From Natronomonas sp. CBA1123 (GTDB taxonomy: Archaea; Halobacteriota; Halobacteria; Halobacteriales; Haloarculaceae), in contig NZ_WPCC01000022.1 in NCBI RefSeq assembly GCF_009741925.1, positions 1 through 54,128 of the forward strand: DNA of 54,128 bases, read 5' to 3'. This document shows positions 1 through 54,128 of this stretch, one piece after another. The translations under genes were made by a program, and so were the position numbers. The notes beneath the pieces were generated by a model, which was not told where the DNA came from, did not search any database, and worked only from the letters and a program-made list of their open reading frames with translations. Numbering within the stretch: position 1 is the first letter of the stretch; each line of letters starts with the position of its first letter.

Positions 1-133
1 GAGCGGCGCGACGATTGCCGAGGAGGCACCGGGCGTGTACAAGGACGTAGACGAGGTGGTTCGCGTCAGCGACGAACTCGGTATCGGTGACAAGGTCGCC
101 CGTGTCTACCCGGTCTGCAACATCAAGGGATGA
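1..133 (+). CDS. rtcB: RNA-splicing ligase RtcB, C-terminal end (5' truncated)
   Basis: Only the last 43 codons are in the window (reading frame from base 2). The peptide ends EEAPGVYKDVDEVV..., then KVARVYPVCNIKG and a TGA stop. This matches the conserved RtcB tail, where the 'EAP..YKDVD.VV' segment and the final 'G.IKG' are hallmarks. RtcB joins 2',3'-cyclic phosphate and 5'-OH RNA ends using GTP and Mn2+, and in archaea it ligates tRNA exons after intron removal. The stop overlaps the start of the next gene by four bases (ATGA), which suggests co-transcription and translational coupling. The catalytic residues lie outside the window. Confidence 0.9.
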   Translation, partial: SGATIAEEAPGVYKDVDEVVRVSDELGIGDKVARVYPVCNIKG

Positions 134-1356
134 GTTCCTTCGAACTCCCCTTCGGCGATGGGACCATGTCGGTCGACCTTCCGGACTGCGACGTGACCGT
201 CGCAGAGCCACCCGGGGGCGAGGCAGTCGAGGTCCGACCGGCCGCGGAGGCGGCCCTCGCCGACCCCCTCGGCTCCGACCTCGCGACGCTCGTCGACCCC
301 GACGACACGGTCGCAATCGTCGTCACCGACATCACCCGCGCGACGCCGGACGGCGTCCTCGTGGACCTCCTGCTCTCGGAACTCGAACGCGCCGGCGTCT
401 ACCGCGAACAGGTGACTGTCGTCGTCGGGTTGGGTCTCCACCGACCGATGACCGACGCGGAACTCGACGAGATGCTCGGCGAGCACGCCGACCTCGCGGT
501 CAACCACGACCCCGACGACACCGTCGAGGTGGGGTCGGTCGACGGAACACCCGTCGAACTCAACCGGACCGTCGCCCGCGCCGACCGCGTGCTCGCGACG
601 GGGATGGTCGAACCCCACCAGTACGCCGGCTTCTCCGGCGGCGGCAAAACCGTCGCCATCGGCGCCGGCGGTGAATCGCTCATCCGCTATACGCACGGCC
701 CCGACATGCTCTCCGAGGACGGCGTCCGCCTCGGGAGCATCGACGGCAACCCCTTCCGGGACGCCATCGACGCCGCCGGTGAGGCCTGCGGCGTCGAGTT
801 CTGTCTCAACGTCACCCACGGCCCACCGGGCATCCTCGACGTGGCGGCGGGAGCGCCGAAACGCGTCGTACGGTCGCTGGCCGACAGTGCGAAGGCGGCG
901 CTGTCGGTGAGCGTCGACGGCGAGTACGACGCCGTCGTCGGTGGCGTCGGCGCGCCGAAGGACGCAAATCTGTATCAGACGACGCGGGCGGCGACGTACG
1001 TCCTCTTGGGCGCGAACAACCCACTTCGCGACGACGGGCGGGTCGTCCTCCCCGCCCGCCTTCAGGAGGGCGCCGGCGAAGGACGCGGCGAACAGCGTTT
1101 CTACGAGTGGCTCTCGGGTGCCGACAGCGCCGACGAACTGTACGAGACGATGCGAAGCGGCTACGAGGCCGGCGCCCAACGCGCCTTCGTCGTCGCTCGC
1201 GCGTTGCGGGACCACGACGTGTACATCACGAACAGCGAGTCGCCGGAGGTCGTCGAGGAGTGTCTGATGACGGCTCGTGAATCGGTCGCGGATGCGGTCG
1301 AATCAGAAAGCGACGTGCTGGTCGTTCCGGACGCGCTGAACACGCTGTTGGTTTGA
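130..1356 (+). CDS. LarA-type nickel-pincer racemase/epimerase family protein
   Basis: A 408-residue protein of the lactate racemase LarA family (DUF2088 N-terminal domain plus LarA C-terminal domain). LarA enzymes use a nickel-pincer nucleotide attached to a Lys to racemise or epimerise 2-hydroxy acids. Visible motifs are DITRATPD (about 67-74), H104 in LGLHRPM, H163 in GMVEPHQYAGFSGGGK, K173, and H189 in RYTHG. The spacings 163/173/189 match H174/K184/H200 of the Lactobacillus plantarum enzyme, so the Ni-pincer site appears intact. The substrate cannot be told, because homologues act on lactate, malate and other hydroxy acids. The start overlaps the rtcB stop. The pincer-making LarB, LarC and LarE are not in the window. 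Confidence 0.85.
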   Translation: MSSFELPFGDGTMSVDLPDCDVTVAEPPGGEAVEVRPAAEAALADPLGSDLATLVDPDDTVAIVVTDITRATPDGVLVDLLLSELERAGVYREQVTVVVGLGLHRPMTDAELDEMLGEHADLAVNHDPDDTVEVGSVDGTPVELNRTVARADRVLATGMVEPHQYAGFSGGGKTVAIGAGGESLIRYTHGPDMLSEDGVRLGSIDGNPFRDAIDAAGEACGVEFCLNVTHGPPGILDVAAGAPKRVVRSLADSAKAALSVSVDGEYDAVVGGVGAPKDANLYQTTRAATYVLLGANNPLRDDGRVVLPARLQEGAGEGRGEQRFYEWLSGADSADELYETMRSGYEAGAQRAFVVARALRDHDVYITNSESPEVVEECLMTARESVADAVESESDVLVVPDALNTLLV

Positions 1357-1362
1357 GGAGCG

Positions 1363-1809
1363 TCAGGGGCGAGCAGTCGGCTCTGAGTCGGTCGCGGCGT
1401 CCTCCGACGGCCGCGGCATCGCCTCTATCTCCCGAATTTCCGGCGTCTTGGTGACGCGGTCGTACTGTTTGCGCCACGCCTCTCGGGGAAACAGCCCGTT
1501 TCGGTCGAACAGGTCGCGGGCCGACTCGGTGACGCGATAGAACTTGTAGGGGTACCCCCGGGTCCGCTCTCCCGCGGGGACGACGAGCTCTTCGAGGACA
1601 TCGGCCTCGACGAGCAGATTCAGGTGCCGGCGGATGGTGTCCGCCGAGAGGTCGGGGTTCATGTAGTCGAGTTCGTCGACCGAGGGCGCTCCTTTGGGGT
1701 GGCCGACCACGTCGGCGACGATGTTCGCCCGCGTCCGCTCGGTCACGCGCTGGAGCGCGAGCCACGGCCCGAAGCCGTCGTCGGGAGTATCCGCATCGGC
1801 GGGTTGCAT
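1363..1809 (-). CDS. Winged-helix (ArsR-like) transcriptional regulator
   Basis: About 148 residues from the ATG at 1809 (MQPADADT...). A longer reading starts at 1842, but a TATA-like TTTATC lies 26-31 bases before 1809, which favours the shorter form as a leaderless transcript. The N-terminal half has a winged-helix pattern: VTERTRANIVADVVGHPKG, then a recognition-helix region with LSADTIRRHLNLLVEADVLEEL, then a wing. It resembles haloarchaeal ArsR-like regulators. It is convergent with the LarA-type gene (6-base gap) and divergent from the gene at 1959. The repeat array at 1861-1901 lies directly upstream and is a plausible binding site. The ligand is unknown. Confidence 0.7.
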   Translation of the reverse strand: MQPADADTPDDGFGPWLALQRVTERTRANIVADVVGHPKGAPSVDELDYMNPDLSADTIRRHLNLLVEADVLEELVVPAGERTRGYPYKFYRVTESARDLFDRNGLFPREAWRKQYDRVTKTPEIREIEAMPRPSEDAATDSEPTARP

Positions 1810-1831
1810 ACACGGTGATACGGGGTTCGGG

Positions 1832-1843
1832 AAGATAAACACT
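1832..1843 (-). promoter_or_regulatory. TATA-like box for the winged-helix regulator gene
   Basis: The minus strand reads GTGTTTATCTTC here, with TTTATC about 26-31 bases upstream of the ATG at 1809. That is the spacing expected for a leaderless haloarchaeal transcript and is the main reason for choosing this start. Confidence 0.5.
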
Positions 1844-1860
1844 TGGGAAAATAAATTGGG

Positions 1861-1901
1861 TAGTTCGTAGATAGTTCTTCAAGTAGTTCATCAACTAATT
1901 C
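1861..1901 (+). repeat. Four phased TA(G/A)TTC boxes between divergent genes
   Basis: TAGTTC occurs at 1861, 1872 and 1884, and TAATTC at 1896. The start-to-start spacings are 11, 12 and 12 bases. The units continue as TAGTTC-NTC-A-like sequences, so these are degenerate tandem repeats of about one helical turn. They lie between the regulator at 1809 (minus) and the gene at 1959 (plus), an arrangement typical of an operator with several sites on one face of the helix. Binding is inferred. Confidence 0.5.
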
Positions 1902-1958
1902 GTCGACTACTCTCCGGGTGGCAAGAAGACTCTTGTATCGAACGCGTGCTTCGCCAGT

Positions 1959-2543
1959 ATGACGAACGGTGACCGGAGTGGTACTCCCGGAGACGGGGAG
2001 AAGCCACCGGAGCGTCCTGCCCTCGACCTCGAGGGACTGTCGTTCACCCCGGAGCAACACCAGCGACTCAAGGACCTCCTCCACGGCCGGCAACTGAAGG
2101 ACATCGCCTACAGCGACCGCCGATACCTCGTCGCGGGTGCCGGCGACGGCGAGGCGGCCCGACGGCGCATGCTCGTCGTCGAGCAGTTGGACGGCCGCCC
2201 CTATTCGACGGCGTTCAGGCTGGAGGACTTCGATTTGGGTCCCGAGGACCTCCCGCTGTGGGCCGCCGCCTTCGAGATACTCTGTGAGCAGGCGACCCAC
2301 GTCGTCGGCGTCGTCGAGGACTTCGACGGCGGCTACGTCTGGGAACTCGGCCTCGCCTTCTACCGCGACGTGCGCAGGAAACTCTGGATTCTCAAGCGAG
2401 CCTACGACGACCAGCGAGCAGAGCGACAACGGTACGACAACGGGATGGCCGCCTCACAGATGGCGGCACTCACCGAAGCGGGCCGGACAATCGAGTGGTC
2501 CGACACCGACGAACTGCGCGAAGCCGTCGAGGAAATCCCCTGA
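1959..2543 (+). CDS. Hypothetical protein, nucleoside-deoxyribosyltransferase/TIR-like region suspected
   Basis: A 194-residue acidic protein with no signal peptide or membrane segment. A charged, disordered start of about 30 residues precedes the folded part. The central stretch LWAAAFEILCEQATHVVGVVEDF followed by GGYVWELGLAF resembles the core of nucleoside 2-deoxyribosyltransferase-like and related nucleotide-processing folds. In those families a hydrophobic strand ending in D/E is followed by 'G...ELG.A' carrying a catalytic Glu. This is pattern recognition only; I do not recognise the family firmly. A TATA-like TTGTAT lies about 21-26 bases upstream (1933-1938). It is divergent from the winged-helix regulator and may be controlled by it. 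Confidence 0.55.
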   Translation: MTNGDRSGTPGDGEKPPERPALDLEGLSFTPEQHQRLKDLLHGRQLKDIAYSDRRYLVAGAGDGEAARRRMLVVEQLDGRPYSTAFRLEDFDLGPEDLPLWAAAFEILCEQATHVVGVVEDFDGGYVWELGLAFYRDVRRKLWILKRAYDDQRAERQRYDNGMAASQMAALTEAGRTIEWSDTDELREAVEEIP

Positions 2544-2550
2544 GAACCGC

Positions 2551-5325
2551 TCAATCGTCAGTTCGAACGGTGACGCTGTCGCCGTCGTCGCCGATTTCGG
2601 CCATCACGCGGTCGTGGAACTCCTGAAGGACGGCGGATTCGTCCTCTGCGAGCACCACGTCGCTAGCCATCAGCGTCGCCAGTCCGAACGCCCGTGGCGT
2701 CGGTGAGTCAACCGTCTGGACGCAGACGTCGATGTCGCCCGACGCTACCCCGGCGACGAACGTCTCGACGGCGTCCACGTCGAGTTTGTCCGCCAGTATC
2801 TCGCGGTAGGTCTCCTCCATCACGGCGAAGTTCTCCTTCTCGCGAGCGAAGCCGATGAGCATCTCGCTTGAGACTTGCTGTTGGCTCGCCGACTTCTCGT
2901 AGCCCTTGTAGCGCTTCAGAATCATCAGCGCCCGGGTGGCGTTGATGCGGAAGTACCGCTTCAGGAGGTCGGTCCCGTCCAGTGCGGCCCGCAAGTCGCC
3001 ACGCACCTCCCACGGTTCGATGTCGGCGACGATGCCGTCGATGTCGACCTTGCGATTGAGCGGCATCGACAGCGTGAATCCGTGGTCGGCGACGGCGACT
3101 TTCACGTTGGCGTTGGCCTGCTGGGCACACCGGTAGGCCAGCAGTCGCGAGAGGCCGTCGTTGAACCGACGGCCGTAGTTGGCGTGGACGTGGTAGTTCC
3201 GGCGGTAGGCTTCGCGGTCGAGTTCGATTTCGACGGCGAGTCGTCGGTCCGTCGAGACGCTCTCGACGCCGGCGTAGCGAACTTGCGCGTCGAACATTCG
3301 CGTTATCGCCCGCACCGTGTTCTCGTCGAGCGGGAACTCCCGGAGCCACCGGCGGACCTCGGGCGGCCCGCCGGATTCGAGGCGGTCACACAACTCTCGC
3401 TGGAAGGTCAACACCTCCCGCCCGAGGTCGTAGGACAGCGGCAGGCGTTCGGAGTACCACGACGGAACGGTCGCCCGCGCGCTCGTCGGGTCGACGTACA
3501 CCTTCGACCCCCGCCGGTAACTGTACTCGTAGTTTTGCCCACCCAACACGAACACGTCGCCGGATTCGAGCGTGTCGAGATACGACTCGTCCAACTGCCC
3601 GACCCACTCCTCACCCGACCGGGTGAACACGTCACAGTCGAAGGAGTCCGGAATCGTGCCGATGTTCGTCATGTAGATGACGCGGGCGAGTCGGCCGCGT
3701 TTGCCGACCAGCGGCGTGCTGGGGGCGTACGCCTCGTAGTGGTGTTCACCGCCGGGCGGGTCGTTCTCGTCGCGCCAGACTTTCGCGTAGACGTTCTTCT
3801 CCTCCATTCCCTCGTAGTCGGCCGTGAGATACCGAAACAGCGACTCGACGTCGTCCTCGTCGTAGTTCCGGAACGGGTAGGCCGACCGGAGCGTCGACAA
3901 CAGTTCGGCTTCCGGAAGCGGTCCGTTGATGGCCATCCCGTAGACCTGTTGGACGGCAACGTCGTGGGCGTTCTCCGGGACGAACACGCGGTCGACGAAC
4001 CCCTCTTCGGCCTTCTTCAACATCACGGCACACTCGATGAGTTCGTCGCGGTCCAAGGCGAACACCCGACCCTTGACCGTCTCGCCCAACTGGTGGCCGG
4101 CCCGGCCGACCCGCTGGAGCAGCGAGGCGACGGATTTCGGCGACCCCACCTGTACCACGAGGTCGATGTGCGGCATGTCGATGCCCAACTCCAGAGAGGT
4201 CGAGGTCGTCACCACGTCGAGCGTTCCCTCCTTTAGCCCCGCCTCTATCTCTTGGCGTCGGTCCTTCGACAGCGAGCCGTGGTGACAGCCGGAGTTCGAC
4301 TCGTCGTAGTCGCCACGTTCCCGGAGGTTGTTGAGAACGCGTTCGGCGCCCGACCGCGTGTTCGTGAACACCAAGGTGTTCGTGTGGTCTGCGACGAGTT
4401 CGTCCAGTTCGCCGTAGAACCGCTCCGTCACCACGCCGTGCGGCGTGTTGATGAGGTCGTCCGTCGGACAGCGAAGCTCCATGTCGAACTCGCGAACGAA
4501 CCGCGCATCGACGATTTGGCAGTCGCGAGCGTGCCACGTCCCGTCATCGTCGGGGTCGCCACCGACCAGAAAATCGGCCATCGCATCGAGCGGTTCGACC
4601 GTCGCCGAACAGCCGATGCGCGTCGGTGAAGTCTCACAGAGGCGTTCGAGCCGTTCCAGCGACACCGAGAGGTGGGTCCCGCGTTTGTTGTCAGCGAGGG
4701 AGTGAATCTCGTCGACGACGACGTACTCGACGGTTTCGAGCTTCTCCTTGAACTTCGGGCTGTTGAGGAGGATTGCCAGCGTCTCCGGCGTCGTGTTGAG
4801 GATGTGTGGCGTCTCTTCGAGCATCGCCTGTCGGTCGCTGTCCGAGGTGTCGCCGTGCCGAATCGCGTGCCGCAACTCGGCGGACTCCCCCCGAGCGTCG
4901 AGTTTTTCCGTGATACCGTCCAGTGGCTCGGCGAGGTTGCGGTGGATGTCGTTGGCCAGCGATTTCAACGGCGAGACGTACAGACAGTAGACGCTGTTGT
5001 CGAGGCCGTCGTCGGTCCGCGCACGCTCGAAGAGGTCGTCGATGATGGCGGTGAAGGAGGCGAGTGTCTTCCCCGACCCCGTCGGCGCGGCGACCAGACA
5101 GTTCCGCCCCTCGTCGATGAGCGGGACGGCTTCCTTCTGCGGTGGGGTGAAGAACCCGCCGTTGTCGGGGACGAACGCGCCGAACTGCTCGACCCACCAC
5201 TCCCGGACGGCGGGGTCGAGGCGGGCGAACGCGTCGGCGTCGTCTATCTCGGCCGCGTCGATTCCGTGGCGGTCGAGTGCCTCCCTGGCGACGGCCTCGG
5301 CTTCCTCCGACGGGCCACCCTCCAT
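2551..5325 (-). CDS. lhr: Lhr-type ATP-dependent DNA/RNA helicase
   Basis: A 924-residue superfamily 2 helicase of the Lhr family, a DNA 3'-5' translocase linked to DNA repair in archaea. The motifs in order are: a Q-motif-like FTPPQKEAVP (about 59-68), Walker A APTGSGKT (80-87), VSPLKSL, Walker B DEIH (205-208), SAT (240-242), LVFTNTRS, and motif VI QRVGRAGH (404-411). The winged-helix and Lhr C-terminal domains follow. The length matches archaeal Lhr core proteins (about 850-950). It ends 7 bases from the convergent gene at 2543 and is divergent from the MBL hydrolase at 5424. All key residues appear present. Confidence 0.92.
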   Translation of the reverse strand: MEGGPSEEAEAVAREALDRHGIDAAEIDDADAFARLDPAVREWWVEQFGAFVPDNGGFFTPPQKEAVPLIDEGRNCLVAAPTGSGKTLASFTAIIDDLFERARTDDGLDNSVYCLYVSPLKSLANDIHRNLAEPLDGITEKLDARGESAELRHAIRHGDTSDSDRQAMLEETPHILNTTPETLAILLNSPKFKEKLETVEYVVVDEIHSLADNKRGTHLSVSLERLERLCETSPTRIGCSATVEPLDAMADFLVGGDPDDDGTWHARDCQIVDARFVREFDMELRCPTDDLINTPHGVVTERFYGELDELVADHTNTLVFTNTRSGAERVLNNLRERGDYDESNSGCHHGSLSKDRRQEIEAGLKEGTLDVVTTSTSLELGIDMPHIDLVVQVGSPKSVASLLQRVGRAGHQLGETVKGRVFALDRDELIECAVMLKKAEEGFVDRVFVPENAHDVAVQQVYGMAINGPLPEAELLSTLRSAYPFRNYDEDDVESLFRYLTADYEGMEEKNVYAKVWRDENDPPGGEHHYEAYAPSTPLVGKRGRLARVIYMTNIGTIPDSFDCDVFTRSGEEWVGQLDESYLDTLESGDVFVLGGQNYEYSYRRGSKVYVDPTSARATVPSWYSERLPLSYDLGREVLTFQRELCDRLESGGPPEVRRWLREFPLDENTVRAITRMFDAQVRYAGVESVSTDRRLAVEIELDREAYRRNYHVHANYGRRFNDGLSRLLAYRCAQQANANVKVAVADHGFTLSMPLNRKVDIDGIVADIEPWEVRGDLRAALDGTDLLKRYFRINATRALMILKRYKGYEKSASQQQVSSEMLIGFAREKENFAVMEETYREILADKLDVDAVETFVAGVASGDIDVCVQTVDSPTPRAFGLATLMASDVVLAEDESAVLQEFHDRVMAEIGDDGDSVTVRTDD

Positions 5326-5423
5326 CGACGCCGGCTACGTCTCCGAGCGGCAAGTGGGTTCCGACACCAGAGTGAAAGTGAACCGACCGCAGGGCACTTG
5401 CCCCTCGCCGCCGAGGCGTCGGT

Positions 5424-6182
5424 ATGCGCGTGACCTTCCTCGGAACCGGCGCCGCGATGCCGACCGGCGAGCGGTTCCAGACCGGCCTGTTGCTGGAAGA
5501 CCCGGACGGCGAAGCCGATTCGCTTCTCGTCGACTGCGGTAGCGGCGCCCTTCACGGCCTCGCCCGCACCGACGTAGGCTACGCCGATATCGGGACCGTC
5601 CTGCTGACCCACCACCACCTCGACCACGTCTCCGACCTCATGCCGCTGTTGAAGGCTCGCTGGCTGGCCGGCGAAACCGACCTCGAAATCGTCGGCCCCG
5701 AGGGGACCCAAGACCTCGTCGAGGACCTGCTGGCGGCCCACGACTACATGGAGGACCGCTTCGAACTCACGTTCCGAGAGGTCGAACCGGGGACGTTCTC
5801 TGTGGCCGGCTACGACGTCGAGGCCGTCGAGACGATTCACTCGATGTACTGTCTCGCCTATCGCTTCGAGAGCGCCGGTGCGACGTTCACGTTCTCGGCG
5901 GACACCGAAGCCTGCGATGCCGTCTCGGAGTTGGCCGAGGGGTCGGCCATCCTCGCTCACGACTGCTCGTTTCCCGACGACATCGACGTTGACAACCACC
6001 CGACGCCGTCCCAACTGGGCGAGAGCCTCGCCGGCCGTGACGTTGGACGGGTGTATCTGACGCACCTCTATCCCCACACCGACGGCCACCACGACGAGAT
6101 GCTGGAGTCGGTTCGTGAGGCCTTCGACGGCGACGTGCGGATGGCACGAGACGGTCTCACCGTGTCGGTCGCCCGCCGCTGA
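5424..6182 (+). CDS. MBL-fold metallo-hydrolase, RNase Z-like subgroup
   Basis: A 252-residue metallo-beta-lactamase fold protein. It begins MRVTFLGTGAAMPTGERFQTG, the typical first strand and glycine loop of RNase Z/ElaC-like proteins. It carries the canonical two-metal motif LLTHHHLDHVSD at about 61-72, a downstream SADTEAC (metal-bridging Asp) and a late LTHLYPH. It lacks the long exosite insertion of classical tRNase Z, and the substrate is not predictable from sequence; phosphodiester hydrolysis is likely. The 3' end abuts the convergent pelA stop (6183). Confidence 0.8.
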   Translation: MRVTFLGTGAAMPTGERFQTGLLLEDPDGEADSLLVDCGSGALHGLARTDVGYADIGTVLLTHHHLDHVSDLMPLLKARWLAGETDLEIVGPEGTQDLVEDLLAAHDYMEDRFELTFREVEPGTFSVAGYDVEAVETIHSMYCLAYRFESAGATFTFSADTEACDAVSELAEGSAILAHDCSFPDDIDVDNHPTPSQLGESLAGRDVGRVYLTHLYPHTDGHHDEMLESVREAFDGDVRMARDGLTVSVARR

Positions 6183-7250
6183 TTACTCCAAGCGATACCG
6201 CAACAGCGCGGCGACGCCACCGAGGTTCGACAGTTGCTTGCCGGGGTCGAACTCGTGAGAGAAGACGGTCACGTCGCCGCCCTGTCGCTCGACGGTCTCG
6301 ACGAGTTCGTTGGCGTCGACGTCCCACTCGCCTTCGCCGGCTCGCTCCTCACGGAGGCGCTCGTCGAGCAACAGGAGCGTCTCGACTGCGCCGTAGTCGG
6401 CGGCCTTCATGACTTCGTCGATGCCGTAGGCGGCTTTCGCTCCCTCGCCGATTTGTGCCATCAACTCGTCGATGAGTTCGGCCTCCTTCGAGATACGGGT
6501 CTCCGTCTGGACGCGGTCGACGGCGCCACGCTTCAGTACCTCGTGGACGCCGCGGTCGCCGACGGAGGCGGTGTCGACGGTCTGTATCTTTTCGGCAACC
6601 TCGGGAGCCTCGTCTTCGATGTAGTCGAGTGCGTCCTGTTTCGTGAATCCGGGGCCCGCGAGGATGATGGCCGAAACGTCCATCCGTTTGAGCACCTCGG
6701 TCAACTCCGCGAACAGTTCGTCACGGCCGCGGGCGTACTCGCCTTTTCCCGTGGTCCCCGTAATCGAGGCTCGTTCGTCGACGCCGTACTGGGCGACGGT
6801 GTGGACGTGTGCCTCGCCCTCCTCGACGGTGGCGATGGCGACTTCCGGGTTCTCGGCGGCCTCGACGGCCTCTTGGAGCCGTTCGAGTTGGTCGACCTGC
6901 CACTTCTTCTCGATGGTCAACTCGTCGTGTTCCTCGACGTTGAGCGTGTGGTGGAATCCGAGTTGGTCCTCCCGGGAACACTCGATTATCTCCCCGCCGA
7001 CCCGGAGCCGGTTGGCGAACTTGGCGAACTCCACGTCCGACACCTCGATTTTTATCCACATCGGCTCGCGTTGACCGCCGGTGTCGCGGGTCTTGTCGTC
7101 GTCCCGCTGGATGCGACGCGTCGTGTCGCCGTCGACGTGGTCGCCCGGCTCTAAGACGTAGGTGAGATGCCAGAGGTCGTCGAGGCTCTCGGGGACCACC
7201 GAAATCCGCTCGCGGCCGCCCTCCGTCCGTGTCCGGTCGGCGATTCGCAT
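6183..7250 (-). CDS. pelA: mRNA surveillance protein pelota (ribosome rescue)
   Basis: A 355-residue archaeal Pelota (Dom34), the eRF1-like factor that with aEF1A and ABCE1 splits ribosomes stalled without a stop codon. It has the N-terminal Sm-like domain ([32 protein letters not shown]), the central eRF1-like domain ([10 protein letters not shown]-type sequence at [17 protein letters not shown]) and the C-terminal domain with [25 protein letters not shown]. It lacks the GGQ motif, as Pelota proteins do. It is the last gene of a same-strand run rqcH, DUF4013 and pelA with gaps of 47 and 51 bases, so a shared transcript linking ribosome rescue to nascent-chain quality control is plausible. 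Confidence 0.95.
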
Positions 7251-7301
7251 ACCGACCCCTCCGGGCGGGGTCCCTAAGTGCGTACTGTTCTGGTCGGTAT
7301 C

Positions 7302-8114
7302 TCAGCTCGACCCATCGACGCGCCGTACCGCGGGCGCGAGGTCGTCGAATCGCCCACCTTCATCCGGGGTCGTGCCGACCGGCTCCCAGCCGAGGGCGGC
7401 GCCGACGCCCTGTCCGTAGCAGTAGCGGACGGCGACCGCAGCGAAGAAATGCAGAAAGAACCCGACGAGCACCGCCCTGAGCAGGTAGGAAACCGGAATC
7501 AAGAGCACCTGAATCAACACCGAGACGACCCACGCGACGGCGTAGTCTTCGGTGAGTGCGCCGGCGAGAACCGTCCGAAGTTCGAACGCCGCGGCGAAGC
7601 GGTCGGTGTAGGCGAAGTTGGCGACCGCCACCGGGAGGGCGTACAGCGCGCCAATGAGGTACAGCAGTGCGAACAGCGCGAGTAGGCCCGTTACTGATAG
7701 TGCGGCGTTTGAAAGCGCCGTTGGGAGCCCGATTCTGGCGAACAACGTCGGTAACTCGAAGCCCGTCGTTCGGGCGAGGACGAGCGGTCCGAGGACGACG
7801 ACGGCTGGAAGCAGATAGAGAACGGCGATGCCGACCGCTCGGATACCGTCGACGAACAGGCTGCCCACACCACCGAAGCGCGGCGGCGTCGGGTACTCCC
7901 GGCCGATTGTCGTCCTGACGACGCGGACGTAGTAGCCGCGGACGAGGAGCCACGGCAGCACGGCGACGAGGGCGACCGGCGTGTATTCGAGACCGATTCC
8001 CGCGATTGTGACCGGAATGCCGACGAAGAGCAACAGCGCGCCGCCGACGAGAACCGACCGACTTCCCGCCGGCGGTCTGGTCGGATAGTCCAGCGCATCG
8101 CGGAACATACCCAA
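7302..8114 (-). CDS. DUF4013-family integral membrane protein
   Basis: A 270-residue protein with about six hydrophobic segments and the layout of haloarchaeal DUF4013 proteins. It starts MFRDALDYPTRP (the second Met, 8108, is equally likely) and goes straight into the first membrane segments. It has the characteristic 'LLVRGYYVRVVRTTIGREYPTPPRF' type loop (about 57-80). The function is unknown. It sits between rqcH (47-base gap) and pelA (51-base gap) on the same strand. A second family member is at 17429-18127. Confidence 0.8.
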   Translation of the reverse strand: MGMFRDALDYPTRPPAGSRSVLVGGALLLFVGIPVTIAGIGLEYTPVALVAVLPWLLVRGYYVRVVRTTIGREYPTPPRFGGVGSLFVDGIRAVGIAVLYLLPAVVVLGPLVLARTTGFELPTLFARIGLPTALSNAALSVTGLLALFALLYLIGALYALPVAVANFAYTDRFAAAFELRTVLAGALTEDYAVAWVVSVLIQVLLIPVSYLLRAVLVGFFLHFFAAVAVRYCYGQGVGAALGWEPVGTTPDEGGRFDDLAPAVRRVDGSS

Positions 8115-8161
8115 GAGACGACCGCACCGGCTTTATATCTCGGGAAAGCGGGGGACGCCCG

Positions 8162-10274
8162 TCAGTCGTCGAGCATTCGACTGCCACCGTTGGGGCAGAA
8201 CTCCTGAATCCGGTCGGCGCTGGCGATTTTTCTGACGAAACTCGTGTCCTCGAAGCGTTCCCGGAAGGTCCGGTAGATTCGCTTTGCGATGTCGTTTTGG
8301 GCGAACTGCCCGGGTTCGAGTCGGACCGACGTTTCGACGCGCGGTTCGATGGCCGACGGTGGCCCGCCGACGACGCGCGTGTCGGGTTCACACTTGATGC
8401 CAATCGAGACGCCGACGGGTACGTCGCGGTGGTAGGTTCGGTCGCCGCGAATCACGAAACTCCCCTTCTCGATGTACTCGCCGCTCTCGGGGGTCTTCGA
8501 CACCTGGTCGGGGTCGACCTCGTAGGCGTCGCCCTCGAACTTGCCGTCCTTCCAGACCGAGGAGTAGGAAACCGCGAACTGTGCGGCCTCCTCCGTGCTC
8601 GATTCGGGGATGTCGACCTCGCGGGCGGCCTCGTCCGGTTCGGTCGCTTTCAGTATCGTGACGGGCGCGCCGTGGGCCTGTGCGTGGAAGAAGCGGTCGG
8701 AGGGCTCCATGTACTTCTTGACCAACTCCTCGTTCTGGTCGGCGTTGCGCCCGCCCAACACGAGGAAGCCGTCGCTCGTCCGGAACCACCGGAACCGCTC
8801 GTACCACTTCTCGTCGTAGCGAACGGGCACCGACCCCATCGAGAGGTAATCGCGTTCGAACTGCTCGCCGTCGTCGTCCTCGCTCTCGTCCTCGTCGGCT
8901 TCCTCCCACTCCTCGCGGCGCTGTTTGACGGCTTCGAGGTCCTCGCGGGTGTCCTCGATAGCCGCCTGTGCGCCCTCTTTCTTTCCGCGAATGCGTTTGG
9001 CTTCGGTGTACAGTCGGTCGGCGTTCTTCTCGACGCCCATCGAGGGGTCGACCTCGATGTCGGTGTCGTCGAGTTCGATGGTGACGGTGCCCTCAGCCTC
9101 GTCGATACCGACGACGGCCTCGGCGTCCTCGATACCCTGTTCGGCACCCATCTCGAATTTCTCCTCGATATCGGCCCAGGGGATACCCTCTTTTCGTGCT
9201 TCTCGTATCGTCGAACAGACGTCGTCGACGAGGTCGTAGTTGCCGTACAGCAGTTCGGCCTTCCCCTGTTCGGCCTCCGCTTGGGCTTCGAAGTCCTCGA
9301 TTGCGTCCTCCTGCTGTTCGATGATGCGTTCGTACTTGGCTACCTCGCCTTCGAAGTCCGGCCGGTCGCTTCCCGGTTCTTCGTGGACCTCCTCGTCTTC
9401 CAGTTCCAGCCGGTGGAAGTACTCGTCGATGGCACCGTTGAAACTGTCGAAGGCCGTCGCGACGTAGCCCTCGGCCTCGTGTTCTTCGAGGTGTAGCGGT
9501 GTCGCGTCGACGACCTCTCCCTCGTCGTTCTCGTACAGTCGCGGCTCGGTTCGACCCTCGAGTATCGGCTCCCGGAGCCGTTCGAGTGCGCCGAACAGCG
9601 CTTCGTACTGCTCCTCGCCGGATTCTTCGATCGCGAGCGTTTTTCTCGACGCCAGCGCGGGTACACAGCTCTTCGGCGTACAGTCCACCGAAGTTCAACT
9701 GCGTGGCGAGCGTCCGGACGAGGTCCGTGTCCGATTGACCCATACGGGCAGCGAAGGTATCGTAGTCGCAGTCCAGCGGGCTGAACCGTTCGTCGGGGTA
9801 GCCGTACTGCGACCCGGGGGCGACGGTTCGAGAGCGCAGGCGGACGGTGTCGAGACAGTCGATGACCTCGTGGTCCTCGTTGAGGACGGCGACGTTACCG
9901 TCGCCGAACAGTTCGGCCACTATCAGCGTCGTCTGGTCCTCGCGCTCGAAGCGGAACGTGAGGATGCGGTCGAAGCCGTACTGCTCGACGCCCTCGAAGT
10001 TCGCCCCGGCGATGCGGTTGCGCATCATCATCGCGAAGTTGGGCGGACGTCCCGGCGCGTCGGGGACGTGTTCGGGCGCGGCGACGTGGGCGCGTTTGGG
10101 GTCGCCCACCTCGACGATGAGTTCGATGCGACCCCGGTCGTAGTCTCGCATCTTCAACCGCACGAGGTCGTCGCCGTAGAGATAGGCTTTGTCGACGACG
10201 GCGCCGGTAAAACCGCGCAACTCGCCGACCAACGCGGCGAGGTCGACGCTCGTCATCGCCCGCTTTCTGTCCAT
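8162..10274 (-). pseudogene. rqcH: RqcH (NFACT/Rqc2 homologue), disrupted by a one-base frameshift
   Basis: The first part (from 10274, MDRKRAMTSVDLAALVGELRGF...) has the NFACT-N domain up to LYAEELCTRAGVEK. The frame then shifts and LAIEESGEEQYEALFGAL... continues to the stop at 8162, covering the coiled coil and NFACT-R domain (YEKFRWFRTSDG-type, GRNADQNEELVKKYM). Read through, the protein would be about 703 residues, the normal haloarchaeal size. The lesion is an extra T in the run at 9640-9644 (plus strand); removing it restores EKTLAIEES. RqcH binds obstructed large subunits and adds alanine tails to stalled chains. It heads the run containing pelA. Whether this is a sequencing indel or true loss cannot be told here. 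Confidence 0.88.
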
Positions 10275-10332
10275 GTCTACGTCCTAACGGGGCCCGGAGA
10301 AAGGCCTGACGGGTTGGGCCGCAGTCCACAAC

Positions 10333-10339
10333 CCATTAA
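10333..10339 (+). promoter_or_regulatory. TATA-like box for the small membrane protein gene at 10363
   Basis: The sequence CATTAAC lies 24-30 bases upstream of the ATG at 10363, consistent with a leaderless transcript. Confidence 0.35.
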
Positions 10340-10362
10340 CCGCCGGTGGCCGGACGGCGAGT

Positions 10363-10710
10363 ATGGACAGTCGTCTCACCGCCGCCGTCGCCGTCGGCGT
10401 CGGCGTTGCCGTCGCCACACTCGGCGCTATCCGGTATCTCTCGGCCGGCGCGCCGCCGTTCGACCCCTTCGCGACGGGTCTCTTCGTCGTCGGAACCGGC
10501 GTGCTGTTGGTCGTCGCGGGTGGACTCGCCTTCGCGAACGCGCTCGACCACCTCGCGTTGCGGGCGGCGACGGCCGTCGGAGCGGTGACGCTGCTTTTAG
10601 CCGCGTTCTCGCCGGGGTCGCTGCGCTTCGGCGGCGTGTTCTGGCTGGCGTTGGTCGCCTTCGCGCTAGTCGGGGCCGGCAGTTACCGGACGATACAGGC
10701 GAGTCGGTAG
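10363..10710 (+). CDS. Small four-helix membrane protein, unknown function
   Basis: A 115-residue protein with four hydrophobic segments, at about 6-26, 38-58, 66-83 and 90-108. It has few charged residues and no recognisable motif. A TATA-like sequence precedes it at 10333. It is divergent from rqcH and convergent with the subtilase gene (16-base gap). I cannot assign a function, but the clean hydrophobic periodicity, start and promoter support a real gene. Confidence 0.6.
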   Translation: MDSRLTAAVAVGVGVAVATLGAIRYLSAGAPPFDPFATGLFVVGTGVLLVVAGGLAFANALDHLALRAATAVGAVTLLLAAFSPGSLRFGGVFWLALVAFALVGAGSYRTIQASR

Positions 10711-10726
10711 GAAAGCGGACGGACAC

Positions 10727-12257
10727 TCAGTTCTCGCTGTCGGCCGATTCTACCGCCGCAGCGACGTTCAAGTTCCCGGCACCCAGTTCTCCCCGGTCGG
10801 TCCCCGTTGCGGTGTCTGCTGTTCGTTCGATTGTCGACTGTATCTGGTCGGGGTTCAACGAACTGTCGGTCGCCGCGAGTAACGCGGCGGTGCCTGTCAC
10901 TTGTGGCGCTGCCATCGACGTGCCGGCGAAGTAGGCGTAGGCAGCACCGTAGATGTCCAGCGGTGTGGTCGAGAGGACGAGGTTCGTCGGGAACGCCCAC
11001 TCGGTGTCTTGGGCGAGAGTCTTCGCCAGCGTCTCGTAGCCACCGCCCGGCGCAGCGAGACTGAGTTCGTTGGCGCCGTAGTTCGAGTAGAACGCCCGCT
11101 CGCGGTTCGGGCCGGTCGCCCCGATGCTCATCGCTCCGGGGACGCTGTTCGGAACGGTGAACACGCCGCCTTTGTTCAACGCCGTATCGCTGTTCCCCGC
11201 ACTGACGACGACGACGCTGCCGGCGTTGACCGCATCTTGGACCACGAGTCGATACGCCTGCCGGAACCCCTCCCGGTTGGCCTGTGGCGGCAGCGGTGGC
11301 GTGCCGATGGAGAGGTTCATCGCGTCGACGCCGAGTTCGTTGGCGGCGAAGTCGATTGCCGTGAGGATGTCCGCCGTCGTCGTGGAGGTAACCACGAGTT
11401 CCCGCGTCTCCTCGACTCCTTCCTCGGGTTCGTACGTGACCTCCTGTCGCTCCCAGTAGAACACGCGGTGGGGGACGACGGTCGCGTCGGGAGCCGTTCC
11501 AGCGATGCCGGTGCCCCCCTCGAACACCTCCTTGCCGACGGAGGCAGCAGCGATGCCCGAGACGTGACTCCCGTGGCCCTCAACGTCGTCGGAGGCGTTC
11601 CGGCTTTCGAGGTCGAAGCCCGCCGGTTCGTAGCCGACGACCGTCCCCTCGGCGTTCCTGACCGCGAACTCTTTGAGGTCGGAATCTGGAACCCGCACAT
11701 CTGTCTCCCCAGTGAACTGGCCATCGACGAGCGAATCGACGACATTGTCCCCCCCGACCAGCGACGCGGCGGAACAGCGCACCTGACCTGACGTTCGGTG
11801 CGAGGTCCGGATGGTCGAGGTCAGTCCCGGTGTCGATGACGGCAATCGTCGCGCCCTCACCGGTCGTCGTCTCGTGGGCCGCCGCGACGTTCGTGTTCTG
11901 TTTGTCCCACTGGGCCGGATACAGCGACTCGTTTTCGGTATCCGCCGCCGGGTCCGGAAGCGGCGCTCGCTCGACGGGCCGTTCGAGACGCAACCGGACG
12001 TTGCGTACGGCCACTCCGACACCGGCTACGTCTGCCGGTGATTCGGCACCCGAAACGACGAGTACGTCCCCACCCGCGAGCGAGCGGACGACGGTGAACC
12101 CCTCACGTTCGAGCCGTGTTCGTGCCTTCGGTCCACTCGTCGTAACGAGGTACTGTTGGGAACGCTCCCCACCAGCGACTCCGACAGCCGAAACCGAGAT
12201 TCCTCCCGCGACGACGCCTTTCAGAACGTCTCGTCTGGTTGGTTTCGTCTCGTACAT
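10727..12257 (-). pseudogene. Tat-exported subtilisin-like serine protease (halolysin type), frameshifted
   Basis: From the ATG at 12257 the protein begins MYETKPTRRDVLKGVVAG, a twin-arginine signal as in halolysins. A propeptide-like region follows, then the catalytic Asp in IAVIDTGTDLDHPDLAPN. The frame breaks at a run of seven C (11749-11755, plus strand). After it the other frame continues GDNVVDSLVDG, then the catalytic His (GHGSHVSGIAAAS), the oxyanion-hole region (VVVSAGNSDT) and the catalytic Ser (GTSMAAPQVTGTAALL). Removing one base joins both parts into about 509 residues with a complete Asp/His/Ser triad. It is an extracellular protease if intact. The cause of the indel is unresolved. 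Confidence 0.85.
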
Positions 12258-12393
12258 GGTTCGACCCCGAAGCATATTTACGCAGAATAATTAATAAAAC
12301 CTAGTCTATAGAAGGCTATTACAACTCTTTTATAAACGTCCGCTTCGGGTCACGGCCCCGAGAACCTATGTGCGACTGCGACGACGTTCGAGT

Positions 12394-13002
12394 ATGCCCA
12401 CCGAAATCCTCCCGGGGGTCTACGACATCACCTGCACTCGGACCGAATCCGGCCGAATACGGGCGTTCTGCTTCGAGGACGGAACGCTCGTCGACTGCGG
12501 GCTTCCGAACACAACCGATGCGCTGCTTGACGGCATAGCTCGGACGGGAATCGACGTCGAACGCCTCGTCATCACCCACGCCGACCGCGACCACGTCGGC
12601 GGCTTCGACGCCGTGGTTCGGGACCTCTGGGTCGAAACCTACGTTCCCGAGGGTGCGGAACTGGACACCGAGTTCGACCCCGACCACCGGTACGGCGACG
12701 GCGACGAAATCGGCCCTTTCGAGGCCGTCCACGTGCCGGGCCACCGTGACCACCAACACGCCCTCGTCGACGAGGAACGCGGGGTCGCGGTGCTGGCCGA
12801 TGCCCTCTCGGGGGCCGACCAACGTGGCCTCCCGAAGGGGTACTTCCACCTGCCGCCGGAGACGTTCACCGACGACATCGGTGAGGCCGAGCGGTCACTG
12901 GAGCGACTGCTCGACTACGAGTTCGATGCCGGCCTCGTCTTCCACGGGTCGTCAGTTCGGTCGGACGCGAGCGAAAAACTGGCGGCGTACGTCTATCGGT
13001 GA
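12394..13002 (+). CDS. MBL-fold metallo-hydrolase, glyoxalase II-like
   Basis: About 202 residues from the ATG at 12394 (MPTEILPGVYDITC). An upstream in-frame GTG at 12370 gives an Arg-rich addition that looks non-genuine. The metal motif ITHADRDHVGG (about 59-69) is the HxDxDH variant seen in part of the family. Later motifs are VPGHRDHQHAL and LADALSG, with a final FHGSSV. The substrate is unknown; thioester or phosphoester hydrolysis are family options. It is divergent from the subtilase. Confidence 0.75.
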   Translation: MPTEILPGVYDITCTRTESGRIRAFCFEDGTLVDCGLPNTTDALLDGIARTGIDVERLVITHADRDHVGGFDAVVRDLWVETYVPEGAELDTEFDPDHRYGDGDEIGPFEAVHVPGHRDHQHALVDEERGVAVLADALSGADQRGLPKGYFHLPPETFTDDIGEAERSLERLLDYEFDAGLVFHGSSVRSDASEKLAAYVYR

Positions 13003-13133
13003 GCCGTTGTGTCGCCCCGAGATGTCTGACGGTTTTTCATCGTATTTCATACTGGTTCTCCCGATACCACGCCCAAACGGTTCTTAGAGGCCCGTTTTGC
13101 GGTTGTCTTTCATAGTCAGAATAATACACAACG

Positions 13134-13142
13134 TTGATAATC
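13134..13142 (+). promoter_or_regulatory. TATA-like box for the glycosyltransferase gene
   Basis: TTGATAATC lies 23-31 bases before the ATG at 13165. It is flanked by a short inverted pair ACAACG (13128-13133) and CGTTGT (13152-13157), which might be an operator. Confidence 0.35.
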
Positions 13143-13164
13143 CGATGCGACCGTTGTAACCGAC

Positions 13165-14451
13165 ATGCTTCCGTCACCACGCCGTGTCTCCGAACTCGCG
13201 GGTACGGTCTGTGGGATCGGCGGACTGCTGGTCCTCGGAATCGTTTTCGGCGTCGAACTCGTGACCATCACCATCGAGTCCCTCTCGGTTACCTTCGACT
13301 TCTTCGGTGGAGCGGTCTCGGTGTTCATCGCCACTGCAATCATGGTCGTCGGCGGCGCCTTCGTCGTCCGCGACGTGTGGCGCGACCCCGACGCCGACGA
13401 GAAAGTCCTCTCGGGGCCGGACGTTTGTGCCATCGTGCCGGCGTACAACGACGCCGAAATCGTCGAGGTTAGCGTCGAGAGCCTCCTCGACAGCGAGTAC
13501 GACTCCCTGTCGGTCGCGGTCGTCACCGAACCCGACGACCCCCGGACGCGGGCGAAGGCCCAAGACCTCGCCGAAGAACACGAATCCGTCACCTGCCTCG
13601 TCAACGGCAACCCCGGGTCGAAGGCAGGGGCAATCAACTACGCCGTCGAGTGGAGCGACGCCGACCACTTCACCGTCTTCGACGCCGACGAACGCGTCTC
13701 TCCGGAGTTCGTCCCGCTGGCGATGACGGAACTCCTCGGCGACGCTGACGTGTTCCAGGGACGACGCATCCCACGCCCGAACGGCGTCGTCGAGACGCTG
13801 GCGTACTGTGAGCGCATCGCGGTCCAGACCGGCTACGCACTGGGCGAGTTGGGCGGCTTCACCCACTGTCAGAGCTCCTCGACTGCGTTCACTCGCGAAG
13901 CGTTCGAAACCGTCGGCGGATACGACGACAAACTCACCGAGGACATCGACTTCTCGCATAAGGTGTATCGGGCGGATTTGACCGTCCGACAGAACCGACG
14001 CTGTACGACGACGATGGAGGCACCCCACACGCTCCGGGACCTCTGGGGACAACGGAAACGCTGGCGCATCGGCCACGTCGAGGTCGCCGACGCACGCGCC
14101 CGTGAAGCACTCGACGGCGACCTCGGATTCAGCGACCTCCTCTCTATCGGCCGGGCGGCCGGCAGCATGGTCGCCGGTGCGCTGATGCTCATCGTCGTCG
14201 CACAGGTTCCCTTCCTCGTCGCCCAAGACGTCGAATCAGCCTTCCTCGTCCCGTACGGCCTCGTTTTGGCCATCGTCGGCTCCGTCTGGCTCAAGGACGT
14301 CCTCGAGGGCCGCGTCGTTCGCCCGACGTGGGCCGTCTCCCTCGTCCCGCTCGTGTACCTCGGACACGGCGTACTCACCGTCAAAGCGTTCCTCGAGTAC
14401 TACCTGACGTGGGACGGGGAGTGGTATCAGGTGACGAAAACCGAGGCGTGA
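13165..14451 (+). CDS. Membrane-bound family 2 glycosyltransferase
   Basis: A 428-residue protein. Two hydrophobic helices (about 12-30 and 45-66) precede a GT-A domain with VCAIVPAYNDAEIVEVSVESLL, the DxD-type FDADERVSPE, TEDIDFSHK and the processive-type QRKRWRIG. Three or so membrane helices follow at about 330-350, 360-378 and 390-410. It is expected to transfer sugar from a nucleotide or lipid donor at the cytoplasmic face. The next gene is a UPF0104/LPG-synthase-TM protein. In Haloferax AglD a family 2 glycosyltransferase is joined to such a membrane domain, so the two may work together in glycolipid or dolichol-linked sugar chemistry. Confidence 0.85.
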   Translation: MLPSPRRVSELAGTVCGIGGLLVLGIVFGVELVTITIESLSVTFDFFGGAVSVFIATAIMVVGGAFVVRDVWRDPDADEKVLSGPDVCAIVPAYNDAEIVEVSVESLLDSEYDSLSVAVVTEPDDPRTRAKAQDLAEEHESVTCLVNGNPGSKAGAINYAVEWSDADHFTVFDADERVSPEFVPLAMTELLGDADVFQGRRIPRPNGVVETLAYCERIAVQTGYALGELGGFTHCQSSSTAFTREAFETVGGYDDKLTEDIDFSHKVYRADLTVRQNRRCTTTMEAPHTLRDLWGQRKRWRIGHVEVADARAREALDGDLGFSDLLSIGRAAGSMVAGALMLIVVAQVPFLVAQDVESAFLVPYGLVLAIVGSVWLKDVLEGRVVRPTWAVSLVPLVYLGHGVLTVKAFLEYYLTWDGEWYQVTKTEA

Positions 14452-14575
14452 GGGCAGCTATGACGAACACCTCGTCCAGATGACGACACCAGTTCGGAAT
14501 CGAGCCACCGTCAGACCCGGAGGAGCCTCACCGCGGGCCGTCGAGGACGGCGAGGGAACGTCGTGACCGGGAGCG

Positions 14576-15592
14576 ATGGGGGGGATGGCGTGGCCGATGG
14601 ACCGCGGCACCACGCTAAAACTCCTCGTGGGGTTCGCGGTCGCTCTGGTTCTCGTCTACCTCCTCGGTGCCGTCATCGGCTGGGACCGAACCATCGAACG
14701 GTTGCGAACGGCTGACCTCTACTGGGTCGGCATCGCCTGCGCGTCGACGCTTCTGTGTCTCCTCGCGTGGACGAAAACGTGGCAGGTCGTGTTGGGGGCT
14801 GCCGGCGTCACCGTCCCGTTTCGCAAACTCGTCGTGACGTTTTACGCCGCGACGTTCGCCAACTACATCACGCCGATGGGGCAGGCCGGCGGCGAACCCT
14901 TCATCGCCTACATCCTCTCGCGGGACACCGAGGCGAACTACGAGGAGAGCCTCGCGAGCGTCGTCACCGCCGACCTGTTGCGGATGTTGCCGTTCTTCAA
15001 CGTCGGGTTGGTCGGCCTCGGCTACCTGTTGCTCCAGTCGCAACTCCCGGAGGGGACCGAGCAGTTCGCGGCGCTGCTGCTCGGACTCGCCATCACTCTC
15101 CCGGTCGGTATCGTCCTCGCGTGGCGCTACCGGGACGCCGTCCAGCGTGCGGTCGTGAGGCTGTTCGCCCCACTCGCAACGCGGACCCACCGATTCACCG
15201 TCGACGGGGTCAGAAACCGAATCGACCGACTGTACGAGTCCATCGACCTCATCGCCGAATCGCCACGCGACCTGCTCGTTGCCGTCGCCTTCGCCTACGT
15301 CGGGTGGGTACTGTTCGCGCTGCCGCTGTACTTCTCCGCGCTGGCGCTGGGACTCGAGATATCGCTGCTGTTGGTGGCGTTTCTCGTCCCCGTAACCGTC
15401 ATCGCGGGGTCGACGCCGTTGCCCGGCGGATTGGCCGCTATCGAGGGCTCGCTCGTCGTGCTCCTGACGGCGCTGTTGGCGTTTAGCGCCGACCAAGCGC
15501 TGGCCGTGACGACCGTCTATCGGCTGACGAGTTACTGGTTCGTCGTCGGTGTCGGCGGCATCGCGACGTTCTGGGTGCTCGCTCGGGTGTAG
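14576..15592 (+). CDS. Flippase-like membrane protein (UPF0104 / LPG-synthase TM family)
   Basis: A 338-residue multi-pass protein. The reading gives ATG at 14576, but the Met at 14597 (MDRGTTLKLLVGFAV) looks the better start. It has about eight hydrophobic helices and the family signatures YAATFANYITPMGQAGGEPFIAYIL (about 88-112) and, near the end, GSTPLPGGLAAIEGSLVVLL. Family members include the membrane part of AglD and MprF-type flippase domains. It lies 124 bases after a same-strand glycosyltransferase, which supports a role in handling lipid-linked sugars. Confidence 0.82.
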   Translation: MGGMAWPMDRGTTLKLLVGFAVALVLVYLLGAVIGWDRTIERLRTADLYWVGIACASTLLCLLAWTKTWQVVLGAAGVTVPFRKLVVTFYAATFANYITPMGQAGGEPFIAYILSRDTEANYEESLASVVTADLLRMLPFFNVGLVGLGYLLLQSQLPEGTEQFAALLLGLAITLPVGIVLAWRYRDAVQRAVVRLFAPLATRTHRFTVDGVRNRIDRLYESIDLIAESPRDLLVAVAFAYVGWVLFALPLYFSALALGLEISLLLVAFLVPVTVIAGSTPLPGGLAAIEGSLVVLLTALLAFSADQALAVTTVYRLTSYWFVVGVGGIATFWVLARV

Positions 15593-15604
15593 GCGTCGGG
15601 GGCG

Positions 15605-16633
15605 TCACTCGAAATCCGCGATGCGCTCGGCCGCGTCGAGTCCGGTTTCGACCGCCCGATGGACGCGGCCCTCGCCTGCGGTCCAGTCGCCGGCGACGTA
15701 CAGTCCGGCCTCCTCGGCAGTTCGAAGCGTCTCGGCGTCCCCACCGTCGTCCGGAAGCGCGTAGCGCCACCCCTGTCGGTCGGTCCACTCGGGGTCCGCC
15801 AGCCGTTCGTCGTCGAGGAGGTCCGCGACCAATCGCGCCGCATCTGCCTTTACCTCCTCGCTCGGGTCGTCGTAGCGCTCGACGGACCACGCTGGCGACA
15901 TCTGGGCGATTAGAAGCGACTGTCCGTCGGGGACGTGGCCGGGCTTCAGTTCCTCACGCGCCACCCATCCAACCTCGTGTTCCCGGTCGGTGTCGAGCAG
16001 CGCGTACCACGGATGGTCGAGTTCGAAATCGTAGTTCAACACGACCGTGTAGATGGTGCGGAACGGGACGGCGTCGACGGCGTCGTGGAGTTCATCGAGT
16101 CGGGCGTCGTCCCACGAGGACGCCGCGAGGAGGTCGGCGGTCTGTGGCGCCGGCGGCGTGAGAAGTACCGCGTCGAAGGCGCCGAGTGCCTCGCCGTCGG
16201 TGTCGTGGAGTCGCCAGATTGTGCCATCGCAGTCGAGGCGCCCCACTCGCGTCTCGAAGCGTATCTCGGCGTCGGTCTCGGCGAACAGTCGCTTTGCGAG
16301 TTGTGTGATGCCGGCCTCGTAGGTCCACTTGTGTTCGTCTCGGTCTTCGCCCGGGCCGATTTTGCCGTCGGCGCCGAACGTCCAGACCGGCGCCTCGATG
16401 TCCGCCAATCCATCGGTCGGCAACGTTTCGGTGAGCAGTCGGTCCACGCGGTCGGAGCCGGATTTGACGTAGTTGGCGCCGTGGTCGTAGGTACAGCCGT
16501 GTTTCCGGCGGGTCGCGGCACGGCCACAGACGCCCCGGGACTTCTCGAAGACGGTCACGTTCCAATCCGTCCTCCGGAGGTGGTAGGCGGCCGCGGCGCC
16601 CGAGGCCCCGGCGCCGACGATGGCGAGGTTCAT
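15605..16633 (-). CDS. Renalase-like FAD-dependent amine oxidase/NAD(P)H oxidoreductase
   Basis: A 342-residue flavoprotein with the dinucleotide fold at the start (MNLAIVGAGASGAAAAYHLRR), an FAD ribose-binding acidic end (VTVFEKSRGVCGRAATRR) and the C-terminal FAD motif LYVAGDWTAGEGRVHRAVETGLDAA. The FEKSRGVGGR-type sequence and size match the bacterial and archaeal renalase-like family. Family members oxidise aberrant NAD(P)H isomers or amines; the substrate here is unknown. It is convergent with the flippase-like gene (12 bases). Confidence 0.8.
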   Translation of the reverse strand: MNLAIVGAGASGAAAAYHLRRTDWNVTVFEKSRGVCGRAATRRKHGCTYDHGANYVKSGSDRVDRLLTETLPTDGLADIEAPVWTFGADGKIGPGEDRDEHKWTYEAGITQLAKRLFAETDAEIRFETRVGRLDCDGTIWRLHDTDGEALGAFDAVLLTPPAPQTADLLAASSWDDARLDELHDAVDAVPFRTIYTVVLNYDFELDHPWYALLDTDREHEVGWVAREELKPGHVPDGQSLLIAQMSPAWSVERYDDPSEEVKADAARLVADLLDDERLADPEWTDRQGWRYALPDDGGDAETLRTAEEAGLYVAGDWTAGEGRVHRAVETGLDAAERIADFE

Positions 16634-16674
16634 ACTGGGAGTAGGTTCGGCGCGTTCAAAAGCGCGCGCTCGCC

Positions 16675-17352
16675 CTACAACTCTGCCGCGAGTTCCCGAA
16701 GCCGGTCGCTCCCACCGGGAGAGACCGGCCGTCCGTGGCCGACGCAGGCGTGTTCGAACGACTCTCCTGCGACCCGGCGGATGCTGTCAGCGATGCAGTC
16801 GGTATCGTAGGAATCCAGCCACGGCGGGGCGACGAAGTGGCCGTCGGACTCCCAGACGAGGTCGCCCAGCAATCCTGCGTCGAGGCCGTCGTTGAGGTAC
16901 ACGGTGTGTCCGGGGTTGTGACCGGGCGTGTGAACCGCCCGGAACCCTCCGATTCGGTCGCCGTCTTCGACGGTTCGGAGGTCGATTTCCGCAAGCGAGT
17001 ACAGCCGCCTGACGAGGCGGTGAAAGGCTCCCTTGTGATGGTTCCACGGTGGCGACCATCGACGGCGAACGAGGTCCGCGTCGGCCGCCCCGATGTAGAC
17101 GGGGGCGTCGACGTCGAGTCGGGCCAGACCGCCCACGTGGTCGACGTCGTAGTGGGTCAGCAGGATGCGGTCGATATCGGCGGCCCCGTAGCCGGCGTCG
17201 TGGAGTTCGCCGTCGAGCGAGCGGCGCGGAATCGGCAACCCGGCATCGACGAGTGTCACCTCGCCGTCGTCGACGAGGTAGGCGTTCGAGCCGACCGGCT
17301 CGGGCCAACTGACTCCGAGCAGGTACACGCCGTCGGCAACGGGTCGCGCCAT
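16675..17352 (-). CDS. MBL-fold metallo-hydrolase
   Basis: About 225 residues from the ATG at 17352 (MARPVADGVYLLGV); a longer reading from 17382 is less likely. Motifs in order are GSNAYLVDDGEVTLVDAGLP, LLTHYDVDHVGGL (HxDxDH variant), VHTPGHNPGHTVYLN, GDLVWESDGH and CVGHGRPVSPGG, a full glyoxalase II-like set. The substrate is unknown. It is on the same strand as, and 41 bases upstream of, the renalase-like gene, so they may share a transcript. Confidence 0.8.
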   Translation of the reverse strand: MARPVADGVYLLGVSWPEPVGSNAYLVDDGEVTLVDAGLPIPRRSLDGELHDAGYGAADIDRILLTHYDVDHVGGLARLDVDAPVYIGAADADLVRRRWSPPWNHHKGAFHRLVRRLYSLAEIDLRTVEDGDRIGGFRAVHTPGHNPGHTVYLNDGLDAGLLGDLVWESDGHFVAPPWLDSYDTDCIADSIRRVAGESFEHACVGHGRPVSPGGSDRLRELAAEL

Positions 17353-17428
17353 ACTCGTTCGTACGGGCGCCGGCGGTATCAACCCAGTGCGTCGGCCGGG
17401 TGGAGGAAAGCGTCAGCGGGTTGGATAG

Positions 17429-18127
17429 TCAGGCCTCGGTGCCGCCACCGACGGTGTCGGGTTCCGGCGGGTCACTCGACCGAACGTCGCTCCAGGTGTG
17501 GCCAATGACGTAGTACGCCGAGACCACGAAGTAAAACGACACGAACACGCCCACGATGGAGCCCAACACGGGGACGACGTTCAACACGCCGGCGATGACC
17601 CCGCCGATGAGAACCATCACGAGGGCAGTCAGCCAACCGACGGCGTACCGTCGGTCGAAGAGGACCCCCCGGAGCGTGCCGAACTCGAAGCCCGACCCGA
17701 TACGGCGCGTCTCGGTGTAGTTCGCCAGGGCGGCCGGCGTCACGTACGCGACGACGAGGTTGAGCGCGAACGCCACCAAGAGGCCAGCGGCGAGTGCGAG
17801 CCCCCCGAGTGCGGCCGTGTTCTCTCCGCCCGCGATGCCGAGGAACCCGATGCCGATGGCGAGAAACGCCACGATGGCCGGCAGCAGGCTGTACGCGAAG
17901 AGAATCACGAACGCCTTCGCGCCGTCGATTATCATCGCCTCGTAGTCGTCGAACACCGGCGGTTCGTCGTCACCCTCCGAGGTACGGTCGATGACTCGGA
18001 GGATGTAGCCGAGCGCGAGGAATCCGGGCACGAGAAGCCACGCGAACAACAGACACAACCCACCGATGACGACCGTCTTGACGACATCGTCGCTCTCCCG
18101 TGGATAGTTGAACGCGCCCTCTATCAT
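17429..18127 (-). CDS. DUF4013-family integral membrane protein (second copy in window)
   Basis: A 232-residue protein with about five or six hydrophobic segments. It begins MIEGAFNYPRESDDVVKTVVIGGLCLL, and after the first membrane span has the DUF4013 loop LALGYILRVIDRTSEGDDEPPVFDDYEAM, the most typical form of the family signature. The tail is acidic and soluble. The function is unknown. It shares the family with 7302-8114 but is clearly divergent from it. The upstream 193 bases hold an AT-rich block with short repeats (18222-18308). Confidence 0.85.
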   Translation of the reverse strand: MIEGAFNYPRESDDVVKTVVIGGLCLLFAWLLVPGFLALGYILRVIDRTSEGDDEPPVFDDYEAMIIDGAKAFVILFAYSLLPAIVAFLAIGIGFLGIAGGENTAALGGLALAAGLLVAFALNLVVAYVTPAALANYTETRRIGSGFEFGTLRGVLFDRRYAVGWLTALVMVLIGGVIAGVLNVVPVLGSIVGVFVSFYFVVSAYYVIGHTWSDVRSSDPPEPDTVGGGTEA

Positions 18128-18221
18128 CGGTTCTCACCCCTCGTTACCGTGGTGAGTCGGACCGGTTCGCTACCGGTGGCCAGACGACGATACGACAGTG
18201 CTTCCGGACGTTCTTGATACA

Positions 18222-18308
18222 TGATTACACCGCATTGCGGTCGAATCGAATACGCCGTCCGAGTATATAGCTATTCGTAGCGTATTCTCCAATAAGCAGT
18301 GATTACAC
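18222..18308. repeat. AT-rich block bounded by a 9-base direct repeat, with internal inverted repeat
   Basis: TGATTACAC occurs at 18222-18230 and again at 18300-18308. Between them are the inverted pair GAATACG (18248-18254) and CGTATTC (18281-18287) and the palindrome ATAGCTAT (18267-18274). The AT-rich composition stands out from its surroundings. It lies between the start of the DUF4013 gene and the end of elp3. It could be a regulatory region or the remains of a very small mobile element. Confidence 0.3.
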
Positions 18309-18320
18309 GGCGAAAGTGGC

Positions 18321-19982
18321 TTAGAAACGCGTCGAGACGTAGGGGCCGTCCTGGTAGTATCCCAACTTCTCGCGGTAATACTCCCGGACGCCGATTCCGG
18401 AGATGACCGAGAGTTTGTCGTAGCCAGCGTCCGCGGCCATGTGTTCGGCTTTCTCCAGCAATCGGCGACCGTAGCCCTTGTGTTGGTGGTCGGTTTCCGA
18501 GGCCTGTCCGACGCCGACCTCGTTGCCGTAGACGTGGAGCTCTCGGACGAGGGCGGCGTTGTCGAGTTCGCGCCGAACCGGGTCGTTCGGGAACCGCAGT
18601 CGACAGAACCCCACGAGCAGGTCTTTCTCGAAGTCCTCGAAGGAGATGAAGTGCTCCGTGCCGCCGGCGACCTCGTAGGTCAACACGTCCATCTCGACGT
18701 TCTCGGGGTCCTCGTCGTTCATGCCGACTTCTCGACACCGGATGCAGTCACACTTCCAGCCGTGTTCTTCCATCCGCTTTCGGGCCAACTGCCGGAGGTT
18801 CGACTTCCAGACGCCGGCGTCGATGAAGTCCGCGGGGATGTCGCGTTGGACGCGCTGGAGGCGGGTGTAGCGCGGAATCATCGACTTGATTTCGGCGACC
18901 AACTCGGCGGCCTCCTCGTTGGTGAGGGGGTCGTACTCCTCGTTGCGCCACATGTCGTAGGTGATGGTGTCGCGGACGACGAGGGTCGGGTAGATTTTCA
19001 GATAGTCGGGCCGCCAGTCGGGGCTCTCGAACAGTTCCCGGAAGTCCTCCAGACACATCTCCTTGGACATCCCGGGTTGGCCGGGCATCATGTGGAATCC
19101 GACCTTGAACGCGGAATCCCGGAGGCGGCGGTTGGCGTCAATGCTGGCCTGGACGCCGTGGCCGCGGTGCATCTCCCGATTGACGCGTTCGTAGGTGGTC
19201 TGGACGCCCACCTCGACTTTCGTCCCGCCCACATCCAGCATGCGGTCTATCTGTTCGGGGTCACACCAGTCCGGCTTGGTCTCGAAGGTGGTGCCGATGT
19301 TGCGTATCTGGCCGGTCTCGTTTTCGGCGATAACGTCTTCGAGATATCGGAACTCGACATCGTCGGGGTCCGGTTTGAACGACTCCTCCTCGCTGGGGTT
19401 CGGCTCGCTGTCGAGGTCGTAGTCGTTCATCGCTTCGAGGGCGCGCTTGACGAACCACTCCTGGTAGTCGTGAGAGCGGGCGGTCATCGTCCCGCCCATC
19501 AGGATGAGCTCGACTTTGTCGACGGGGTGGCCGATGTTCCGGAGCTGGTGGAGCCGCAGCGTCACCTGTCCGTAGGGGTCGTAGTCGTTCTGGACGCCAC
19601 GGGCCGCGGCGGGTTCCTCGCCCGTGTAGCTCTGCGAGGAGGAGAACTCCGAGGCAGGCCCGCCGGGGCAGTACAGACACTTCCCGTGGGGGCAGGTGTG
19701 CGGGGAAGTCATGATGGCCACGGGAGAGACGCCGGAGGCGGTCCTGACGGGCTTGCGCTGGAGAATCGGCTCTAGCTCCTCGCGGCGCTCATCGGGGGCG
19801 TAATCCAGCAACTCGGTGTTCTTCGGCACCTTCGGCGAGGAGTACTCCCGGCAGGCGTCCATCTTGGCGGTTTCGAGGTTCTCGCGGTCGATGTCGCCGG
19901 CGAGGATGTCAGCTACCAGCGACTCACAGACGCGCTCGAAGGCCTCCGTCTCCGCAGGGTCCGGCTCCGTGTCCGCGCTCAT
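18321..19982 (-). CDS. elp3: Elp3: tRNA U34 carboxymethylation radical SAM/acetyltransferase
   Basis: About 553 residues from the ATG at 19982 (MSADTEPD); a Met five codons upstream is possible. Elp3 makes the cm5 group on wobble uridine of certain tRNAs. The radical SAM cluster motif is C97-x4-C102-x2-C105 (TCPHGKCLYCPGG), followed by the SAM core (LILMGGTMTARSHDYQEWFVK; VGVQTTYERVNREMHRGHG). A C-terminal zinc site (CDCIRCREVG) and the GNAT acetyltransferase domain ending HKGYGRRLLEKAE and ISGIGVREYYREKLGY complete it. All domains are present at full archaeal length. It is probably single-gene transcribed. Confidence 0.96.
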   Translation of the reverse strand: MSADTEPDPAETEAFERVCESLVADILAGDIDRENLETAKMDACREYSSPKVPKNTELLDYAPDERREELEPILQRKPVRTASGVSPVAIMTSPHTCPHGKCLYCPGGPASEFSSSQSYTGEEPAAARGVQNDYDPYGQVTLRLHQLRNIGHPVDKVELILMGGTMTARSHDYQEWFVKRALEAMNDYDLDSEPNPSEEESFKPDPDDVEFRYLEDVIAENETGQIRNIGTTFETKPDWCDPEQIDRMLDVGGTKVEVGVQTTYERVNREMHRGHGVQASIDANRRLRDSAFKVGFHMMPGQPGMSKEMCLEDFRELFESPDWRPDYLKIYPTLVVRDTITYDMWRNEEYDPLTNEEAAELVAEIKSMIPRYTRLQRVQRDIPADFIDAGVWKSNLRQLARKRMEEHGWKCDCIRCREVGMNDEDPENVEMDVLTYEVAGGTEHFISFEDFEKDLLVGFCRLRFPNDPVRRELDNAALVRELHVYGNEVGVGQASETDHQHKGYGRRLLEKAEHMAADAGYDKLSVISGIGVREYYREKLGYYQDGPYVSTRF

Positions 19983-20017
19983 TCGTTGCCGGGACAACGG
20001 GGCCCGACGGTAAGTGG

Positions 20018-20932
20018 CTAGCGGTCCTCGGCGTCGACGGTCCGGACGGTGAAGACGATTCCGTCGTGTTCGAGACGCGTCTCCGGACCCACGTCGACTG
20101 CTCTGACGGGTGCCTCCGCGAGGTACTGAAACACCAGCGGCGCCGACGCAGTGTTGATTCGAACCGAACGGACCTCCGACAGCAGCGGAATCGTATCCCG
20201 GAACATCGGTATCGCGCCGATGACCTCCGGAATCACGGGGACCGCGCTCTCCGGGTCGTCGTCGACGCGCTCGAAGACGACCGTCCGTTCGGCGAGTGGA
20301 CTCCGGACCAGCGTGGCTACGTCGCCGTCGATTCGCGGCGACCCCGCGGGCCGTACCTCGTAGTCGGTTCCGGATACCTCGAACAGCGCGCCGAGCGGAA
20401 CACTCTCGCCACCGATTTCCCCGTTATCGATGCGAACGTCCTCGATGCGAGCGTACAGTCCCGGTCCCAACACCGGAAGGCTGAACACGTTCGTGATACT
20501 GTGGCGACGACGCCACACGCTGTTCGGGTCGACCGACGTGAGCCCCCCGCGGTTGATGTGTGGCGCGAGGATTCGGACCCACCGCGAGCCAGTGAACTTC
20601 CGTAATCCCCACCCCGACGACACGTACAGCGCCGTGTCGCGGTCGTTCCGAAGACGTATCGGCGCGCTCGGTGCCTCGGGTGTGAACAGTTCTCGGTTCG
20701 GCTCTACGGCCATCTTCTCGTCGCCGGACAGTTGGTGGAACAACCTGACTCCCTCTGGCGTGGGGGTGTCGGCGTCGAATCGCGAGTCCGCCGGCGACAG
20801 TGGACCGCTATCGCTGCCGTCCTCGGCCGGGACGCCCACCGGAGTTACCGTCGGCGTCGGTTCGGACTCCCGGCCGCCGCTACAGCCGGCGAGTCCCGCC
20901 GCGAGAGCCGCGAGAACGGTCCGTCGGCGCAT
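20018..20932 (-). CDS. Predicted Tat lipoprotein, unknown function
   Basis: About 304 residues from the ATG at 20932: MRRRTVLAALAAGLAGCSGG. This is an Arg-rich signal with a lipobox cysteine (AGC) at residue 17, typical of haloarchaeal Tat lipoproteins. A Pro/Thr-rich linker (TPTVTPVGVP) follows, then a beta-rich extracellular part without a motif I can name. It would be anchored outside the membrane. It lies 35 bases upstream of elp3 on the same strand. Confidence 0.65.
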   Translation of the reverse strand: MRRRTVLAALAAGLAGCSGGRESEPTPTVTPVGVPAEDGSDSGPLSPADSRFDADTPTPEGVRLFHQLSGDEKMAVEPNRELFTPEAPSAPIRLRNDRDTALYVSSGWGLRKFTGSRWVRILAPHINRGGLTSVDPNSVWRRRHSITNVFSLPVLGPGLYARIEDVRIDNGEIGGESVPLGALFEVSGTDYEVRPAGSPRIDGDVATLVRSPLAERTVVFERVDDDPESAVPVIPEVIGAIPMFRDTIPLLSEVRSVRINTASAPLVFQYLAEAPVRAVDVGPETRLEHDGIVFTVRTVDAEDR

Positions 20933-21013
20933 ACCACTCGTTGGGCCGCCGGTGGTAAAACCCAACCGCCGCTGGCGGTGGCTCGTATCGAACTGCAGAA
21001 GCGAGAGGACCGC

Positions 21014-23155
21014 TCAGGCCGAAGCCGTGACGACCTGTTCGGCAAGGGCGTCGATGAGCGTGTCGAGGACGGCGTCGCGCTCGCCGGCGAGGAACTCGAG
21101 TTTCGGTTCGCGGGCACCGGGGTTGTCGACGCCGGCCTCCGGCGATTCGAGTTGCAGCGAAGCGACGATGGCCTCCAAATCCAGCGCCGCGTCGGTGCGG
21201 ATGTGGAGTTCGTCGGTCGCGACGCCGACGACGGCATCGACGTCGAGCCGTCGGGCGAGCTCGTCCAACAGGAGTCGGGTCGGCGGGAAGTCGTAGGTGT
21301 GGGTGTAAGCGTCGGTGTCGAGGACTGCCACCGTGGTACCGTCGACGCTCCGCTCGTCGAGGTTCGCGGTCGCGGTCTCGAGTTCGTCTTCCAGTTTCCG
21401 GCCGAACTGCTCGGAGACCTGTGCTGCGAGTCCGGTTCGCTTCTCGAACAGCAGGTCGACGATGAGTTCGCGCTTGTCCTCGTAGGACTGATAGAACGCC
21501 TCCAGTGCGATTGCCTCTCGGAGTTCGGCGGCGGTGTCATCGTCGACGCCGGCCTCGGCGGCCAACTCGACGTACACCTCGGGCGTGTCGTCCCAGTAGC
21601 TGATAGCCGGCAGGTGGGTGAGGTCGTCGCGAACGTCGCCGTTGACGGCGGCAGCGACGTTGGCCGCGACTGTCGTCGCGGTCCGTTCGGCGACGGTGAC
21701 GAGCGAGTCGATTTCGTCGACAACTTCGCTATCGGCGGGCCGGCCGTCGAGGACGACCCGCGGGGCGCCGTAGATGTCGAGCAACTCGAGGCCGTCCGTG
21801 GAGGCGGCGGTCGAACCGGCGGCGGCGAAGACGAAAAGCGGGAGTTTCTCGTCGTGACGCTCGCGGTCGCCGAGCATCCGGGTCACGTCCTTCGTCGCGT
21901 CGTTCATGTCGTAGACGCCGTCTTCGAGCGGTCGTCGGTCGAAGTAGTGGTAGACGGCGTCGGCGGAGGCGTGCTGCTCTTTGACGAGCGGGAGAATCGC
22001 CCGCTCGACGGCGGCGCCGGCGACGTAGCCGTCGGTCGTCGCGTCGTGGCGGACGACGACGGGTCGGGATTCCAGCACCGCACGGCGGATGGTCGTCGCC
22101 GCGTCGCTGATGTCGTCGGTGATGGCTTCGATGGCGGCGTCGTCGGCCAGTGACTCGACGGAGTCCGCGCTGGCCTGGTCGTCGAGGGCGTCGTCCATCC
22201 GCTGTTCGACCTCCGCTTTGGCGTCGGCCTCGAGTTCGACGAGGGATTCGGTTTCGACCTGAATTTCGTCGCGTCGAAGACGAACTTCGCCGTCGAGGCG
22301 GACGTAGTCGTCGGCCTCGATGTCGGGGTAGGCGCGAACGCCGGCTTCGACGAAGGCCGCGCAGTCGACGACGCCGGTCTCGTCGCGTAGTTCGAACACC
22401 GTAGGGCCGGAGGTCTGTCGGGCGGAGACGACTTCGCCTTCGAGCCGGACGACTTCGCCGACGTGCTCTCGGAGCGTCTCTACCGGCACGCGGTCGATGT
22501 CGCCTTCGGCTTCGTCGGTCTCACTTCCGGCGGCGTCGCTCTCTTCGGTGACCGGTTCGTCTTCGGCCGCGATGTCGGCGAGTTCCTCGTCGCTCGGATT
22601 GCCGCCGGTCTGTTCGTCGGCCTTCGCCTCGGTCGGTTCCGCTTCGGCCGGCTCGTCCTCCGTCGCCTCCTCGGTGGCCGTCTCCGGTTCCCGTCCTGAT
22701 TCCGACTCGGCGGCGGACTCCTCGGTCGATGCCTCGGTGTCGCTCTCCTCGGATTCCGCTTCGTCGTCCTCGCCGTACTCGTCGGCGAGATAGTCGCCGT
22801 CGGGCGAGTCGACGAGAACGCCGCGGAACTCTCGTTCGGACTGGCGGATGGACCAACCGAGGTCGATGTCGCCGTTGTCTCGGATGTTGTTCACTTGGAC
22901 GAACACGTCGTCGCCGACCTCCCAGTCGAGGCTCTCGAGTCGGCGGTCGAGTTTGCTCCGGTGGAGTAGTCCGGTGACGTTACCGATGTTGATGAACACG
23001 CCGAACTCGGCGTAGCCGTCGACGGTCCCCCGGTAGAAACGGCCTGGGGTCAGTTGGGAGGGCTGGTCGCCTCTGAACTCGAAGACGACGTCCTCCTGGT
23101 GGACATCGCAAATCGGCCCGTCGGAAGACGTGCCGCAAATGATACAGTCGGGCAT
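21014..23155 (-). CDS. RecJ/Cdc45-like DHH-superfamily protein with zinc finger, S1 and OB domains
   Basis: A 713-residue multidomain protein. Residues 4-19 form a zinc finger (CIICGTSSDGPICDVH). An S1 RNA-binding domain spans about 37-105 (GRFYRGTVDGYAEFGVFINIGNVTGLLH...). A very acidic linker covers about 120-215, then an OB fold at about 225-305 (VRLEGEVVSARQTSGPTVFELRDETG). A RecJ-like core starts near 360 with VVVRHDATTDGYVAGAAVERA in place of motif I. The DHH box position reads VVLDGRPAD, so the two His are absent and phosphoesterase activity is doubtful. That recalls Cdc45-like RecJ relatives of the replication machinery. The actual role is inferred only. Confidence 0.8.
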   Translation of the reverse strand: MPDCIICGTSSDGPICDVHQEDVVFEFRGDQPSQLTPGRFYRGTVDGYAEFGVFINIGNVTGLLHRSKLDRRLESLDWEVGDDVFVQVNNIRDNGDIDLGWSIRQSEREFRGVLVDSPDGDYLADEYGEDDEAESEESDTEASTEESAAESESGREPETATEEATEDEPAEAEPTEAKADEQTGGNPSDEELADIAAEDEPVTEESDAAGSETDEAEGDIDRVPVETLREHVGEVVRLEGEVVSARQTSGPTVFELRDETGVVDCAAFVEAGVRAYPDIEADDYVRLDGEVRLRRDEIQVETESLVELEADAKAEVEQRMDDALDDQASADSVESLADDAAIEAITDDISDAATTIRRAVLESRPVVVRHDATTDGYVAGAAVERAILPLVKEQHASADAVYHYFDRRPLEDGVYDMNDATKDVTRMLGDRERHDEKLPLFVFAAAGSTAASTDGLELLDIYGAPRVVLDGRPADSEVVDEIDSLVTVAERTATTVAANVAAAVNGDVRDDLTHLPAISYWDDTPEVYVELAAEAGVDDDTAAELREAIALEAFYQSYEDKRELIVDLLFEKRTGLAAQVSEQFGRKLEDELETATANLDERSVDGTTVAVLDTDAYTHTYDFPPTRLLLDELARRLDVDAVVGVATDELHIRTDAALDLEAIVASLQLESPEAGVDNPGAREPKLEFLAGERDAVLDTLIDALAEQVVTASA

Positions 23156-23204
23156 TACTGTGAACGTACAGTCGGGGCTTAAAACGGTTGTCGGATTCTA
23201 TCCG

Positions 23205-23834
23205 CTACCGCGGGTCCGGCGTGATGTCGATGCCGACGGCGGCCTCGAAGGCCCCGATGCCGCCGAAGGCGAACCCGAAGACGAACAGCGCGGGCACGCT
23301 GGCGGCGAGGACTGCCCGCGGCATCGGCGTCTCGTGGACGACGCTTATTCCGACGACCAGCAGGATACAGCCGTACAGGGCGGCGAGTGCCTGTATCGCC
23401 GGAACCGGAATCGCCGCGAACGCGCCGGGAGCAGCCGCGTAGGCGATGATTTGAACCGTCTCGCTGACGCCGCCGCGGTTCTCGGCGACGGGAATCAACG
23501 CCAGCGTCCCGGCAGCGGCCGCGAGGTGCAACACGAGCGGTGCAACGAGAAAGCAGGCCGCGACGAGGACAACCGCCGCCGAGAGGTAGACGCTTTCCGT
23601 CGCCGCGGCGATGCGACCGTACCCCGACAGCGTCTCGGGGGCGAGGAGCAGTCGACCGCCGACGTAGGCGATGGCGACGGCGATGGCGAAGGTCAACCCC
23701 GGTGCCTGGTCGCCGGGTGCGACCCCGTTCTCGAAGAACCGTCTCGGTCGAAGTAGCACCTCGACCCACGCCCGAGCGAGTCCGCGCGGCCCGCGGGCAC
23801 GGCCACCGCTCGGATTTTCGACCCACTGCGTCAC
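23205..23834 (-). CDS. Yip1-family membrane protein
   Basis: About 209 residues from a GTG at 23834 (VTQWVENPSGGRARGP); a longer reading from 23882 adds an unconvincing Arg/His-rich start. The soluble N-terminus with ARAWVEVLLRPRRFFENGVAPGDQAPGLTFAIAVA is the typical Yip1-domain entry ('P..F...'), followed by about five membrane helices. The function in haloarchaea is unknown. It follows on the minus strand, 49 bases after the start of the RecJ-like gene. Confidence 0.75.
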   Translation of the reverse strand: MTQWVENPSGGRARGPRGLARAWVEVLLRPRRFFENGVAPGDQAPGLTFAIAVAIAYVGGRLLLAPETLSGYGRIAAATESVYLSAAVVLVAACFLVAPLVLHLAAAAGTLALIPVAENRGGVSETVQIIAYAAAPGAFAAIPVPAIQALAALYGCILLVVGISVVHETPMPRAVLAASVPALFVFGFAFGGIGAFEAAVGIDITPDPR

Positions 23835-23900
23835 GTATCGACGTTGGTGGGGTCGCTGTATGAGGGTTCCGGGACGGAACACGGTGGGTTATCACCGGGG

Positions 23901-23907
23901 TATTTAG
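23901..23907 (+). promoter_or_regulatory. TATA-like box for the lipoprotein gene at 23932
   Basis: TATTTAG lies 25-31 bases before the ATG at 23932 and supports that start over the upstream GTG at 23911. Confidence 0.45.
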
Positions 23908-23931
23908 TGAGTGGCGACCACACCCCGGCGT

Positions 23932-24834
23932 ATGTCCGCCCTCCAACGACGGCGCTTGCTCGCCCTTCTCGGTTCGACCGCAGCAGTCGCGGCCGCTGGC
24001 TGTATCGACGATTCCTCGCTTCCGACCGACGGCAACGGTGACGGCAGCGACTCCGACGACAAGGGGGTACTCCGAGACGGCGCCGTCGTCGACTACCCCG
24101 GGATGGTCGACGGCGACGCGTCCGTCTCCGGCGACGAAGAAAAAATAACCTACGAGGACCCCGAAGCGACGTTCACCTTCCAGTACGCCTACGAGGGTGA
24201 CACCGACGACCCCTCCCAACTCCGCGTGAGTCGGGACCTCTCCGGGGAGACGATGGCGGCGTTCATCGCCCCCGTCTACGACGCTGAAGCCGAGGCGTTT
24301 GCCTACCACGCCTTCGCCAACGAGGCGTTTCTCGAATACGCCGACTGGTACTACGTCTCCGGGCGGTCGAACGACCCGACTGAAACCGGAAGAGCGTCGT
24401 TCGAACCTGTCGGAAACGGCGTCTCACGATTCGTCATCGGGCCAATCGACGTGGGGACGGCCGGCCTTATCGACGCCCCGCCCGAGGAGGCTCAAAGCGG
24501 GGGCGGGGAATTGACTGGCGTCATCCTCACGAACGGCTCGAGCGGTGGTACCCCATCCCCTGCCCCGAACGTGTCGTGGGGCTTCGACTACGACAGCGCC
24601 GCCGAAGAGGTCACCATCACCCACGAGGGCGGTGACACCGTCCGAGGCGCCCAACTCGAAGTCGTGGTAACCACCGACGACCGGACGACGACCAGCCCCT
24701 TCGAGGGAGAAGTGGCGGCCGGCGATTCCGTCGCCGTCGACGCACCGCCGAACGCCGTCGTCCGGATCATCTGGGAAGCCGAAAGCGGCGACTCCGGTGC
24801 CGTCCTCGCCAGATGGGAGGGTCCCGAGGCCTAA
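23932..24834 (+). CDS. Predicted lipoprotein with C-terminal pilin-like beta domain
   Basis: About 300 residues from the ATG at 23932: MSALQRRRLLALLGSTAAVAAAGC, a Tat-like RRR signal with a lipobox Cys at residue 24. An acidic Gly/Asp/Ser linker follows. The C-terminal part (about 205-300) reads VTITHEGGDTVRGAQLEVV..., ending VRIIWEAESGDSGAVLARWEG. It resembles the 'archaeal type IV pilin' beta domain found in many haloarchaeal exported proteins. It is probably cell-surface anchored; its role is unknown. Confidence 0.65.
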   Translation: MSALQRRRLLALLGSTAAVAAAGCIDDSSLPTDGNGDGSDSDDKGVLRDGAVVDYPGMVDGDASVSGDEEKITYEDPEATFTFQYAYEGDTDDPSQLRVSRDLSGETMAAFIAPVYDAEAEAFAYHAFANEAFLEYADWYYVSGRSNDPTETGRASFEPVGNGVSRFVIGPIDVGTAGLIDAPPEEAQSGGGELTGVILTNGSSGGTPSPAPNVSWGFDYDSAAEEVTITHEGGDTVRGAQLEVVVTTDDRTTTSPFEGEVAAGDSVAVDAPPNAVVRIIWEAESGDSGAVLARWEGPEA

Positions 24835-24837
24835 TTC

Positions 24838-24916
24838 ATACGGATTGTCGTAGTCTTTTACCAGTCAGCGCCGCTTATACTGGCGCTGACCCCTACATCG
24901 TTACAACAATCCGTAT
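24838..24916. repeat. Nested inverted repeat (MITE-like or terminator element)
   Basis: The outer arms ATACGGATTGT (24838-24848) and ACAATCCGTAT (24906-24916) are perfect 11-base inverted repeats. Inside, GTCAGCGCC (24864-24872) and GGCGCTGAC (24882-24890) form a perfect 9-base stem. It fills the whole gap between two convergent genes, and its last base overlaps the stop codon of the FMN reductase gene. The shape suits a bidirectional terminator or a short non-autonomous palindromic element. Confidence 0.65.
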
Positions 24917-25497
24917 CAGTCGTCGGCGCCGACGTTCTGTTCGGCCTCCATCGTCCGTGGGTCGGGTTCGATGTTGGCGTACTCGACCATCCGTCGGCCG
25001 AGAGTGTGGATGCGCTTTCGGGCGTCGTCGTCAGTCAGTACGCTGTCCTCGAAGGTGTTGCTGACGCGCGGCAGTGCGACCTGATGTGGGACGACCCACG
25101 CGTTGACCGACCGGCCGACCGACCGCAGGTGGTCCAGCGTCGTCGTCGGGAACGACCCGCCGGCGACACACAGCAGGCCGACGGTCGTATCCTCGAACTC
25201 GTCGAAGCCGCAGTAATCGAGGGCGTTCTTCAGCGCCGAGGAGTAGGAGGCGTGATACACGGGCGTGCCGAAAATCACCGAATCGGCGGCCTGTACCCGC
25301 TCTCTGAGCACTTCGGCGTCCCCGGCGTCGTCTTCGTCGGCGTCGTACACCGGGAGGTCGAACGTTCGAAGGTCGATACAGTCCGTCTCGACGCCGTCGA
25401 ACTCGCCGGCAGCGTCAAGCGCCTCCTCGCAGGCCAACCGCGTGTAGCTGTCGTCGCGGAGGCTGCCCACGAGGGCGGCCACTCGTACGTCGGTCAT
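24916..25497 (-). CDS. NADPH-dependent FMN reductase (flavodoxin-like)
   Basis: About 193 residues from the ATG at 25497 (MTDVRVAALVGSLRDDSYTRLACEEAL). The longer upstream reading through the mutY 3' region is a shadow. The family's 'GS.R..S..R' FMN-phosphate loop is visible at residues 11-20. It is followed by DLRTFDLPVYDAD, the conserved DSVIFGTPVYHASYSSALKNALDY and the loop LLCVAGGSFPTTTLDHLR. These proteins reduce FMN, quinones or azo dyes with NAD(P)H. It lies 37 bases after mutY on the same strand. Confidence 0.88.
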   Translation of the reverse strand: MTDVRVAALVGSLRDDSYTRLACEEALDAAGEFDGVETDCIDLRTFDLPVYDADEDDAGDAEVLRERVQAADSVIFGTPVYHASYSSALKNALDYCGFDEFEDTTVGLLCVAGGSFPTTTLDHLRSVGRSVNAWVVPHQVALPRVSNTFEDSVLTDDDARKRIHTLGRRMVEYANIEPDPRTMEAEQNVGADD

Positions 25498-25534
25498 ACC
25501 GCGCGTTGGCGCGGTGGGAATAAATGGGATGTGG

Positions 25535-26455
25535 TCACTTTCGCAGTCCTGCGACGGGCGTTTCGTCCTCGTCGTCGAGTTCGACCAGTCCGTCGGCTTC
25601 GAGGTCTTTGAGCAGTCCACGGAGCCACTCGCGGCCGTACTCGCCGTCTGGTGTGTAGTCGACGCGGACGCGTGGCCCCAGTTCGTCGAGGGTGAGTTCG
25701 TCGAACTCCCGAAGCGTCGCGACGACGCGACCCCGCATCTGCCGACGCGACCCCTCGAATTCGGGTTGTGTGGGCACGTCCGGGGCCGTGAAGTCGCCGC
25801 TCTCGTAGGCGTGACACCATGCTCGCCACGGACAGCCAGCCTCCTCACACCGGGGCGTCTTCCCACAGGCGACACCACCCAACTCCATGATGGCGTTGTT
25901 CCAGACGCGCGATTGGCCGTCGGGCAGCAGCCTCGACGCCACGGCCCCGAATGCGTCGTCGTCATCGGGCACGTCGAAGGCCCGATACAGCACGCGCTTG
26001 ACGTTCGTATCGACCACCGCATCACCGTCGTTGAACGCGAAGGAGGCGACGGCGTTGGCGGTGTAGGGACCGACGCCCATCAACTCCTGTAGGCCTTCGG
26101 GCGTCTCCGGAAATTCGCCGTCGTGTTCTTCGAGAACCTCGTTGGCGGCCTCGTGGAGGTACTTCGCGCGGTTGTTGTACCCCAGCGAGTGGTCGGTCCA
26201 GAAGCCGACCACGTCGGCGCGGTCGGCGGCGGCGAGGGCTTCGACGGTGGGCCACTCCTCGAGGAAATCGGTCCACGCCGCGACCACGCGGTCGAGTTGG
26301 GTCTGTTGGCTCATCACCTCCGAGACCAGAATCTCGTAGGGGTCTTCGGTCTGCCGCCAGGGGTACTCTCGGTGGTCGGCCTCGTACCACTCGACGAGCG
26401 CCGACTGCACCGCGTCGGTGTCTTCGGGGAGATACTCGGCGGCGTCAGTCATCAC
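25535..26455 (-). CDS. mutY: A/G-specific adenine glycosylase MutY
   Basis: A 306-residue HhH-GPD DNA glycosylase that removes A mispaired with 8-oxoG. The catalytic Glu is E46 in LVSEVMSQQTQLDRV. The helix-hairpin-helix is LMGVGPYTANAVASFA (125-140) and the catalytic Asp is D149 in VVDTNVKRVL. The 4Fe-4S cysteines are C197, C203, C208 and C214, spaced x5/x4/x5, which differs from the textbook x6/x2/x5. The C-terminal domain is a short winged-helix-like segment rather than the bacterial NUDIX-like domain, common in haloarchaea. It begins MMTDAAEYLP; the second Met is an alternative start. Confidence 0.9.
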   Translation of the reverse strand: MMTDAAEYLPEDTDAVQSALVEWYEADHREYPWRQTEDPYEILVSEVMSQQTQLDRVVAAWTDFLEEWPTVEALAAADRADVVGFWTDHSLGYNNRAKYLHEAANEVLEEHDGEFPETPEGLQELMGVGPYTANAVASFAFNDGDAVVDTNVKRVLYRAFDVPDDDDAFGAVASRLLPDGQSRVWNNAIMELGGVACGKTPRCEEAGCPWRAWCHAYESGDFTAPDVPTQPEFEGSRRQMRGRVVATLREFDELTLDELGPRVRVDYTPDGEYGREWLRGLLKDLEADGLVELDDEDETPVAGLRK

Positions 26456-26562
26456 CCTCCGCTTTCCCCGCCCGGCGTTTGTGTGTGACGGTTCCGGCGG
26501 TCTCGGAGTCGGACGTTCCGTTGAACGAAACCCACTTCCCCGACCCGGACCGACCGAGCGGT

Positions 26563-26904
26563 ATGGGACTGGACGACCTCTCCGAAGACATCGAAGCGAC
26601 CTACGCCGAGTTGGGCGAGGAACTCACCGTGGAACTGGACGCCGAAACGCGCAACGAACTCGCGATGCTCGCTTGCGCCTACGACCCCGACGACGTGGAC
26701 GAACTCCTCCGGCGTGCGGTGCACACCCTGTTTCAGGGTGCCGTCGAGACGGGCAACCTCGATTTCCACCTCCGGAGCGGGTACGACGTCACCTACGACG
26801 AGTACCTCTCGGGGATGACGTTCGAGGAGATGACCGGCGGTGCCGGCGGCGTGAGTGACCAGTACCCGCCGCAGGACGACAACGCACGTCGGTATCAGTT
26901 CTAA
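26563..26904 (+). CDS. Conserved haloarchaeal hypothetical, possible ribbon-helix-helix core
   Basis: About 113 residues from the ATG at 26563 (MGLDDLSEDIEATYAEL); the reading from 26479 adds 28 unlikely residues. The stretch LTVELDAETRNELAMLACAYDPDDVDELLRRAVHTLFQ has a strand plus two-helix pattern like a CopG-type ribbon-helix-helix, but this is only a suggestion. The C-terminus (YDVTYDEYLSGMTFEEMTGG..., ending QYPPQDDNARRYQF) is distinctive and unassigned. It is divergent from mutY and convergent with the aminotransferase (6 bases). Confidence 0.6.
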   Translation: MGLDDLSEDIEATYAELGEELTVELDAETRNELAMLACAYDPDDVDELLRRAVHTLFQGAVETGNLDFHLRSGYDVTYDEYLSGMTFEEMTGGAGGVSDQYPPQDDNARRYQF

Positions 26905-26910
26905 ATACGA

Positions 26911-28245
26911 TTAGGCGGCCGCTTCCGCGGCGTCCGACAGCAACTCGATTGCCATCGTGATTTCGCGTTCCCGAACGTCCAGCGGCGGCAGTAGCCGGAG
27001 CGTCTTGTAACCACAGCCGAGCGTCAACAGGCCACGTTTCATCGCTTCGTCCTGTACGTCGTCGCGGCGTTCTTTGGTGTCGAACTCGACGGCGAGCATC
27101 AGCCCCCGACCCCTGATGTCGATGGCTCCCGGAAGGGTCGCGTCGTCGAGTTCCGCGGTCGCCTGCCCGCCCCGAGTGACGGCGTTGTCGAGTAAGCTCT
27201 CTTCGTGAATCACGTCGATGGTGAGCGCGCCCTGCATCGAGTCGACGATGTCGCCGGCACCCCACGTCGAGGAGAGTCGCGACTCCTCTTCGGGGAAAAT
27301 CGCCTCGTTGGCGATGGTTGCGCCGACGCGGGCACCCTTGGCCGCACAGATGACGTCTGGCTCGACGGGGAAACCGTCCGACGCCCAGAAATCGCCGGTA
27401 CGTCCCATTCCCGACTGGATTTCGTCGGCGACGAGCAGGATGTCGTGTCGGTCACAGATGTCGGCGACCTCCTGCATGAACGCGTCGCTGGGGACGTGGT
27501 AGCCCCCTTCGCCCTGTATCGGTTCGAGGATGAGATACGCCACCTCGTCGGCGTTGACGTACCCCGTCTCGGGGTTCAACATCCGCCTGAGCTTCGTGGT
27601 GTCGCCAGCGAAGAACCCACACTCACACGTCGCCGCCGTACAGCTCTCGTCCCGACAGAACGGCACGTCGTGGACGGGCCCGATTTCGGGGAACTCCCGG
27701 CGGTAGATTTCCTTCGAGCGGTTCAACGACAGCGTCCCCAGCGTCCGGCCGTGGAAGGCCCCCTCGAAGGTGATGGCGTACTTCCCGCCGGCCCGGTCGT
27801 AGCTGATTTTCAGGCCGTTCTCGACGGCTTCGGCGCCGGAGTTCGAGAGGAACACCGTATCGAAGCGTTCCGGTGAGGCGTCGACCAGTCGCTCCATCAA
27901 CTCGGGCGGCCCCGGGAAATCCACGTCGGCGGGGTCACCCGCCGTCGAATAGAAATCCTGTCCGGCTATCTTCACCGGGTCTATCATGTCGAAGGCGTCC
28001 ATCCGTTCGAGCAGTTCGGGGTTGTTGTACCCCAGCGGCGCGGCGCCGACGTGACCCGTGAAATCCATGAGGACGTTGCCGTCGGCGTCCGTACAGAACG
28101 GGCCGATTGCGGGTTCGGTCACGTCCCAGACGAACTCGTAGACGTACGTACTCGGGGCGGCGAGCGAACGATGGAAATCGACCCGCTCTCGGGCCTTCGG
28201 TCCGGGTAACTCGTCGACCTGCGGCGTCGTCGTCTCGCGGTCCAT
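26911..28245 (-). CDS. Class III (GABA/ornithine-type) PLP aminotransferase
   Basis: A 444-residue fold type I aminotransferase of the GabT/ArgD class. It shows the PLP phosphate-binding SNSGAEAVENGLK (about 132-144), EPIQGEGGYHVP and ADEIQSGMGRTG, with the Schiff-base Lys in CAAKGARVGA. An unusual Cys group, CRDESCTAATCECG near 200-212, could bind a metal. The amino donor is not determinable; 4-aminobutyrate, lysine or ornithine are family options. A TATA-like box (28269-28277) lies 24-32 bases upstream of the ATG, so it is probably leaderless. Confidence 0.88.
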   Translation of the reverse strand: MDRETTTPQVDELPGPKARERVDFHRSLAAPSTYVYEFVWDVTEPAIGPFCTDADGNVLMDFTGHVGAAPLGYNNPELLERMDAFDMIDPVKIAGQDFYSTAGDPADVDFPGPPELMERLVDASPERFDTVFLSNSGAEAVENGLKISYDRAGGKYAITFEGAFHGRTLGTLSLNRSKEIYRREFPEIGPVHDVPFCRDESCTAATCECGFFAGDTTKLRRMLNPETGYVNADEVAYLILEPIQGEGGYHVPSDAFMQEVADICDRHDILLVADEIQSGMGRTGDFWASDGFPVEPDVICAAKGARVGATIANEAIFPEEESRLSSTWGAGDIVDSMQGALTIDVIHEESLLDNAVTRGGQATAELDDATLPGAIDIRGRGLMLAVEFDTKERRDDVQDEAMKRGLLTLGCGYKTLRLLPPLDVREREITMAIELLSDAAEAAA

Positions 28246-28268
28246 ACACGATATTGGGCGAGTCGCGT

Positions 28269-28277
28269 GTTAATAGT
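28269..28277 (-). promoter_or_regulatory. TATA-like box for the class III aminotransferase
   Basis: The minus strand reads ACTATTAAC, 24-32 bases upstream of the ATG at 28245, as expected for leaderless haloarchaeal transcription. Confidence 0.4.
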
Positions 28278-28290
28278 TCACACCTTCGAT

Positions 28291-29553
28291 TCACGCGAGG
28301 AGAACAAGTGCAGTCACGGCGGCGGCGACGCCCAACACCGCAGCGCTTCGGAGGAGAACGCTCCGGGCGAAATCCCGATTGGGCGACATCGCCGACAGCC
28401 CCGCTTTCACGGCGATGCTGGCGGCGGTCGCCAGCAGGATGGCGACGGTCGCCTCCGTTCCCGTGATGCTCCCGTTGGAGTAGAGGACGACCGCGGAGGC
28501 GGCCGCTCCGGCACTGGAGACGAGCCCTGCCAGCAGTGCAGCGACGTACAGTCCACCCGTGCCGAACTGTGCCTCCGCGAACCCACCAATCAAAAGCACC
28601 GCGAGGAACAGGGCGCCGACGCCGAGGGCGTACCGGAGTGTAAACGGCGTGTCAAGTTCCATCTCGATTGTTGCCGACCAATCCGCGGTAGTCGCCGCGA
28701 CGACGACAGCACCCACGATGACCGCACCGAGGGGAATCAGCGGTTCGTAGAGTACCCCGGAGCCCAGCGTGAACACGATAGCGATGGCCAGATTCCGGAG
28801 CGCCATCGAGGCGTTCGCCAACAGCACAGCAGCCACGCCGTAGTCGGTCACCTCCCGGTTCTGGCCGACGTGGTCGAGTATCGCCCCGACGACGGCGGTC
28901 GAGGAGGCCAGCCCGCCGAAAAATCCCGTCACGACGATGCCGCGACTACCGTACATCCTGACGATGGCGTAGTTGACGATGCCGATTCCGGCGACGAAGA
29001 CGACCATCAGCCAGACGACCCGCGGTTCGAACGACACGGAGAGCGTGGCGACCGAGAGGCTCTGCTCGCCGGTCGGCAACAGCGGGTAGACGACGAACGC
29101 GAGGATGGCGAACTCGGTTCCGGAGCGGACCTCCTCCCGCGAGAGCGCGTCGGCAACGCCGTGGAGTTCCTCCCGCAACACGAGGACGAATGAGGAGACG
29201 ACGGCGACGGTCACGCCTTCGACGACGAATCCCGAGGCGACCAACGCTCCGACGCCGTAGGCGACCAGTAGCGACGCCGAGGTCGTAAGCGAGAGGGTGT
29301 CGACCTGTCCGAGCAGCCCCTGCACGCCGAGGACGACGCCCAACGCGACGACTAGCAACGCCCCGGCGACGAGCAACAGCGGTTCCTCGAGGATGGTAAA
29401 CACCGCCGCAGAGAGGCTGACGAGCGAGAACGTCCGGATGCCGGCGGTCTTCTCGGACCACTCGCGTTCGAGGCCGAGAAACAGCCCCAGCGCCGCCGCC
29501 AACACGAGCGCGACCACGCTGTCGTCCAACACCGCCGGCCCCAGGGAACTCAT
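28291..29553 (-). CDS. MgtC/SapB and DUF4010 domain membrane protein
   Basis: A 420-residue protein with about 12 hydrophobic segments. The N-terminal MgtC/SapB domain shows LFLGLEREWSEKTAGIRTFSLVSLSAAVF, the family's 'G.ER....K.AG.RT' signature. The C-terminal half is a DUF4010 domain (FFGGLASSTAVVGAILDH; NASMALRNLAIAIVF). Such proteins are linked to magnesium or phosphate homeostasis in bacteria, but the substrate is unknown. It is divergent from the AI-2E-type permease, with 76 bases between the start codons. Confidence 0.85.
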   Translation of the reverse strand: MSSLGPAVLDDSVVALVLAAALGLFLGLEREWSEKTAGIRTFSLVSLSAAVFTILEEPLLLVAGALLVVALGVVLGVQGLLGQVDTLSLTTSASLLVAYGVGALVASGFVVEGVTVAVVSSFVLVLREELHGVADALSREEVRSGTEFAILAFVVYPLLPTGEQSLSVATLSVSFEPRVVWLMVVFVAGIGIVNYAIVRMYGSRGIVVTGFFGGLASSTAVVGAILDHVGQNREVTDYGVAAVLLANASMALRNLAIAIVFTLGSGVLYEPLIPLGAVIVGAVVVAATTADWSATIEMELDTPFTLRYALGVGALFLAVLLIGGFAEAQFGTGGLYVAALLAGLVSSAGAAASAVVLYSNGSITGTEATVAILLATAASIAVKAGLSAMSPNRDFARSVLLRSAAVLGVAAAVTALVLLA

Positions 29554-29600
29554 CGACGGCCGTTCGCGGGCGGGGGTGGTAAGGCCATCGGCGGGTCGGA

Positions 29601-29608
29601 TTTTTAAT
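29601..29608 (+). promoter_or_regulatory. TATA-like box for the AI-2E-type permease gene
   Basis: TTTTTAAT lies 22-29 bases before the ATG at 29630 and supports that start over the long upstream in-frame extension. Confidence 0.45.
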
Positions 29609-29629
29609 CGTCGGGGTCCGGGGTGGGAT

Positions 29630-30838
29630 ATGGTCAGCGAATCCTCCCGCGGCCGATTGGGGTGGTGGGGCGTCGGCTTCGCCCTCGCCGTCGTCGTCGC
29701 CGCGACGTTCTACGTCTTCGTCGGGACGGTCGTCACAGCTCTGTTTCTGTACTACGTCTCGCGGCCGCTGTACCGACACCTCCGTGGACACCTCCGTCCG
29801 ACGTTCGCCGCGGCCGCTTCGCTCCTCTGTCTCTCCGTCCCAGTCGTTTTCCTGTTGGCGTACACGACCGCCGTCGCGTTACAGGAACTCAGAACGCTCG
29901 CTCAAACCGTCGACCTGGGTCCGGTCCAGAGCATCGTCTCGCCGTACTTCGACGTGTCGGCCCTCGTCGAAGACCCGGCGACCCTGTTTCAAAACCCCGA
30001 CGTCGTCGACGCACTCCTCGTCGTCTTCGACGGAATCTACGACTACCTCCCCTTCGTCGTCTCGGTGCTTCTGCATCTGTTCGTTGCGCTCGCGCTCACG
30101 TTCTACCTGCTCCGTGACGGACCGAAACTCGCCCGCTGGGTACGCGACGTCTTCGGCGACGAGGCGGGTGTCCTCGACGCCTACGGCACGGCGGTCGACC
30201 GCGACCTCAAGAGCGTCTACTTCGGCAACATCCTCAACGCCGTCATCGCGGCGGTCATCGGAACCATCACCTACAGCCTGCTGAACATCGTCGCCCCGCC
30301 CGCGCTCGCAGTCCCGTACCCGGCGCTATTGGGAATCCTCGTCGGCGTCACCAGTCTCGTTCCAGTGGTCGGAATGAAACTGGTGTACGTCCCCGTCGGC
30401 GGATTGCTGTTCGGCCAAGCTCTGCTTCGGGGTGACCCGCTGTGGTTTCCCGTGGTGTTTTTCGTCGTCTCCGGGATTCTCATCGACTTCATTCCGGACC
30501 TCCTCCTGCGCCCGTACGTTTCCGGCCGCAACCTCCACGTCGGTCTCGTGATGGTCGCCTACATCCTCGGACCGCTGTTGTTCGGCTGGTACGGGCTGTT
30601 CCTCGGGCCACTGTTGCTCGTGTTGGTGTTTCACTTCGCCCGATTCGTCCTCCCGGAGCTACTGGACGGCACGCCGATTCAGCCGATAGTCGTCTCACCT
30701 GCCGCACTGCGGCAGTCACACCACAGCAGCCCGGCCACAGCGGAGTCGGTGGCGGCCGAGTCGGAGGTGACTGACTCCACCGGAGCCGAATCAGTGGAGG
30801 ACAGTGCAGAAGACGACGACATCGAAGGCCCTCAGTAG
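29630..30838 (+). CDS. AI-2E family transporter (PF01594-type permease)
   Basis: About 402 residues from the ATG at 29630 (MVSESSRGRLGWWGVGF). Two N-terminal helices surround FVGTVVTALFLYYVSRPLYR. A soluble stretch follows (about 80-135), then about five more helices including the family signature YPALLGILVGVTSLVPVVGMKLVYVP and LLRPYVSGRNLHVGLVMVAYILGPLLFGWYGLFLGPLLLVL. The tail is long, acidic and disordered (about 365-402). Despite the name, family members include Na+/H+ antiporters and exporters of unknown substrate. Its 3' end overlaps the convergent gene by 7 bases. Confidence 0.85.
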   Translation: MVSESSRGRLGWWGVGFALAVVVAATFYVFVGTVVTALFLYYVSRPLYRHLRGHLRPTFAAAASLLCLSVPVVFLLAYTTAVALQELRTLAQTVDLGPVQSIVSPYFDVSALVEDPATLFQNPDVVDALLVVFDGIYDYLPFVVSVLLHLFVALALTFYLLRDGPKLARWVRDVFGDEAGVLDAYGTAVDRDLKSVYFGNILNAVIAAVIGTITYSLLNIVAPPALAVPYPALLGILVGVTSLVPVVGMKLVYVPVGGLLFGQALLRGDPLWFPVVFFVVSGILIDFIPDLLLRPYVSGRNLHVGLVMVAYILGPLLFGWYGLFLGPLLLVLVFHFARFVLPELLDGTPIQPIVVSPAALRQSHHSSPATAESVAAESEVTDSTGAESVEDSAEDDDIEGPQ

Positions 30839-31101
30839 TCGTCGTCCGTATCGATCAGTCGGCTTCCGTCCCGCGGACAGTAGTCGTAGGACTCCTCGGT
30901 CGTCCTGAACCCACACCTGTCACACCGTTTCGGCTGTCGCGCCGATTCGTCGGTGAGGCCGCCGGAGCCGAACAGGAACGGAACGAAGGGAACGAACAGG
31001 AAGAACAGCACCGACCCCGTATACCAGTACAGCGCGACGCTGACGGCGAGGCTGGCGAGAAGCCCGGCGAGCGCCGTCAGGGTTCTGGAGCCGACCATCA
31101 C
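30832..31101 (-). CDS. Small membrane protein with C-terminal zinc ribbon
   Basis: An 89-residue protein with two hydrophobic helices (about 6-25 and 28-46). A cytoplasmic CDRCGFRTTEESYDYCPRDG segment follows, three or four Cys in a rubredoxin-like or zinc-ribbon arrangement (C-x2-C-x12-C). No function is known. It overlaps the 3' end of the AI-2E permease gene by 7 bases, in convergent orientation. Confidence 0.65.
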   Translation of the reverse strand: MMVGSRTLTALAGLLASLAVSVALYWYTGSVLFFLFVPFVPFLFGSGGLTDESARQPKRCDRCGFRTTEESYDYCPRDGSRLIDTDDDY

Positions 31102-31183
31102 GTCCGGGTAGACGCGGCTGTCGGTTGTCGGTTTCGGAGCGGGCCGCTATCGGGCGTCGGAAAAAATCGAGGTGGAATCGACG

Positions 31184-33151
31184 TTACTTGCCTTCGAACT
31201 CGGGCTCGGTGTCGCCCATGAAGGCCGTGATGCCCTCCATGAGGTCGTCCGTGCCGATGAGGTGACCGAACGCCTGGGCTTCGAGTTCCAGACCGGCTTC
31301 GACGTCCTCGAAGCCGCGGTGCATCGCGCGCTTGGTCAGTTTCTGGGAGACCGGCGGACCGGCGGCGAGGTCGGCGGCGAACTCGTGGACGCGCTCGTCG
31401 AACTCCTCGTTTTCGACGACTTCGTTGACCACGTCGTAGTCGTACATCGTCTCGGGGTCGTACCGCTCGGCGGTGAAGACGATTTCCTTGGCGCGGCCGA
31501 GGCCGGCGATGCGGCCGAGTCGTTGGGTTCCGCCCCAGCCGGGGAGCAGACCGAGGTTGTGCTCGGGGGTGCCGAGTTCCGACCGCTCGGAGGCGATACG
31601 GAAGTCACAGCACAGCGACAGCTCGAAGCCGCCGCCCAGCGCGAAGCCGTCGATACCGGCGACGACCGGCATGTCGCAGTCTTCGAGTTTGCCGAATGTC
31701 TGTTGGCCCTTCCGGGAGAGTTCGATGGCTTCCAGCGGTTCGGCGTTGGAGGCCATCGAAGTCACGTCGGCGCCGGCGGAGAACGCGCGGTCACCCTTGC
31801 CCGTGATTAGGAGGGCACGGACCTCGTCGTCGTCCTCCATCAGGTCGATGGCTTCGGCGAGTTCGTCCAGCAGGTCCGGGTTGATGGTGTTCATCCGGGC
31901 CTCGCGGTCGAGGACGATTTGGCCGACCATGTCGCCGGGGTGTCGAATCTCGATGTTGGTGAACTCGACTTCGCCGTCGTCGTCGCCACCGTGGAAGCCG
32001 CCGTCCTCGGCGGCCTCACGCAGGCCGTCGGAGACTTCGAAGCGGGGGTGGCCCGTCTCGTCGCTCAGCTCTTCGAGCGTCTCGACGAGCGTGTCGAGTC
32101 CCATGTCGTCTGCGAGCTTCGCCGGGCCGTCCGGGAAGCCGGCACCGAGCATGACTGCCTCGTCGATGTCGGCGGGGTTCGAGACATCGTTGCCGACGAG
32201 GTTGCCGACTTCGTTGGCCATTACAGCGACGAGTCGGTTGGCGATGTCCTCGCTGCCGGCGTCGGTCGGAATGTCCGGGCCGTCGCCCTCCTCGTAGTCG
32301 TAGAAGCCCTTGCCGGTCTTCTTGCCGAAGCGCTCCTCCTCGACGATTTCCTCGAGGTACGGTGCGGGTTCGTACGGTTCACCCAGCACTTCGTGCATGT
32401 ACTCCAGCACGTGATAGGTCACGTCGTTGCCGACCTGGTCGCCGAGTTCGAACGACCCCATCGGCAGGCCCATGTCGAACTTCGTCGTCGAGTCGATTTC
32501 CTCCTTCGTCGCGGCGTCCTCCGAGACCATCCAGCAGGCCTCGTTCATGAGGGGCACGAGGATGCGGTTGACGATGAAGCCGGGGGAGTCCTTGCGGACG
32601 CGAACGGGTGTTTTGCCGAACGCTTCGGCGAGTTCCTCGGTCGCTTCGAGCGTCTCCTCGTCGGTGTGAGCGCCGGAGATGACCTCGACCAGCTGCATCC
32701 GAACCGGCGGGTTGAAGAAGTGCATCCCGCAGAACTGCTCGGGCCGTTCGGTGACCTCCGATAAGTCGGTAATCGACAGCGAAGACGTGTTGGAGGTGAT
32801 GATGGCGTCTTCGGGGAGGTGTTCCTCGACATCACCGTAGACGTCCTTCTTGATGTCCATCTTCTCGGGGACGGCCTCGATGACGAAGTCGGCGTCGCCG
32901 ACAGCGTCCTCGACATCGACGTACGGTGTCACGCGGTCGAGTGCGTTCTCGGACTCCTCCTCGGAAATCTGTTCCTTCTCGGCGAGTTTTTCGAGCGACC
33001 ACTCTATCTGCTCGTAGCCGTTCTGGACGAACTCCTCTTTGATGTCCCGCAGGTTCACGTCGTATCCCGCAAGAGCGGCGACCTCCGCGATGCCGTGGCC
33101 CATGTTGCCGGCCCCGAGCACCGCGATGGTCTCGATGTCGTCGAATTCCAT
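31184..33151 (-). CDS. 3-hydroxyacyl-CoA dehydrogenase / enoyl-CoA hydratase fusion
   Basis: About 655 residues from the ATG at 33151 (MEFDDIETIAVLGAGNMGHGIAEVAALAGY). The N-terminal NAD+-binding domain has GAGNMG. It is followed by the HCDH C-terminal domains (GMHFFNPPVRMQLVEVI; DSPGFIVNRILVPLMNEACWMV; GLPMGSFELGDQVG). After about 395 comes an enoyl-CoA hydratase domain with the oxyanion-hole GGGFELSLCCD and the catalytic Glu region GTPEHNLGLLPGWGGTQRL. It catalyses two consecutive steps of fatty-acid beta-oxidation. The domain order is reversed relative to bacterial FadB and is the usual archaeal form. It is divergent from an acyl-CoA dehydrogenase, the preceding step. Confidence 0.93.
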   Translation of the reverse strand: MEFDDIETIAVLGAGNMGHGIAEVAALAGYDVNLRDIKEEFVQNGYEQIEWSLEKLAEKEQISEEESENALDRVTPYVDVEDAVGDADFVIEAVPEKMDIKKDVYGDVEEHLPEDAIITSNTSSLSITDLSEVTERPEQFCGMHFFNPPVRMQLVEVISGAHTDEETLEATEELAEAFGKTPVRVRKDSPGFIVNRILVPLMNEACWMVSEDAATKEEIDSTTKFDMGLPMGSFELGDQVGNDVTYHVLEYMHEVLGEPYEPAPYLEEIVEEERFGKKTGKGFYDYEEGDGPDIPTDAGSEDIANRLVAVMANEVGNLVGNDVSNPADIDEAVMLGAGFPDGPAKLADDMGLDTLVETLEELSDETGHPRFEVSDGLREAAEDGGFHGGDDDGEVEFTNIEIRHPGDMVGQIVLDREARMNTINPDLLDELAEAIDLMEDDDEVRALLITGKGDRAFSAGADVTSMASNAEPLEAIELSRKGQQTFGKLEDCDMPVVAGIDGFALGGGFELSLCCDFRIASERSELGTPEHNLGLLPGWGGTQRLGRIAGLGRAKEIVFTAERYDPETMYDYDVVNEVVENEEFDERVHEFAADLAAGPPVSQKLTKRAMHRGFEDVEAGLELEAQAFGHLIGTDDLMEGITAFMGDTEPEFEGK

Positions 33152-33257
33152 TGTTAGCAGGCGAGACCACACTCGGAACGTGTTTCAACGTTTCCTTCTC
33201 GGCTTGTTTTCGTACTGAAGCGTCGACCATCCGACCGATTGCGTCAATTGAGAAGTG

Positions 33258-33263
33258 TTATGT
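33258..33263 (+). promoter_or_regulatory. TATA-like box for the acyl-CoA dehydrogenase gene
   Basis: TTATGT lies 24-29 bases before the ATG at 33287, in the 135-base region shared with the divergent HCDH/ECH gene. Confidence 0.35.
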
Positions 33264-33286
33264 GGTGGCAATGCTGTTGAACAATC

Positions 33287-34702
33287 ATGGACTTTGGGCT
33301 CTCCGACGAGCAACAACAACTCAAAGAAGAGGTCAAGCGCTTCGCCGACAACGAAGTCCGACCGAACGCACAGGAGTACGACCGCGAAGAGAAGTTCCCC
33401 CACGACATCGTCGACGAGGCCGCCGAGATGGGTCTCTGTGGCGCGACGATACCCATCGAGTACGGCGGCGCCGGCTACGGCGCGGTCGACTCGGTGCTCA
33501 TCGCCGAAGAACTGTTCGCGGCCGACCCCGGTATCGCGCTGTCGATTCTCGCCACGAGTTTCGGTACCGAGGCCATACTCGAATACGGCACCGAAGAGCA
33601 GAAAGAGGAGTATCTCGAACCCGTTGCCCGGGGCGAGGCCATCTCCGGAGCCGCCATCTCGGAACCTGACACGGGTTCGGACGTGTCGTCAGTGTCGACG
33701 CGTGCGGAGAAGGACGGCGACGAGTGGGTAATCAACGGGAACAAGATGTGGATTACCAACGGCAGTGTTGGTGATTTCTTCGTTGTCCTGTGTAAGACAG
33801 ACCCCGACGCCGACGGCCGCTACAACGGCTTCTCACAGATTATCGTCGAGTCCGACCGCGACGGCTTCACCGCCGACAAGATTACGGGCAAGATGGGGAT
33901 TCGTGCCTCCGACACCGCCGAACTCATCCTCGACGACGTTCGCGTCCCCGAGGAAAACCTCGTCGGCGCGGAAGGTGCCGGTTTCCTCCAGCAGATGAAC
34001 TTCTTCGACGCCACCCGAACCGGCGTCGCCGCACAGGGCGTCGGTATCGCGAAGGGCGCCGCCGAGCGCGCACTGGAGTACGCCCAAGAGCGCGAGCAGT
34101 TCGGCCGCCCCATCGGGGACTTCCAGGCCATCCAGCACAAACTCGCCGACATGCACACCGAGGCTGAAGCCGCACGCAACCTCACCTACAAATCCGCATG
34201 GGAGGTTGACTCGGGCGGCCAGCCGAACACGATGCTCGCATCGATGGCCAAGGAGTTCGCCTCCCGAATCGCCGTCAAGGCAGCCAACGAGTGTGTTCAG
34301 ATTCACGGCGGCTCCGGCTTCGTCGACGACTTCGACGCCGAGCGGTTCTACCGTGACGCCAAAATCACCCAAATCTACGAGGGCACCACCGAAATCCAGA
34401 AGATGATTATCGCCCGCGAACTGCAGGGTAAGGCTTCTAGGAACACCCACTTTTTACTCCCTCGGGTGTCCTCGCGCGCCTCCGGCGCGCTGCGGGCACC
34501 ACTCGGTCGCAAAAACGTGGGGAAAAACAACCCGGACGCTCCCTTCGGTCGCGTCCGGAGTGGTTCGAAAGACGCCTCTGGCGTCTTTCGTCATGCGAAA
34601 AGAGCGCGAAGCGCTCTTTTCAGCAAACCGCGCTCGCTTCGCTCGCGCGGATGCTTGGCGTTGGTTTCTCTCTTTGGTCGAAACGCACACTTTACCCGGT
34701 AG
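33287..34702 (+). CDS. Acyl-CoA dehydrogenase with aberrant C-terminal extension
   Basis: The first 382 or so residues are a complete acyl-CoA dehydrogenase: start MDFGLSDEQQQLKEEVKRFA, FAD/substrate motif EPDTGSDVSS and MWITNGSVGDFF. The C-terminal helical domain has QIHGGSGFVDDF and YEGTTEIQKMIIARELQGK, where family members normally end. The reading frame then runs about 89 more codons through hairpin-rich sequence to 34702, giving an Arg/Ser-rich tail unlike any dehydrogenase. A stop (TAG at 34438-34440) exists one frame over, so a single-base loss near 34433 would explain it. It does the first step of beta-oxidation. It is divergent from the HCDH/ECH fusion. Confidence 0.88.
   Translation: MDFGLSDEQQQLKEEVKRFADNEVRPNAQEYDREEKFPHDIVDEAAEMGLCGATIPIEYGGAGYGAVDSVLIAEELFAADPGIALSILATSFGTEAILEYGTEEQKEEYLEPVARGEAISGAAISEPDTGSDVSSVSTRAEKDGDEWVINGNKMWITNGSVGDFFVVLCKTDPDADGRYNGFSQIIVESDRDGFTADKITGKMGIRASDTAELILDDVRVPEENLVGAEGAGFLQQMNFFDATRTGVAAQGVGIAKGAAERALEYAQEREQFGRPIGDFQAIQHKLADMHTEAEAARNLTYKSAWEVDSGGQPNTMLASMAKEFASRIAVKAANECVQIHGGSGFVDDFDAERFYRDAKITQIYEGTTEIQKMIIARELQGKASRNTHFLLPRVSSRASGALRAPLGRKNVGKNNPDAPFGRVRSGSKDASGVFRHAKRARSALFSKPRSLRSRGCLALVSLFGRNAHFTR
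34474..34650. repeat. Array of perfect hairpins downstream of the acyl-CoA dehydrogenase
   Basis: Consecutive stems are: 34474-34480/34484-34490 (7 bp, loop 3); 34532-34539/34551-34558 (8 bp, loop 11); 34566-34576/34580-34590 (11 bp, loop 3); 34597-34607/34611-34621 (11 bp, loop 3); and a weaker 34628-34633/34645-34650. The two 11-bp stems have A-tracts on the 5' arm and T-tracts on the 3' arm, so each looks like a terminator on both strands. The density is unusual for 180 bases and suggests either stacked terminators or a repeat element. Confidence 0.65.
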
Positions 34703-34720
34703 CCACCGCTACGGCGTGTC

Positions 34721-34927
34721 ATGAGTAGCCTCGTGACCGACGACCTCACGCGCGCAGCGACGTTCTTCACCCTGGCGCTTCTCGTCACCGCCATCGGCGG
34801 GTTCCTGCTGGGTGAGGTTCGCCTCGGCGTCGAGTTGGGACTCGGACTCGGCGTCGCCTTCGGCGTCCTCGCGTACTTCTTCCTCGTTCCCACGGAGAAC
34901 GACGAAGCCGCCGACGACGAGTCGTGA
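34721..34927 (+). CDS. Small two-helix membrane protein
   Basis: A 68-residue protein with two hydrophobic helices (about 13-32 and 36-56) and an acidic tail NDEAADDES. There is no motif beyond that. It ends just before the cobalamin adenosyltransferase gene, whose own TATA box lies immediately downstream. Composition and start codon position look genuine; the function is unknown. Confidence 0.55.
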   Translation: MSSLVTDDLTRAATFFTLALLVTAIGGFLLGEVRLGVELGLGLGVAFGVLAYFFLVPTENDEAADDES

Positions 34928-34946
34928 CGACTGCCTCGGCAGCGAG

Positions 34947-34952
34947 TTATAA
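34947..34952 (+). promoter_or_regulatory. TATA-like box for the cobalamin adenosyltransferase gene
   Basis: TTATAA lies 26-31 bases before the ATG at 34978. This is a strong reason to start the protein there and not at the GTG at 34924. Confidence 0.55.
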
Positions 34953-34977
34953 GCCACCGGAGGCCGAACGCCTCGAC

Positions 34978-35514
34978 ATGAAGATTTACACCGGTCGCGG
35001 TGACGAGGGAATGACCGACCTTCGAGACATGTCCCGCGTCTCGAAGACCAGCGCTCGAATCGAGGCCTACGGCACCGTCGACGAGGTCAACAGCGTCATC
35101 GGACGGATTCGTCCCTCTGGGTACGACGACATCGACGAGAAACTGAGCGCGGTTCAAAACCACCTCCACATCATTCAGGCCGACTTCGCCAATCCCGACC
35201 GTGAGGACGCCGACGCCCCGCATCTCGAGGAACACCACGTCCAGAAACTCGAAGACTGGATGGACACCTTCGACGACGAACTCGACCCGCTGCAGAGTTT
35301 CATCCTCCCCGGCGGCAGCGACGCCGGGTCGAAACTCCACCACGCCCGAGCAGTCTGTCGACGCGCCGAGCGACGGGCGGTGTCGTTGGCCTCCGACGAA
35401 CCCGTAAACGGCGCCGCGGTCGCGTATCTCAACCGCCTCTCCGATGCGCTGTTCGTCTGGGCTCGTGTCGTGAACAAACGTGAAGGCGTCCCCGAGGAAG
35501 AACCGGAGTACTAG
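34978..35514 (+). CDS. pduO: ATP:cob(I)alamin adenosyltransferase, PduO type
   Basis: About 178 residues from the ATG at 34978 (MKIYTGRGDEGMTDLRDMSRVSK). The ATP-binding TGRGDEG.TDL loop is at 5-15. It is followed by AYGTVDEVNSVIG and, in the last third, FILPGGSDAGSKLHHARAVCRRAERRAV plus LNRLSDALFVWARVVN, the conserved PduO core helices. It transfers the adenosyl group of ATP to cob(I)alamin, making the coenzyme for B12-dependent mutases such as methylmalonyl-CoA mutase, which connects with the nearby beta-oxidation genes. Confidence 0.93.
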   Translation: MKIYTGRGDEGMTDLRDMSRVSKTSARIEAYGTVDEVNSVIGRIRPSGYDDIDEKLSAVQNHLHIIQADFANPDREDADAPHLEEHHVQKLEDWMDTFDDELDPLQSFILPGGSDAGSKLHHARAVCRRAERRAVSLASDEPVNGAAVAYLNRLSDALFVWARVVNKREGVPEEEPEY

Positions 35515-35525
35515 GGCTTAAGCCC
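35514..35525. promoter_or_regulatory. 12-base palindrome at the TATA position before the geranylgeranyl-reductase-like gene
   Basis: GGGCTTAAGCCC is a perfect palindrome 22-33 bases before the ATG at 35547. The central TTAA may serve as TATA element, and the symmetry could let a dimeric repressor bind. Confidence 0.4.
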
Positions 35526-35546
35526 CATCCGCTCACGGAAGGCAGT

Positions 35547-36899
35547 ATGCAACAGGTAGACGTCGCCGTCGTCGGTGGCGGCCCGGCCGGGTCCTCGGCC
35601 GGCTACGCGGCCGCCAGCGAGGGCGCCGACGCCGTCGTCATCGAGAAGGGCGTCCCCAGAGCGGACCGCGAGGAACTCGGACCCGATTCGACGGACGCTG
35701 CCGGCATCCTCGACTACTGGGTCGACCTGATGGACCTCGACGAGCCGATTCCGGACCATGTCAAACACCAAGAACTCGACGCCGCGGAGTTCATCGGCCC
35801 CTCCGAGACGTTGGAGATGACCGAAACGGGGATAGACGCCACCTATCCGAACTTCGGATTCACCGTCCACCGCGCGCGATTCGACGACTGGCTCCGGTCA
35901 CGTGCCGAAGACGCCGGCGCCGAGTACCGCGTCGGAACCGGCGTCGCATCGGTCGATTCCGACCTCACGGGCACGCCTTCACACACGCTGACGCTGCGCG
36001 ACGGCACAGAAATCGAGACGGAGTATCTGATTCTCGCCGACGGCCCCCAGCGGACGATTACCGGGACGGTGCTGGAGAAGTGGCTCGCCGACGACCAGAT
36101 GGCAAAACTCGAATCCCGGACGGCCAACCACATCGCCTACCAGGAGTACCGCCGACTCCCCGAGGAGTTGTTCGAACGCGACCGAATCAAGTTCTGGTGG
36201 GGGTACATGCCCGGCCACACCGCCTATCCGTGGGTGTTCCCGAACGACGAGCCCGTCGCACGAGTGGGACTGACGATGCCCATCGGGATGGACCTCGATG
36301 AGGTGTCAAACCGCGAGGCCTATCGGTTGCTCCACGACGAGGACGAACGAGTCCCACAGGGCAACACCTACATCAAGAGACTCATCGAGGAGGTGTATCC
36401 GGGCTACGACCTTGCGAATTTCCCGCTCGTCGAGGACCGCGGGAAGTCCGGCGGTACCGAGACCTATCCCATCTCTTCGACGCGTCCCATCGAGTCACCG
36501 ACGACGGCCAACGTCGCTGTCGTCGGCGGCGCGATGGGCGCGACCTCGGCGTTCCACGAGGGCGGCGACCACGTCGCCATTCGGACCGGCCAAATCGCGG
36601 GGCGACTCGCCGCCCTCGGTGCATTGCGGGCGTACAACGCCGAATGGCACCGCGCCATCGGCAGCGAAATCCGCCGAAACTGCGTGTTCGCCGACATGGT
36701 TCGCGGGTACGAACCCAACGACTGGGACACCATCTTCGGGTTGGTCAGCGACGTGCAGGGCGACGACGGCTTCACCCCCTACGAGGCGGTGTACGCTGGC
36801 CTGACTGGTGCGAAACTGTTCGGCGAATACAAATGGCGGAAGTTCCGCTTCCGTAACGGCGGCTACGCACAGGTTCGGGAAGATGACTACACGGTCTGA
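35547..36899 (+). CDS. Geranylgeranyl reductase family flavoprotein
   Basis: A 450-residue FAD-dependent oxidoreductase with the nucleotide-binding start MQQVDVAVVGGGPAGSSAGYAAASEGADAVVIEKG. It also has YLILADGPQRT, the geranylgeranyl-reductase-like segment FWWGYMPGHTAYPWVFPNDEPVARVGLTMP and the second FAD motif VAVVGGAMGATSAFHEGGDHVAIRTGQIAGRLAA. Family members saturate isoprenoid chains of archaeal membrane lipids or of menaquinone. The haloarchaeal genome usually has several paralogues, so the exact substrate is open. Confidence 0.85.
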   Translation: MQQVDVAVVGGGPAGSSAGYAAASEGADAVVIEKGVPRADREELGPDSTDAAGILDYWVDLMDLDEPIPDHVKHQELDAAEFIGPSETLEMTETGIDATYPNFGFTVHRARFDDWLRSRAEDAGAEYRVGTGVASVDSDLTGTPSHTLTLRDGTEIETEYLILADGPQRTITGTVLEKWLADDQMAKLESRTANHIAYQEYRRLPEELFERDRIKFWWGYMPGHTAYPWVFPNDEPVARVGLTMPIGMDLDEVSNREAYRLLHDEDERVPQGNTYIKRLIEEVYPGYDLANFPLVEDRGKSGGTETYPISSTRPIESPTTANVAVVGGAMGATSAFHEGGDHVAIRTGQIAGRLAALGALRAYNAEWHRAIGSEIRRNCVFADMVRGYEPNDWDTIFGLVSDVQGDDGFTPYEAVYAGLTGAKLFGEYKWRKFRFRNGGYAQVREDDYTV

Positions 36900-37259
36900 A
36901 AGCCGAAAGAGGATTACCGCTCGACAGTGTAGGTACGTTGCGCACCTTTAGTCCCCGACCGAGCAGCCCTTTGGGCAGCGATGACGGACCGGAGAACCCG
37001 GGTGTGCGACATACTCGATTCGTCGTGATGGCTTCCGCCGTCTCGGCATTCGGGGACACTACGTGTCCCCCGCCCGACACGAGGGTTTCCCGACCGACCG
37101 CGGCACGCCGCCTGGGATGAGGTCGGACGTTAGTGTTTCGGGCGTACATCTCACGATACCGAACAGCGGGGGCGCTGTCGAACTAAGCAACGCTGTCCAC
37201 CTGTCGGAATCGGATGGTTGTGACAAAACGTGTGGTCGGCCGGCAGTTCTCTCGCCGAT
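36900..37259. other. 360-base gene-free stretch with a strong hairpin
   Basis: No convincing gene. It holds a perfect 8-bp hairpin GGGGACAC-TAC-GTGTCCCC (37052-37070) and a smaller GCCC-TTT-GGGC (36966-36976). The minus strand has an open reading frame (36772-37149) that overlaps the 3' end of the preceding gene on the opposite strand and has no family features. Its composition is similar to coding DNA, so a decayed gene, mobile-element remnant or structured RNA is possible. It lies between two convergent transcription units. Confidence 0.4.
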
Positions 37260-38549
37260 TCAGTCTTCGGGCACGGCCTGGGTCGATTGAGTTGTCGCCG
37301 GTGCCGGTGGTTCGTGCGTTCCGAAGTCGGGATGTGTCTCTTCCATCCAGACGTACACGACGGCCCCGGAGACGAACATCAGGGCCGCAGTCATGTAGAA
37401 CGCCGCTTCGGCGTTCACGAACTCCATCGAGAGGCCGATGAGGATGGCCCCGACCGCATAGCCTGAATCGCGCCACATGCGGTAGACGCCCATCCCGGCC
37501 GACCGCCAACTCGGATGGGCCGCATCGCTCGGGACCGTCATCAGGTTCGGATACAGCAACGCCATTCCAAGCCCGGAGATGGCGGCTAGAACGGCCCACA
37601 GGAGGTACCCCTCGACGAGTACCATCCCAAGCACGCCGGCGCCGGCCAGGAACATACCGGCGATGACCGGTGGGCGCCGGCCGATTCGGTCCGCGAGTCC
37701 GCCCGTGGCTATCTGGAGGAAGTACATCGCGCTGTGGACGCCGACGACGACGCCGACGGCCGCGATGCCCAGCCCCTCGCTCACCAGATACAGGGGGACG
37801 GCAATCCAGAACAGCGTGTCCACGAAGTTCTCGATGTGGCCGGCCTGTGCGGCAGCGAACAGCGTCCGGTCGCCGTAGGTCGCCCGTTTCACCACGTCTT
37901 TGAACGGGAGGTTCGCGTCGTGGTGGTCGTCGTCACCTTCGGCCTGTGCGTACTGGACAGTCTCCTTGATGAGGAAGATAGAGATGAGGAACGCCAGCAC
38001 GACGACGACGGCGAGGAAGTAGAACGGCTCCGGCCGGAGGTTCCACTGGCCCGCGATGAGGCCCGTAATCCAGGCGCCGACGGCGACGCCGGTGTATCCG
38101 AACGACTCGTCGATGCCGACCGCGAGGCCGCGCTGGTCTGGGCCTGCGAGGTCGATTTTCGCGTTAATCGCCATACTCCAGGTCAGCGCCTGGTTGATGC
38201 CCAGCAGGATGTTCCCGACGGTAATCCAGCCCCAGCTGGGGGCGAAGATGAGGATAATAGGCAGGGGGAGTGCCGTCGCCCACCCTGCGACGAGGACGGG
38301 CTTGCGGCCGTAGGACTCACCCCACTTTCCGGCGTAGAGGTTGAGAATCGATTTCACGATTCCGAACGAGACGACGAACGACCCGATGACGAGGAACGAC
38401 TCGACGCCGAGTACGTCCTCTCCCAGCACGGGAACGACGGTGCGTTCAGACCCGATGGTCAACCCGGTCGCGAACACCAACAGGACGTGCAGCGAGAACT
38501 GCCCGAGGTGTTCGCGGATTCCCTGTCTGAGTTCGGTTGTCGTACTCAT
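37260..38549 (-). CDS. Major facilitator superfamily transporter
   Basis: A 429-residue protein with about 12 membrane helices. The MFS loop 2-3 signature is NLYAGKWGESYGRKPVLVAGW (about 70-90), repeated in the second half as GGLADRIGRRPPVIAGM. A His/Asp-rich loop (EGDDDHHDANLPF) separates the two halves. The start codon is three bases after the stop of the rhodanese-MBL gene upstream, so the two are almost certainly co-transcribed. It therefore may export or import a sulfur compound such as sulfite or thiosulfate, which is an inference from context. Confidence 0.85.
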   Translation of the reverse strand: MSTTTELRQGIREHLGQFSLHVLLVFATGLTIGSERTVVPVLGEDVLGVESFLVIGSFVVSFGIVKSILNLYAGKWGESYGRKPVLVAGWATALPLPIILIFAPSWGWITVGNILLGINQALTWSMAINAKIDLAGPDQRGLAVGIDESFGYTGVAVGAWITGLIAGQWNLRPEPFYFLAVVVVLAFLISIFLIKETVQYAQAEGDDDHHDANLPFKDVVKRATYGDRTLFAAAQAGHIENFVDTLFWIAVPLYLVSEGLGIAAVGVVVGVHSAMYFLQIATGGLADRIGRRPPVIAGMFLAGAGVLGMVLVEGYLLWAVLAAISGLGMALLYPNLMTVPSDAAHPSWRSAGMGVYRMWRDSGYAVGAILIGLSMEFVNAEAAFYMTAALMFVSGAVVYVWMEETHPDFGTHEPPAPATTQSTQAVPED

Positions 38550-38552
38550 CGA

Positions 38553-39665
38553 TTACTCGGCGGCGCAGTTGTTCGGCCCCAGTTCCAGTTCGGCCAGTTG
38601 GGTTTCGGGAACCGACTCCTGTCCCACGTTCGTCCGCTTGACGCGCTCGAAGTTCGGGGGATGGTCCGGGATGTCCGAGGCGAGTTCCTCGATGAACGCC
38701 TCGCGGTCGCGGCCGAGGTCCTCGTTTCGGTCTCTGACCTCCCCGAGGGTTGCGGTCACCGGTGGTTCGGGAGAGCCGGGGTCGTGTGCTGGTAAGACGA
38801 GTGCGTCCTCCGGCCGGTCGAGCAACCGCTGGAGGCTCTCGTAGAGCGTCGCTGCGTTCCCCTCGACGTCGGAGTCTTCGATGCCTGCTTCGACGCCGAG
38901 TTCGACGCGGCCGACGCTGTCGTGGAACAGCGTATCGCCCGTGAGCAGTGCCACCCCTTCGACGTCGAAGGAGACGCTTCCTTCGCTGTGTCCCGGCGTG
39001 TGGATGACTTCGATGTCGAGGTGGCCGACGGTCATGCGTCGTCCGTCTTCGAGTGGCGTCGCGTCGAGAGCGAGAGCGTCCTTCGAGTGGAGGTAGTAGG
39101 GCACGCCGTGTCGGTCGGCGAGTTCCGATGCGCCGGAGACGTGGTCGGCGTGGGCGTGCGTATCGAAGACGCCGACGAGGTCCGCGTCGTACGCCTCGAG
39201 AATCGCGTCGTACTCCTCGAGGTAGTGTGAGGGGTCGAAGACGGCGGCCTCGCCGTCCGAAACGAGGACGTGGGCGAGACAGCCCTTCCCCGGCCGTGCG
39301 ACTTGCACGAGCGTGCCCTCGATGTCGACCGGGACTTCCGCGTGCCGGTGGACACGGCTCCAGCCGTTCATCCCGTCGGTGAGCGTCTTCGCATCGTACC
39401 CCATCTCCTCGAGGACCTGGGTTGCGGTGTCGGCGACGATGCCCGCATTACAGACGGTCGCCACCTCCCTGTCTTCCGGGAGATCTTCGAGGACAGCCGC
39501 TGCAGCGTCGGGGTCGTCGGTCAACTCCTCGTACACGTCGACGTTGACGCTGTCCGGTACGTGCCACTCCTCGTACTCCGCTTCGTGGCGAATGTCGAGT
39601 ACGAGCAAGTCGTCTTCATCGGCCTGTAACCGTTCTCCGAGTTCTTCGGGTGAAATCTCCGCCAT
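38553..39665 (-). CDS. Rhodanese-MBL fusion, persulfide dioxygenase-like
   Basis: A 370-residue protein. Residues 1-110 are a rhodanese domain with active-site C72 in ATVCNAGIVADT. Residues from about 112 are an ETHE1-type MBL domain with FDTHAHADHVSGA (H170, H172, D174, H175), VIHTPGHSEGSVSF (H226) and LLTGDTLFHDSVGR (D244). ETHE1/CstB-type enzymes oxidise persulfides to sulfite and pass sulfane sulfur to or from a rhodanese. The order here is rhodanese first, opposite to CstB. It heads an operon with the MFS gene and is divergent from an HTH_10 regulator. A TATA-like box is at 39694-39699. Confidence 0.88.
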   Translation of the reverse strand: MAEISPEELGERLQADEDDLLVLDIRHEAEYEEWHVPDSVNVDVYEELTDDPDAAAAVLEDLPEDREVATVCNAGIVADTATQVLEEMGYDAKTLTDGMNGWSRVHRHAEVPVDIEGTLVQVARPGKGCLAHVLVSDGEAAVFDPSHYLEEYDAILEAYDADLVGVFDTHAHADHVSGASELADRHGVPYYLHSKDALALDATPLEDGRRMTVGHLDIEVIHTPGHSEGSVSFDVEGVALLTGDTLFHDSVGRVELGVEAGIEDSDVEGNAATLYESLQRLLDRPEDALVLPAHDPGSPEPPVTATLGEVRDRNEDLGRDREAFIEELASDIPDHPPNFERVKRTNVGQESVPETQLAELELGPNNCAAE

Positions 39666-39693
39666 CAGTGGTCTGTCTTATGAGGGGTGTCTG

Positions 39694-39699
39694 AATATA
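39694..39699 (-). promoter_or_regulatory. TATA-like box for the rhodanese-MBL/MFS operon
   Basis: The minus strand reads TATATT, 29-34 bases before the ATG at 39665, ideal for a leaderless transcript. Confidence 0.5.
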
Positions 39700-39704
39700 G
39701 TGAC

Positions 39705-39722
39705 TGCCGGACATGACCGGCA
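39705..39722. promoter_or_regulatory. Palindromic operator candidate between divergent promoters
   Basis: TGCCGG-ACATGA-CCGGCA: perfect 6-base arms with a 6-base spacer. It lies between the minus-strand TATA (39694-39699) and the plus-strand TATA (39725-39731), so it is just upstream of both promoters. That is where an activator of the HTH_10 (Bat) family would be expected to bind and control both the operon and its own gene. Confidence 0.5.
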
Positions 39723-39724
39723 CC

Positions 39725-39731
39725 GATAATA
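39725..39731 (+). promoter_or_regulatory. TATA-like box for the HTH_10 regulator gene
   Basis: GATAATA lies 24-30 bases before the ATG at 39755. Confidence 0.45.
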
Positions 39732-39754
39732 ACCTCTAGCTCGAACGTGTCCAC

Positions 39755-40489
39755 ATGAGTCTGTACGAGGCCTCCTTTCGGGTCAAACACGAGTGTCCGT
39801 ATCGAGAGATATCCGAACGCTACCCGGACCTTACGATTCGTGAGTGGTACCTGAACGACTGCCAGGTCATCGAAATCACGGCTCCGGGGTCGCCGACCGA
39901 GGACCTACTCGAGGAAATCGACGAACTGGGGACGGTGCTCCACGAGTCAATCGACGAGTCCGGGCTCCACGTCGTCACCCAGTCGTGTCTCTGTTCGCTG
40001 GAGGACTCCATCATCGAGCGGTTCGAGTCGTACAACAGCCTGTATCAGCCGCCGACGATTCACCGTCAGGGCTGGGAGCATTACACGGTTATCGCGTTCG
40101 ACGAGGGCGACGTTCGAGACCTCCTCCAAGATTTGGAGGCCGACCGGGACATCGAGGTCCTCTCGAAGACCGCGATTACCGAACAGCGGATTCCCCACAG
40201 TATGCTCGCACCGGTCGACCAGCTGTTCGAGGCGGTGACCGAACGGCAGCTGGCGGCGCTTCGGCTGGCTCTCGAGAGCGGCTACTACGAACAGCCCCGG
40301 AAGACGTCGCTCCGGGAGTTGGCGGACCGAACCAGCGTCGCCCGTTCGACCTACGAAGAACACCTCCGGAAGGCGGAGAACAAACTGCTCACGAACGCGG
40401 GGCAGTTCCTGCGATTGGTCACCGCGACCTCGACGGCGGACCCGTTGGACGTGGAGGGACGCCGACGGAACGAACAGCCCGCCGACTGA
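39755..40489 (+). CDS. HTH_10 (bacterio-opsin-activator type) transcriptional regulator
   Basis: A 244-residue protein. The C-terminal HTH_10 domain (about 155-218) reads VTERQLAALRLALESGYYEQPRKTSLRELADRTSVARSTYEEHLRKAENKLL, the Bat-type signature. The N-terminal half is a sensor-like alpha/beta region with cysteines at about 14 (KHECPYREISERYPDL), 36 (LNDCQVIEI) and a CLC pair (VVTQSCLCSLEDS). It is divergent from the persulfide-oxidation operon with a palindrome between. It probably senses persulfide, sulfite or thiol redox state through these Cys and controls that operon; this is inference from context. The length is typical. Confidence 0.85.
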   Translation: MSLYEASFRVKHECPYREISERYPDLTIREWYLNDCQVIEITAPGSPTEDLLEEIDELGTVLHESIDESGLHVVTQSCLCSLEDSIIERFESYNSLYQPPTIHRQGWEHYTVIAFDEGDVRDLLQDLEADRDIEVLSKTAITEQRIPHSMLAPVDQLFEAVTERQLAALRLALESGYYEQPRKTSLRELADRTSVARSTYEEHLRKAENKLLTNAGQFLRLVTATSTADPLDVEGRRRNEQPAD

Positions 40490-40546
40490 CGGACGCTCCA
40501 ATCGGCCGTAACGGTCATCCCCGCTGGGGACGAACGTGGTCCACGA

Positions 40547-42613
40547 ATGACCGACCCTGCCCCGTCGCTCGACAGGCGAACGGTGCTCGAAGCGCTAGCC
40601 GGCGCCGGGGCGATGTCGATAGCCGGCTGTTCGGCACTCGAATCCGAATCCGACGACCCGACGACCACGATGGACGGCGAGACGGCCCGTGAGTTGGCCG
40701 TACAGTACGCGCCGACGCTGTATTTCGACACCTACGAGAAGTGGTTCCCGACGGACCCCCGGTCCTACGAAGTCGAACGCGATGGAGAAACGGTCGTCGA
40801 CGGGTTCGAAGCCTTCGACGGCTACACCCGGCGGTTCAAGGAGGCCGAGACGCCACCGGACCCGACGGTGTTCTTCAACGTCGTCCAGTACGAGGAGTCC
40901 CCGCTTGCGGTCGTCCAGTACTGGCAGTACGGCGCCTTCGACCAGTTCACGACGAACTTTCACTGGCACGACTGGGAGGTGTTGCACGTCTTCGTCGACA
41001 CGGAGACCGACACCCCGCAACTGTACGTCGCCAGTTCCCACTCCCGGAAGATACCGAACAACGAGTTTCTCGACCCCGACCGGGAGATGGTCCCCCGTGT
41101 GCTCTCGGAGTTGGGTTCACACTCCAGTGCGCTGTCGGTCAACGACGTTCCCGACCGATTCCAACGCTTCCCCATCGGCGAAACGTTCGCCGACATCACC
41201 AACAGTGCGATAGAGGGCATCGAGGACATCGAGGAGATACCGGTCGCCTACGGCTTGCCCCGCGACGAGGGGTCGGCGCTGCCGTACCTCGTGCCGGAAC
41301 TCGACGGCGAGCCGATTTACGAACACGAGCGACTGCCGTCGGTCGAACGGTCGGATTTGGTCGACGAATCGCTGACGATACGGTCGCTGGACGCGCTGAC
41401 TTCCCCGCCGGAGGAGCTACCGGAACGCAGTACGGGACTCGTCTTCGAACACGTCGACAGAGGGAGGGAGGACGCCGATGTCGAGTACGAACTCGTCCCG
41501 TCGATCGAACTCGAACACATCGAGGCGTTCACCGGGCCGCAGTTGAGCTTCGAGTTCGACGTTCCGCAGTTCGCCGAGGACGCCGTCGCTGGTCACATCA
41601 CCACGACGGGTCTGCCGTGGGAACAGCCCCGATACGACAACCCGGCAGCCGACATCACCGAACCAAATCACAGGGTGGCGCTTGCGGACCGCTACGACGC
41701 CATCGGCGAGGCGGCGCCGGTTCACACCCTCGTCGCGAGAGTCACCGAAGCAGTCTCCGACGAGGAGGCACCGGACGGCGAGGGGGTGACGACCGAGCAG
41801 TCCTCGACGGAGGCGTTCGCGTTGGTCGAAAGCGACCCCGAAGCGGTTCCGACGTTCAGCGGATACGTCGTGGCCCAAGATATCCCGGAGGGCGAGCATC
41901 GATTTACGGTCAACGGTGCGGGACTTACCCCCCACAGCGAGGCAGTGTCGGTGAGCGGCGAGGCCGGCACGACGATGGCCGGCGTCGACGGCGAGATTCC
42001 GCTCGTCGCCCGCGAGAACGCGACGAAACTCGAAATCGACGCGGAGGGAACCGACGCCGACCTCACCGGCGTCGCCGTCGAGGACGACTTCGGCGGACGG
42101 CTGTACGACGCCCCGGTTTCGGGCCGCGACGCGGTGTACGTCCACCGTGGCGGCGCCTACACGACGGAGGTCCGCGACAGCGACGGCGCACTCGGCGCCT
42201 TTCGGGTCAACCCCGGCGAGGAGTCGTCGGTCCGAATCGACCGCCCGCGAACCGGAAAGGCGTCGCTCGCGATGTTCCTCGCGAACATCTCCGAGGAGAC
42301 TGCCGAAGAACTGTCCGAACTCGATGACGATGACGATATCGGCGGGGGGTCGGTCAACGCCATCGGTGGACTCGCACAGGCGCTGTCGTCGGTCGGAGAC
42401 GCCGCCCGCCGGGCAGCCGAACAGGCCGAAAGCGGAAACCGCGGTGCTGCCGACCGGAACATCGACAGCGTCATTTCGTTGCTCGAACAGGTCGAGACTC
42501 GATTGGAGGGCGCACGCGGGTCGCTTCCCGACGACATCGCACGCGCCGTCGAGCTGCGACTTGAGCAGGCCCGCCGTCGCTCCGAGCAGGCGAAAGCAGA
42601 AGAGAAGCTCTGA
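40547..42613 (+). CDS. Large Tat lipoprotein with NLP/Vps62-like HDWE motif
   Basis: A 688-residue protein. It begins with a short N-terminus, RR (10-11) and lipobox IAGC (Cys 28), so it is an exported lipoprotein. The first domain has YAPTLYFDTYEKWFPTDP (54-71), VVQYWQYGAFDQF and FHWHDWEVLHVFVD, with HDWE at 141-144, then LYVASSHSRKIPNNEF. 'HDWE' near a Trp-rich strand recalls the GHRHDWE box of NPP1-like toxins and the DWE of Vps62-type proteins. A beta-rich middle follows, then a helical C-terminal region (about 590-688) of Glu/Ala/Arg-rich coiled coil. The role is unknown. Confidence 0.7.
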   Translation: MTDPAPSLDRRTVLEALAGAGAMSIAGCSALESESDDPTTTMDGETARELAVQYAPTLYFDTYEKWFPTDPRSYEVERDGETVVDGFEAFDGYTRRFKEAETPPDPTVFFNVVQYEESPLAVVQYWQYGAFDQFTTNFHWHDWEVLHVFVDTETDTPQLYVASSHSRKIPNNEFLDPDREMVPRVLSELGSHSSALSVNDVPDRFQRFPIGETFADITNSAIEGIEDIEEIPVAYGLPRDEGSALPYLVPELDGEPIYEHERLPSVERSDLVDESLTIRSLDALTSPPEELPERSTGLVFEHVDRGREDADVEYELVPSIELEHIEAFTGPQLSFEFDVPQFAEDAVAGHITTTGLPWEQPRYDNPAADITEPNHRVALADRYDAIGEAAPVHTLVARVTEAVSDEEAPDGEGVTTEQSSTEAFALVESDPEAVPTFSGYVVAQDIPEGEHRFTVNGAGLTPHSEAVSVSGEAGTTMAGVDGEIPLVARENATKLEIDAEGTDADLTGVAVEDDFGGRLYDAPVSGRDAVYVHRGGAYTTEVRDSDGALGAFRVNPGEESSVRIDRPRTGKASLAMFLANISEETAEELSELDDDDDIGGGSVNAIGGLAQALSSVGDAARRAAEQAESGNRGAADRNIDSVISLLEQVETRLEGARGSLPDDIARAVELRLEQARRRSEQAKAEEKL

Positions 42614-42622
42614 CCGGGAGGG

Positions 42623-43363
42623 TCACATGTACATCCGGTCTTCCGGACGCATCTCCTCGCGTTGGGATTCCAGTCGAGCAGCGAGTTCCTCGTACTGCTC
42701 CGCCAGCGTCTCGGCGAACTCCTCGAGAGGCCCGGTGTCGATGTCGAGGTCGTACACCGAGTCCAGCGCGCCGATTAGTCTGAGCGCGGCGTCGATGTCG
42801 GGGACTTGCTGGTGTACAGGTGTCGTCAGAACGCAGGCTTTCAGCGTGGAGTCGACGGCTCGCTCCATCAGTTCGCCGTTGATACCGTCGAGGAACCCGC
42901 CGGGCATCGCGGTTATTCCGTGGTCGCCGTCCAGCCGTGCCGACTGGTAGTCTTCGCTGGCAACGTAGAACGCGCGATGGTCGTCGGGGCCGTGCTGGAT
43001 GGGGACTCCCGAGAGTACAACGATGTCCTCGACACCGTGTTCGTCGGTGTAATCGAGCAGGGCGTTGCCGAACGGTTCGGCGGCGTACGGCGGGACGAAC
43101 AGTTCGCCGACGACGACGGTGATGTCGAGGTCCGGTTTCGAGAACAACCGGGTGTGGTGTCGAGGCGTCCCGTTTTCGAACGGTGTCACTGCCGGCAGTT
43201 GCTCCACCCCGATGTGGCCGGTCCGTTCGAGTTCGAGCGTTTCGGTGACGTAGTTTGCGGCCGTGAGACCCGCGAGACCGAATTCCGCGAAGCCGGCCAC
43301 GAGCGTCGAAGTCGGTTCTTCGTGTTGAATGTCGAATGACGGGGACGTTCCTTGACCAACCAT
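42623..43363 (-). CDS. PAC2-family protein (proteasome assembly chaperone-like)
   Basis: A 246-residue protein with the PAC2 fold: VAGFAEFGLAGLTAANYVTETL (about 22-43), PDLDITVVVGELFVPPYA, EDIVVLSGVPIQ, and GITAMPGGFLDGINGELMERAVDS, ending in a coiled-coil tail (EFAETLAEQYEELAARLESQREEM). Archaeal PAC2 proteins include PbaA-type proteasome activators. The last residues (RMYM) could act like a C-terminal docking tail, though they do not match the usual HbYX motif. It is convergent with the lipoprotein gene and divergent from MscS. Confidence 0.82.
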   Translation of the reverse strand: MVGQGTSPSFDIQHEEPTSTLVAGFAEFGLAGLTAANYVTETLELERTGHIGVEQLPAVTPFENGTPRHHTRLFSKPDLDITVVVGELFVPPYAAEPFGNALLDYTDEHGVEDIVVLSGVPIQHGPDDHRAFYVASEDYQSARLDGDHGITAMPGGFLDGINGELMERAVDSTLKACVLTTPVHQQVPDIDAALRLIGALDSVYDLDIDTGPLEEFAETLAEQYEELAARLESQREEMRPEDRMYM

Positions 43364-43436
43364 ACACCAATGACGGGACCGCCCGTATTAGGTGTCAGGG
43401 CGGAACGCTTTTTCGGGCGCCCGGCGACTGCCGGAT

Positions 43437-44519
43437 ATGGACGTGACGACGGCGGTGTTGCAGACTGGGGGACCGACTCCAACCCCGACGCCGACGATTC
43501 GGACCTCGGAAGGGCCGCTTCCCCGTCCACCGTGGCTCCCCGATGCGATTCCGTCGTTCGCATTTCGGTTGTTCATCGCAGTCGCGGTTCTCGTCGTCGC
43601 CTACTACGTCTCGAAACTCGTCCGACAGGCACTCGGACGGCGTATCGCACGGCGATTCAAACGGCCGTCGGTCACACGGACGGTGCTCAGAGGAGTACAG
43701 GTCGGAATCATGCTCCTCGCGCTGTTTACGTCCCTGGGCATCTTCGGCCTCGGATTCGGTAACATCGCACTCTCCGTCGGTGTGTTCTCCGCAGTCGTCG
43801 GTGTCATCCTCGCGCCCATCATCGGTAACATCCTCAGCGGCATCTTCATCCTGAACGAACAGCCCTACGAAATCGGCGACATGGTAGAGTTGGCGGACAC
43901 CGACACCAAGGGGTTCGTCGAGGATATCACGCTGTCGTACACGAAGATGTTCACGCTCGACAACACGTTCATCGTGTTGCCGAACGGGACGATGCGGGAC
44001 CGGGACGTGGTGAACTACTCCGCCGAGGACACCCGCATTCGAATGACGCTGGATGTCGGCGTCACCTACGAGAGCGACATCCCGACGGCCAGAGAGCAGA
44101 TGGAGGCCGCCGCCCGGGCGGTCAAGGGCGTCATCAAGGGTGGCCCGGACATCCGCGTCGGGAGCGCGCGCTATCCGGCGTCGCCGACCTGTTACATCCG
44201 TGAATTCGGCGACAGCGAGGTTGCGTTGCGACTCCGCTACTGGGCCAAGGAGCCCTACAAGCAAACGGCGATTCGCTCGAAGGTGCTGACGAACGTCTGG
44301 ACGCGCTTCGAGGAGCACGACATCGAAATCCCCTACCCGCACTCCCATCTGGTGTTCGACGACACCAGTGGCGAGATGCAGGTCGCGACTCGCGAGATAG
44401 ATGCCGAGGCGCCGTCCAGTCCGGGTGGAGCGACGCGTCGAGAGGCCGACGCGGGGACAGAGGAAGCCGTCGAGGACCGCGAAAACGAATCGGACGCGGA
44501 CGCTACAGACTCGCAGTGA
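43437..44519 (+). CDS. MscS-type mechanosensitive channel
   Basis: About 360 residues from the ATG at 43437 (MDVTTAVLQTGGPTPTPTP); the 15-codon upstream extension is unlikely. A Pro/Thr-rich extracellular start precedes three membrane helices (about 38-58, 85-105 and 108-130). The third, pore-lining helix is Gly/Ala-rich (NIALSVGVFSAVVGVILAPIIGNILSGIFIL). The beta domain follows (QPYEIGDMVELADTDTKGFVEDITLSYTKMFTLDNTFIVLPNG), then the alpha/beta cage. The tail is acidic and disordered (about 325-360). It should release osmolytes on hypo-osmotic shock. Its 3' end overlaps the convergent uspA gene by 17 bases. Confidence 0.9.
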   Translation: MDVTTAVLQTGGPTPTPTPTIRTSEGPLPRPPWLPDAIPSFAFRLFIAVAVLVVAYYVSKLVRQALGRRIARRFKRPSVTRTVLRGVQVGIMLLALFTSLGIFGLGFGNIALSVGVFSAVVGVILAPIIGNILSGIFILNEQPYEIGDMVELADTDTKGFVEDITLSYTKMFTLDNTFIVLPNGTMRDRDVVNYSAEDTRIRMTLDVGVTYESDIPTAREQMEAAARAVKGVIKGGPDIRVGSARYPASPTCYIREFGDSEVALRLRYWAKEPYKQTAIRSKVLTNVWTRFEEHDIEIPYPHSHLVFDDTSGEMQVATREIDAEAPSSPGGATRREADAGTEEAVEDRENESDADATDSQ

Positions 44520-44904
44520 TGACCTGACAGTCGAGTTCCCGACGGAGGAACGACTCGATGTCGGGGTCGTCGACCAGTCGACGGAGCATTCGCCGCCAGC
44601 GGCTGGCCTGTTTTCGGCCGATGACGACGTAGTCGGCGCCTTCGGCTGCGATTTCGTCGAGGATGGTGTCCTCGACCATGAACCCCGACCGGACGACGTA
44701 CCGTGCGCGGTCGATGCGTCCGCACTCGCGTTCGGCTGCCGACTTGAGTTCGGTTCGGGTGACTCGCTTGTCGTTTTGATAAAGGTTCACGTGAAGAACG
44801 GTGAGTTCGGCGTCGTGTTCGTCGGCGACTTCGATGGCGCGCCGAAGGGTCGCCAGCGAGTGCTCCGAAAGCGGATAGCGGACCGGGACGACGACCAGCG
44901 TCAT
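44503..44904 (-). CDS. Universal stress protein (UspA) family
   Basis: About 133 residues from the ATG at 44904 (MTLVVVPVRYPLSEHSLATLRRAIEVADEHDAELTVLHVNL). The usual C-terminal ATP-binding loop G-2x-G-9x-G is replaced by YVVIGRKQASRWRRMLRRL, so ATP binding is uncertain. The Rossmann-like order is otherwise typical of haloarchaeal UspA proteins. It overlaps the convergent mscS-type gene by 17 bases. Confidence 0.75.
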   Translation of the reverse strand: MTLVVVPVRYPLSEHSLATLRRAIEVADEHDAELTVLHVNLYQNDKRVTRTELKSAAERECGRIDRARYVVRSGFMVEDTILDEIAAEGADYVVIGRKQASRWRRMLRRLVDDPDIESFLRRELDCQVITASL

Positions 44905-44955
44905 TACCGGGGAAAGCGGACCGCGGTGCCTCAACCTTCCGGTTGTGCGCGAGGC

Positions 44956-46317
44956 TCAGAGCCCGGTCCGAACGATTCGCCCCTTCAGTTGCGGGGCCAC
45001 GCCGACCTCGCGGGCGTATTCCGCGAGGATGTCGTACTGGACGTCGAGCGTTGCGATTCGTTTGGCGTCGGTCAGCGTCGGGAACTCGGCGTCGGTGTGC
45101 AGGAGGAACTCCGTCGTCGCAAGCGCGTATCGCGCGGTGTGGTCGATGGCCTCGCCGCCGACCTGTGCCTCGATGAGTTCGTCGTCGTTGTAGTCGTAGA
45201 CGAGCCGTGCACCGGAGACGTGGGCGTGCCACCAGTCGGACTCACCGAACCCGGGGGTGTCGGCGGCTTCCCGGAACGTGTCCAGCAGTTCCGACCCGGA
45301 GCATTCGAGGACGACTACCGGCTCCTCGAAGGGGACGAGACTCACGAGGTCGGCGACGGTTACCTCGTCGGCCAGCGACGGCCCGGTTCGGATGCCGCCG
45401 CTGTTCTGGAGGCCGACGACGCGCTCCGTGGCGTCGAGTTCCCGCTCGGCGGCCCAGCGGTAGGCGTCGGCGACGAAGTTGCCCACGCGGCTCTCGCCGC
45501 GGAACGCCTCCCGTTCGGTTCGCCGAATCGGTTCATCGACGCGTGCGACGACGGTGTCGAGTCCTGCCTCGTCGAGCCGTCGGCGGTAGCGTGCCGTGAG
45601 TTCCTCATCGAGTGGCGCGTCGGCGACGACGTGACGGGTCACTTCGAGTGTCGGTAACTCGACTTCCAGAAGGACTTCGCCGCCGGTTCCGGGCCGTGTC
45701 AACAGCGTTCCGGCGACGCGCTCGATGCGCTCGCTGTGGACGTGACCGCCCAAGATGACGTCGACCTCGCAGGCGGCAGCGAGGCGCTCGTCGCCGCGGC
45801 CGAGATGTGAGCAGACGACGACGTACTCTGCGCCGTCCGCTCGCAGTTCTCGGGTCGCCTCTCGCGTCGCGACGATTGGGTCGGTGAACGTCAGTTCGGT
45901 GGCTTCGGGATTGGCCGAGGGCGTCGTCGGGTCCGTAACGCCGAGAAAGCCGACGCGAACCCCGTCGACCTCTCGGATGGTGGCGGCCTCGACGCCGGCG
46001 AAGCGCTCGCCGCCGTTGTAGACGTTCGCGCTGAGCCACTGCTGGGGGGACCGCTCGACGAGTTCGGCCGCCCGGTCGGCGCCGAAGTCGAAGTCGTGAT
46101 TGCCGAACGTCGACACCGTCGGCGAGACGGCCTCGAAGAACTCGAGGGCGATTTCCCCGCGAGTCACGAGTGGGAGAACGCCGGGCGCGATGTTGTCACC
46201 GGTGCCACAGACGACGGTCTCGTCGTCGCGGAGTGCGTCGACGAGGCCGGCGAGTCGGCCGACGACCTCCGGGTCGTCGTGGGCGTTCTCGATGTCCGAA
46301 TAGTGGAGGAGTCGCAC
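44956..46317 (-). CDS. 5'-nucleotidase/metallophosphoesterase family protein
   Basis: About 453 residues from the GTG at 46317 (VRLLHYSDIENAHDDPEV); no ATG fits this start. Metallophosphoesterase motifs in order are LLHYSDIEN, GTGDNIAPG, FGNHDFDFG, VVCSHLGRGDE and VILGGHVHSE. The C-terminal 5'-nucleotidase domain follows with NFVADAYRWAAER and VVGLQNSGGIRTG, then FEEPVVVLECSGSELLDTF. It has no visible signal peptide, so it may act in the cytoplasm on nucleotides or nucleotide sugars. It is divergent from the zinc-ribbon gene at 46396. Confidence 0.88.
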   Translation of the reverse strand: MRLLHYSDIENAHDDPEVVGRLAGLVDALRDDETVVCGTGDNIAPGVLPLVTRGEIALEFFEAVSPTVSTFGNHDFDFGADRAAELVERSPQQWLSANVYNGGERFAGVEAATIREVDGVRVGFLGVTDPTTPSANPEATELTFTDPIVATREATRELRADGAEYVVVCSHLGRGDERLAAACEVDVILGGHVHSERIERVAGTLLTRPGTGGEVLLEVELPTLEVTRHVVADAPLDEELTARYRRRLDEAGLDTVVARVDEPIRRTEREAFRGESRVGNFVADAYRWAAERELDATERVVGLQNSGGIRTGPSLADEVTVADLVSLVPFEEPVVVLECSGSELLDTFREAADTPGFGESDWWHAHVSGARLVYDYNDDELIEAQVGGEAIDHTARYALATTEFLLHTDAEFPTLTDAKRIATLDVQYDILAEYAREVGVAPQLKGRIVRTGL

Positions 46318-46395
46318 TGTGTCAGTCGAGGCGTCCGACGCGCAAAACCGTATCGAGACCGTGACGGTTTTGCCGCCCCGCGGCCCACCGTCTGT

Positions 46396-46632
46396 ATGGA
46401 CGAGCGCACTGGACCTGACGGAGAGACACTGTACGTTTCCCGCGAGGTCGTCCGCGGGAACAAGGGGCCGTTCCGGGTGGTGTACGCCGACCCGGAGGGT
46501 GAGCGTCGCTGGGGGTTTTTCTGCACCAACTGTGAGACGTTCGACAACGCCGTCGACGCGATGGGTCGCATCCAGTGTAACCAGTGTGCCAACTTCCACA
46601 AGGCCGAGGAGTGGGACGCCGCCCACGAGTAA
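46396..46632 (+). CDS. Small zinc-ribbon protein (DUF5816-like)
   Basis: A 78-residue protein from the ATG at 46396 (MDERTGPDGETLYVSREVVRGNKGPFRVVY). The C-terminal half holds two CxxC pairs, FCTNCETFDNAVDAMGRIQCNQCANFHKAEEWDAAHE, a clear zinc ribbon. It looks like the small haloarchaeal DUF5816 family; the function is unknown. The upstream in-frame extension is a shadow of the divergent 5'-nucleotidase. Confidence 0.75.
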   Translation: MDERTGPDGETLYVSREVVRGNKGPFRVVYADPEGERRWGFFCTNCETFDNAVDAMGRIQCNQCANFHKAEEWDAAHE

Positions 46633-46724
46633 TCCAACCGATACGTTTTCGACGATACGGACTTCGTCTGACGGTTGTCTGACTTGGTGTATCTTACAGG
46701 TCACCGAACGGGTACGTGCTAATC

Positions 46725-46730
46725 TTTATC
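46725..46730 (+). promoter_or_regulatory. TATA-like box for the gene at 46757
   Basis: TTTATC lies 27-32 bases before the ATG at 46757, consistent with a leaderless transcript. Confidence 0.5.
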
Positions 46731-46756
46731 TCTCGGCGCGCGCAATCTGCGTACGA

Positions 46757-47071
46757 ATGGGTGCTGTTAGCACATCTCTCGTCGAGGAGGCACGAACCAT
46801 CTTCTCCGACCTCGGGTACGAGGTTACGGAGGACGGAGACGAACTCCGCGCCGAACGCAAGTGGCGAACCGTCCACGTCACGACTGACGACCCAGACGAC
46901 GCGGCCACGCATGGCCGACTTCGATGTTTCGTCGCTCGCGGTGACCAAGCGAACACCGTCCGCGAACGGTTACTTTCGACAGAACCCGACTACGATTGGG
47001 CAGTAATGCGCGTCGACGACGGGGAGTATCAGGTACTCCACCCGAGCGGTGACGTCCTACCGGCGCCCTAG
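46757..47071 (+). CDS. Conserved small haloarchaeal hypothetical protein
   Basis: About 104 residues from the ATG at 46757 (MGAVSTSLVEEARTIFSDLGYEVTEDGDELRAERKWRTVHVT). A TATA-like TTTATC precedes it. It has alternating alpha/beta segments and C-terminal DWAVMRVDDGEYQVLHPSGD. I recognise it only as the sort of small acidic protein common in haloarchaea and cannot assign a function. Its 3' end overlaps the convergent aminotransferase by 15 bases. Confidence 0.65.
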   Translation: MGAVSTSLVEEARTIFSDLGYEVTEDGDELRAERKWRTVHVTTDDPDDAATHGRLRCFVARGDQANTVRERLLSTEPDYDWAVMRVDDGEYQVLHPSGDVLPAP

Positions 47072-48241
47072 AGTCGCCACCGCCGCTTCGACGCCCGCGC
47101 CGGGTTCGACGCCGACATCGGCCGACGCCAGCGTCTCGCCCAGTGCACCGAGCGTTTCGAGGACGGGACCGCGACGGGCGCCGTAGCCCATACAACCGAC
47201 GCGAATCGCCTCGTCGGCGAACGCGCCGAGTCCCGTCGCGATTTCGACGTCGTACTCGTCCCGCATCGTCGCGACGACCTCACCCGGCTCCAGCCCCGAC
47301 GGGAGTCGGGCGGTCGTGAGACTCGGCAGTCGCACGTCCGACTCGACGACCGGTTCCAGTCCCAGCGCCCACAGTCCATCCTGTAGGGCCTCTGCGTATC
47401 GCTCGTGCCGCTGCCAGCGATTTTCGACGCCCTCCTCGTCGACAAGCCGGAGCGCCTCCCGGAGCGCGTAGACGTTGTTCACCGGGGCCGTGTGGTGGTA
47501 GGCGCGTTCCTCGCCCCAGTAGTCGTCGAGCAGCGATAAGTCGAGATACCACGACCGAACCGGCTCCTCTCGGTCGAGGATTTTCGTCATCGCCCTGTCG
47601 TTGACCGACAGCGGACTCGCACCCGGCGGACAGGAGAGACACTTCTGGGAGGCCGCGTAGGCGGCGTCGATACCCCACTCGTCCATCCGGAACTCGACGC
47701 CACCGATGGAGGTGACACAATCGGCGACAACTACGGCGCCGTGGTCGTGGGCCGCGTCCGCAATGGCAGACATCTCGGGTTGCCGGACCCCCGTCGAGGT
47801 TTCGGCGTGGACGACCCCGACGACGGCGGGGTCGTGTTCGGCGCAGGCGTCCCGAACGTCGGCGGAGTCCAGCGGCTCCCCCCACGGGGTTTCCACCTGG
47901 ACGGCGGTGCCGCCGGCGCGTCGGACCATCTCGGCCATGCGGTCACCGAAGTAGCCGTTCCCGGGGACGACGGCCGTCTCGCCCGGTTCGACGAGGTTTC
48001 CGATGGCGGCTTCCATCGACGCCGACCCGGTTCCGCTGACCGGAATCGTCCACTCGTTGTCCGTTCGAAGCGTCGCCCGCAACAGCCGTTGTGTGTCGTC
48101 CATCACGTCGATGAACGCGGGGTCGAGGTGGCCGACGGGTGGCGTTCCGAAGGCGTCCAACACGCGGGGGTGAGTCTCGCTGGGACCCGGACCCATCAGC
48201 AGGCGGTCCGGGAGCCGCAACTCCGCTACCGGAGGTTCCAT
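47057..48241 (-). CDS. Class V PLP aminotransferase (alanine-glyoxylate type)
   Basis: About 394 residues from the ATG at 48241 (MEPPVAELRLPDRLLMGPGPSETHPRVLDAF). It has PVSGTGSASMEAAIGNLVEPGE (PLP phosphate region), VVHAETSTGVRQP and VVADCVTSIGG, with the Schiff-base Lys in AASQKCLSCPPGASPLSVN. The C-terminal part has GEVVATMRDEYDVEIATGLG, closing with IRVGCMGYGARRGPVLETL. The family includes alanine-glyoxylate and serine-pyruvate aminotransferases, so glycine, serine or alanine metabolism is likely. The substrate is inferred from family only. Confidence 0.88.
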   Translation of the reverse strand: MEPPVAELRLPDRLLMGPGPSETHPRVLDAFGTPPVGHLDPAFIDVMDDTQRLLRATLRTDNEWTIPVSGTGSASMEAAIGNLVEPGETAVVPGNGYFGDRMAEMVRRAGGTAVQVETPWGEPLDSADVRDACAEHDPAVVGVVHAETSTGVRQPEMSAIADAAHDHGAVVVADCVTSIGGVEFRMDEWGIDAAYAASQKCLSCPPGASPLSVNDRAMTKILDREEPVRSWYLDLSLLDDYWGEERAYHHTAPVNNVYALREALRLVDEEGVENRWQRHERYAEALQDGLWALGLEPVVESDVRLPSLTTARLPSGLEPGEVVATMRDEYDVEIATGLGAFADEAIRVGCMGYGARRGPVLETLGALGETLASADVGVEPGAGVEAAVATLGRR

Positions 48242-48320
48242 ACACGAACGTGGACAGCCACAGCACAAAAGGGGTGCGGAAGTGCTCAGTAATAGTATGT
48301 GTTCCGACACGTCAAGGTAG

Positions 48321-48326
48321 TTTTAC
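48321..48326 (+). promoter_or_regulatory. TATA-like box for the dodecin gene
   Basis: TTTTAC lies 28-33 bases before the ATG at 48354. Confidence 0.45.
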
Positions 48327-48353
48327 TAACCCCCAGTGAGAAGGTCACATGCG

Positions 48354-48551
48354 ATGGTCTTCAAGAAAATAACGCTCATCGGGACGAGCGACGAGAGTTT
48401 CGACGCGGCGGTCGACGAGGCGGTCGACCGGGCCGAAGACACCCTCGACAACGTCAAGTGGGTCGAAGTCGGGGAGTTAGGCGTCGAAGTCGCCTCCGTC
48501 GAAGGCCGGGAGTATCAAGCCGAAGTCGAAGTCGCGTTCGAACTCGCGTAA
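48354..48551 (+). CDS. Dodecin, flavin-binding dodecameric protein
   Basis: A 65-residue protein from the ATG at 48354 ([31 protein letters not shown]). Trp36 (in VKWVEV), which sandwiches the stacked flavin, and Gln55 (in EYQAEVE), which contacts the isoalloxazine, fall at exactly the positions known for Halobacterium dodecin. Haloarchaeal dodecins bind riboflavin or its breakdown product lumichrome and act as flavin buffers. Two hairpins with a T-tract follow the gene (48561-48614). Confidence 0.95.
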
Positions 48552-48560
48552 CCATCGCGG

Positions 48561-48615
48561 CCTTGCACGCGCAAGGAGGGAAGGAGCATCGTCGTGCCGT
48601 TCGGCACGACGGCTT
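48561..48615 (+). terminator. Tandem hairpins and T-tract after dodecin
   Basis: Stem 1 is CCTTGC/GCAAGG (48561-48566/48571-48576). Stem 2 is CGTCGTGCC/GGCACGACG (48590-48598/48603-48611, loop 4). Both are perfect, and a short T-run follows at 48613-48616. The position between convergent genes suits a terminator; T-tracts alone are usually enough in archaea. Confidence 0.5.
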
Positions 48616-48637
48616 TTCGTGGACTAACCGACCAGCG

Positions 48638-49012
48638 TCAGGTCCGGAACGACTCGCCACAGCCGCACTCGCTTTCGGCGTTGGGGTTCTCGACGTGGAA
48701 GCCGGCGCCCTGTAGGCCGCCCTCGAAGTCCAGCACCGACCCTTCGACATAGTTCTGGCTGGCCGAGTCGACGAACACGCGCAGACCGTGGTGGGTCGTC
48801 ACCGCGTCCTCGTCTTCCGGTTCGAGGTCGAAGCGCAGTCCGTAGGAGAGTCCCGCACAGCCACCCTGTTTGACGAACAGCCGGAGGCCGGCCTCGTCGG
48901 TGTCCAAGCCCTCGTCGCGAATCAAATCGAGGGCCTGTTCGGCCGCTTCCTCGGTTACCTGTACCGGTTCGCCCGTCTCCGCTCCCTCGCCTGCGTCGGC
49001 GGTCTGGCTCAT
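48638..49012 (-). CDS. IscA/HesB-type iron-sulfur cluster carrier
   Basis: About 124 residues from the ATG at 49012 (MSQTADAGEGAETGEPVQVTEEAAEQALDLI). The three family cysteines are present: GGCAGLSYGL and the C-terminal ECGCGESF. An A-type carrier hands Fe-S clusters to apo-proteins. The acidic N-terminal extension is typical for haloarchaea. It is convergent with dodecin and has 217 bases of AT-rich upstream DNA before the next gene. Confidence 0.92.
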   Translation of the reverse strand: MSQTADAGEGAETGEPVQVTEEAAEQALDLIRDEGLDTDEAGLRLFVKQGGCAGLSYGLRFDLEPEDEDAVTTHHGLRVFVDSASQNYVEGSVLDFEGGLQGAGFHVENPNAESECGCGESFRT

Positions 49013-49195
49013 GAAACTTGCTACCACGCCGACGGCAATAATCCTGACGCCGTTGTCACGACTCGCCCGGTGGCTGCTCTCTTGGGACGAACGTGCCCAC
49101 TACAGGATTCAAAAAATAGTAATAAATTAGATAGAATCGAATGAGACCCCACGACTGAAGAACAGTGATTCAGTGTATCACAAGTGCCACAACGG

Positions 49196-49202
49196 CTATA
49201 TC
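49196..49202 (+). promoter_or_regulatory. TATA-like box for the gene at 49230
   Basis: CTATATC lies 28-34 bases before the ATG at 49230. Confidence 0.5.
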
Positions 49203-49229
49203 TGCTGGCGGAGTAGTTACTCATGTAAC

Positions 49230-49496
49230 ATGAACAAGCACTTCCAAGACACGAGATACTACCTGAAGCGTGCGGGCGAAACGACGAAAGCGGGCGTCGT
49301 TGAGGAGCTGAAACCGGTGGAGACGAAGGTTCGGGGATTTACGGCCCGCGAGTCCGAACCCGAACCTCGGCGGTTGGACGTGGTTCGGACCGAACTCGTC
49401 GACTTCGGTGAGAGAGCCGAGGCCAGAACGCGTACCGCGATTCGGAGTGGTCGCGAGAAACTCGGAACTCGTCGCCGCGAGCGTACGGCTGCTTGA
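49230..49496 (+). CDS. Small basic/amphipathic haloarchaeal protein, unknown function
   Basis: An 88-residue protein from the ATG at 49230 (MNKHFQDTRYYLKRAGETTKAGVVEELKPVETKVRGF). It is Arg/Glu-rich and probably helical, with an unusually basic C-terminus for this organism (RSGREKLGTRRRERTAA). A good TATA box supports the start. Similar small proteins occur widely in haloarchaea, but I cannot name a function; nucleic-acid contact is conceivable. It lies just upstream of tRNA-Val. Confidence 0.6.
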   Translation: MNKHFQDTRYYLKRAGETTKAGVVEELKPVETKVRGFTARESEPEPRRLDVVRTELVDFGERAEARTRTAIRSGREKLGTRRRERTAA

Positions 49497-49534
49497 AAAG
49501 GGTTAAGTTCGGGGCGGGGATATTTTCGGCCGCA

Positions 49535-49608
49535 GGGTCGGTGGTCTAGTTGGTTATGACACCTCCTTCACACGGAGGAAGCCGACGGTTCGAATCCGTC
49601 CCGACCCA
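49535..49608 (+). tRNA. tRNA-Val (CAC anticodon)
   Basis: The acceptor stem GGGTCGG (49535-49541) pairs fully with CCGACCC (49601-49607); discriminator A is 49608. The anticodon stem CCTCC/GGAGG encloses the loop TTCACAC, giving anticodon CAC, which reads GTG (Val). The T arm is GACGG-TTCGAAT-CCGTC (49584-49600). No intron is visible and CCA is not encoded. A T-rich run at 49648-49655 downstream may terminate the transcript. Confidence 0.95.
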
Positions 49609-49647
49609 TCCGTTCACTTCCGTTTTCTGCAGGAGCATTTCCCGTCG

Positions 49648-49656
49648 TCTTTTTTC
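49648..49656 (+). terminator. T-tract terminator after tRNA-Val
   Basis: TCTTTTTTC follows the tRNA by 40 bases, before the next gene at 49681. Oligo-T runs are the standard archaeal termination signal. Confidence 0.4.
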
Positions 49657-49680
49657 GGGTTCGGCACGGACACCTCAGGT

Positions 49681-49986
49681 ATGACCGACGAGACCGAGAC
49701 TAACGAGGCCCTTGAACAGTGGAAAGCGGAGATGCAGGCCGAACACGAAGCCGCCATCGAGAACCCGGACCCCGACGAGAACCACCGAATCGAGGGCGTC
49801 GCACAGGTGAGCTATCGGGTCTCGTTTACCTACGACGCGGAATCGGACGAACTCCAACGGGCGGAGACCGAACAGGTCGAGGAGTTGGCCGACCCGGAAC
49901 TGCTCTCCTGTTCCTGTGGCGTGCGGGGGATGACGCGGGCGGAGGCGCGAACCCACGTCGTGGCGGCACAAAACGAACAGGGGTGA
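49681..49986 (+). CDS. Small hypothetical protein with CxC near the C-terminus
   Basis: A 101-residue acidic protein (MTDETETNEALEQWKAEMQAEHEAAIENPDPDEN...). A helical start is followed by strands (VAQVSYRVSFTYDAESDEL) and the segment LLSCSCGVRGMTRAEARTHVVAA, where two Cys might bind a metal or form a redox pair. No family is recognised. It lies between tRNA-Val and a lipoprotein gene. Confidence 0.6.
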   Translation: MTDETETNEALEQWKAEMQAEHEAAIENPDPDENHRIEGVAQVSYRVSFTYDAESDELQRAETEQVEELADPELLSCSCGVRGMTRAEARTHVVAAQNEQG

Positions 49987-50062
49987 ATCCGCCCGGGGTC
50001 GGCCGGTTTCACCGTTTCAACTGTCCGTTAGGTCTATTGGGTCCCTCCGAGAAGCCCGCGGC

Positions 50063-51151
50063 GTGACGCGAAAGTCGCCCGACGAGGGCACGCGGAATCG
50101 GCGGTCGTTCCTCCGTTCGACGGGGGCACTCGCCGTGGCAACCGCGATTGGGGGATGTTCCAGTGACCAGTTGACTGGCGGCGACGAACGGCACCAGCCG
50201 GTTCGGACGTTCGCGGAGGGGTTCAGAAACGACGACGTCGACACCATCAGGAGTTCGCTTCACTCCGAGTCGCCGCTCCGAGAGTCGCTGAGCGAACAAC
50301 AGGTCAGTGGGACGAGCATCGACATCGTCACCATCGAGACGAGTTCCTCGGAGGGAGATAGGGCGACCGTCCACGCACAGTTGGAGTTCAGCGGCAGTTC
50401 GGGGACTCCGGACGGGCAGGTCTGGTACACCTTCGACGTTCGTCGAGACGGCGATACGTGGGGTATCTGGCAACTCCAGCGGGGTCGAAGGACACCGACA
50501 CCGACACGAACACGGACGGAAACGGAGTCCCCGACGGAGTCCGAAGACACCGATACGGAGGACGACCCCGAGACGGAAACGGAGACCCCCGGCGACACCG
50601 TGTTCTACGATGGGTTCGAGGACGACCTCAGCCAGTGGAACGTCGTCGAGTCGGCGTGGCGTCGGACGAGTACGTCCGCAGTCTCCGGGGCGAACAGCGT
50701 GGGCATAGACGCCCGCGGTGGGGTCGGGACGATTGCGACGGCCGACTTCGATTCGGCGCGACGGATTGGTGAGTTCAGGTACTACTGGTACGAGTCGTCC
50801 GCGAGTTGGGGTGGCGGTATCCGGCTGTTGAACGACGCCGGCGATGTCGAAATCGGCACGACCTCGGACAATCCCCAGTGGGTCGTCGACGACGGTGAGG
50901 GCATCGCCCAGGTCGATTCGGGCACGGAGTACCAACGGTGGGTTCGTGTCTCGCTGCGGTTCGATTGGTCGGATGGGACGGCCGACGTGAGATTCGAGGA
51001 CACCGAGTCGGGGGCGTCGTACACCGGGACACACCCGCTCAAGCAGGGGGAGAACGTCCAACGGATTCAGGTACGTGGGTTCACCAGCGAACGGGGCTGG
51101 GAGACGGACGAGTGTCACATGCTCTGGGACGACATCCTCGCGCGGGAATAA
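50063..51151 (+). CDS. Tat lipoprotein with C-terminal concanavalin/LamG-like domain
   Basis: A 362-residue protein from a GTG (MTRKSPDEGTRNRRSFLRSTGALAVATAIGGC), with a twin-Arg RRSFLRS motif and a lipobox Cys at residue 32. Residues about 45-150 form a small NTF2-like or immunity-like domain (FAEGFRNDDVDTIRSSL...WGIWQLQRG). A Thr/Glu/Asp-rich linker (about 150-185) leads to a beta-rich domain (FYDGFEDDLSQWNVVESAWRRTS... to RWVRVSLRFDWSDGTADVRFED...) resembling concanavalin A-like or LamG jelly rolls that bind sugars. It is a surface protein; its ligand is unknown. Confidence 0.7.
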   Translation: MTRKSPDEGTRNRRSFLRSTGALAVATAIGGCSSDQLTGGDERHQPVRTFAEGFRNDDVDTIRSSLHSESPLRESLSEQQVSGTSIDIVTIETSSSEGDRATVHAQLEFSGSSGTPDGQVWYTFDVRRDGDTWGIWQLQRGRRTPTPTRTRTETESPTESEDTDTEDDPETETETPGDTVFYDGFEDDLSQWNVVESAWRRTSTSAVSGANSVGIDARGGVGTIATADFDSARRIGEFRYYWYESSASWGGGIRLLNDAGDVEIGTTSDNPQWVVDDGEGIAQVDSGTEYQRWVRVSLRFDWSDGTADVRFEDTESGASYTGTHPLKQGENVQRIQVRGFTSERGWETDECHMLWDDILARE

Positions 51152-51215
51152 TACCGGCCCGCGACCGAACGCGATTCGACGGGGCGTTTTCTCGCGGCGA
51201 TAACACGAACCTCGA

Positions 51216-51222
51216 TTTATAT
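51216..51222 (+). promoter_or_regulatory. TATA-like box for the gene at 51250
   Basis: TTTATAT lies 28-34 bases before the ATG at 51250. Confidence 0.55.
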
Positions 51223-51249
51223 GCCTAGGGATGGTAGTGGTACTTAGCG

Positions 51250-51873
51250 ATGAGTACTACGCGCGGTCGTCGCGGGTCGGACGACGTGTCGGTTGCCCCT
51301 CCGGGGAACGTTCTCCTTCGGGCACCGGCGTTGAGCGACGGGAAGCGGAGCATCTGTCCGTCGCTCCACGCTGGCGACGATGTGAACCTGTGTGTCGTCT
51401 CTCTTTCCGGAACACCGGACCGAATTCTCGATACATGGCGCCGTCACGGCGGCTTGTCGCAGAAAGTCGGCATCATAACGGCCGACGAGACGCGCAGTGC
51501 CGCGGCAGCTGACGTTCCGTCGGCAACTGTCGGTCCCGACGGAACGACGGTATCGACGACAACCGTCTCCGAGCCCGGTGACCTCACCGGCATCGGAATC
51601 AAGGTCAGTCAGTGTCTCTCGGCGTGGCGCGACGACGACGCGACGACGGTGCTGTGTTTCGACTCGCTCACGACGCTGCTACAGTACGCGGACCTCCAGC
51701 GTGCGTTCAGGTTCCTGCACATGCTCACTCAGCAAATCGAGAACGCGGGCGCACTCGGGTACTTCCACATCGACCCCGCTGCCCACGACGACCGAACGGT
51801 TTCGACGGTGGCGAACCTCTTTTCCGAGCAGTTCGAGTACGACGCCGAAACGGGCGGCTGGGACGAACGTTAA
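51250..51873 (+). CDS. RecA/KaiC-fold-like haloarchaeal protein without Walker A (DUF7504-like)
   Basis: A 207-residue protein (MSTTRGRRGSDDVSVAPPGNVLLRAPALSDGKRSICPSL). The sequence follows the strand order of a KaiC/RecA domain: NVLLRAPALSDGKRS where the P-loop should be, VNLCVVSLSGTPDRIL, VGIITAD, the Walker B-like TTVLCFDSLTTLLQY, then FLHMLTQQIENAGALGYFHIDP. It lacks the GxxxxGKT P-loop, so ATP binding is doubtful. Such proteins are common in haloarchaea and may be regulatory. It has a strong TATA box upstream. Its stop overlaps the convergent P450 gene by 4 bases. Confidence 0.65.
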   Translation: MSTTRGRRGSDDVSVAPPGNVLLRAPALSDGKRSICPSLHAGDDVNLCVVSLSGTPDRILDTWRRHGGLSQKVGIITADETRSAAAADVPSATVGPDGTTVSTTTVSEPGDLTGIGIKVSQCLSAWRDDDATTVLCFDSLTTLLQYADLQRAFRFLHMLTQQIENAGALGYFHIDPAAHDDRTVSTVANLFSEQFEYDAETGGWDER

Positions 51874-53201
51874 CGCGGCGTCAAACGCATTCTGACCGGA
51901 TTGCGCGGGTGCATCGTCAGCGACGGCCGGAGTTCCAGCGGTTCGTCGTCGACGCGTTCGAGTTCGAACTCGCTCGCGACGGCCGCGAGGATGAGTTTCG
52001 ACTCCAGCAGCGAGAACTGTTTACCGATACAGATGCGTGGGCCGCCACCGAACGGGAAGAACGCGAACCGCGGGCGTTCTCGGGCGCGCTCGGGGAGCCA
52101 GCGGTCGGGGTCGAACGTCTCGGGGTCGTCGTAGTACCGCGACGAGCGGTGGACGACCCACTGCGGGAGCATACACAGCGCCCCCTCCGGAAGGTCGTAG
52201 CCGGCGAGTTCGACGGGTTCGGTCGATTCCCGAAACAGGGTGTACACGGGCGGGTACAGCCGCATCGCTTCGTTGAGCACTCGGTCGGTGTATTCGAGGT
52301 TTCGCACGTCCGCGAACGTCGGGTCGTCGCCGACGTCGTCGAGTTCTGCGTACAGTTTCCGGCGAACCTCCGGATTCTGGTCGAGGAGGAAGAACGTGTA
52401 GGTGAGCGTCAGCGCCGTCGTGTCGTGGCCGGCCAGAAGCATCGTAACGAGTTCGTCCCGAAGTTGTCGGTCGGTTTGTTCGCCGCGTTCCTGTGCCCGG
52501 AGCAGGACACCGAGCAGGTCGTCGCCGTCGGTACCCATCGCCCGACGCTCGGCGACGATGTCGTCGAGGATATCTTCGAGCGTGCCGATGGCGTCGTGGA
52601 AATCCCGGTTCTCGGCGGTCGGCAGCCAGTTCGGTAGCAGGAACCGACGGGCGTCGGGTTCGAACCGCGCGCCGAGCGGTTCGAGGGCGGCCTGTATCGT
52701 CGCGGTCGTCTCGTCGTCCAGCGTCGCATCGAACATCGCCTCGGCGATAATCTTCACCGTGAGTTCGGCCATCTCCTCGCGGATGTCGACCACGTCGCCT
52801 GCGGCCCACCCTTCGACGAGCGTTCGGGCGTGGTCGGTCATCATCGACGTGAGGTCATCGAATCGAGCGGGGTCGAACGCCTCCGTCGCGAGGGTTCGCT
52901 GATGGCGCCACGCCTCGCCGTCGCTGAGAAGCAAGCCGTTGCCGAGCAGTTCCTCGACGGCGTCGTCGCCGAAGGCCGGCTTTCGGAAGCTCTCGGCCTC
53001 GCTCACCAGCACGCGTTCGATGGTGTCCGGCCCGGTGAGCATGTACGTCGGCTGTCCGGCGAGTTCGAAGGCGGCGATGTCGCCGTAGGCGCGACCGACC
53101 GCGTCCATGAAAACGAACGGGTCGCGGGCGTACCGGTGGGTACTTCCGAGGAGGGGTACGCCGTTCGGTCCGGGCGGCTGGTCGTCCATCGACATACCCA
53201 A
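51870..53201 (-). CDS. Cytochrome P450 (CYP174-like)
   Basis: A 443-residue P450. It has the I-helix LLAGHDTTALT (A257-T262), the K-helix ExxR in NEAMRLYPP (E311, R314), FDPDRWLPER, and the heme-binding FFPFGGGPRICIG with the ligand Cys391. It also has the N-terminal proline-rich PPGPNGVPLLG. No membrane anchor is seen, so it is probably soluble. Haloarchaeal P450s of the CYP174 family are similar; the substrate is unknown. No ferredoxin or reductase gene is adjacent. It starts MGMSMDDQPP; either of the later Met is possible. Confidence 0.92.
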   Translation of the reverse strand: MGMSMDDQPPGPNGVPLLGSTHRYARDPFVFMDAVGRAYGDIAAFELAGQPTYMLTGPDTIERVLVSEAESFRKPAFGDDAVEELLGNGLLLSDGEAWRHQRTLATEAFDPARFDDLTSMMTDHARTLVEGWAAGDVVDIREEMAELTVKIIAEAMFDATLDDETTATIQAALEPLGARFEPDARRFLLPNWLPTAENRDFHDAIGTLEDILDDIVAERRAMGTDGDDLLGVLLRAQERGEQTDRQLRDELVTMLLAGHDTTALTLTYTFFLLDQNPEVRRKLYAELDDVGDDPTFADVRNLEYTDRVLNEAMRLYPPVYTLFRESTEPVELAGYDLPEGALCMLPQWVVHRSSRYYDDPETFDPDRWLPERARERPRFAFFPFGGGPRICIGKQFSLLESKLILAAVASEFELERVDDEPLELRPSLTMHPRNPVRMRLTPR

Positions 53202-53300
53202 CGTAGGGTCTCGCGGGGCAATAAGACCGGGGTGGCGGCGGGGACGGCCGCTTGTGTTTCGGCGACCCCGTATAAGTCACCGGGTATATTCTGCGGAGAA

Positions 53301-53307
53301 TTTATAC
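53301..53307 (+). promoter_or_regulatory. TATA-like box upstream of the gene at 53354
   Basis: TTTATAC lies 47-53 bases before the ATG at 53354. This implies a leader of about 20 bases, unusual beside the many leaderless genes; a weaker alternative is CGTATCA at 53317-53323. Confidence 0.3.
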
Positions 53308-53353
53308 GTATCTTCTCGTATCATTTCCCCAAGGACAGAGCGCTCTGTATCGC

Positions 53354-54128
53354 ATGACCGAAAACAACGAAACTCCGGACGACGACCGAAGCGAGGCCGA
53401 GGTCGGCGATTTCCAGTTTGGAGTTCCCGACGGTGGTTCCGAGGAACCCGACGACAAACCACCGACACGTACCGACGGGGCGGGGAACACCAACAGTCGC
53501 TTCGACTTCGACTCGTGGCTCGGTGACGTGATTCCGGATACGGGTGATGAATCGACGGCTTCCGCCGCCAAGACGACCACGGCGGCGGAAGCCGAGGGGA
53601 CCGTCGGTCCGGCCGACTTCGCCGGCTTCGAGTTCGCCGAGTGGCTCGAAGAGACCGAAGCCAAGGCGACGACGACGACGGAAGCCGAGACGACGACGGA
53701 AGAAGCGGCCGAACTGGGTCCCGTCTACGACGGCTTCGACTTCGGCCGTTGGATTACCGACGACAGCGAGGCCGGGCCGAAAGAGCCGCCGGATATGCCC
53801 CGCGTCGTCGGTTCCTCGCCCGAGCGTGCTGTCTCGGCGCGCTCGCGACTGCTCGGCGTGCTGCCGTTCTTCGGTTCGCCGGAACCGGTCGACACGTACC
53901 CCGGCGGGTTCGACTTCGCCGGCTGGCTCGGTGAGGGTGAGTCGGACTTCGAACCGGTCGCCGCGACGCCGGAGCCGACGCCCGACCCCGACCCGGCTGC
54001 CGCCGGTGCGACCGTCGGCGGGGAACCGTCGTATCCGACGCCGGGGAGCGGTGGCATCACCGACACGCCGCCCATCAAGGTGGCTGCGTTCGCGCTGTTC
54101 GCAGCGAGCATCGTCGCCGTTGCACTGA
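53354..54128 (+). CDS. Acidic membrane protein with four F-[DE]-F-x-x-W-[LI] repeats (3' truncated)
   Basis: 258 codons are open from the ATG at 53354 to the window edge. The N-terminal 235 residues are acidic, Thr/Pro-rich and probably disordered. They carry four copies of a short motif, at residues 50-56 (FDFDSWL), 92-98 (FEFAEWL), 128-134 (FDFGRWI) and 186-192 (FDFAGWL). A degenerate copy, DFQFGVP, starts at 19. From about 240 a hydrophobic helix begins (IKVAAFALFAASIVAVAL), so the protein is likely anchored in the membrane. I do not recognise the family. The repeats look like docking motifs for a partner. Confidence 0.65.
   Translation, partial: MTENNETPDDDRSEAEVGDFQFGVPDGGSEEPDDKPPTRTDGAGNTNSRFDFDSWLGDVIPDTGDESTASAAKTTTAAEAEGTVGPADFAGFEFAEWLEETEAKATTTTEAETTTEEAAELGPVYDGFDFGRWITDDSEAGPKEPPDMPRVVGSSPERAVSARSRLLGVLPFFGSPEPVDTYPGGFDFAGWLGEGESDFEPVAATPEPTPDPDPAAAGATVGGEPSYPTPGSGGITDTPPIKVAAFALFAASIVAVAL

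Follow-up and report, generated by a model that had tools for sequence, protein, structure and literature searches.

A conserved palindrome between an HTH_10 regulator gene and a rhodanese-MBL/MFS operon as the likely control point of a haloarchaeal response to reactive sulfur

The locus described here raises the question of what controls two transcription units that diverge from a short intergenic gap, whether one site serves both, and to which signal they respond. It lies in a 54,128-nucleotide stretch of Natronomonas sp. CBA1123 (NCBI RefSeq assembly GCF_009741925.1, contig NZ_WPCC01000022.1), hereafter the window; the nearest named relative of this genome is N. gomsonensis, with a 97% identical regulator. 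An initial annotation had described an operon of an MFS transporter and a rhodanese-MBL fusion, divergent from an HTH_10 regulator across an 89-bp gap, with a perfect palindrome between two TATA boxes, and all these elements were found in place, as follows.

37260-38549, minus strand: MFS transporter, 429 aa, second gene of the operon (Pfam MFS_1)
38553-39665, minus strand: rhodanese-MBL fusion, 370 aa, probable persulfide dioxygenase/sulfurtransferase (Pfam Rhodanese and Lactamase_B)
39669, minus strand: predicted transcription start of the MBL/MFS operon, from spacing; a conserved A, 4 nt before the ATG (53/66 loci)
39679-39680, minus strand: conserved TA, probable -10 (WW) element of the MBL promoter (61/66 and 60/66 loci)
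39694-39699, minus strand: TATA box TATATT of the rhodanese-MBL/MFS promoter, ~31 nt before the ATG
39705-39722, no strand: putative palindromic operator TGCCGGACATGACCGGCA, dyad of 8/9 pairs with core CATG, conserved in sequence in 66 non-redundant loci
39726-39731, plus strand: TATA box ATAATA of the regulator promoter, centre 26.5 nt before the ATG, leaderless spacing
39744-39745, plus strand: probable -10 (WW) element of the regulator promoter, from A/T-enriched columns
39755-40489, plus strand: regulator, 244 aa (Pfam HVO_A0563_N and HTH_10)

The two operon genes are separated by 3 bp (MFS start at 38549, MBL stop at 38553), and the gap between the MBL and regulator genes spans 39666-39754 (89 bp). 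A predicted protein of 688 aa with a signal- or lipobox-like start adjoins the regulator (40547-42613, plus strand) and is found in 4 compared loci; a Pfam search with it gave no match, and no further sulfur gene adjoining the unit was seen within the window.

Orthologs of the regulator were searched in 146 genomes of the family, 48 of which matched at E<=1e-20 (about 30 true orthologs), and in a sample of the class, where they were found in 116 of 391 genomes from ten family groups at E<=1e-30. We took 79 named loci for comparison and computed the site columns on 66 non-redundant loci (<92% regulator identity). The initial annotation had made its reading depend on the palindrome being conserved in orthologous loci, and conserved it is: the 18 site columns average 1.63 bits versus 0.42 in the remaining gap, and over 2016 locus pairs, two Haladaptatus loci having been left out, pairwise identity is 87.6% in the site, 47.1% at fourfold-degenerate positions of the regulator gene and 39.1% in the rest of the gap, with the site above the synonymous positions in every one of the pairs. 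In the oriented loci the distance between the site and the regulator ATG is nearly always 31-32 nt and rarely 33-37 nt. Judged from these alignments, the 18-bp site is kept almost unchanged across about ten haloarchaeal families.

The palindrome alone is mildly unusual, with 12 matches at up to two mismatches in the window versus 5.15 expected and one of them exact, and a G+C-rich window that yields several near matches might produce such a sequence by chance; its near-fixed spacing from the ATG and a conservation far above that of synonymous sites make this reading hardly conceivable. The window site is the sole exact copy found in its own genome, and across the 146 family genomes the exact pattern occurs at the regulator locus, the remainder being isolated matches elsewhere. 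One exact site in genome G072 (L061), within a reading frame that resembles a response regulator, was taken as chance, and an upstream match of 14.6 bits (L203) coincides with the beginning of a different predicted gene. A relaxed regulon search, allowing two mismatches, returned 6-14 sites per genome versus 3-7 for the reversed control; only the locus site was clearly shared, the other near matches were not conserved, and a wider regulon is not claimed.

The original formula TGCCGG-N6-CCGGCA was correct as to the exact palindrome but not as to a free N6, the six central bases being conserved around a CATG core. The full site reads TGCCGG-aCATGa-CCGGCA, with variants to TGCCRGYTATARCYGGCA that carry paired changes, and the dyad therefore comprises 8 of 9 pairs rather than 6 of 6 flanking a random spacer. 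A symmetric double change of C8/G11 to T8/A11 occurs in 8 loci, and the copies on the MBL side in Haladaptatus and Natrialba, TGCCAGCTATAACTGGCA, are palindromic throughout; these paired symmetric changes give it the look of a site for a two-fold symmetric protein.

The presence of the site depends on that of the regulator. In the 19 MFS loci without an orthologous regulator no site was found within 1.6 kb upstream, the best score being 9.3 bits versus a median of 30.3 bits in true members, and these regulator-less, site-less loci include MFS copies 90-93% identical to that of the window; likewise, a locus with the MFS gene and only a 30%-identical HTH_10 relative (L236) has no site along its whole length. 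Furthermore, where the two promoters have become separated (4 loci; L205, L208, L209 and L210), a second copy of the site lies directly before the MBL gene. The separating DNA is a cupin gene in Salinadaptatus (L205), a single-domain rhodanese gene in Haladaptatus (L208 and L209) and holds no clear gene in Natrialba (L210). On the Haladaptatus plasmids (L208, L209) this rhodanese gene occupies -419 to -90 from the regulator, in the same direction, between operator and regulator. Since the site is absent without the regulator and present in one copy per promoter where the promoters lie apart, the palindrome is most likely the operator of the HTH_10 regulator, serving both sides as had been proposed at the outset, and the doubled sites are the best evidence that a single site normally serves both. 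Haloarchaea contain many HTH proteins and the regulator has 36 matches in its own genome, so that another regulator might bind the palindrome, with the HTH_10 gene a mere neighbour; this is improbable, as the site tracks the presence and absence of the regulator even beside a 93%-identical MFS gene, and site and regulator change in parallel in deep clades.

Both TATA boxes reach ~1.0 bits over the 66 non-redundant loci, TTAATT/TTAATC being the commonest forms of the regulator-side box elsewhere. The expectation of one TATA box per direction at leaderless spacing was borne out for the two boxes and for the spacing on the regulator side, but not for the spacing on the MBL side. There, because the box lies ~31 nt from the ATG and the bases TA (39679-39680) and A (39669) that follow it are conserved, the transcript is more likely to carry a leader of ~4 nt than to have none. 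Haloarchaeal promoters are characterized by the elements TTWT, CGAAA (BRE) and WW at -10 (PMC4983044); TATA and WW elements are present in both promoters here, and the BRE columns read GCACCG and AGYRCC, not CGAAA. The ends of the palindrome overlap the BRE positions of both promoters, which would also suit a promoter or DNA/RNA structure feature, such as a BRE variant or a hairpin, instead of an operator. We consider this very improbable: both predicted starts (leaderless or with a 4-nt leader) lie outside the dyad, which would therefore be transcribed from neither promoter, its 18 conserved bases exceed any BRE, and it is restricted to regulator-bearing loci.

The regulator had been called Bat-type, a name that fits its HTH_10 DNA-binding domain (PF04967, E 4.8e-20) but not its sensor part, as Pfam detected none of the PAS/GAF domains of Bat proper and only HVO_A0563_N precedes the HTH. 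In this protein H12, C14, C36 and C80 are invariant among 103 orthologs and C78 is kept in 102 of them, and C95, the fifth cysteine of most orthologs, is a serine in the window protein. L039, the nearest paralog in the genome of the window and of the same Pfam family, lacks the cysteine set HxCP-C-CxC, and this absence, together with the near-perfect conservation among orthologs, suggests that C14, C36, C78 and C80 sense the signal. A PDB sequence search with the regulator found no match, its AlphaFold model was middling (pLDDT 76, pTM 0.56), and the one weak Foldseek hit, 5m86 (Ta1207; E 2.5e-4, TM 0.36), was set aside for function. A fragment at a contig end (L040, G000:C55:33548-33727), 78% identical to regulator residues 131-193, appears to be a second regulator copy, cut or decayed. 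A MAG labelled Thaumarchaeota encodes a full-length relative (L217, 37% identical) in which HDCP and CxC are kept and C36 is not, and no MFS or MBL gene was found nearby; the HVO_A0563_N-type sensor domain may predate the unit seen in haloarchaea.

Among 75 regulator loci the MFS gene is intact in 74 and the rhodanese-MBL gene in 56; the corresponding figures in the non-redundant set are 56/56 versus 41/56 (Fisher p = 2e-5, a guide only, the loci being related). In 19 of the 75 loci the rhodanese-MBL gene has been deleted or has decayed while regulator, site and MFS remain, and remnants such as those of L143, which correspond to residues 1-43 and 282-369, show internal deletion. The notion of a self-contained persulfide-oxidation module is thus not supported, since an enzyme lost in a quarter of the loci argues against persulfide oxidation as the constant task; the MFS transporter appears to be the constant target of the unit, and the rhodanese-MBL a frequent member that can be replaced. 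The genome of the window encodes four other full-length paralogs of the rhodanese-MBL, 38-43% identical (L002-L005, on G000 contigs C4, C9, C59 and C40), which could stand in for it; L002, L004 and L005 end in GPNNC or GPNRC. Among the loci that lack the regulator, the MFS gene directly follows a different rhodanese-MBL paralog in L219, L225, L228, L229, L231, L235 and L237, so that the MFS/rhodanese-MBL pairing has recurred. In L220, L222 and L234 the regulator-less MFS gene has a PHO4-family permease as its neighbour, and the island around them also holds TauE, DrsE_2 and a TrmB-type regulator, possibly an alternative control of the same transporter. The MFS protein resembles NorA, too weakly for its substrate to be read from homology.

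The case for sulfur starts from the enzyme. The closest solved structures of the rhodanese-MBL (PDB 3tp9, 3r2u, 4ysb, 5ve3 and 4chl) are rhodanese-MBL fusions and persulfide dioxygenases, and its invariant residues over 48 orthologs are C72 (the rhodanese cysteine), H170, H172, D174, H175, H226, D244, R253, H294 and C367. These contain a putative ETHE1-type iron site (H170, H226, D244) with its second sphere (H172, D174, H175, H294). Against this reading, the HxHxDH motif is also common to glyoxalase II and Zn hydrolases. By motif, the counterparts in the Acidithiobacillus caldus enzyme AcPDO are H57, H113 and D130 for iron and H59, D61, H62 and H171 for the second sphere (PMC6060420); of its essential pair R139/D141 the arginine is kept (R253) and, as a further point against, the aspartate, essential in AcPDO, is a glutamate (E255) in all orthologs. 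C367, present in 48/48 orthologs, matches the C-terminal cysteine (C224 in AcPDO, C247 in ETHE1), an equivalence by motif only. Altogether the rhodanese-MBL is a probable persulfide dioxygenase/sulfurtransferase. Haloarchaea carry many rhodanese-MBL and sulfur-trafficking genes. Of 77 regulator loci, 20 have TauE, DsrE, DrsE_2, TusA, YeeE-like Sulf_transp or a second rhodanese-MBL within ~6-7 kb, and at least one such neighbour is present in 10 of 19 regulator-less MFS loci, both counts standing without a genome-wide baseline.

Sulfur is, on these sequence grounds, the best-supported theme of the unit. The regulator might instead be a metal or Fe-S/oxygen sensor in the style of NarO and DmsR, the MFS exporting a non-sulfur substrate and the rhodanese-MBL being a frequent passenger: the cysteines and H12 could bind metal, NarO is described as an oxygen sensor and both NarO and DmsR also lack PAS/GAF (PMC11218638), and the MBL gene is lost in 19/75 loci. 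We regard this as unlikely, given that sulfur-trafficking neighbours recur, that the MFS of regulator-less loci is found paired with other rhodanese-MBL paralogs, and that two Haladaptatus loci have a rhodanese as their inserted gene.

The locus is probably a haloarchaeal reactive-sulfur response unit, in which a regulator dimer on the single 18-bp dyad governs both the regulator gene itself and the rhodanese-MBL/MFS operon. Bound between the back-to-back promoters, with the site centre ~42 nt before the predicted start of the regulator and ~45 nt before that of the operon, the dimer would control both sides jointly, and the outer ends of the dyad would replace both BREs. A promoter that lacks a proper BRE usually depends on assistance, and the HTH_10 proteins studied so far (Bat, NarO, DmsR) are activators; we therefore lean towards the regulator as an activator of both sides, which would bring TFB/TBP onto two BRE-poor promoters. 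A site over both BREs fits repression equally well, and a repressor that shuts TFB/TBP out of both promoters is a lesser but substantial possibility. The HVO_A0563_N cysteines would sense the signal, either by persulfide/disulfide chemistry or by way of a metal that they bind. The proposed task of the rhodanese-MBL is to transfer sulfane sulfur to a thiol and to convert the resulting persulfide into sulfite by oxidation; sulfite, or a sulfur oxyanion akin to it, would then leave the cell through the MFS.

In the open-access literature, subscription papers lying outside the search, we found no description of the regulator, its operator or a haloarchaeal sulfane-sulfur regulator, and the operator is likely the control point of a so far undescribed haloarchaeal response to reactive sulfur. 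More tentatively, the HVO_A0563_N domain of this ortholog group might represent a new archaeal class of sulfane-sulfur sensor, unrelated to ArsR/CsoR/FisR, with one dyad switching two divergent promoters. The locus offers a concrete candidate regulator, the exact sequence of its operator and two promoters as targets, in genera that can be cultured and are partly genetically tractable (for example Haloferax prahovense, Halorubrum and Natrinema). Many archaeal promoters lie back to back, and a dyad in place of two BREs is for that reason a clean case of one archaeal factor facing two initiation complexes.

Among known systems, the BigR operon of Xylella and Agrobacterium combines the BigR repressor, the DUF442-ETHE1 sulfurtransferase/dioxygenase Blh and a TauE-type sulfite exporter, and, like the present unit, brings together at one locus a cysteine-bearing regulator, an exporter and a fusion of sulfurtransferase and persulfide dioxygenase (PMC5823870), export by the MFS being our prediction. 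BigR, however, is a winged-helix repressor at the -10 region, whereas the haloarchaeal regulator is an HTH_10 protein with HVO_A0563_N; here the dyad is shared between divergent TATA promoters, the MFS replaces TauE, and the rhodanese lies N-terminal to the MBL. CstR/CstB of S. aureus likewise joins a persulfide sensor to a persulfide dioxygenase-rhodanese fusion, but CstR is a CsoR-type repressor. In CstB, which we take to be the MBL-rhodanese protein 3r2u among the closest solved structures, the MBL precedes the rhodanese. With the haloarchaeal NarO, DmsR and Bat the regulator shares its HTH_10 type and presumably activation, and with NarO and DmsR the lack of PAS/GAF (PMC11218638); these proteins serve other pathways, NarO regulating denitrification (PMC11218638), and Bat has PAS/GAF (PMC3184054). 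The enzyme, of predicted activity, resembles ETHE1-type persulfide dioxygenases (Type I-III) in its putative iron ligands (H, H, D), second-sphere H/D/H, arginine and C-terminal cysteine, and differs by a glutamate at the D141 equivalent and an N-terminal rhodanese. The locus thus holds what a BigR- or CstR-type module holds, namely a regulator, a sulfurtransferase/dioxygenase (absent in 19/75 loci) and a presumed exporter under one operator, and Pfam assigns its regulator to HVO_A0563_N and HTH_10, not to an ArsR or CsoR type. Because that regulator comes from another family, the unit is not a member of the BigR/Blh/TauE or CstR/CstB modules, which it functionally resembles.

Follow-up and report, generated by a model that had tools for sequence, protein, structure and literature searches.

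A haloarchaeal protein with a membrane segment and a repeated F-x-F-x-x-W-L motif in a predicted disordered tail

The DNA analysed here (the window, a stretch of 54,128 nucleotides from Natronomonas sp. CBA1123) ends inside a gene for an acidic chain in which one short aromatic motif recurs upstream of a hydrophobic helix. The original prediction had proposed multivalent docking, and its author knew of no described family with such a pattern.

The gene and its four motifs

The frame starts with the ATG at 53354 and, after 258 codons, is still open at 54127. Its main features are:

53354..54127, + strand: motif-repeat protein gene, 5' part (258 codons; cut at the contig end)
53501..53521, + strand: motif 1, FDFDSWL (residues 50-56; AlphaFold2 helix 52-57)
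53627..53647, + strand: motif 2, FEFAEWL (residues 92-98; AlphaFold2 helix 94-106)
53735..53755, + strand: motif 3, FDFGRWI (residues 128-134; AlphaFold2 helix 130-135)
53909..53929, + strand: motif 4, FDFAGWL (residues 186-192; AlphaFold2 helix 188-193)

As had been anticipated, the gene runs past the window, and its 3' end was found elsewhere in the genome, in roughly the first 225 bases of contig C63 (L126). This piece is a Pro-Thr-Glu stalk with the end NGTLDPITDPILGG...LLGIL; it consists of repeated PTPE followed by NGTLDPITDPILGGDDSSSTSSNDGLLGIL and a stop codon, after which comes a gene for a short-chain dehydrogenase (SDR). The same SDR gene lies 3' of the orthologue in genome G009, which is 95% identical across the window part and then continues into a Thr/Pro stalk. 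The assembly break is probably located in or near the PTPE repeat, so that the gene is known as two separate contig pieces (the window, C32, and C63). Two other copies, those of G014 (L043) and G379 (L033/L135), have a frame break; both assemblies are drafts.

All four F-[DE]-F-x-x-W-[LI] motifs reported in the original prediction are present exactly where it had placed them, and they contain all four tryptophans of the window protein. Shuffling the protein 300,000 times produced one strict motif in 52 shuffles and two or more in none (expected number 0.0002), which rules out a chance origin of the four. The acidic character upstream of the membrane segment (53 Asp and Glu versus 12 Lys and Arg) and the terminal hydrophobic helix (residues 240-258, truncated by the contig end) were likewise found as described. 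The window protein and its relatives had no match above threshold in Pfam, NCBIfam, PHROGs, PADLOC or the PDB sequences, in agreement with the view that no described family is involved; the single NCBIfam match (E 0.0002; 18.9 bits, where the cut-off is 3000) falls on the low-complexity stalk. A literature search covering titles and the starts of abstracts returned no description of the protein or of its motif.

The tail is predicted to be disordered. An AlphaFold2 run on the window protein from a 7-row alignment gave no fold (mean pLDDT 48, pTM 0.14), and the only helices modelled (52-57, 86-89, 94-106, 130-135, 159-167, 188-193 and 241-257) lie, apart from one additional short site, at the four motifs, an LLG segment and the membrane segment. 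This result fits disorder but is not proof of it, because a shallow alignment alone can lower confidence. Folding as one globular domain had been named as an outcome that would speak against docking; the region did not come out as such a domain in the model, although with seven aligned sequences this is a weak test.

Conservation and distribution of the motif

Motifs were compared in 16 proteins, namely 15 orthologues including that of the window and one paralogue (G001p); the G014 and G379 copies, with their frame breaks, and the one-motif paralogues L157, L158 and L172 were excluded. Each protein has two to five motifs separated by linkers of 23-113 residues, and the consensus of the 52 motifs is G-F-[D/E]-F-x-x-W-[L/M/I]. 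Phe occupies position 1 in 52/52 and position 3 in 51/52, and Trp position 6 in 52/52, where it should be considered that the counting pattern, F.[FYI]..W[LIMV], itself fixes positions 1 and 6 and leaves only positions 2-5 and 7 free to vary. Position 7 is L (38), M (9) or I (5), and positions 4 and 5 are free. Position 2 is D in 39 and E in five motifs, and otherwise A, S, G, Q or V; the motif as originally written, with D or E required there (44/52), therefore holds in the window but not family-wide. Since position 2 varies and a Gly precedes 44 of the 52 motifs, F-x-F-x-x-W-[LMI] preceded by G is the better consensus.

The unbiased measure is a pairwise one, which takes the motifs of one protein and asks what stands at those places in a second protein aligned with it. 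When the window protein was compared with twelve more divergent proteins, from 8/13 (G033, where two motifs are kept) to 12/13 of its aligned key residues (F1, F3, W6 and L7; 16 in all) were retained. Identity over the remaining aligned residues was 24% (G420) to 48% (G016), and the other F/W/Y/L/I/M residues were kept in 4/16 to 13/22 cases. The key residues have thus survived far better than the remainder of the protein. In six close pairs the key codons had no nonsynonymous change (rest of the gene, pN 0.036-0.134), and the two wider pairs had three (window-G001) and one (G027-G420). With just 12-16 key codons per pair, the codon evidence is support without being proof. Lack of conservation in orthologues had been the other outcome named against docking; instead, the motif residues are kept across four genera in which the linkers barely align. 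At the sequence level, both the motif and its conservation are established: one short motif is repeated along a chain with no predicted fold, and is kept as the linkers diverge and change in length.

This pattern bears on two alternatives. The repeats could be functionless leftovers of internal duplication, as the varying number of motifs might suggest, along with the two near-identical copies (of the FEFENGGFDFDGWL type) in G414-G416. However, leftovers would hardly be retained across four genera amid linkers of this kind, and the lack of nonsynonymous change at the key codons of the six close pairs, small as the numbers are, points the same way; we regard this explanation as most improbable. 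Alternatively, the motifs could act as aromatic stickers with affinity for one another, in which case the tails would self-cluster into membrane-bound condensates with no dedicated partner. An acidic chain that carries aromatic motifs at regular intervals, with variation in their number and spacing, is what one would expect in that case, but generic stickers should tolerate aromatic swaps, and the order F-x-F-x-x-W-L is strict (F1 and W6 in 52/52, the two positions set by the counting pattern). Self-clustering appears unlikely, yet counts as a serious rival. A conserved motif in a changing tail rather suggests a putative multi-site hook for a partner protein.

The distribution of the family was determined with two profiles, A5, built from ten relatives, and the narrower A2. 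Within the taxonomic family of the window, A5 recognized members in 17 of 146 genomes, belonging to four of 22 genera; in the genus of the window itself, the gene is present in ten of the 20 genomes searched and absent from the other ten. The named members are Natronomonas gomsonensis YCN60, Halorarius litoreus BND22 and four Halobacteriales MAGs. With A2, eight of the 392 genomes of the order matched, seven of them within the same taxonomic family; the eighth (G048, E 0.0014) was judged by eye to be a chance match on a transporter-like frame, and a weak match at G016:C1:3226165 (E 0.009) was also dropped by eye. No relative was recognized in other taxonomic families among these 392 genomes, in a type of chain that can diverge past recognition. 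Searches for a virus, plasmid or phage origin gave no relative.

The strict pattern GF[DE]FxxW[LIM] was also scanned at the DNA level, and matched in 16 of 60 relatives and in 27 of the 392 genomes of the order. At least two strict motifs occurred together in six of these 27 (G000, G001, G010, G012, G018 and G033), always in the motif-repeat family; G379 has one strict match, within its family gene, and in the remaining 20 the matches are single or scattered. Among 28 loci checked, a strict-motif frame was found at 22, of which three are family genes (L046, L061 and L078) and 19 have one motif each, many of these being antisense-looking by eye; none was shown at the other six (L060, L075, L082, L085, L086 and L087). 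A backward-pattern control, which ignores codon structure, gave no match in the 392 genomes and one in the 60. In both sets, genes with more than one strict motif were confined to the motif-repeat family, and the idea that the motif is a common haloarchaeal word was rejected.

Membrane segment, stalk and genomic context

Three further elements of the window protein need to be considered:

53774..53809, + strand: another conserved linear block, GPKEPPDMPRVV, following motif 3 (G141, P145 and P146 conserved to at least 90% in an 11-row alignment)
53849..53872, + strand: LLGVLPFF segment, possibly membrane-touching (AlphaFold2 helix 159-167)
54077..54127, + strand: Lys 242 and the first part of the membrane segment (KVAAFALFAASIVAVAL), which runs on past the window

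The block after motif 3 has the form GPxxPPxxPRVV and, because it is conserved along with the membrane segment, the motifs are not the sole constraint on the protein. The LLGxLPFF segment is present in part of the genus, and in G033 and G414-G416 LLGVLPFF is replaced by longer hydrophobic stretches. In these members (G414-G416: L159, L160 and L161; G033: L026) the first motif is separated from the later ones by a second hydrophobic stretch, which makes the topology of these proteins uncertain.

The presence of such segments raises the possibility that the motifs are short amphipathic segments which dip into the membrane from its inner side and keep the tail flat against it. The LLGxLPFF segment and the longer stretches do look membrane-seeking, and the aromatic and aliphatic residues of the predicted motif helices would fall on one side, as far as sides can be assigned. 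The haloarchaeal membrane, however, is negatively charged, and the acidic residues flanking the motifs would be unfavourable there. We consider this reading unlikely but, like self-clustering, a serious rival.

A Lys or Arg directly precedes the last membrane segment in all 16 proteins, and at most one Lys or Arg follows it; by the positive-inside rule, this would place the N-terminus inside and the C-terminus outside. Membrane segment and stalk are themselves plain from the sequences, the Thr/Pro stalk being found in the orthologues as well as on contig C63. Its C-terminal end is of the LDPITDPILGG, GGLLDPLTG, GSILDPLP or GGLLG type, and differs in G012 (NGTVIPG). As a general C-terminal signal LDPI.DPI was rejected: the DNA pattern occurs in five of 60 genomes, four times in the motif-repeat gene and once in an unrelated protein. 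The whole chain might instead be outside, with the motifs binding surface molecules, since the two hydrophobic segments of G033 and G414-G416 permit other topologies and acidic chains of low complexity are a common feature of the haloarchaeal cell surface. Against this, no signal peptide is visible by eye at the N-terminus, and the distribution of Lys and Arg around the last membrane segment is that of an N-inside protein, so that an entirely external chain seems very unlikely.

The same parts appear to be recombined in paralogues. A second protein of G001 (L027:9736-10359) is stalkless, with three FxFxxWL motifs, a similar membrane segment and the end LGPATGLGG; its gene adjoins an FtsY-like gene and is near a prefoldin-like gene (names assigned by eye). 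A second stalked type, with one clear motif, occurs in G416, G414 and Halorarius (L163:7877-8761, L158 and L172), the motifs being GFDFEGWL in G414 and G416 and GFDMEAWL in Halorarius, and the C-terminal parts containing SPLDPILDPIGL, SPLDPILNPIGL and SDPLGPIFDPLGL. A DPIxDP-like C-terminal signature is common to these one-motif proteins and the main family.

In the search for a partner, the gene neighbourhood was compared among relatives. One neighbour in the window was named from a Pfam match, the other names being assigned by eye:

51250-51873: DUF7504 protein, next to a P450

In several members the DUF7504 gene and a divergently read P450 gene lie upstream, with the SDR gene and sucCD-like genes on the downstream side; this arrangement is retained in part in the window's genus, in G033 and in both Halorarius genomes. 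In G017 and G008 an SDR gene is present, and the motif-repeat gene is not beside it. Cytochrome P450 was discarded as an obligate partner, with no match at E <= 1e-120 in the gene carriers G001, G010, G012, G013, G014 and G016. The search for conserved neighbours recommended with the original prediction thus failed to single one out: among the relatives compared, no gene is constantly co-directional beside the motif-repeat gene, and therefore no neighbour is a clear partner. Of the docking proposal, the conserved repeats and the lack of a globular model stand; a partner gene did not emerge from the neighbours, and docking itself is presumed.

Proposed function and comparison with known systems

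In the account that we favour, and hold to be somewhat better than evenly supported, the protein would be a tether that crosses the membrane once, its N-terminus being inside; the short-linear-motif tail, a multivalent one, would be cytoplasmic and the Thr/Pro stalk external. The tail, acidic and predicted to be disordered, would display two to five copies of G-F-[D/E]-F-x-x-W-[L/M/I], each probably forming a helix of one to two turns whose F3, W6 and L7 could fit into a hydrophobic groove on a single cytoplasmic partner. A flexible tail with several weak sites of this kind could then gather a number of copies of that partner and keep them at the membrane. The external part, a Thr/Pro-rich chain some 90-140 residues long in which there is no more than one lysine or arginine, would carry the short C-terminal signature (LDPITDPILGG, GGLLDPLTG and GGLLG types) away from the membrane, and perhaps into the S-layer. 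What speaks against this account is that half of the genomes searched in the window's genus lack the gene, that G033 has two motifs and an 8/13 match of key residues, that blocks other than the motifs are conserved, and that the second hydrophobic stretch of G033 and G414-G416 complicates the topology.

A more ambitious version, which we advance as a doubtful one, is an archaeal trans-envelope linker. Its FxFxxWL tail would gather a cytoplasmic machine beneath the membrane while the Thr/Pro stalk and the LDPI.DPI / GGLLG signature grip the S-layer, so that cell wall and cell interior are coupled. It would belong to a small class, assembled from a common set of parts, that includes the stalkless three-motif paralogue of G001, beside the FtsY-like gene, and the one-motif stalked form of G414, G416 and Halorarius. 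The interest of the system lies in this possible physical link from cytoplasm to haloarchaeal S-layer, and in a motif so clean and testable that a single peptide could fish out the partner.

Multivalent short linear motifs have been studied mostly in eukaryotes. The accessory proteins of the clathrin adaptors are disordered, with repeated FxDxF, WxxF or DPF motifs. Like them, the motif-repeat protein has several short, acid-flanked aromatic motifs on one disordered chain, presumably for multivalent docking at a membrane; unlike it, they are eukaryotic and have no such membrane helix or outer stalk, and the motif differs, with no common sequence. EPYC1 and CsoS2 are soluble repeat linkers of carbon-fixation organelles whose partner is known. 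There, as presumably here, short helical motifs tens of residues apart gather copies of one partner, but the motif-repeat protein is membrane-anchored, and the likeness is in the way of working, with no sequence relation claimed.

A third comparison concerns the envelope. Sensors of the yeast Wsc1 type are described as transmembrane proteins of the envelope (PMC7915640). Wsc1 spans the membrane once; its outer stalk is rich in Ser/Thr and glycosylated, docking sites are present in its cytoplasmic tail, and it carries a Cys-rich WSC domain. The motif-repeat protein, too, would be a transmembrane protein of the envelope. It has a Thr/Pro stalk and a membrane helix, but in its putative topology the tail comes first and the order is reversed. 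Unlike eukaryotic Wsc1, the motif-repeat protein has no WSC domain in Pfam scans, and no sensing is claimed for it. Its way of working would resemble that of eukaryotic multivalent linear-motif proteins, a likeness that we draw with no claim of family membership.
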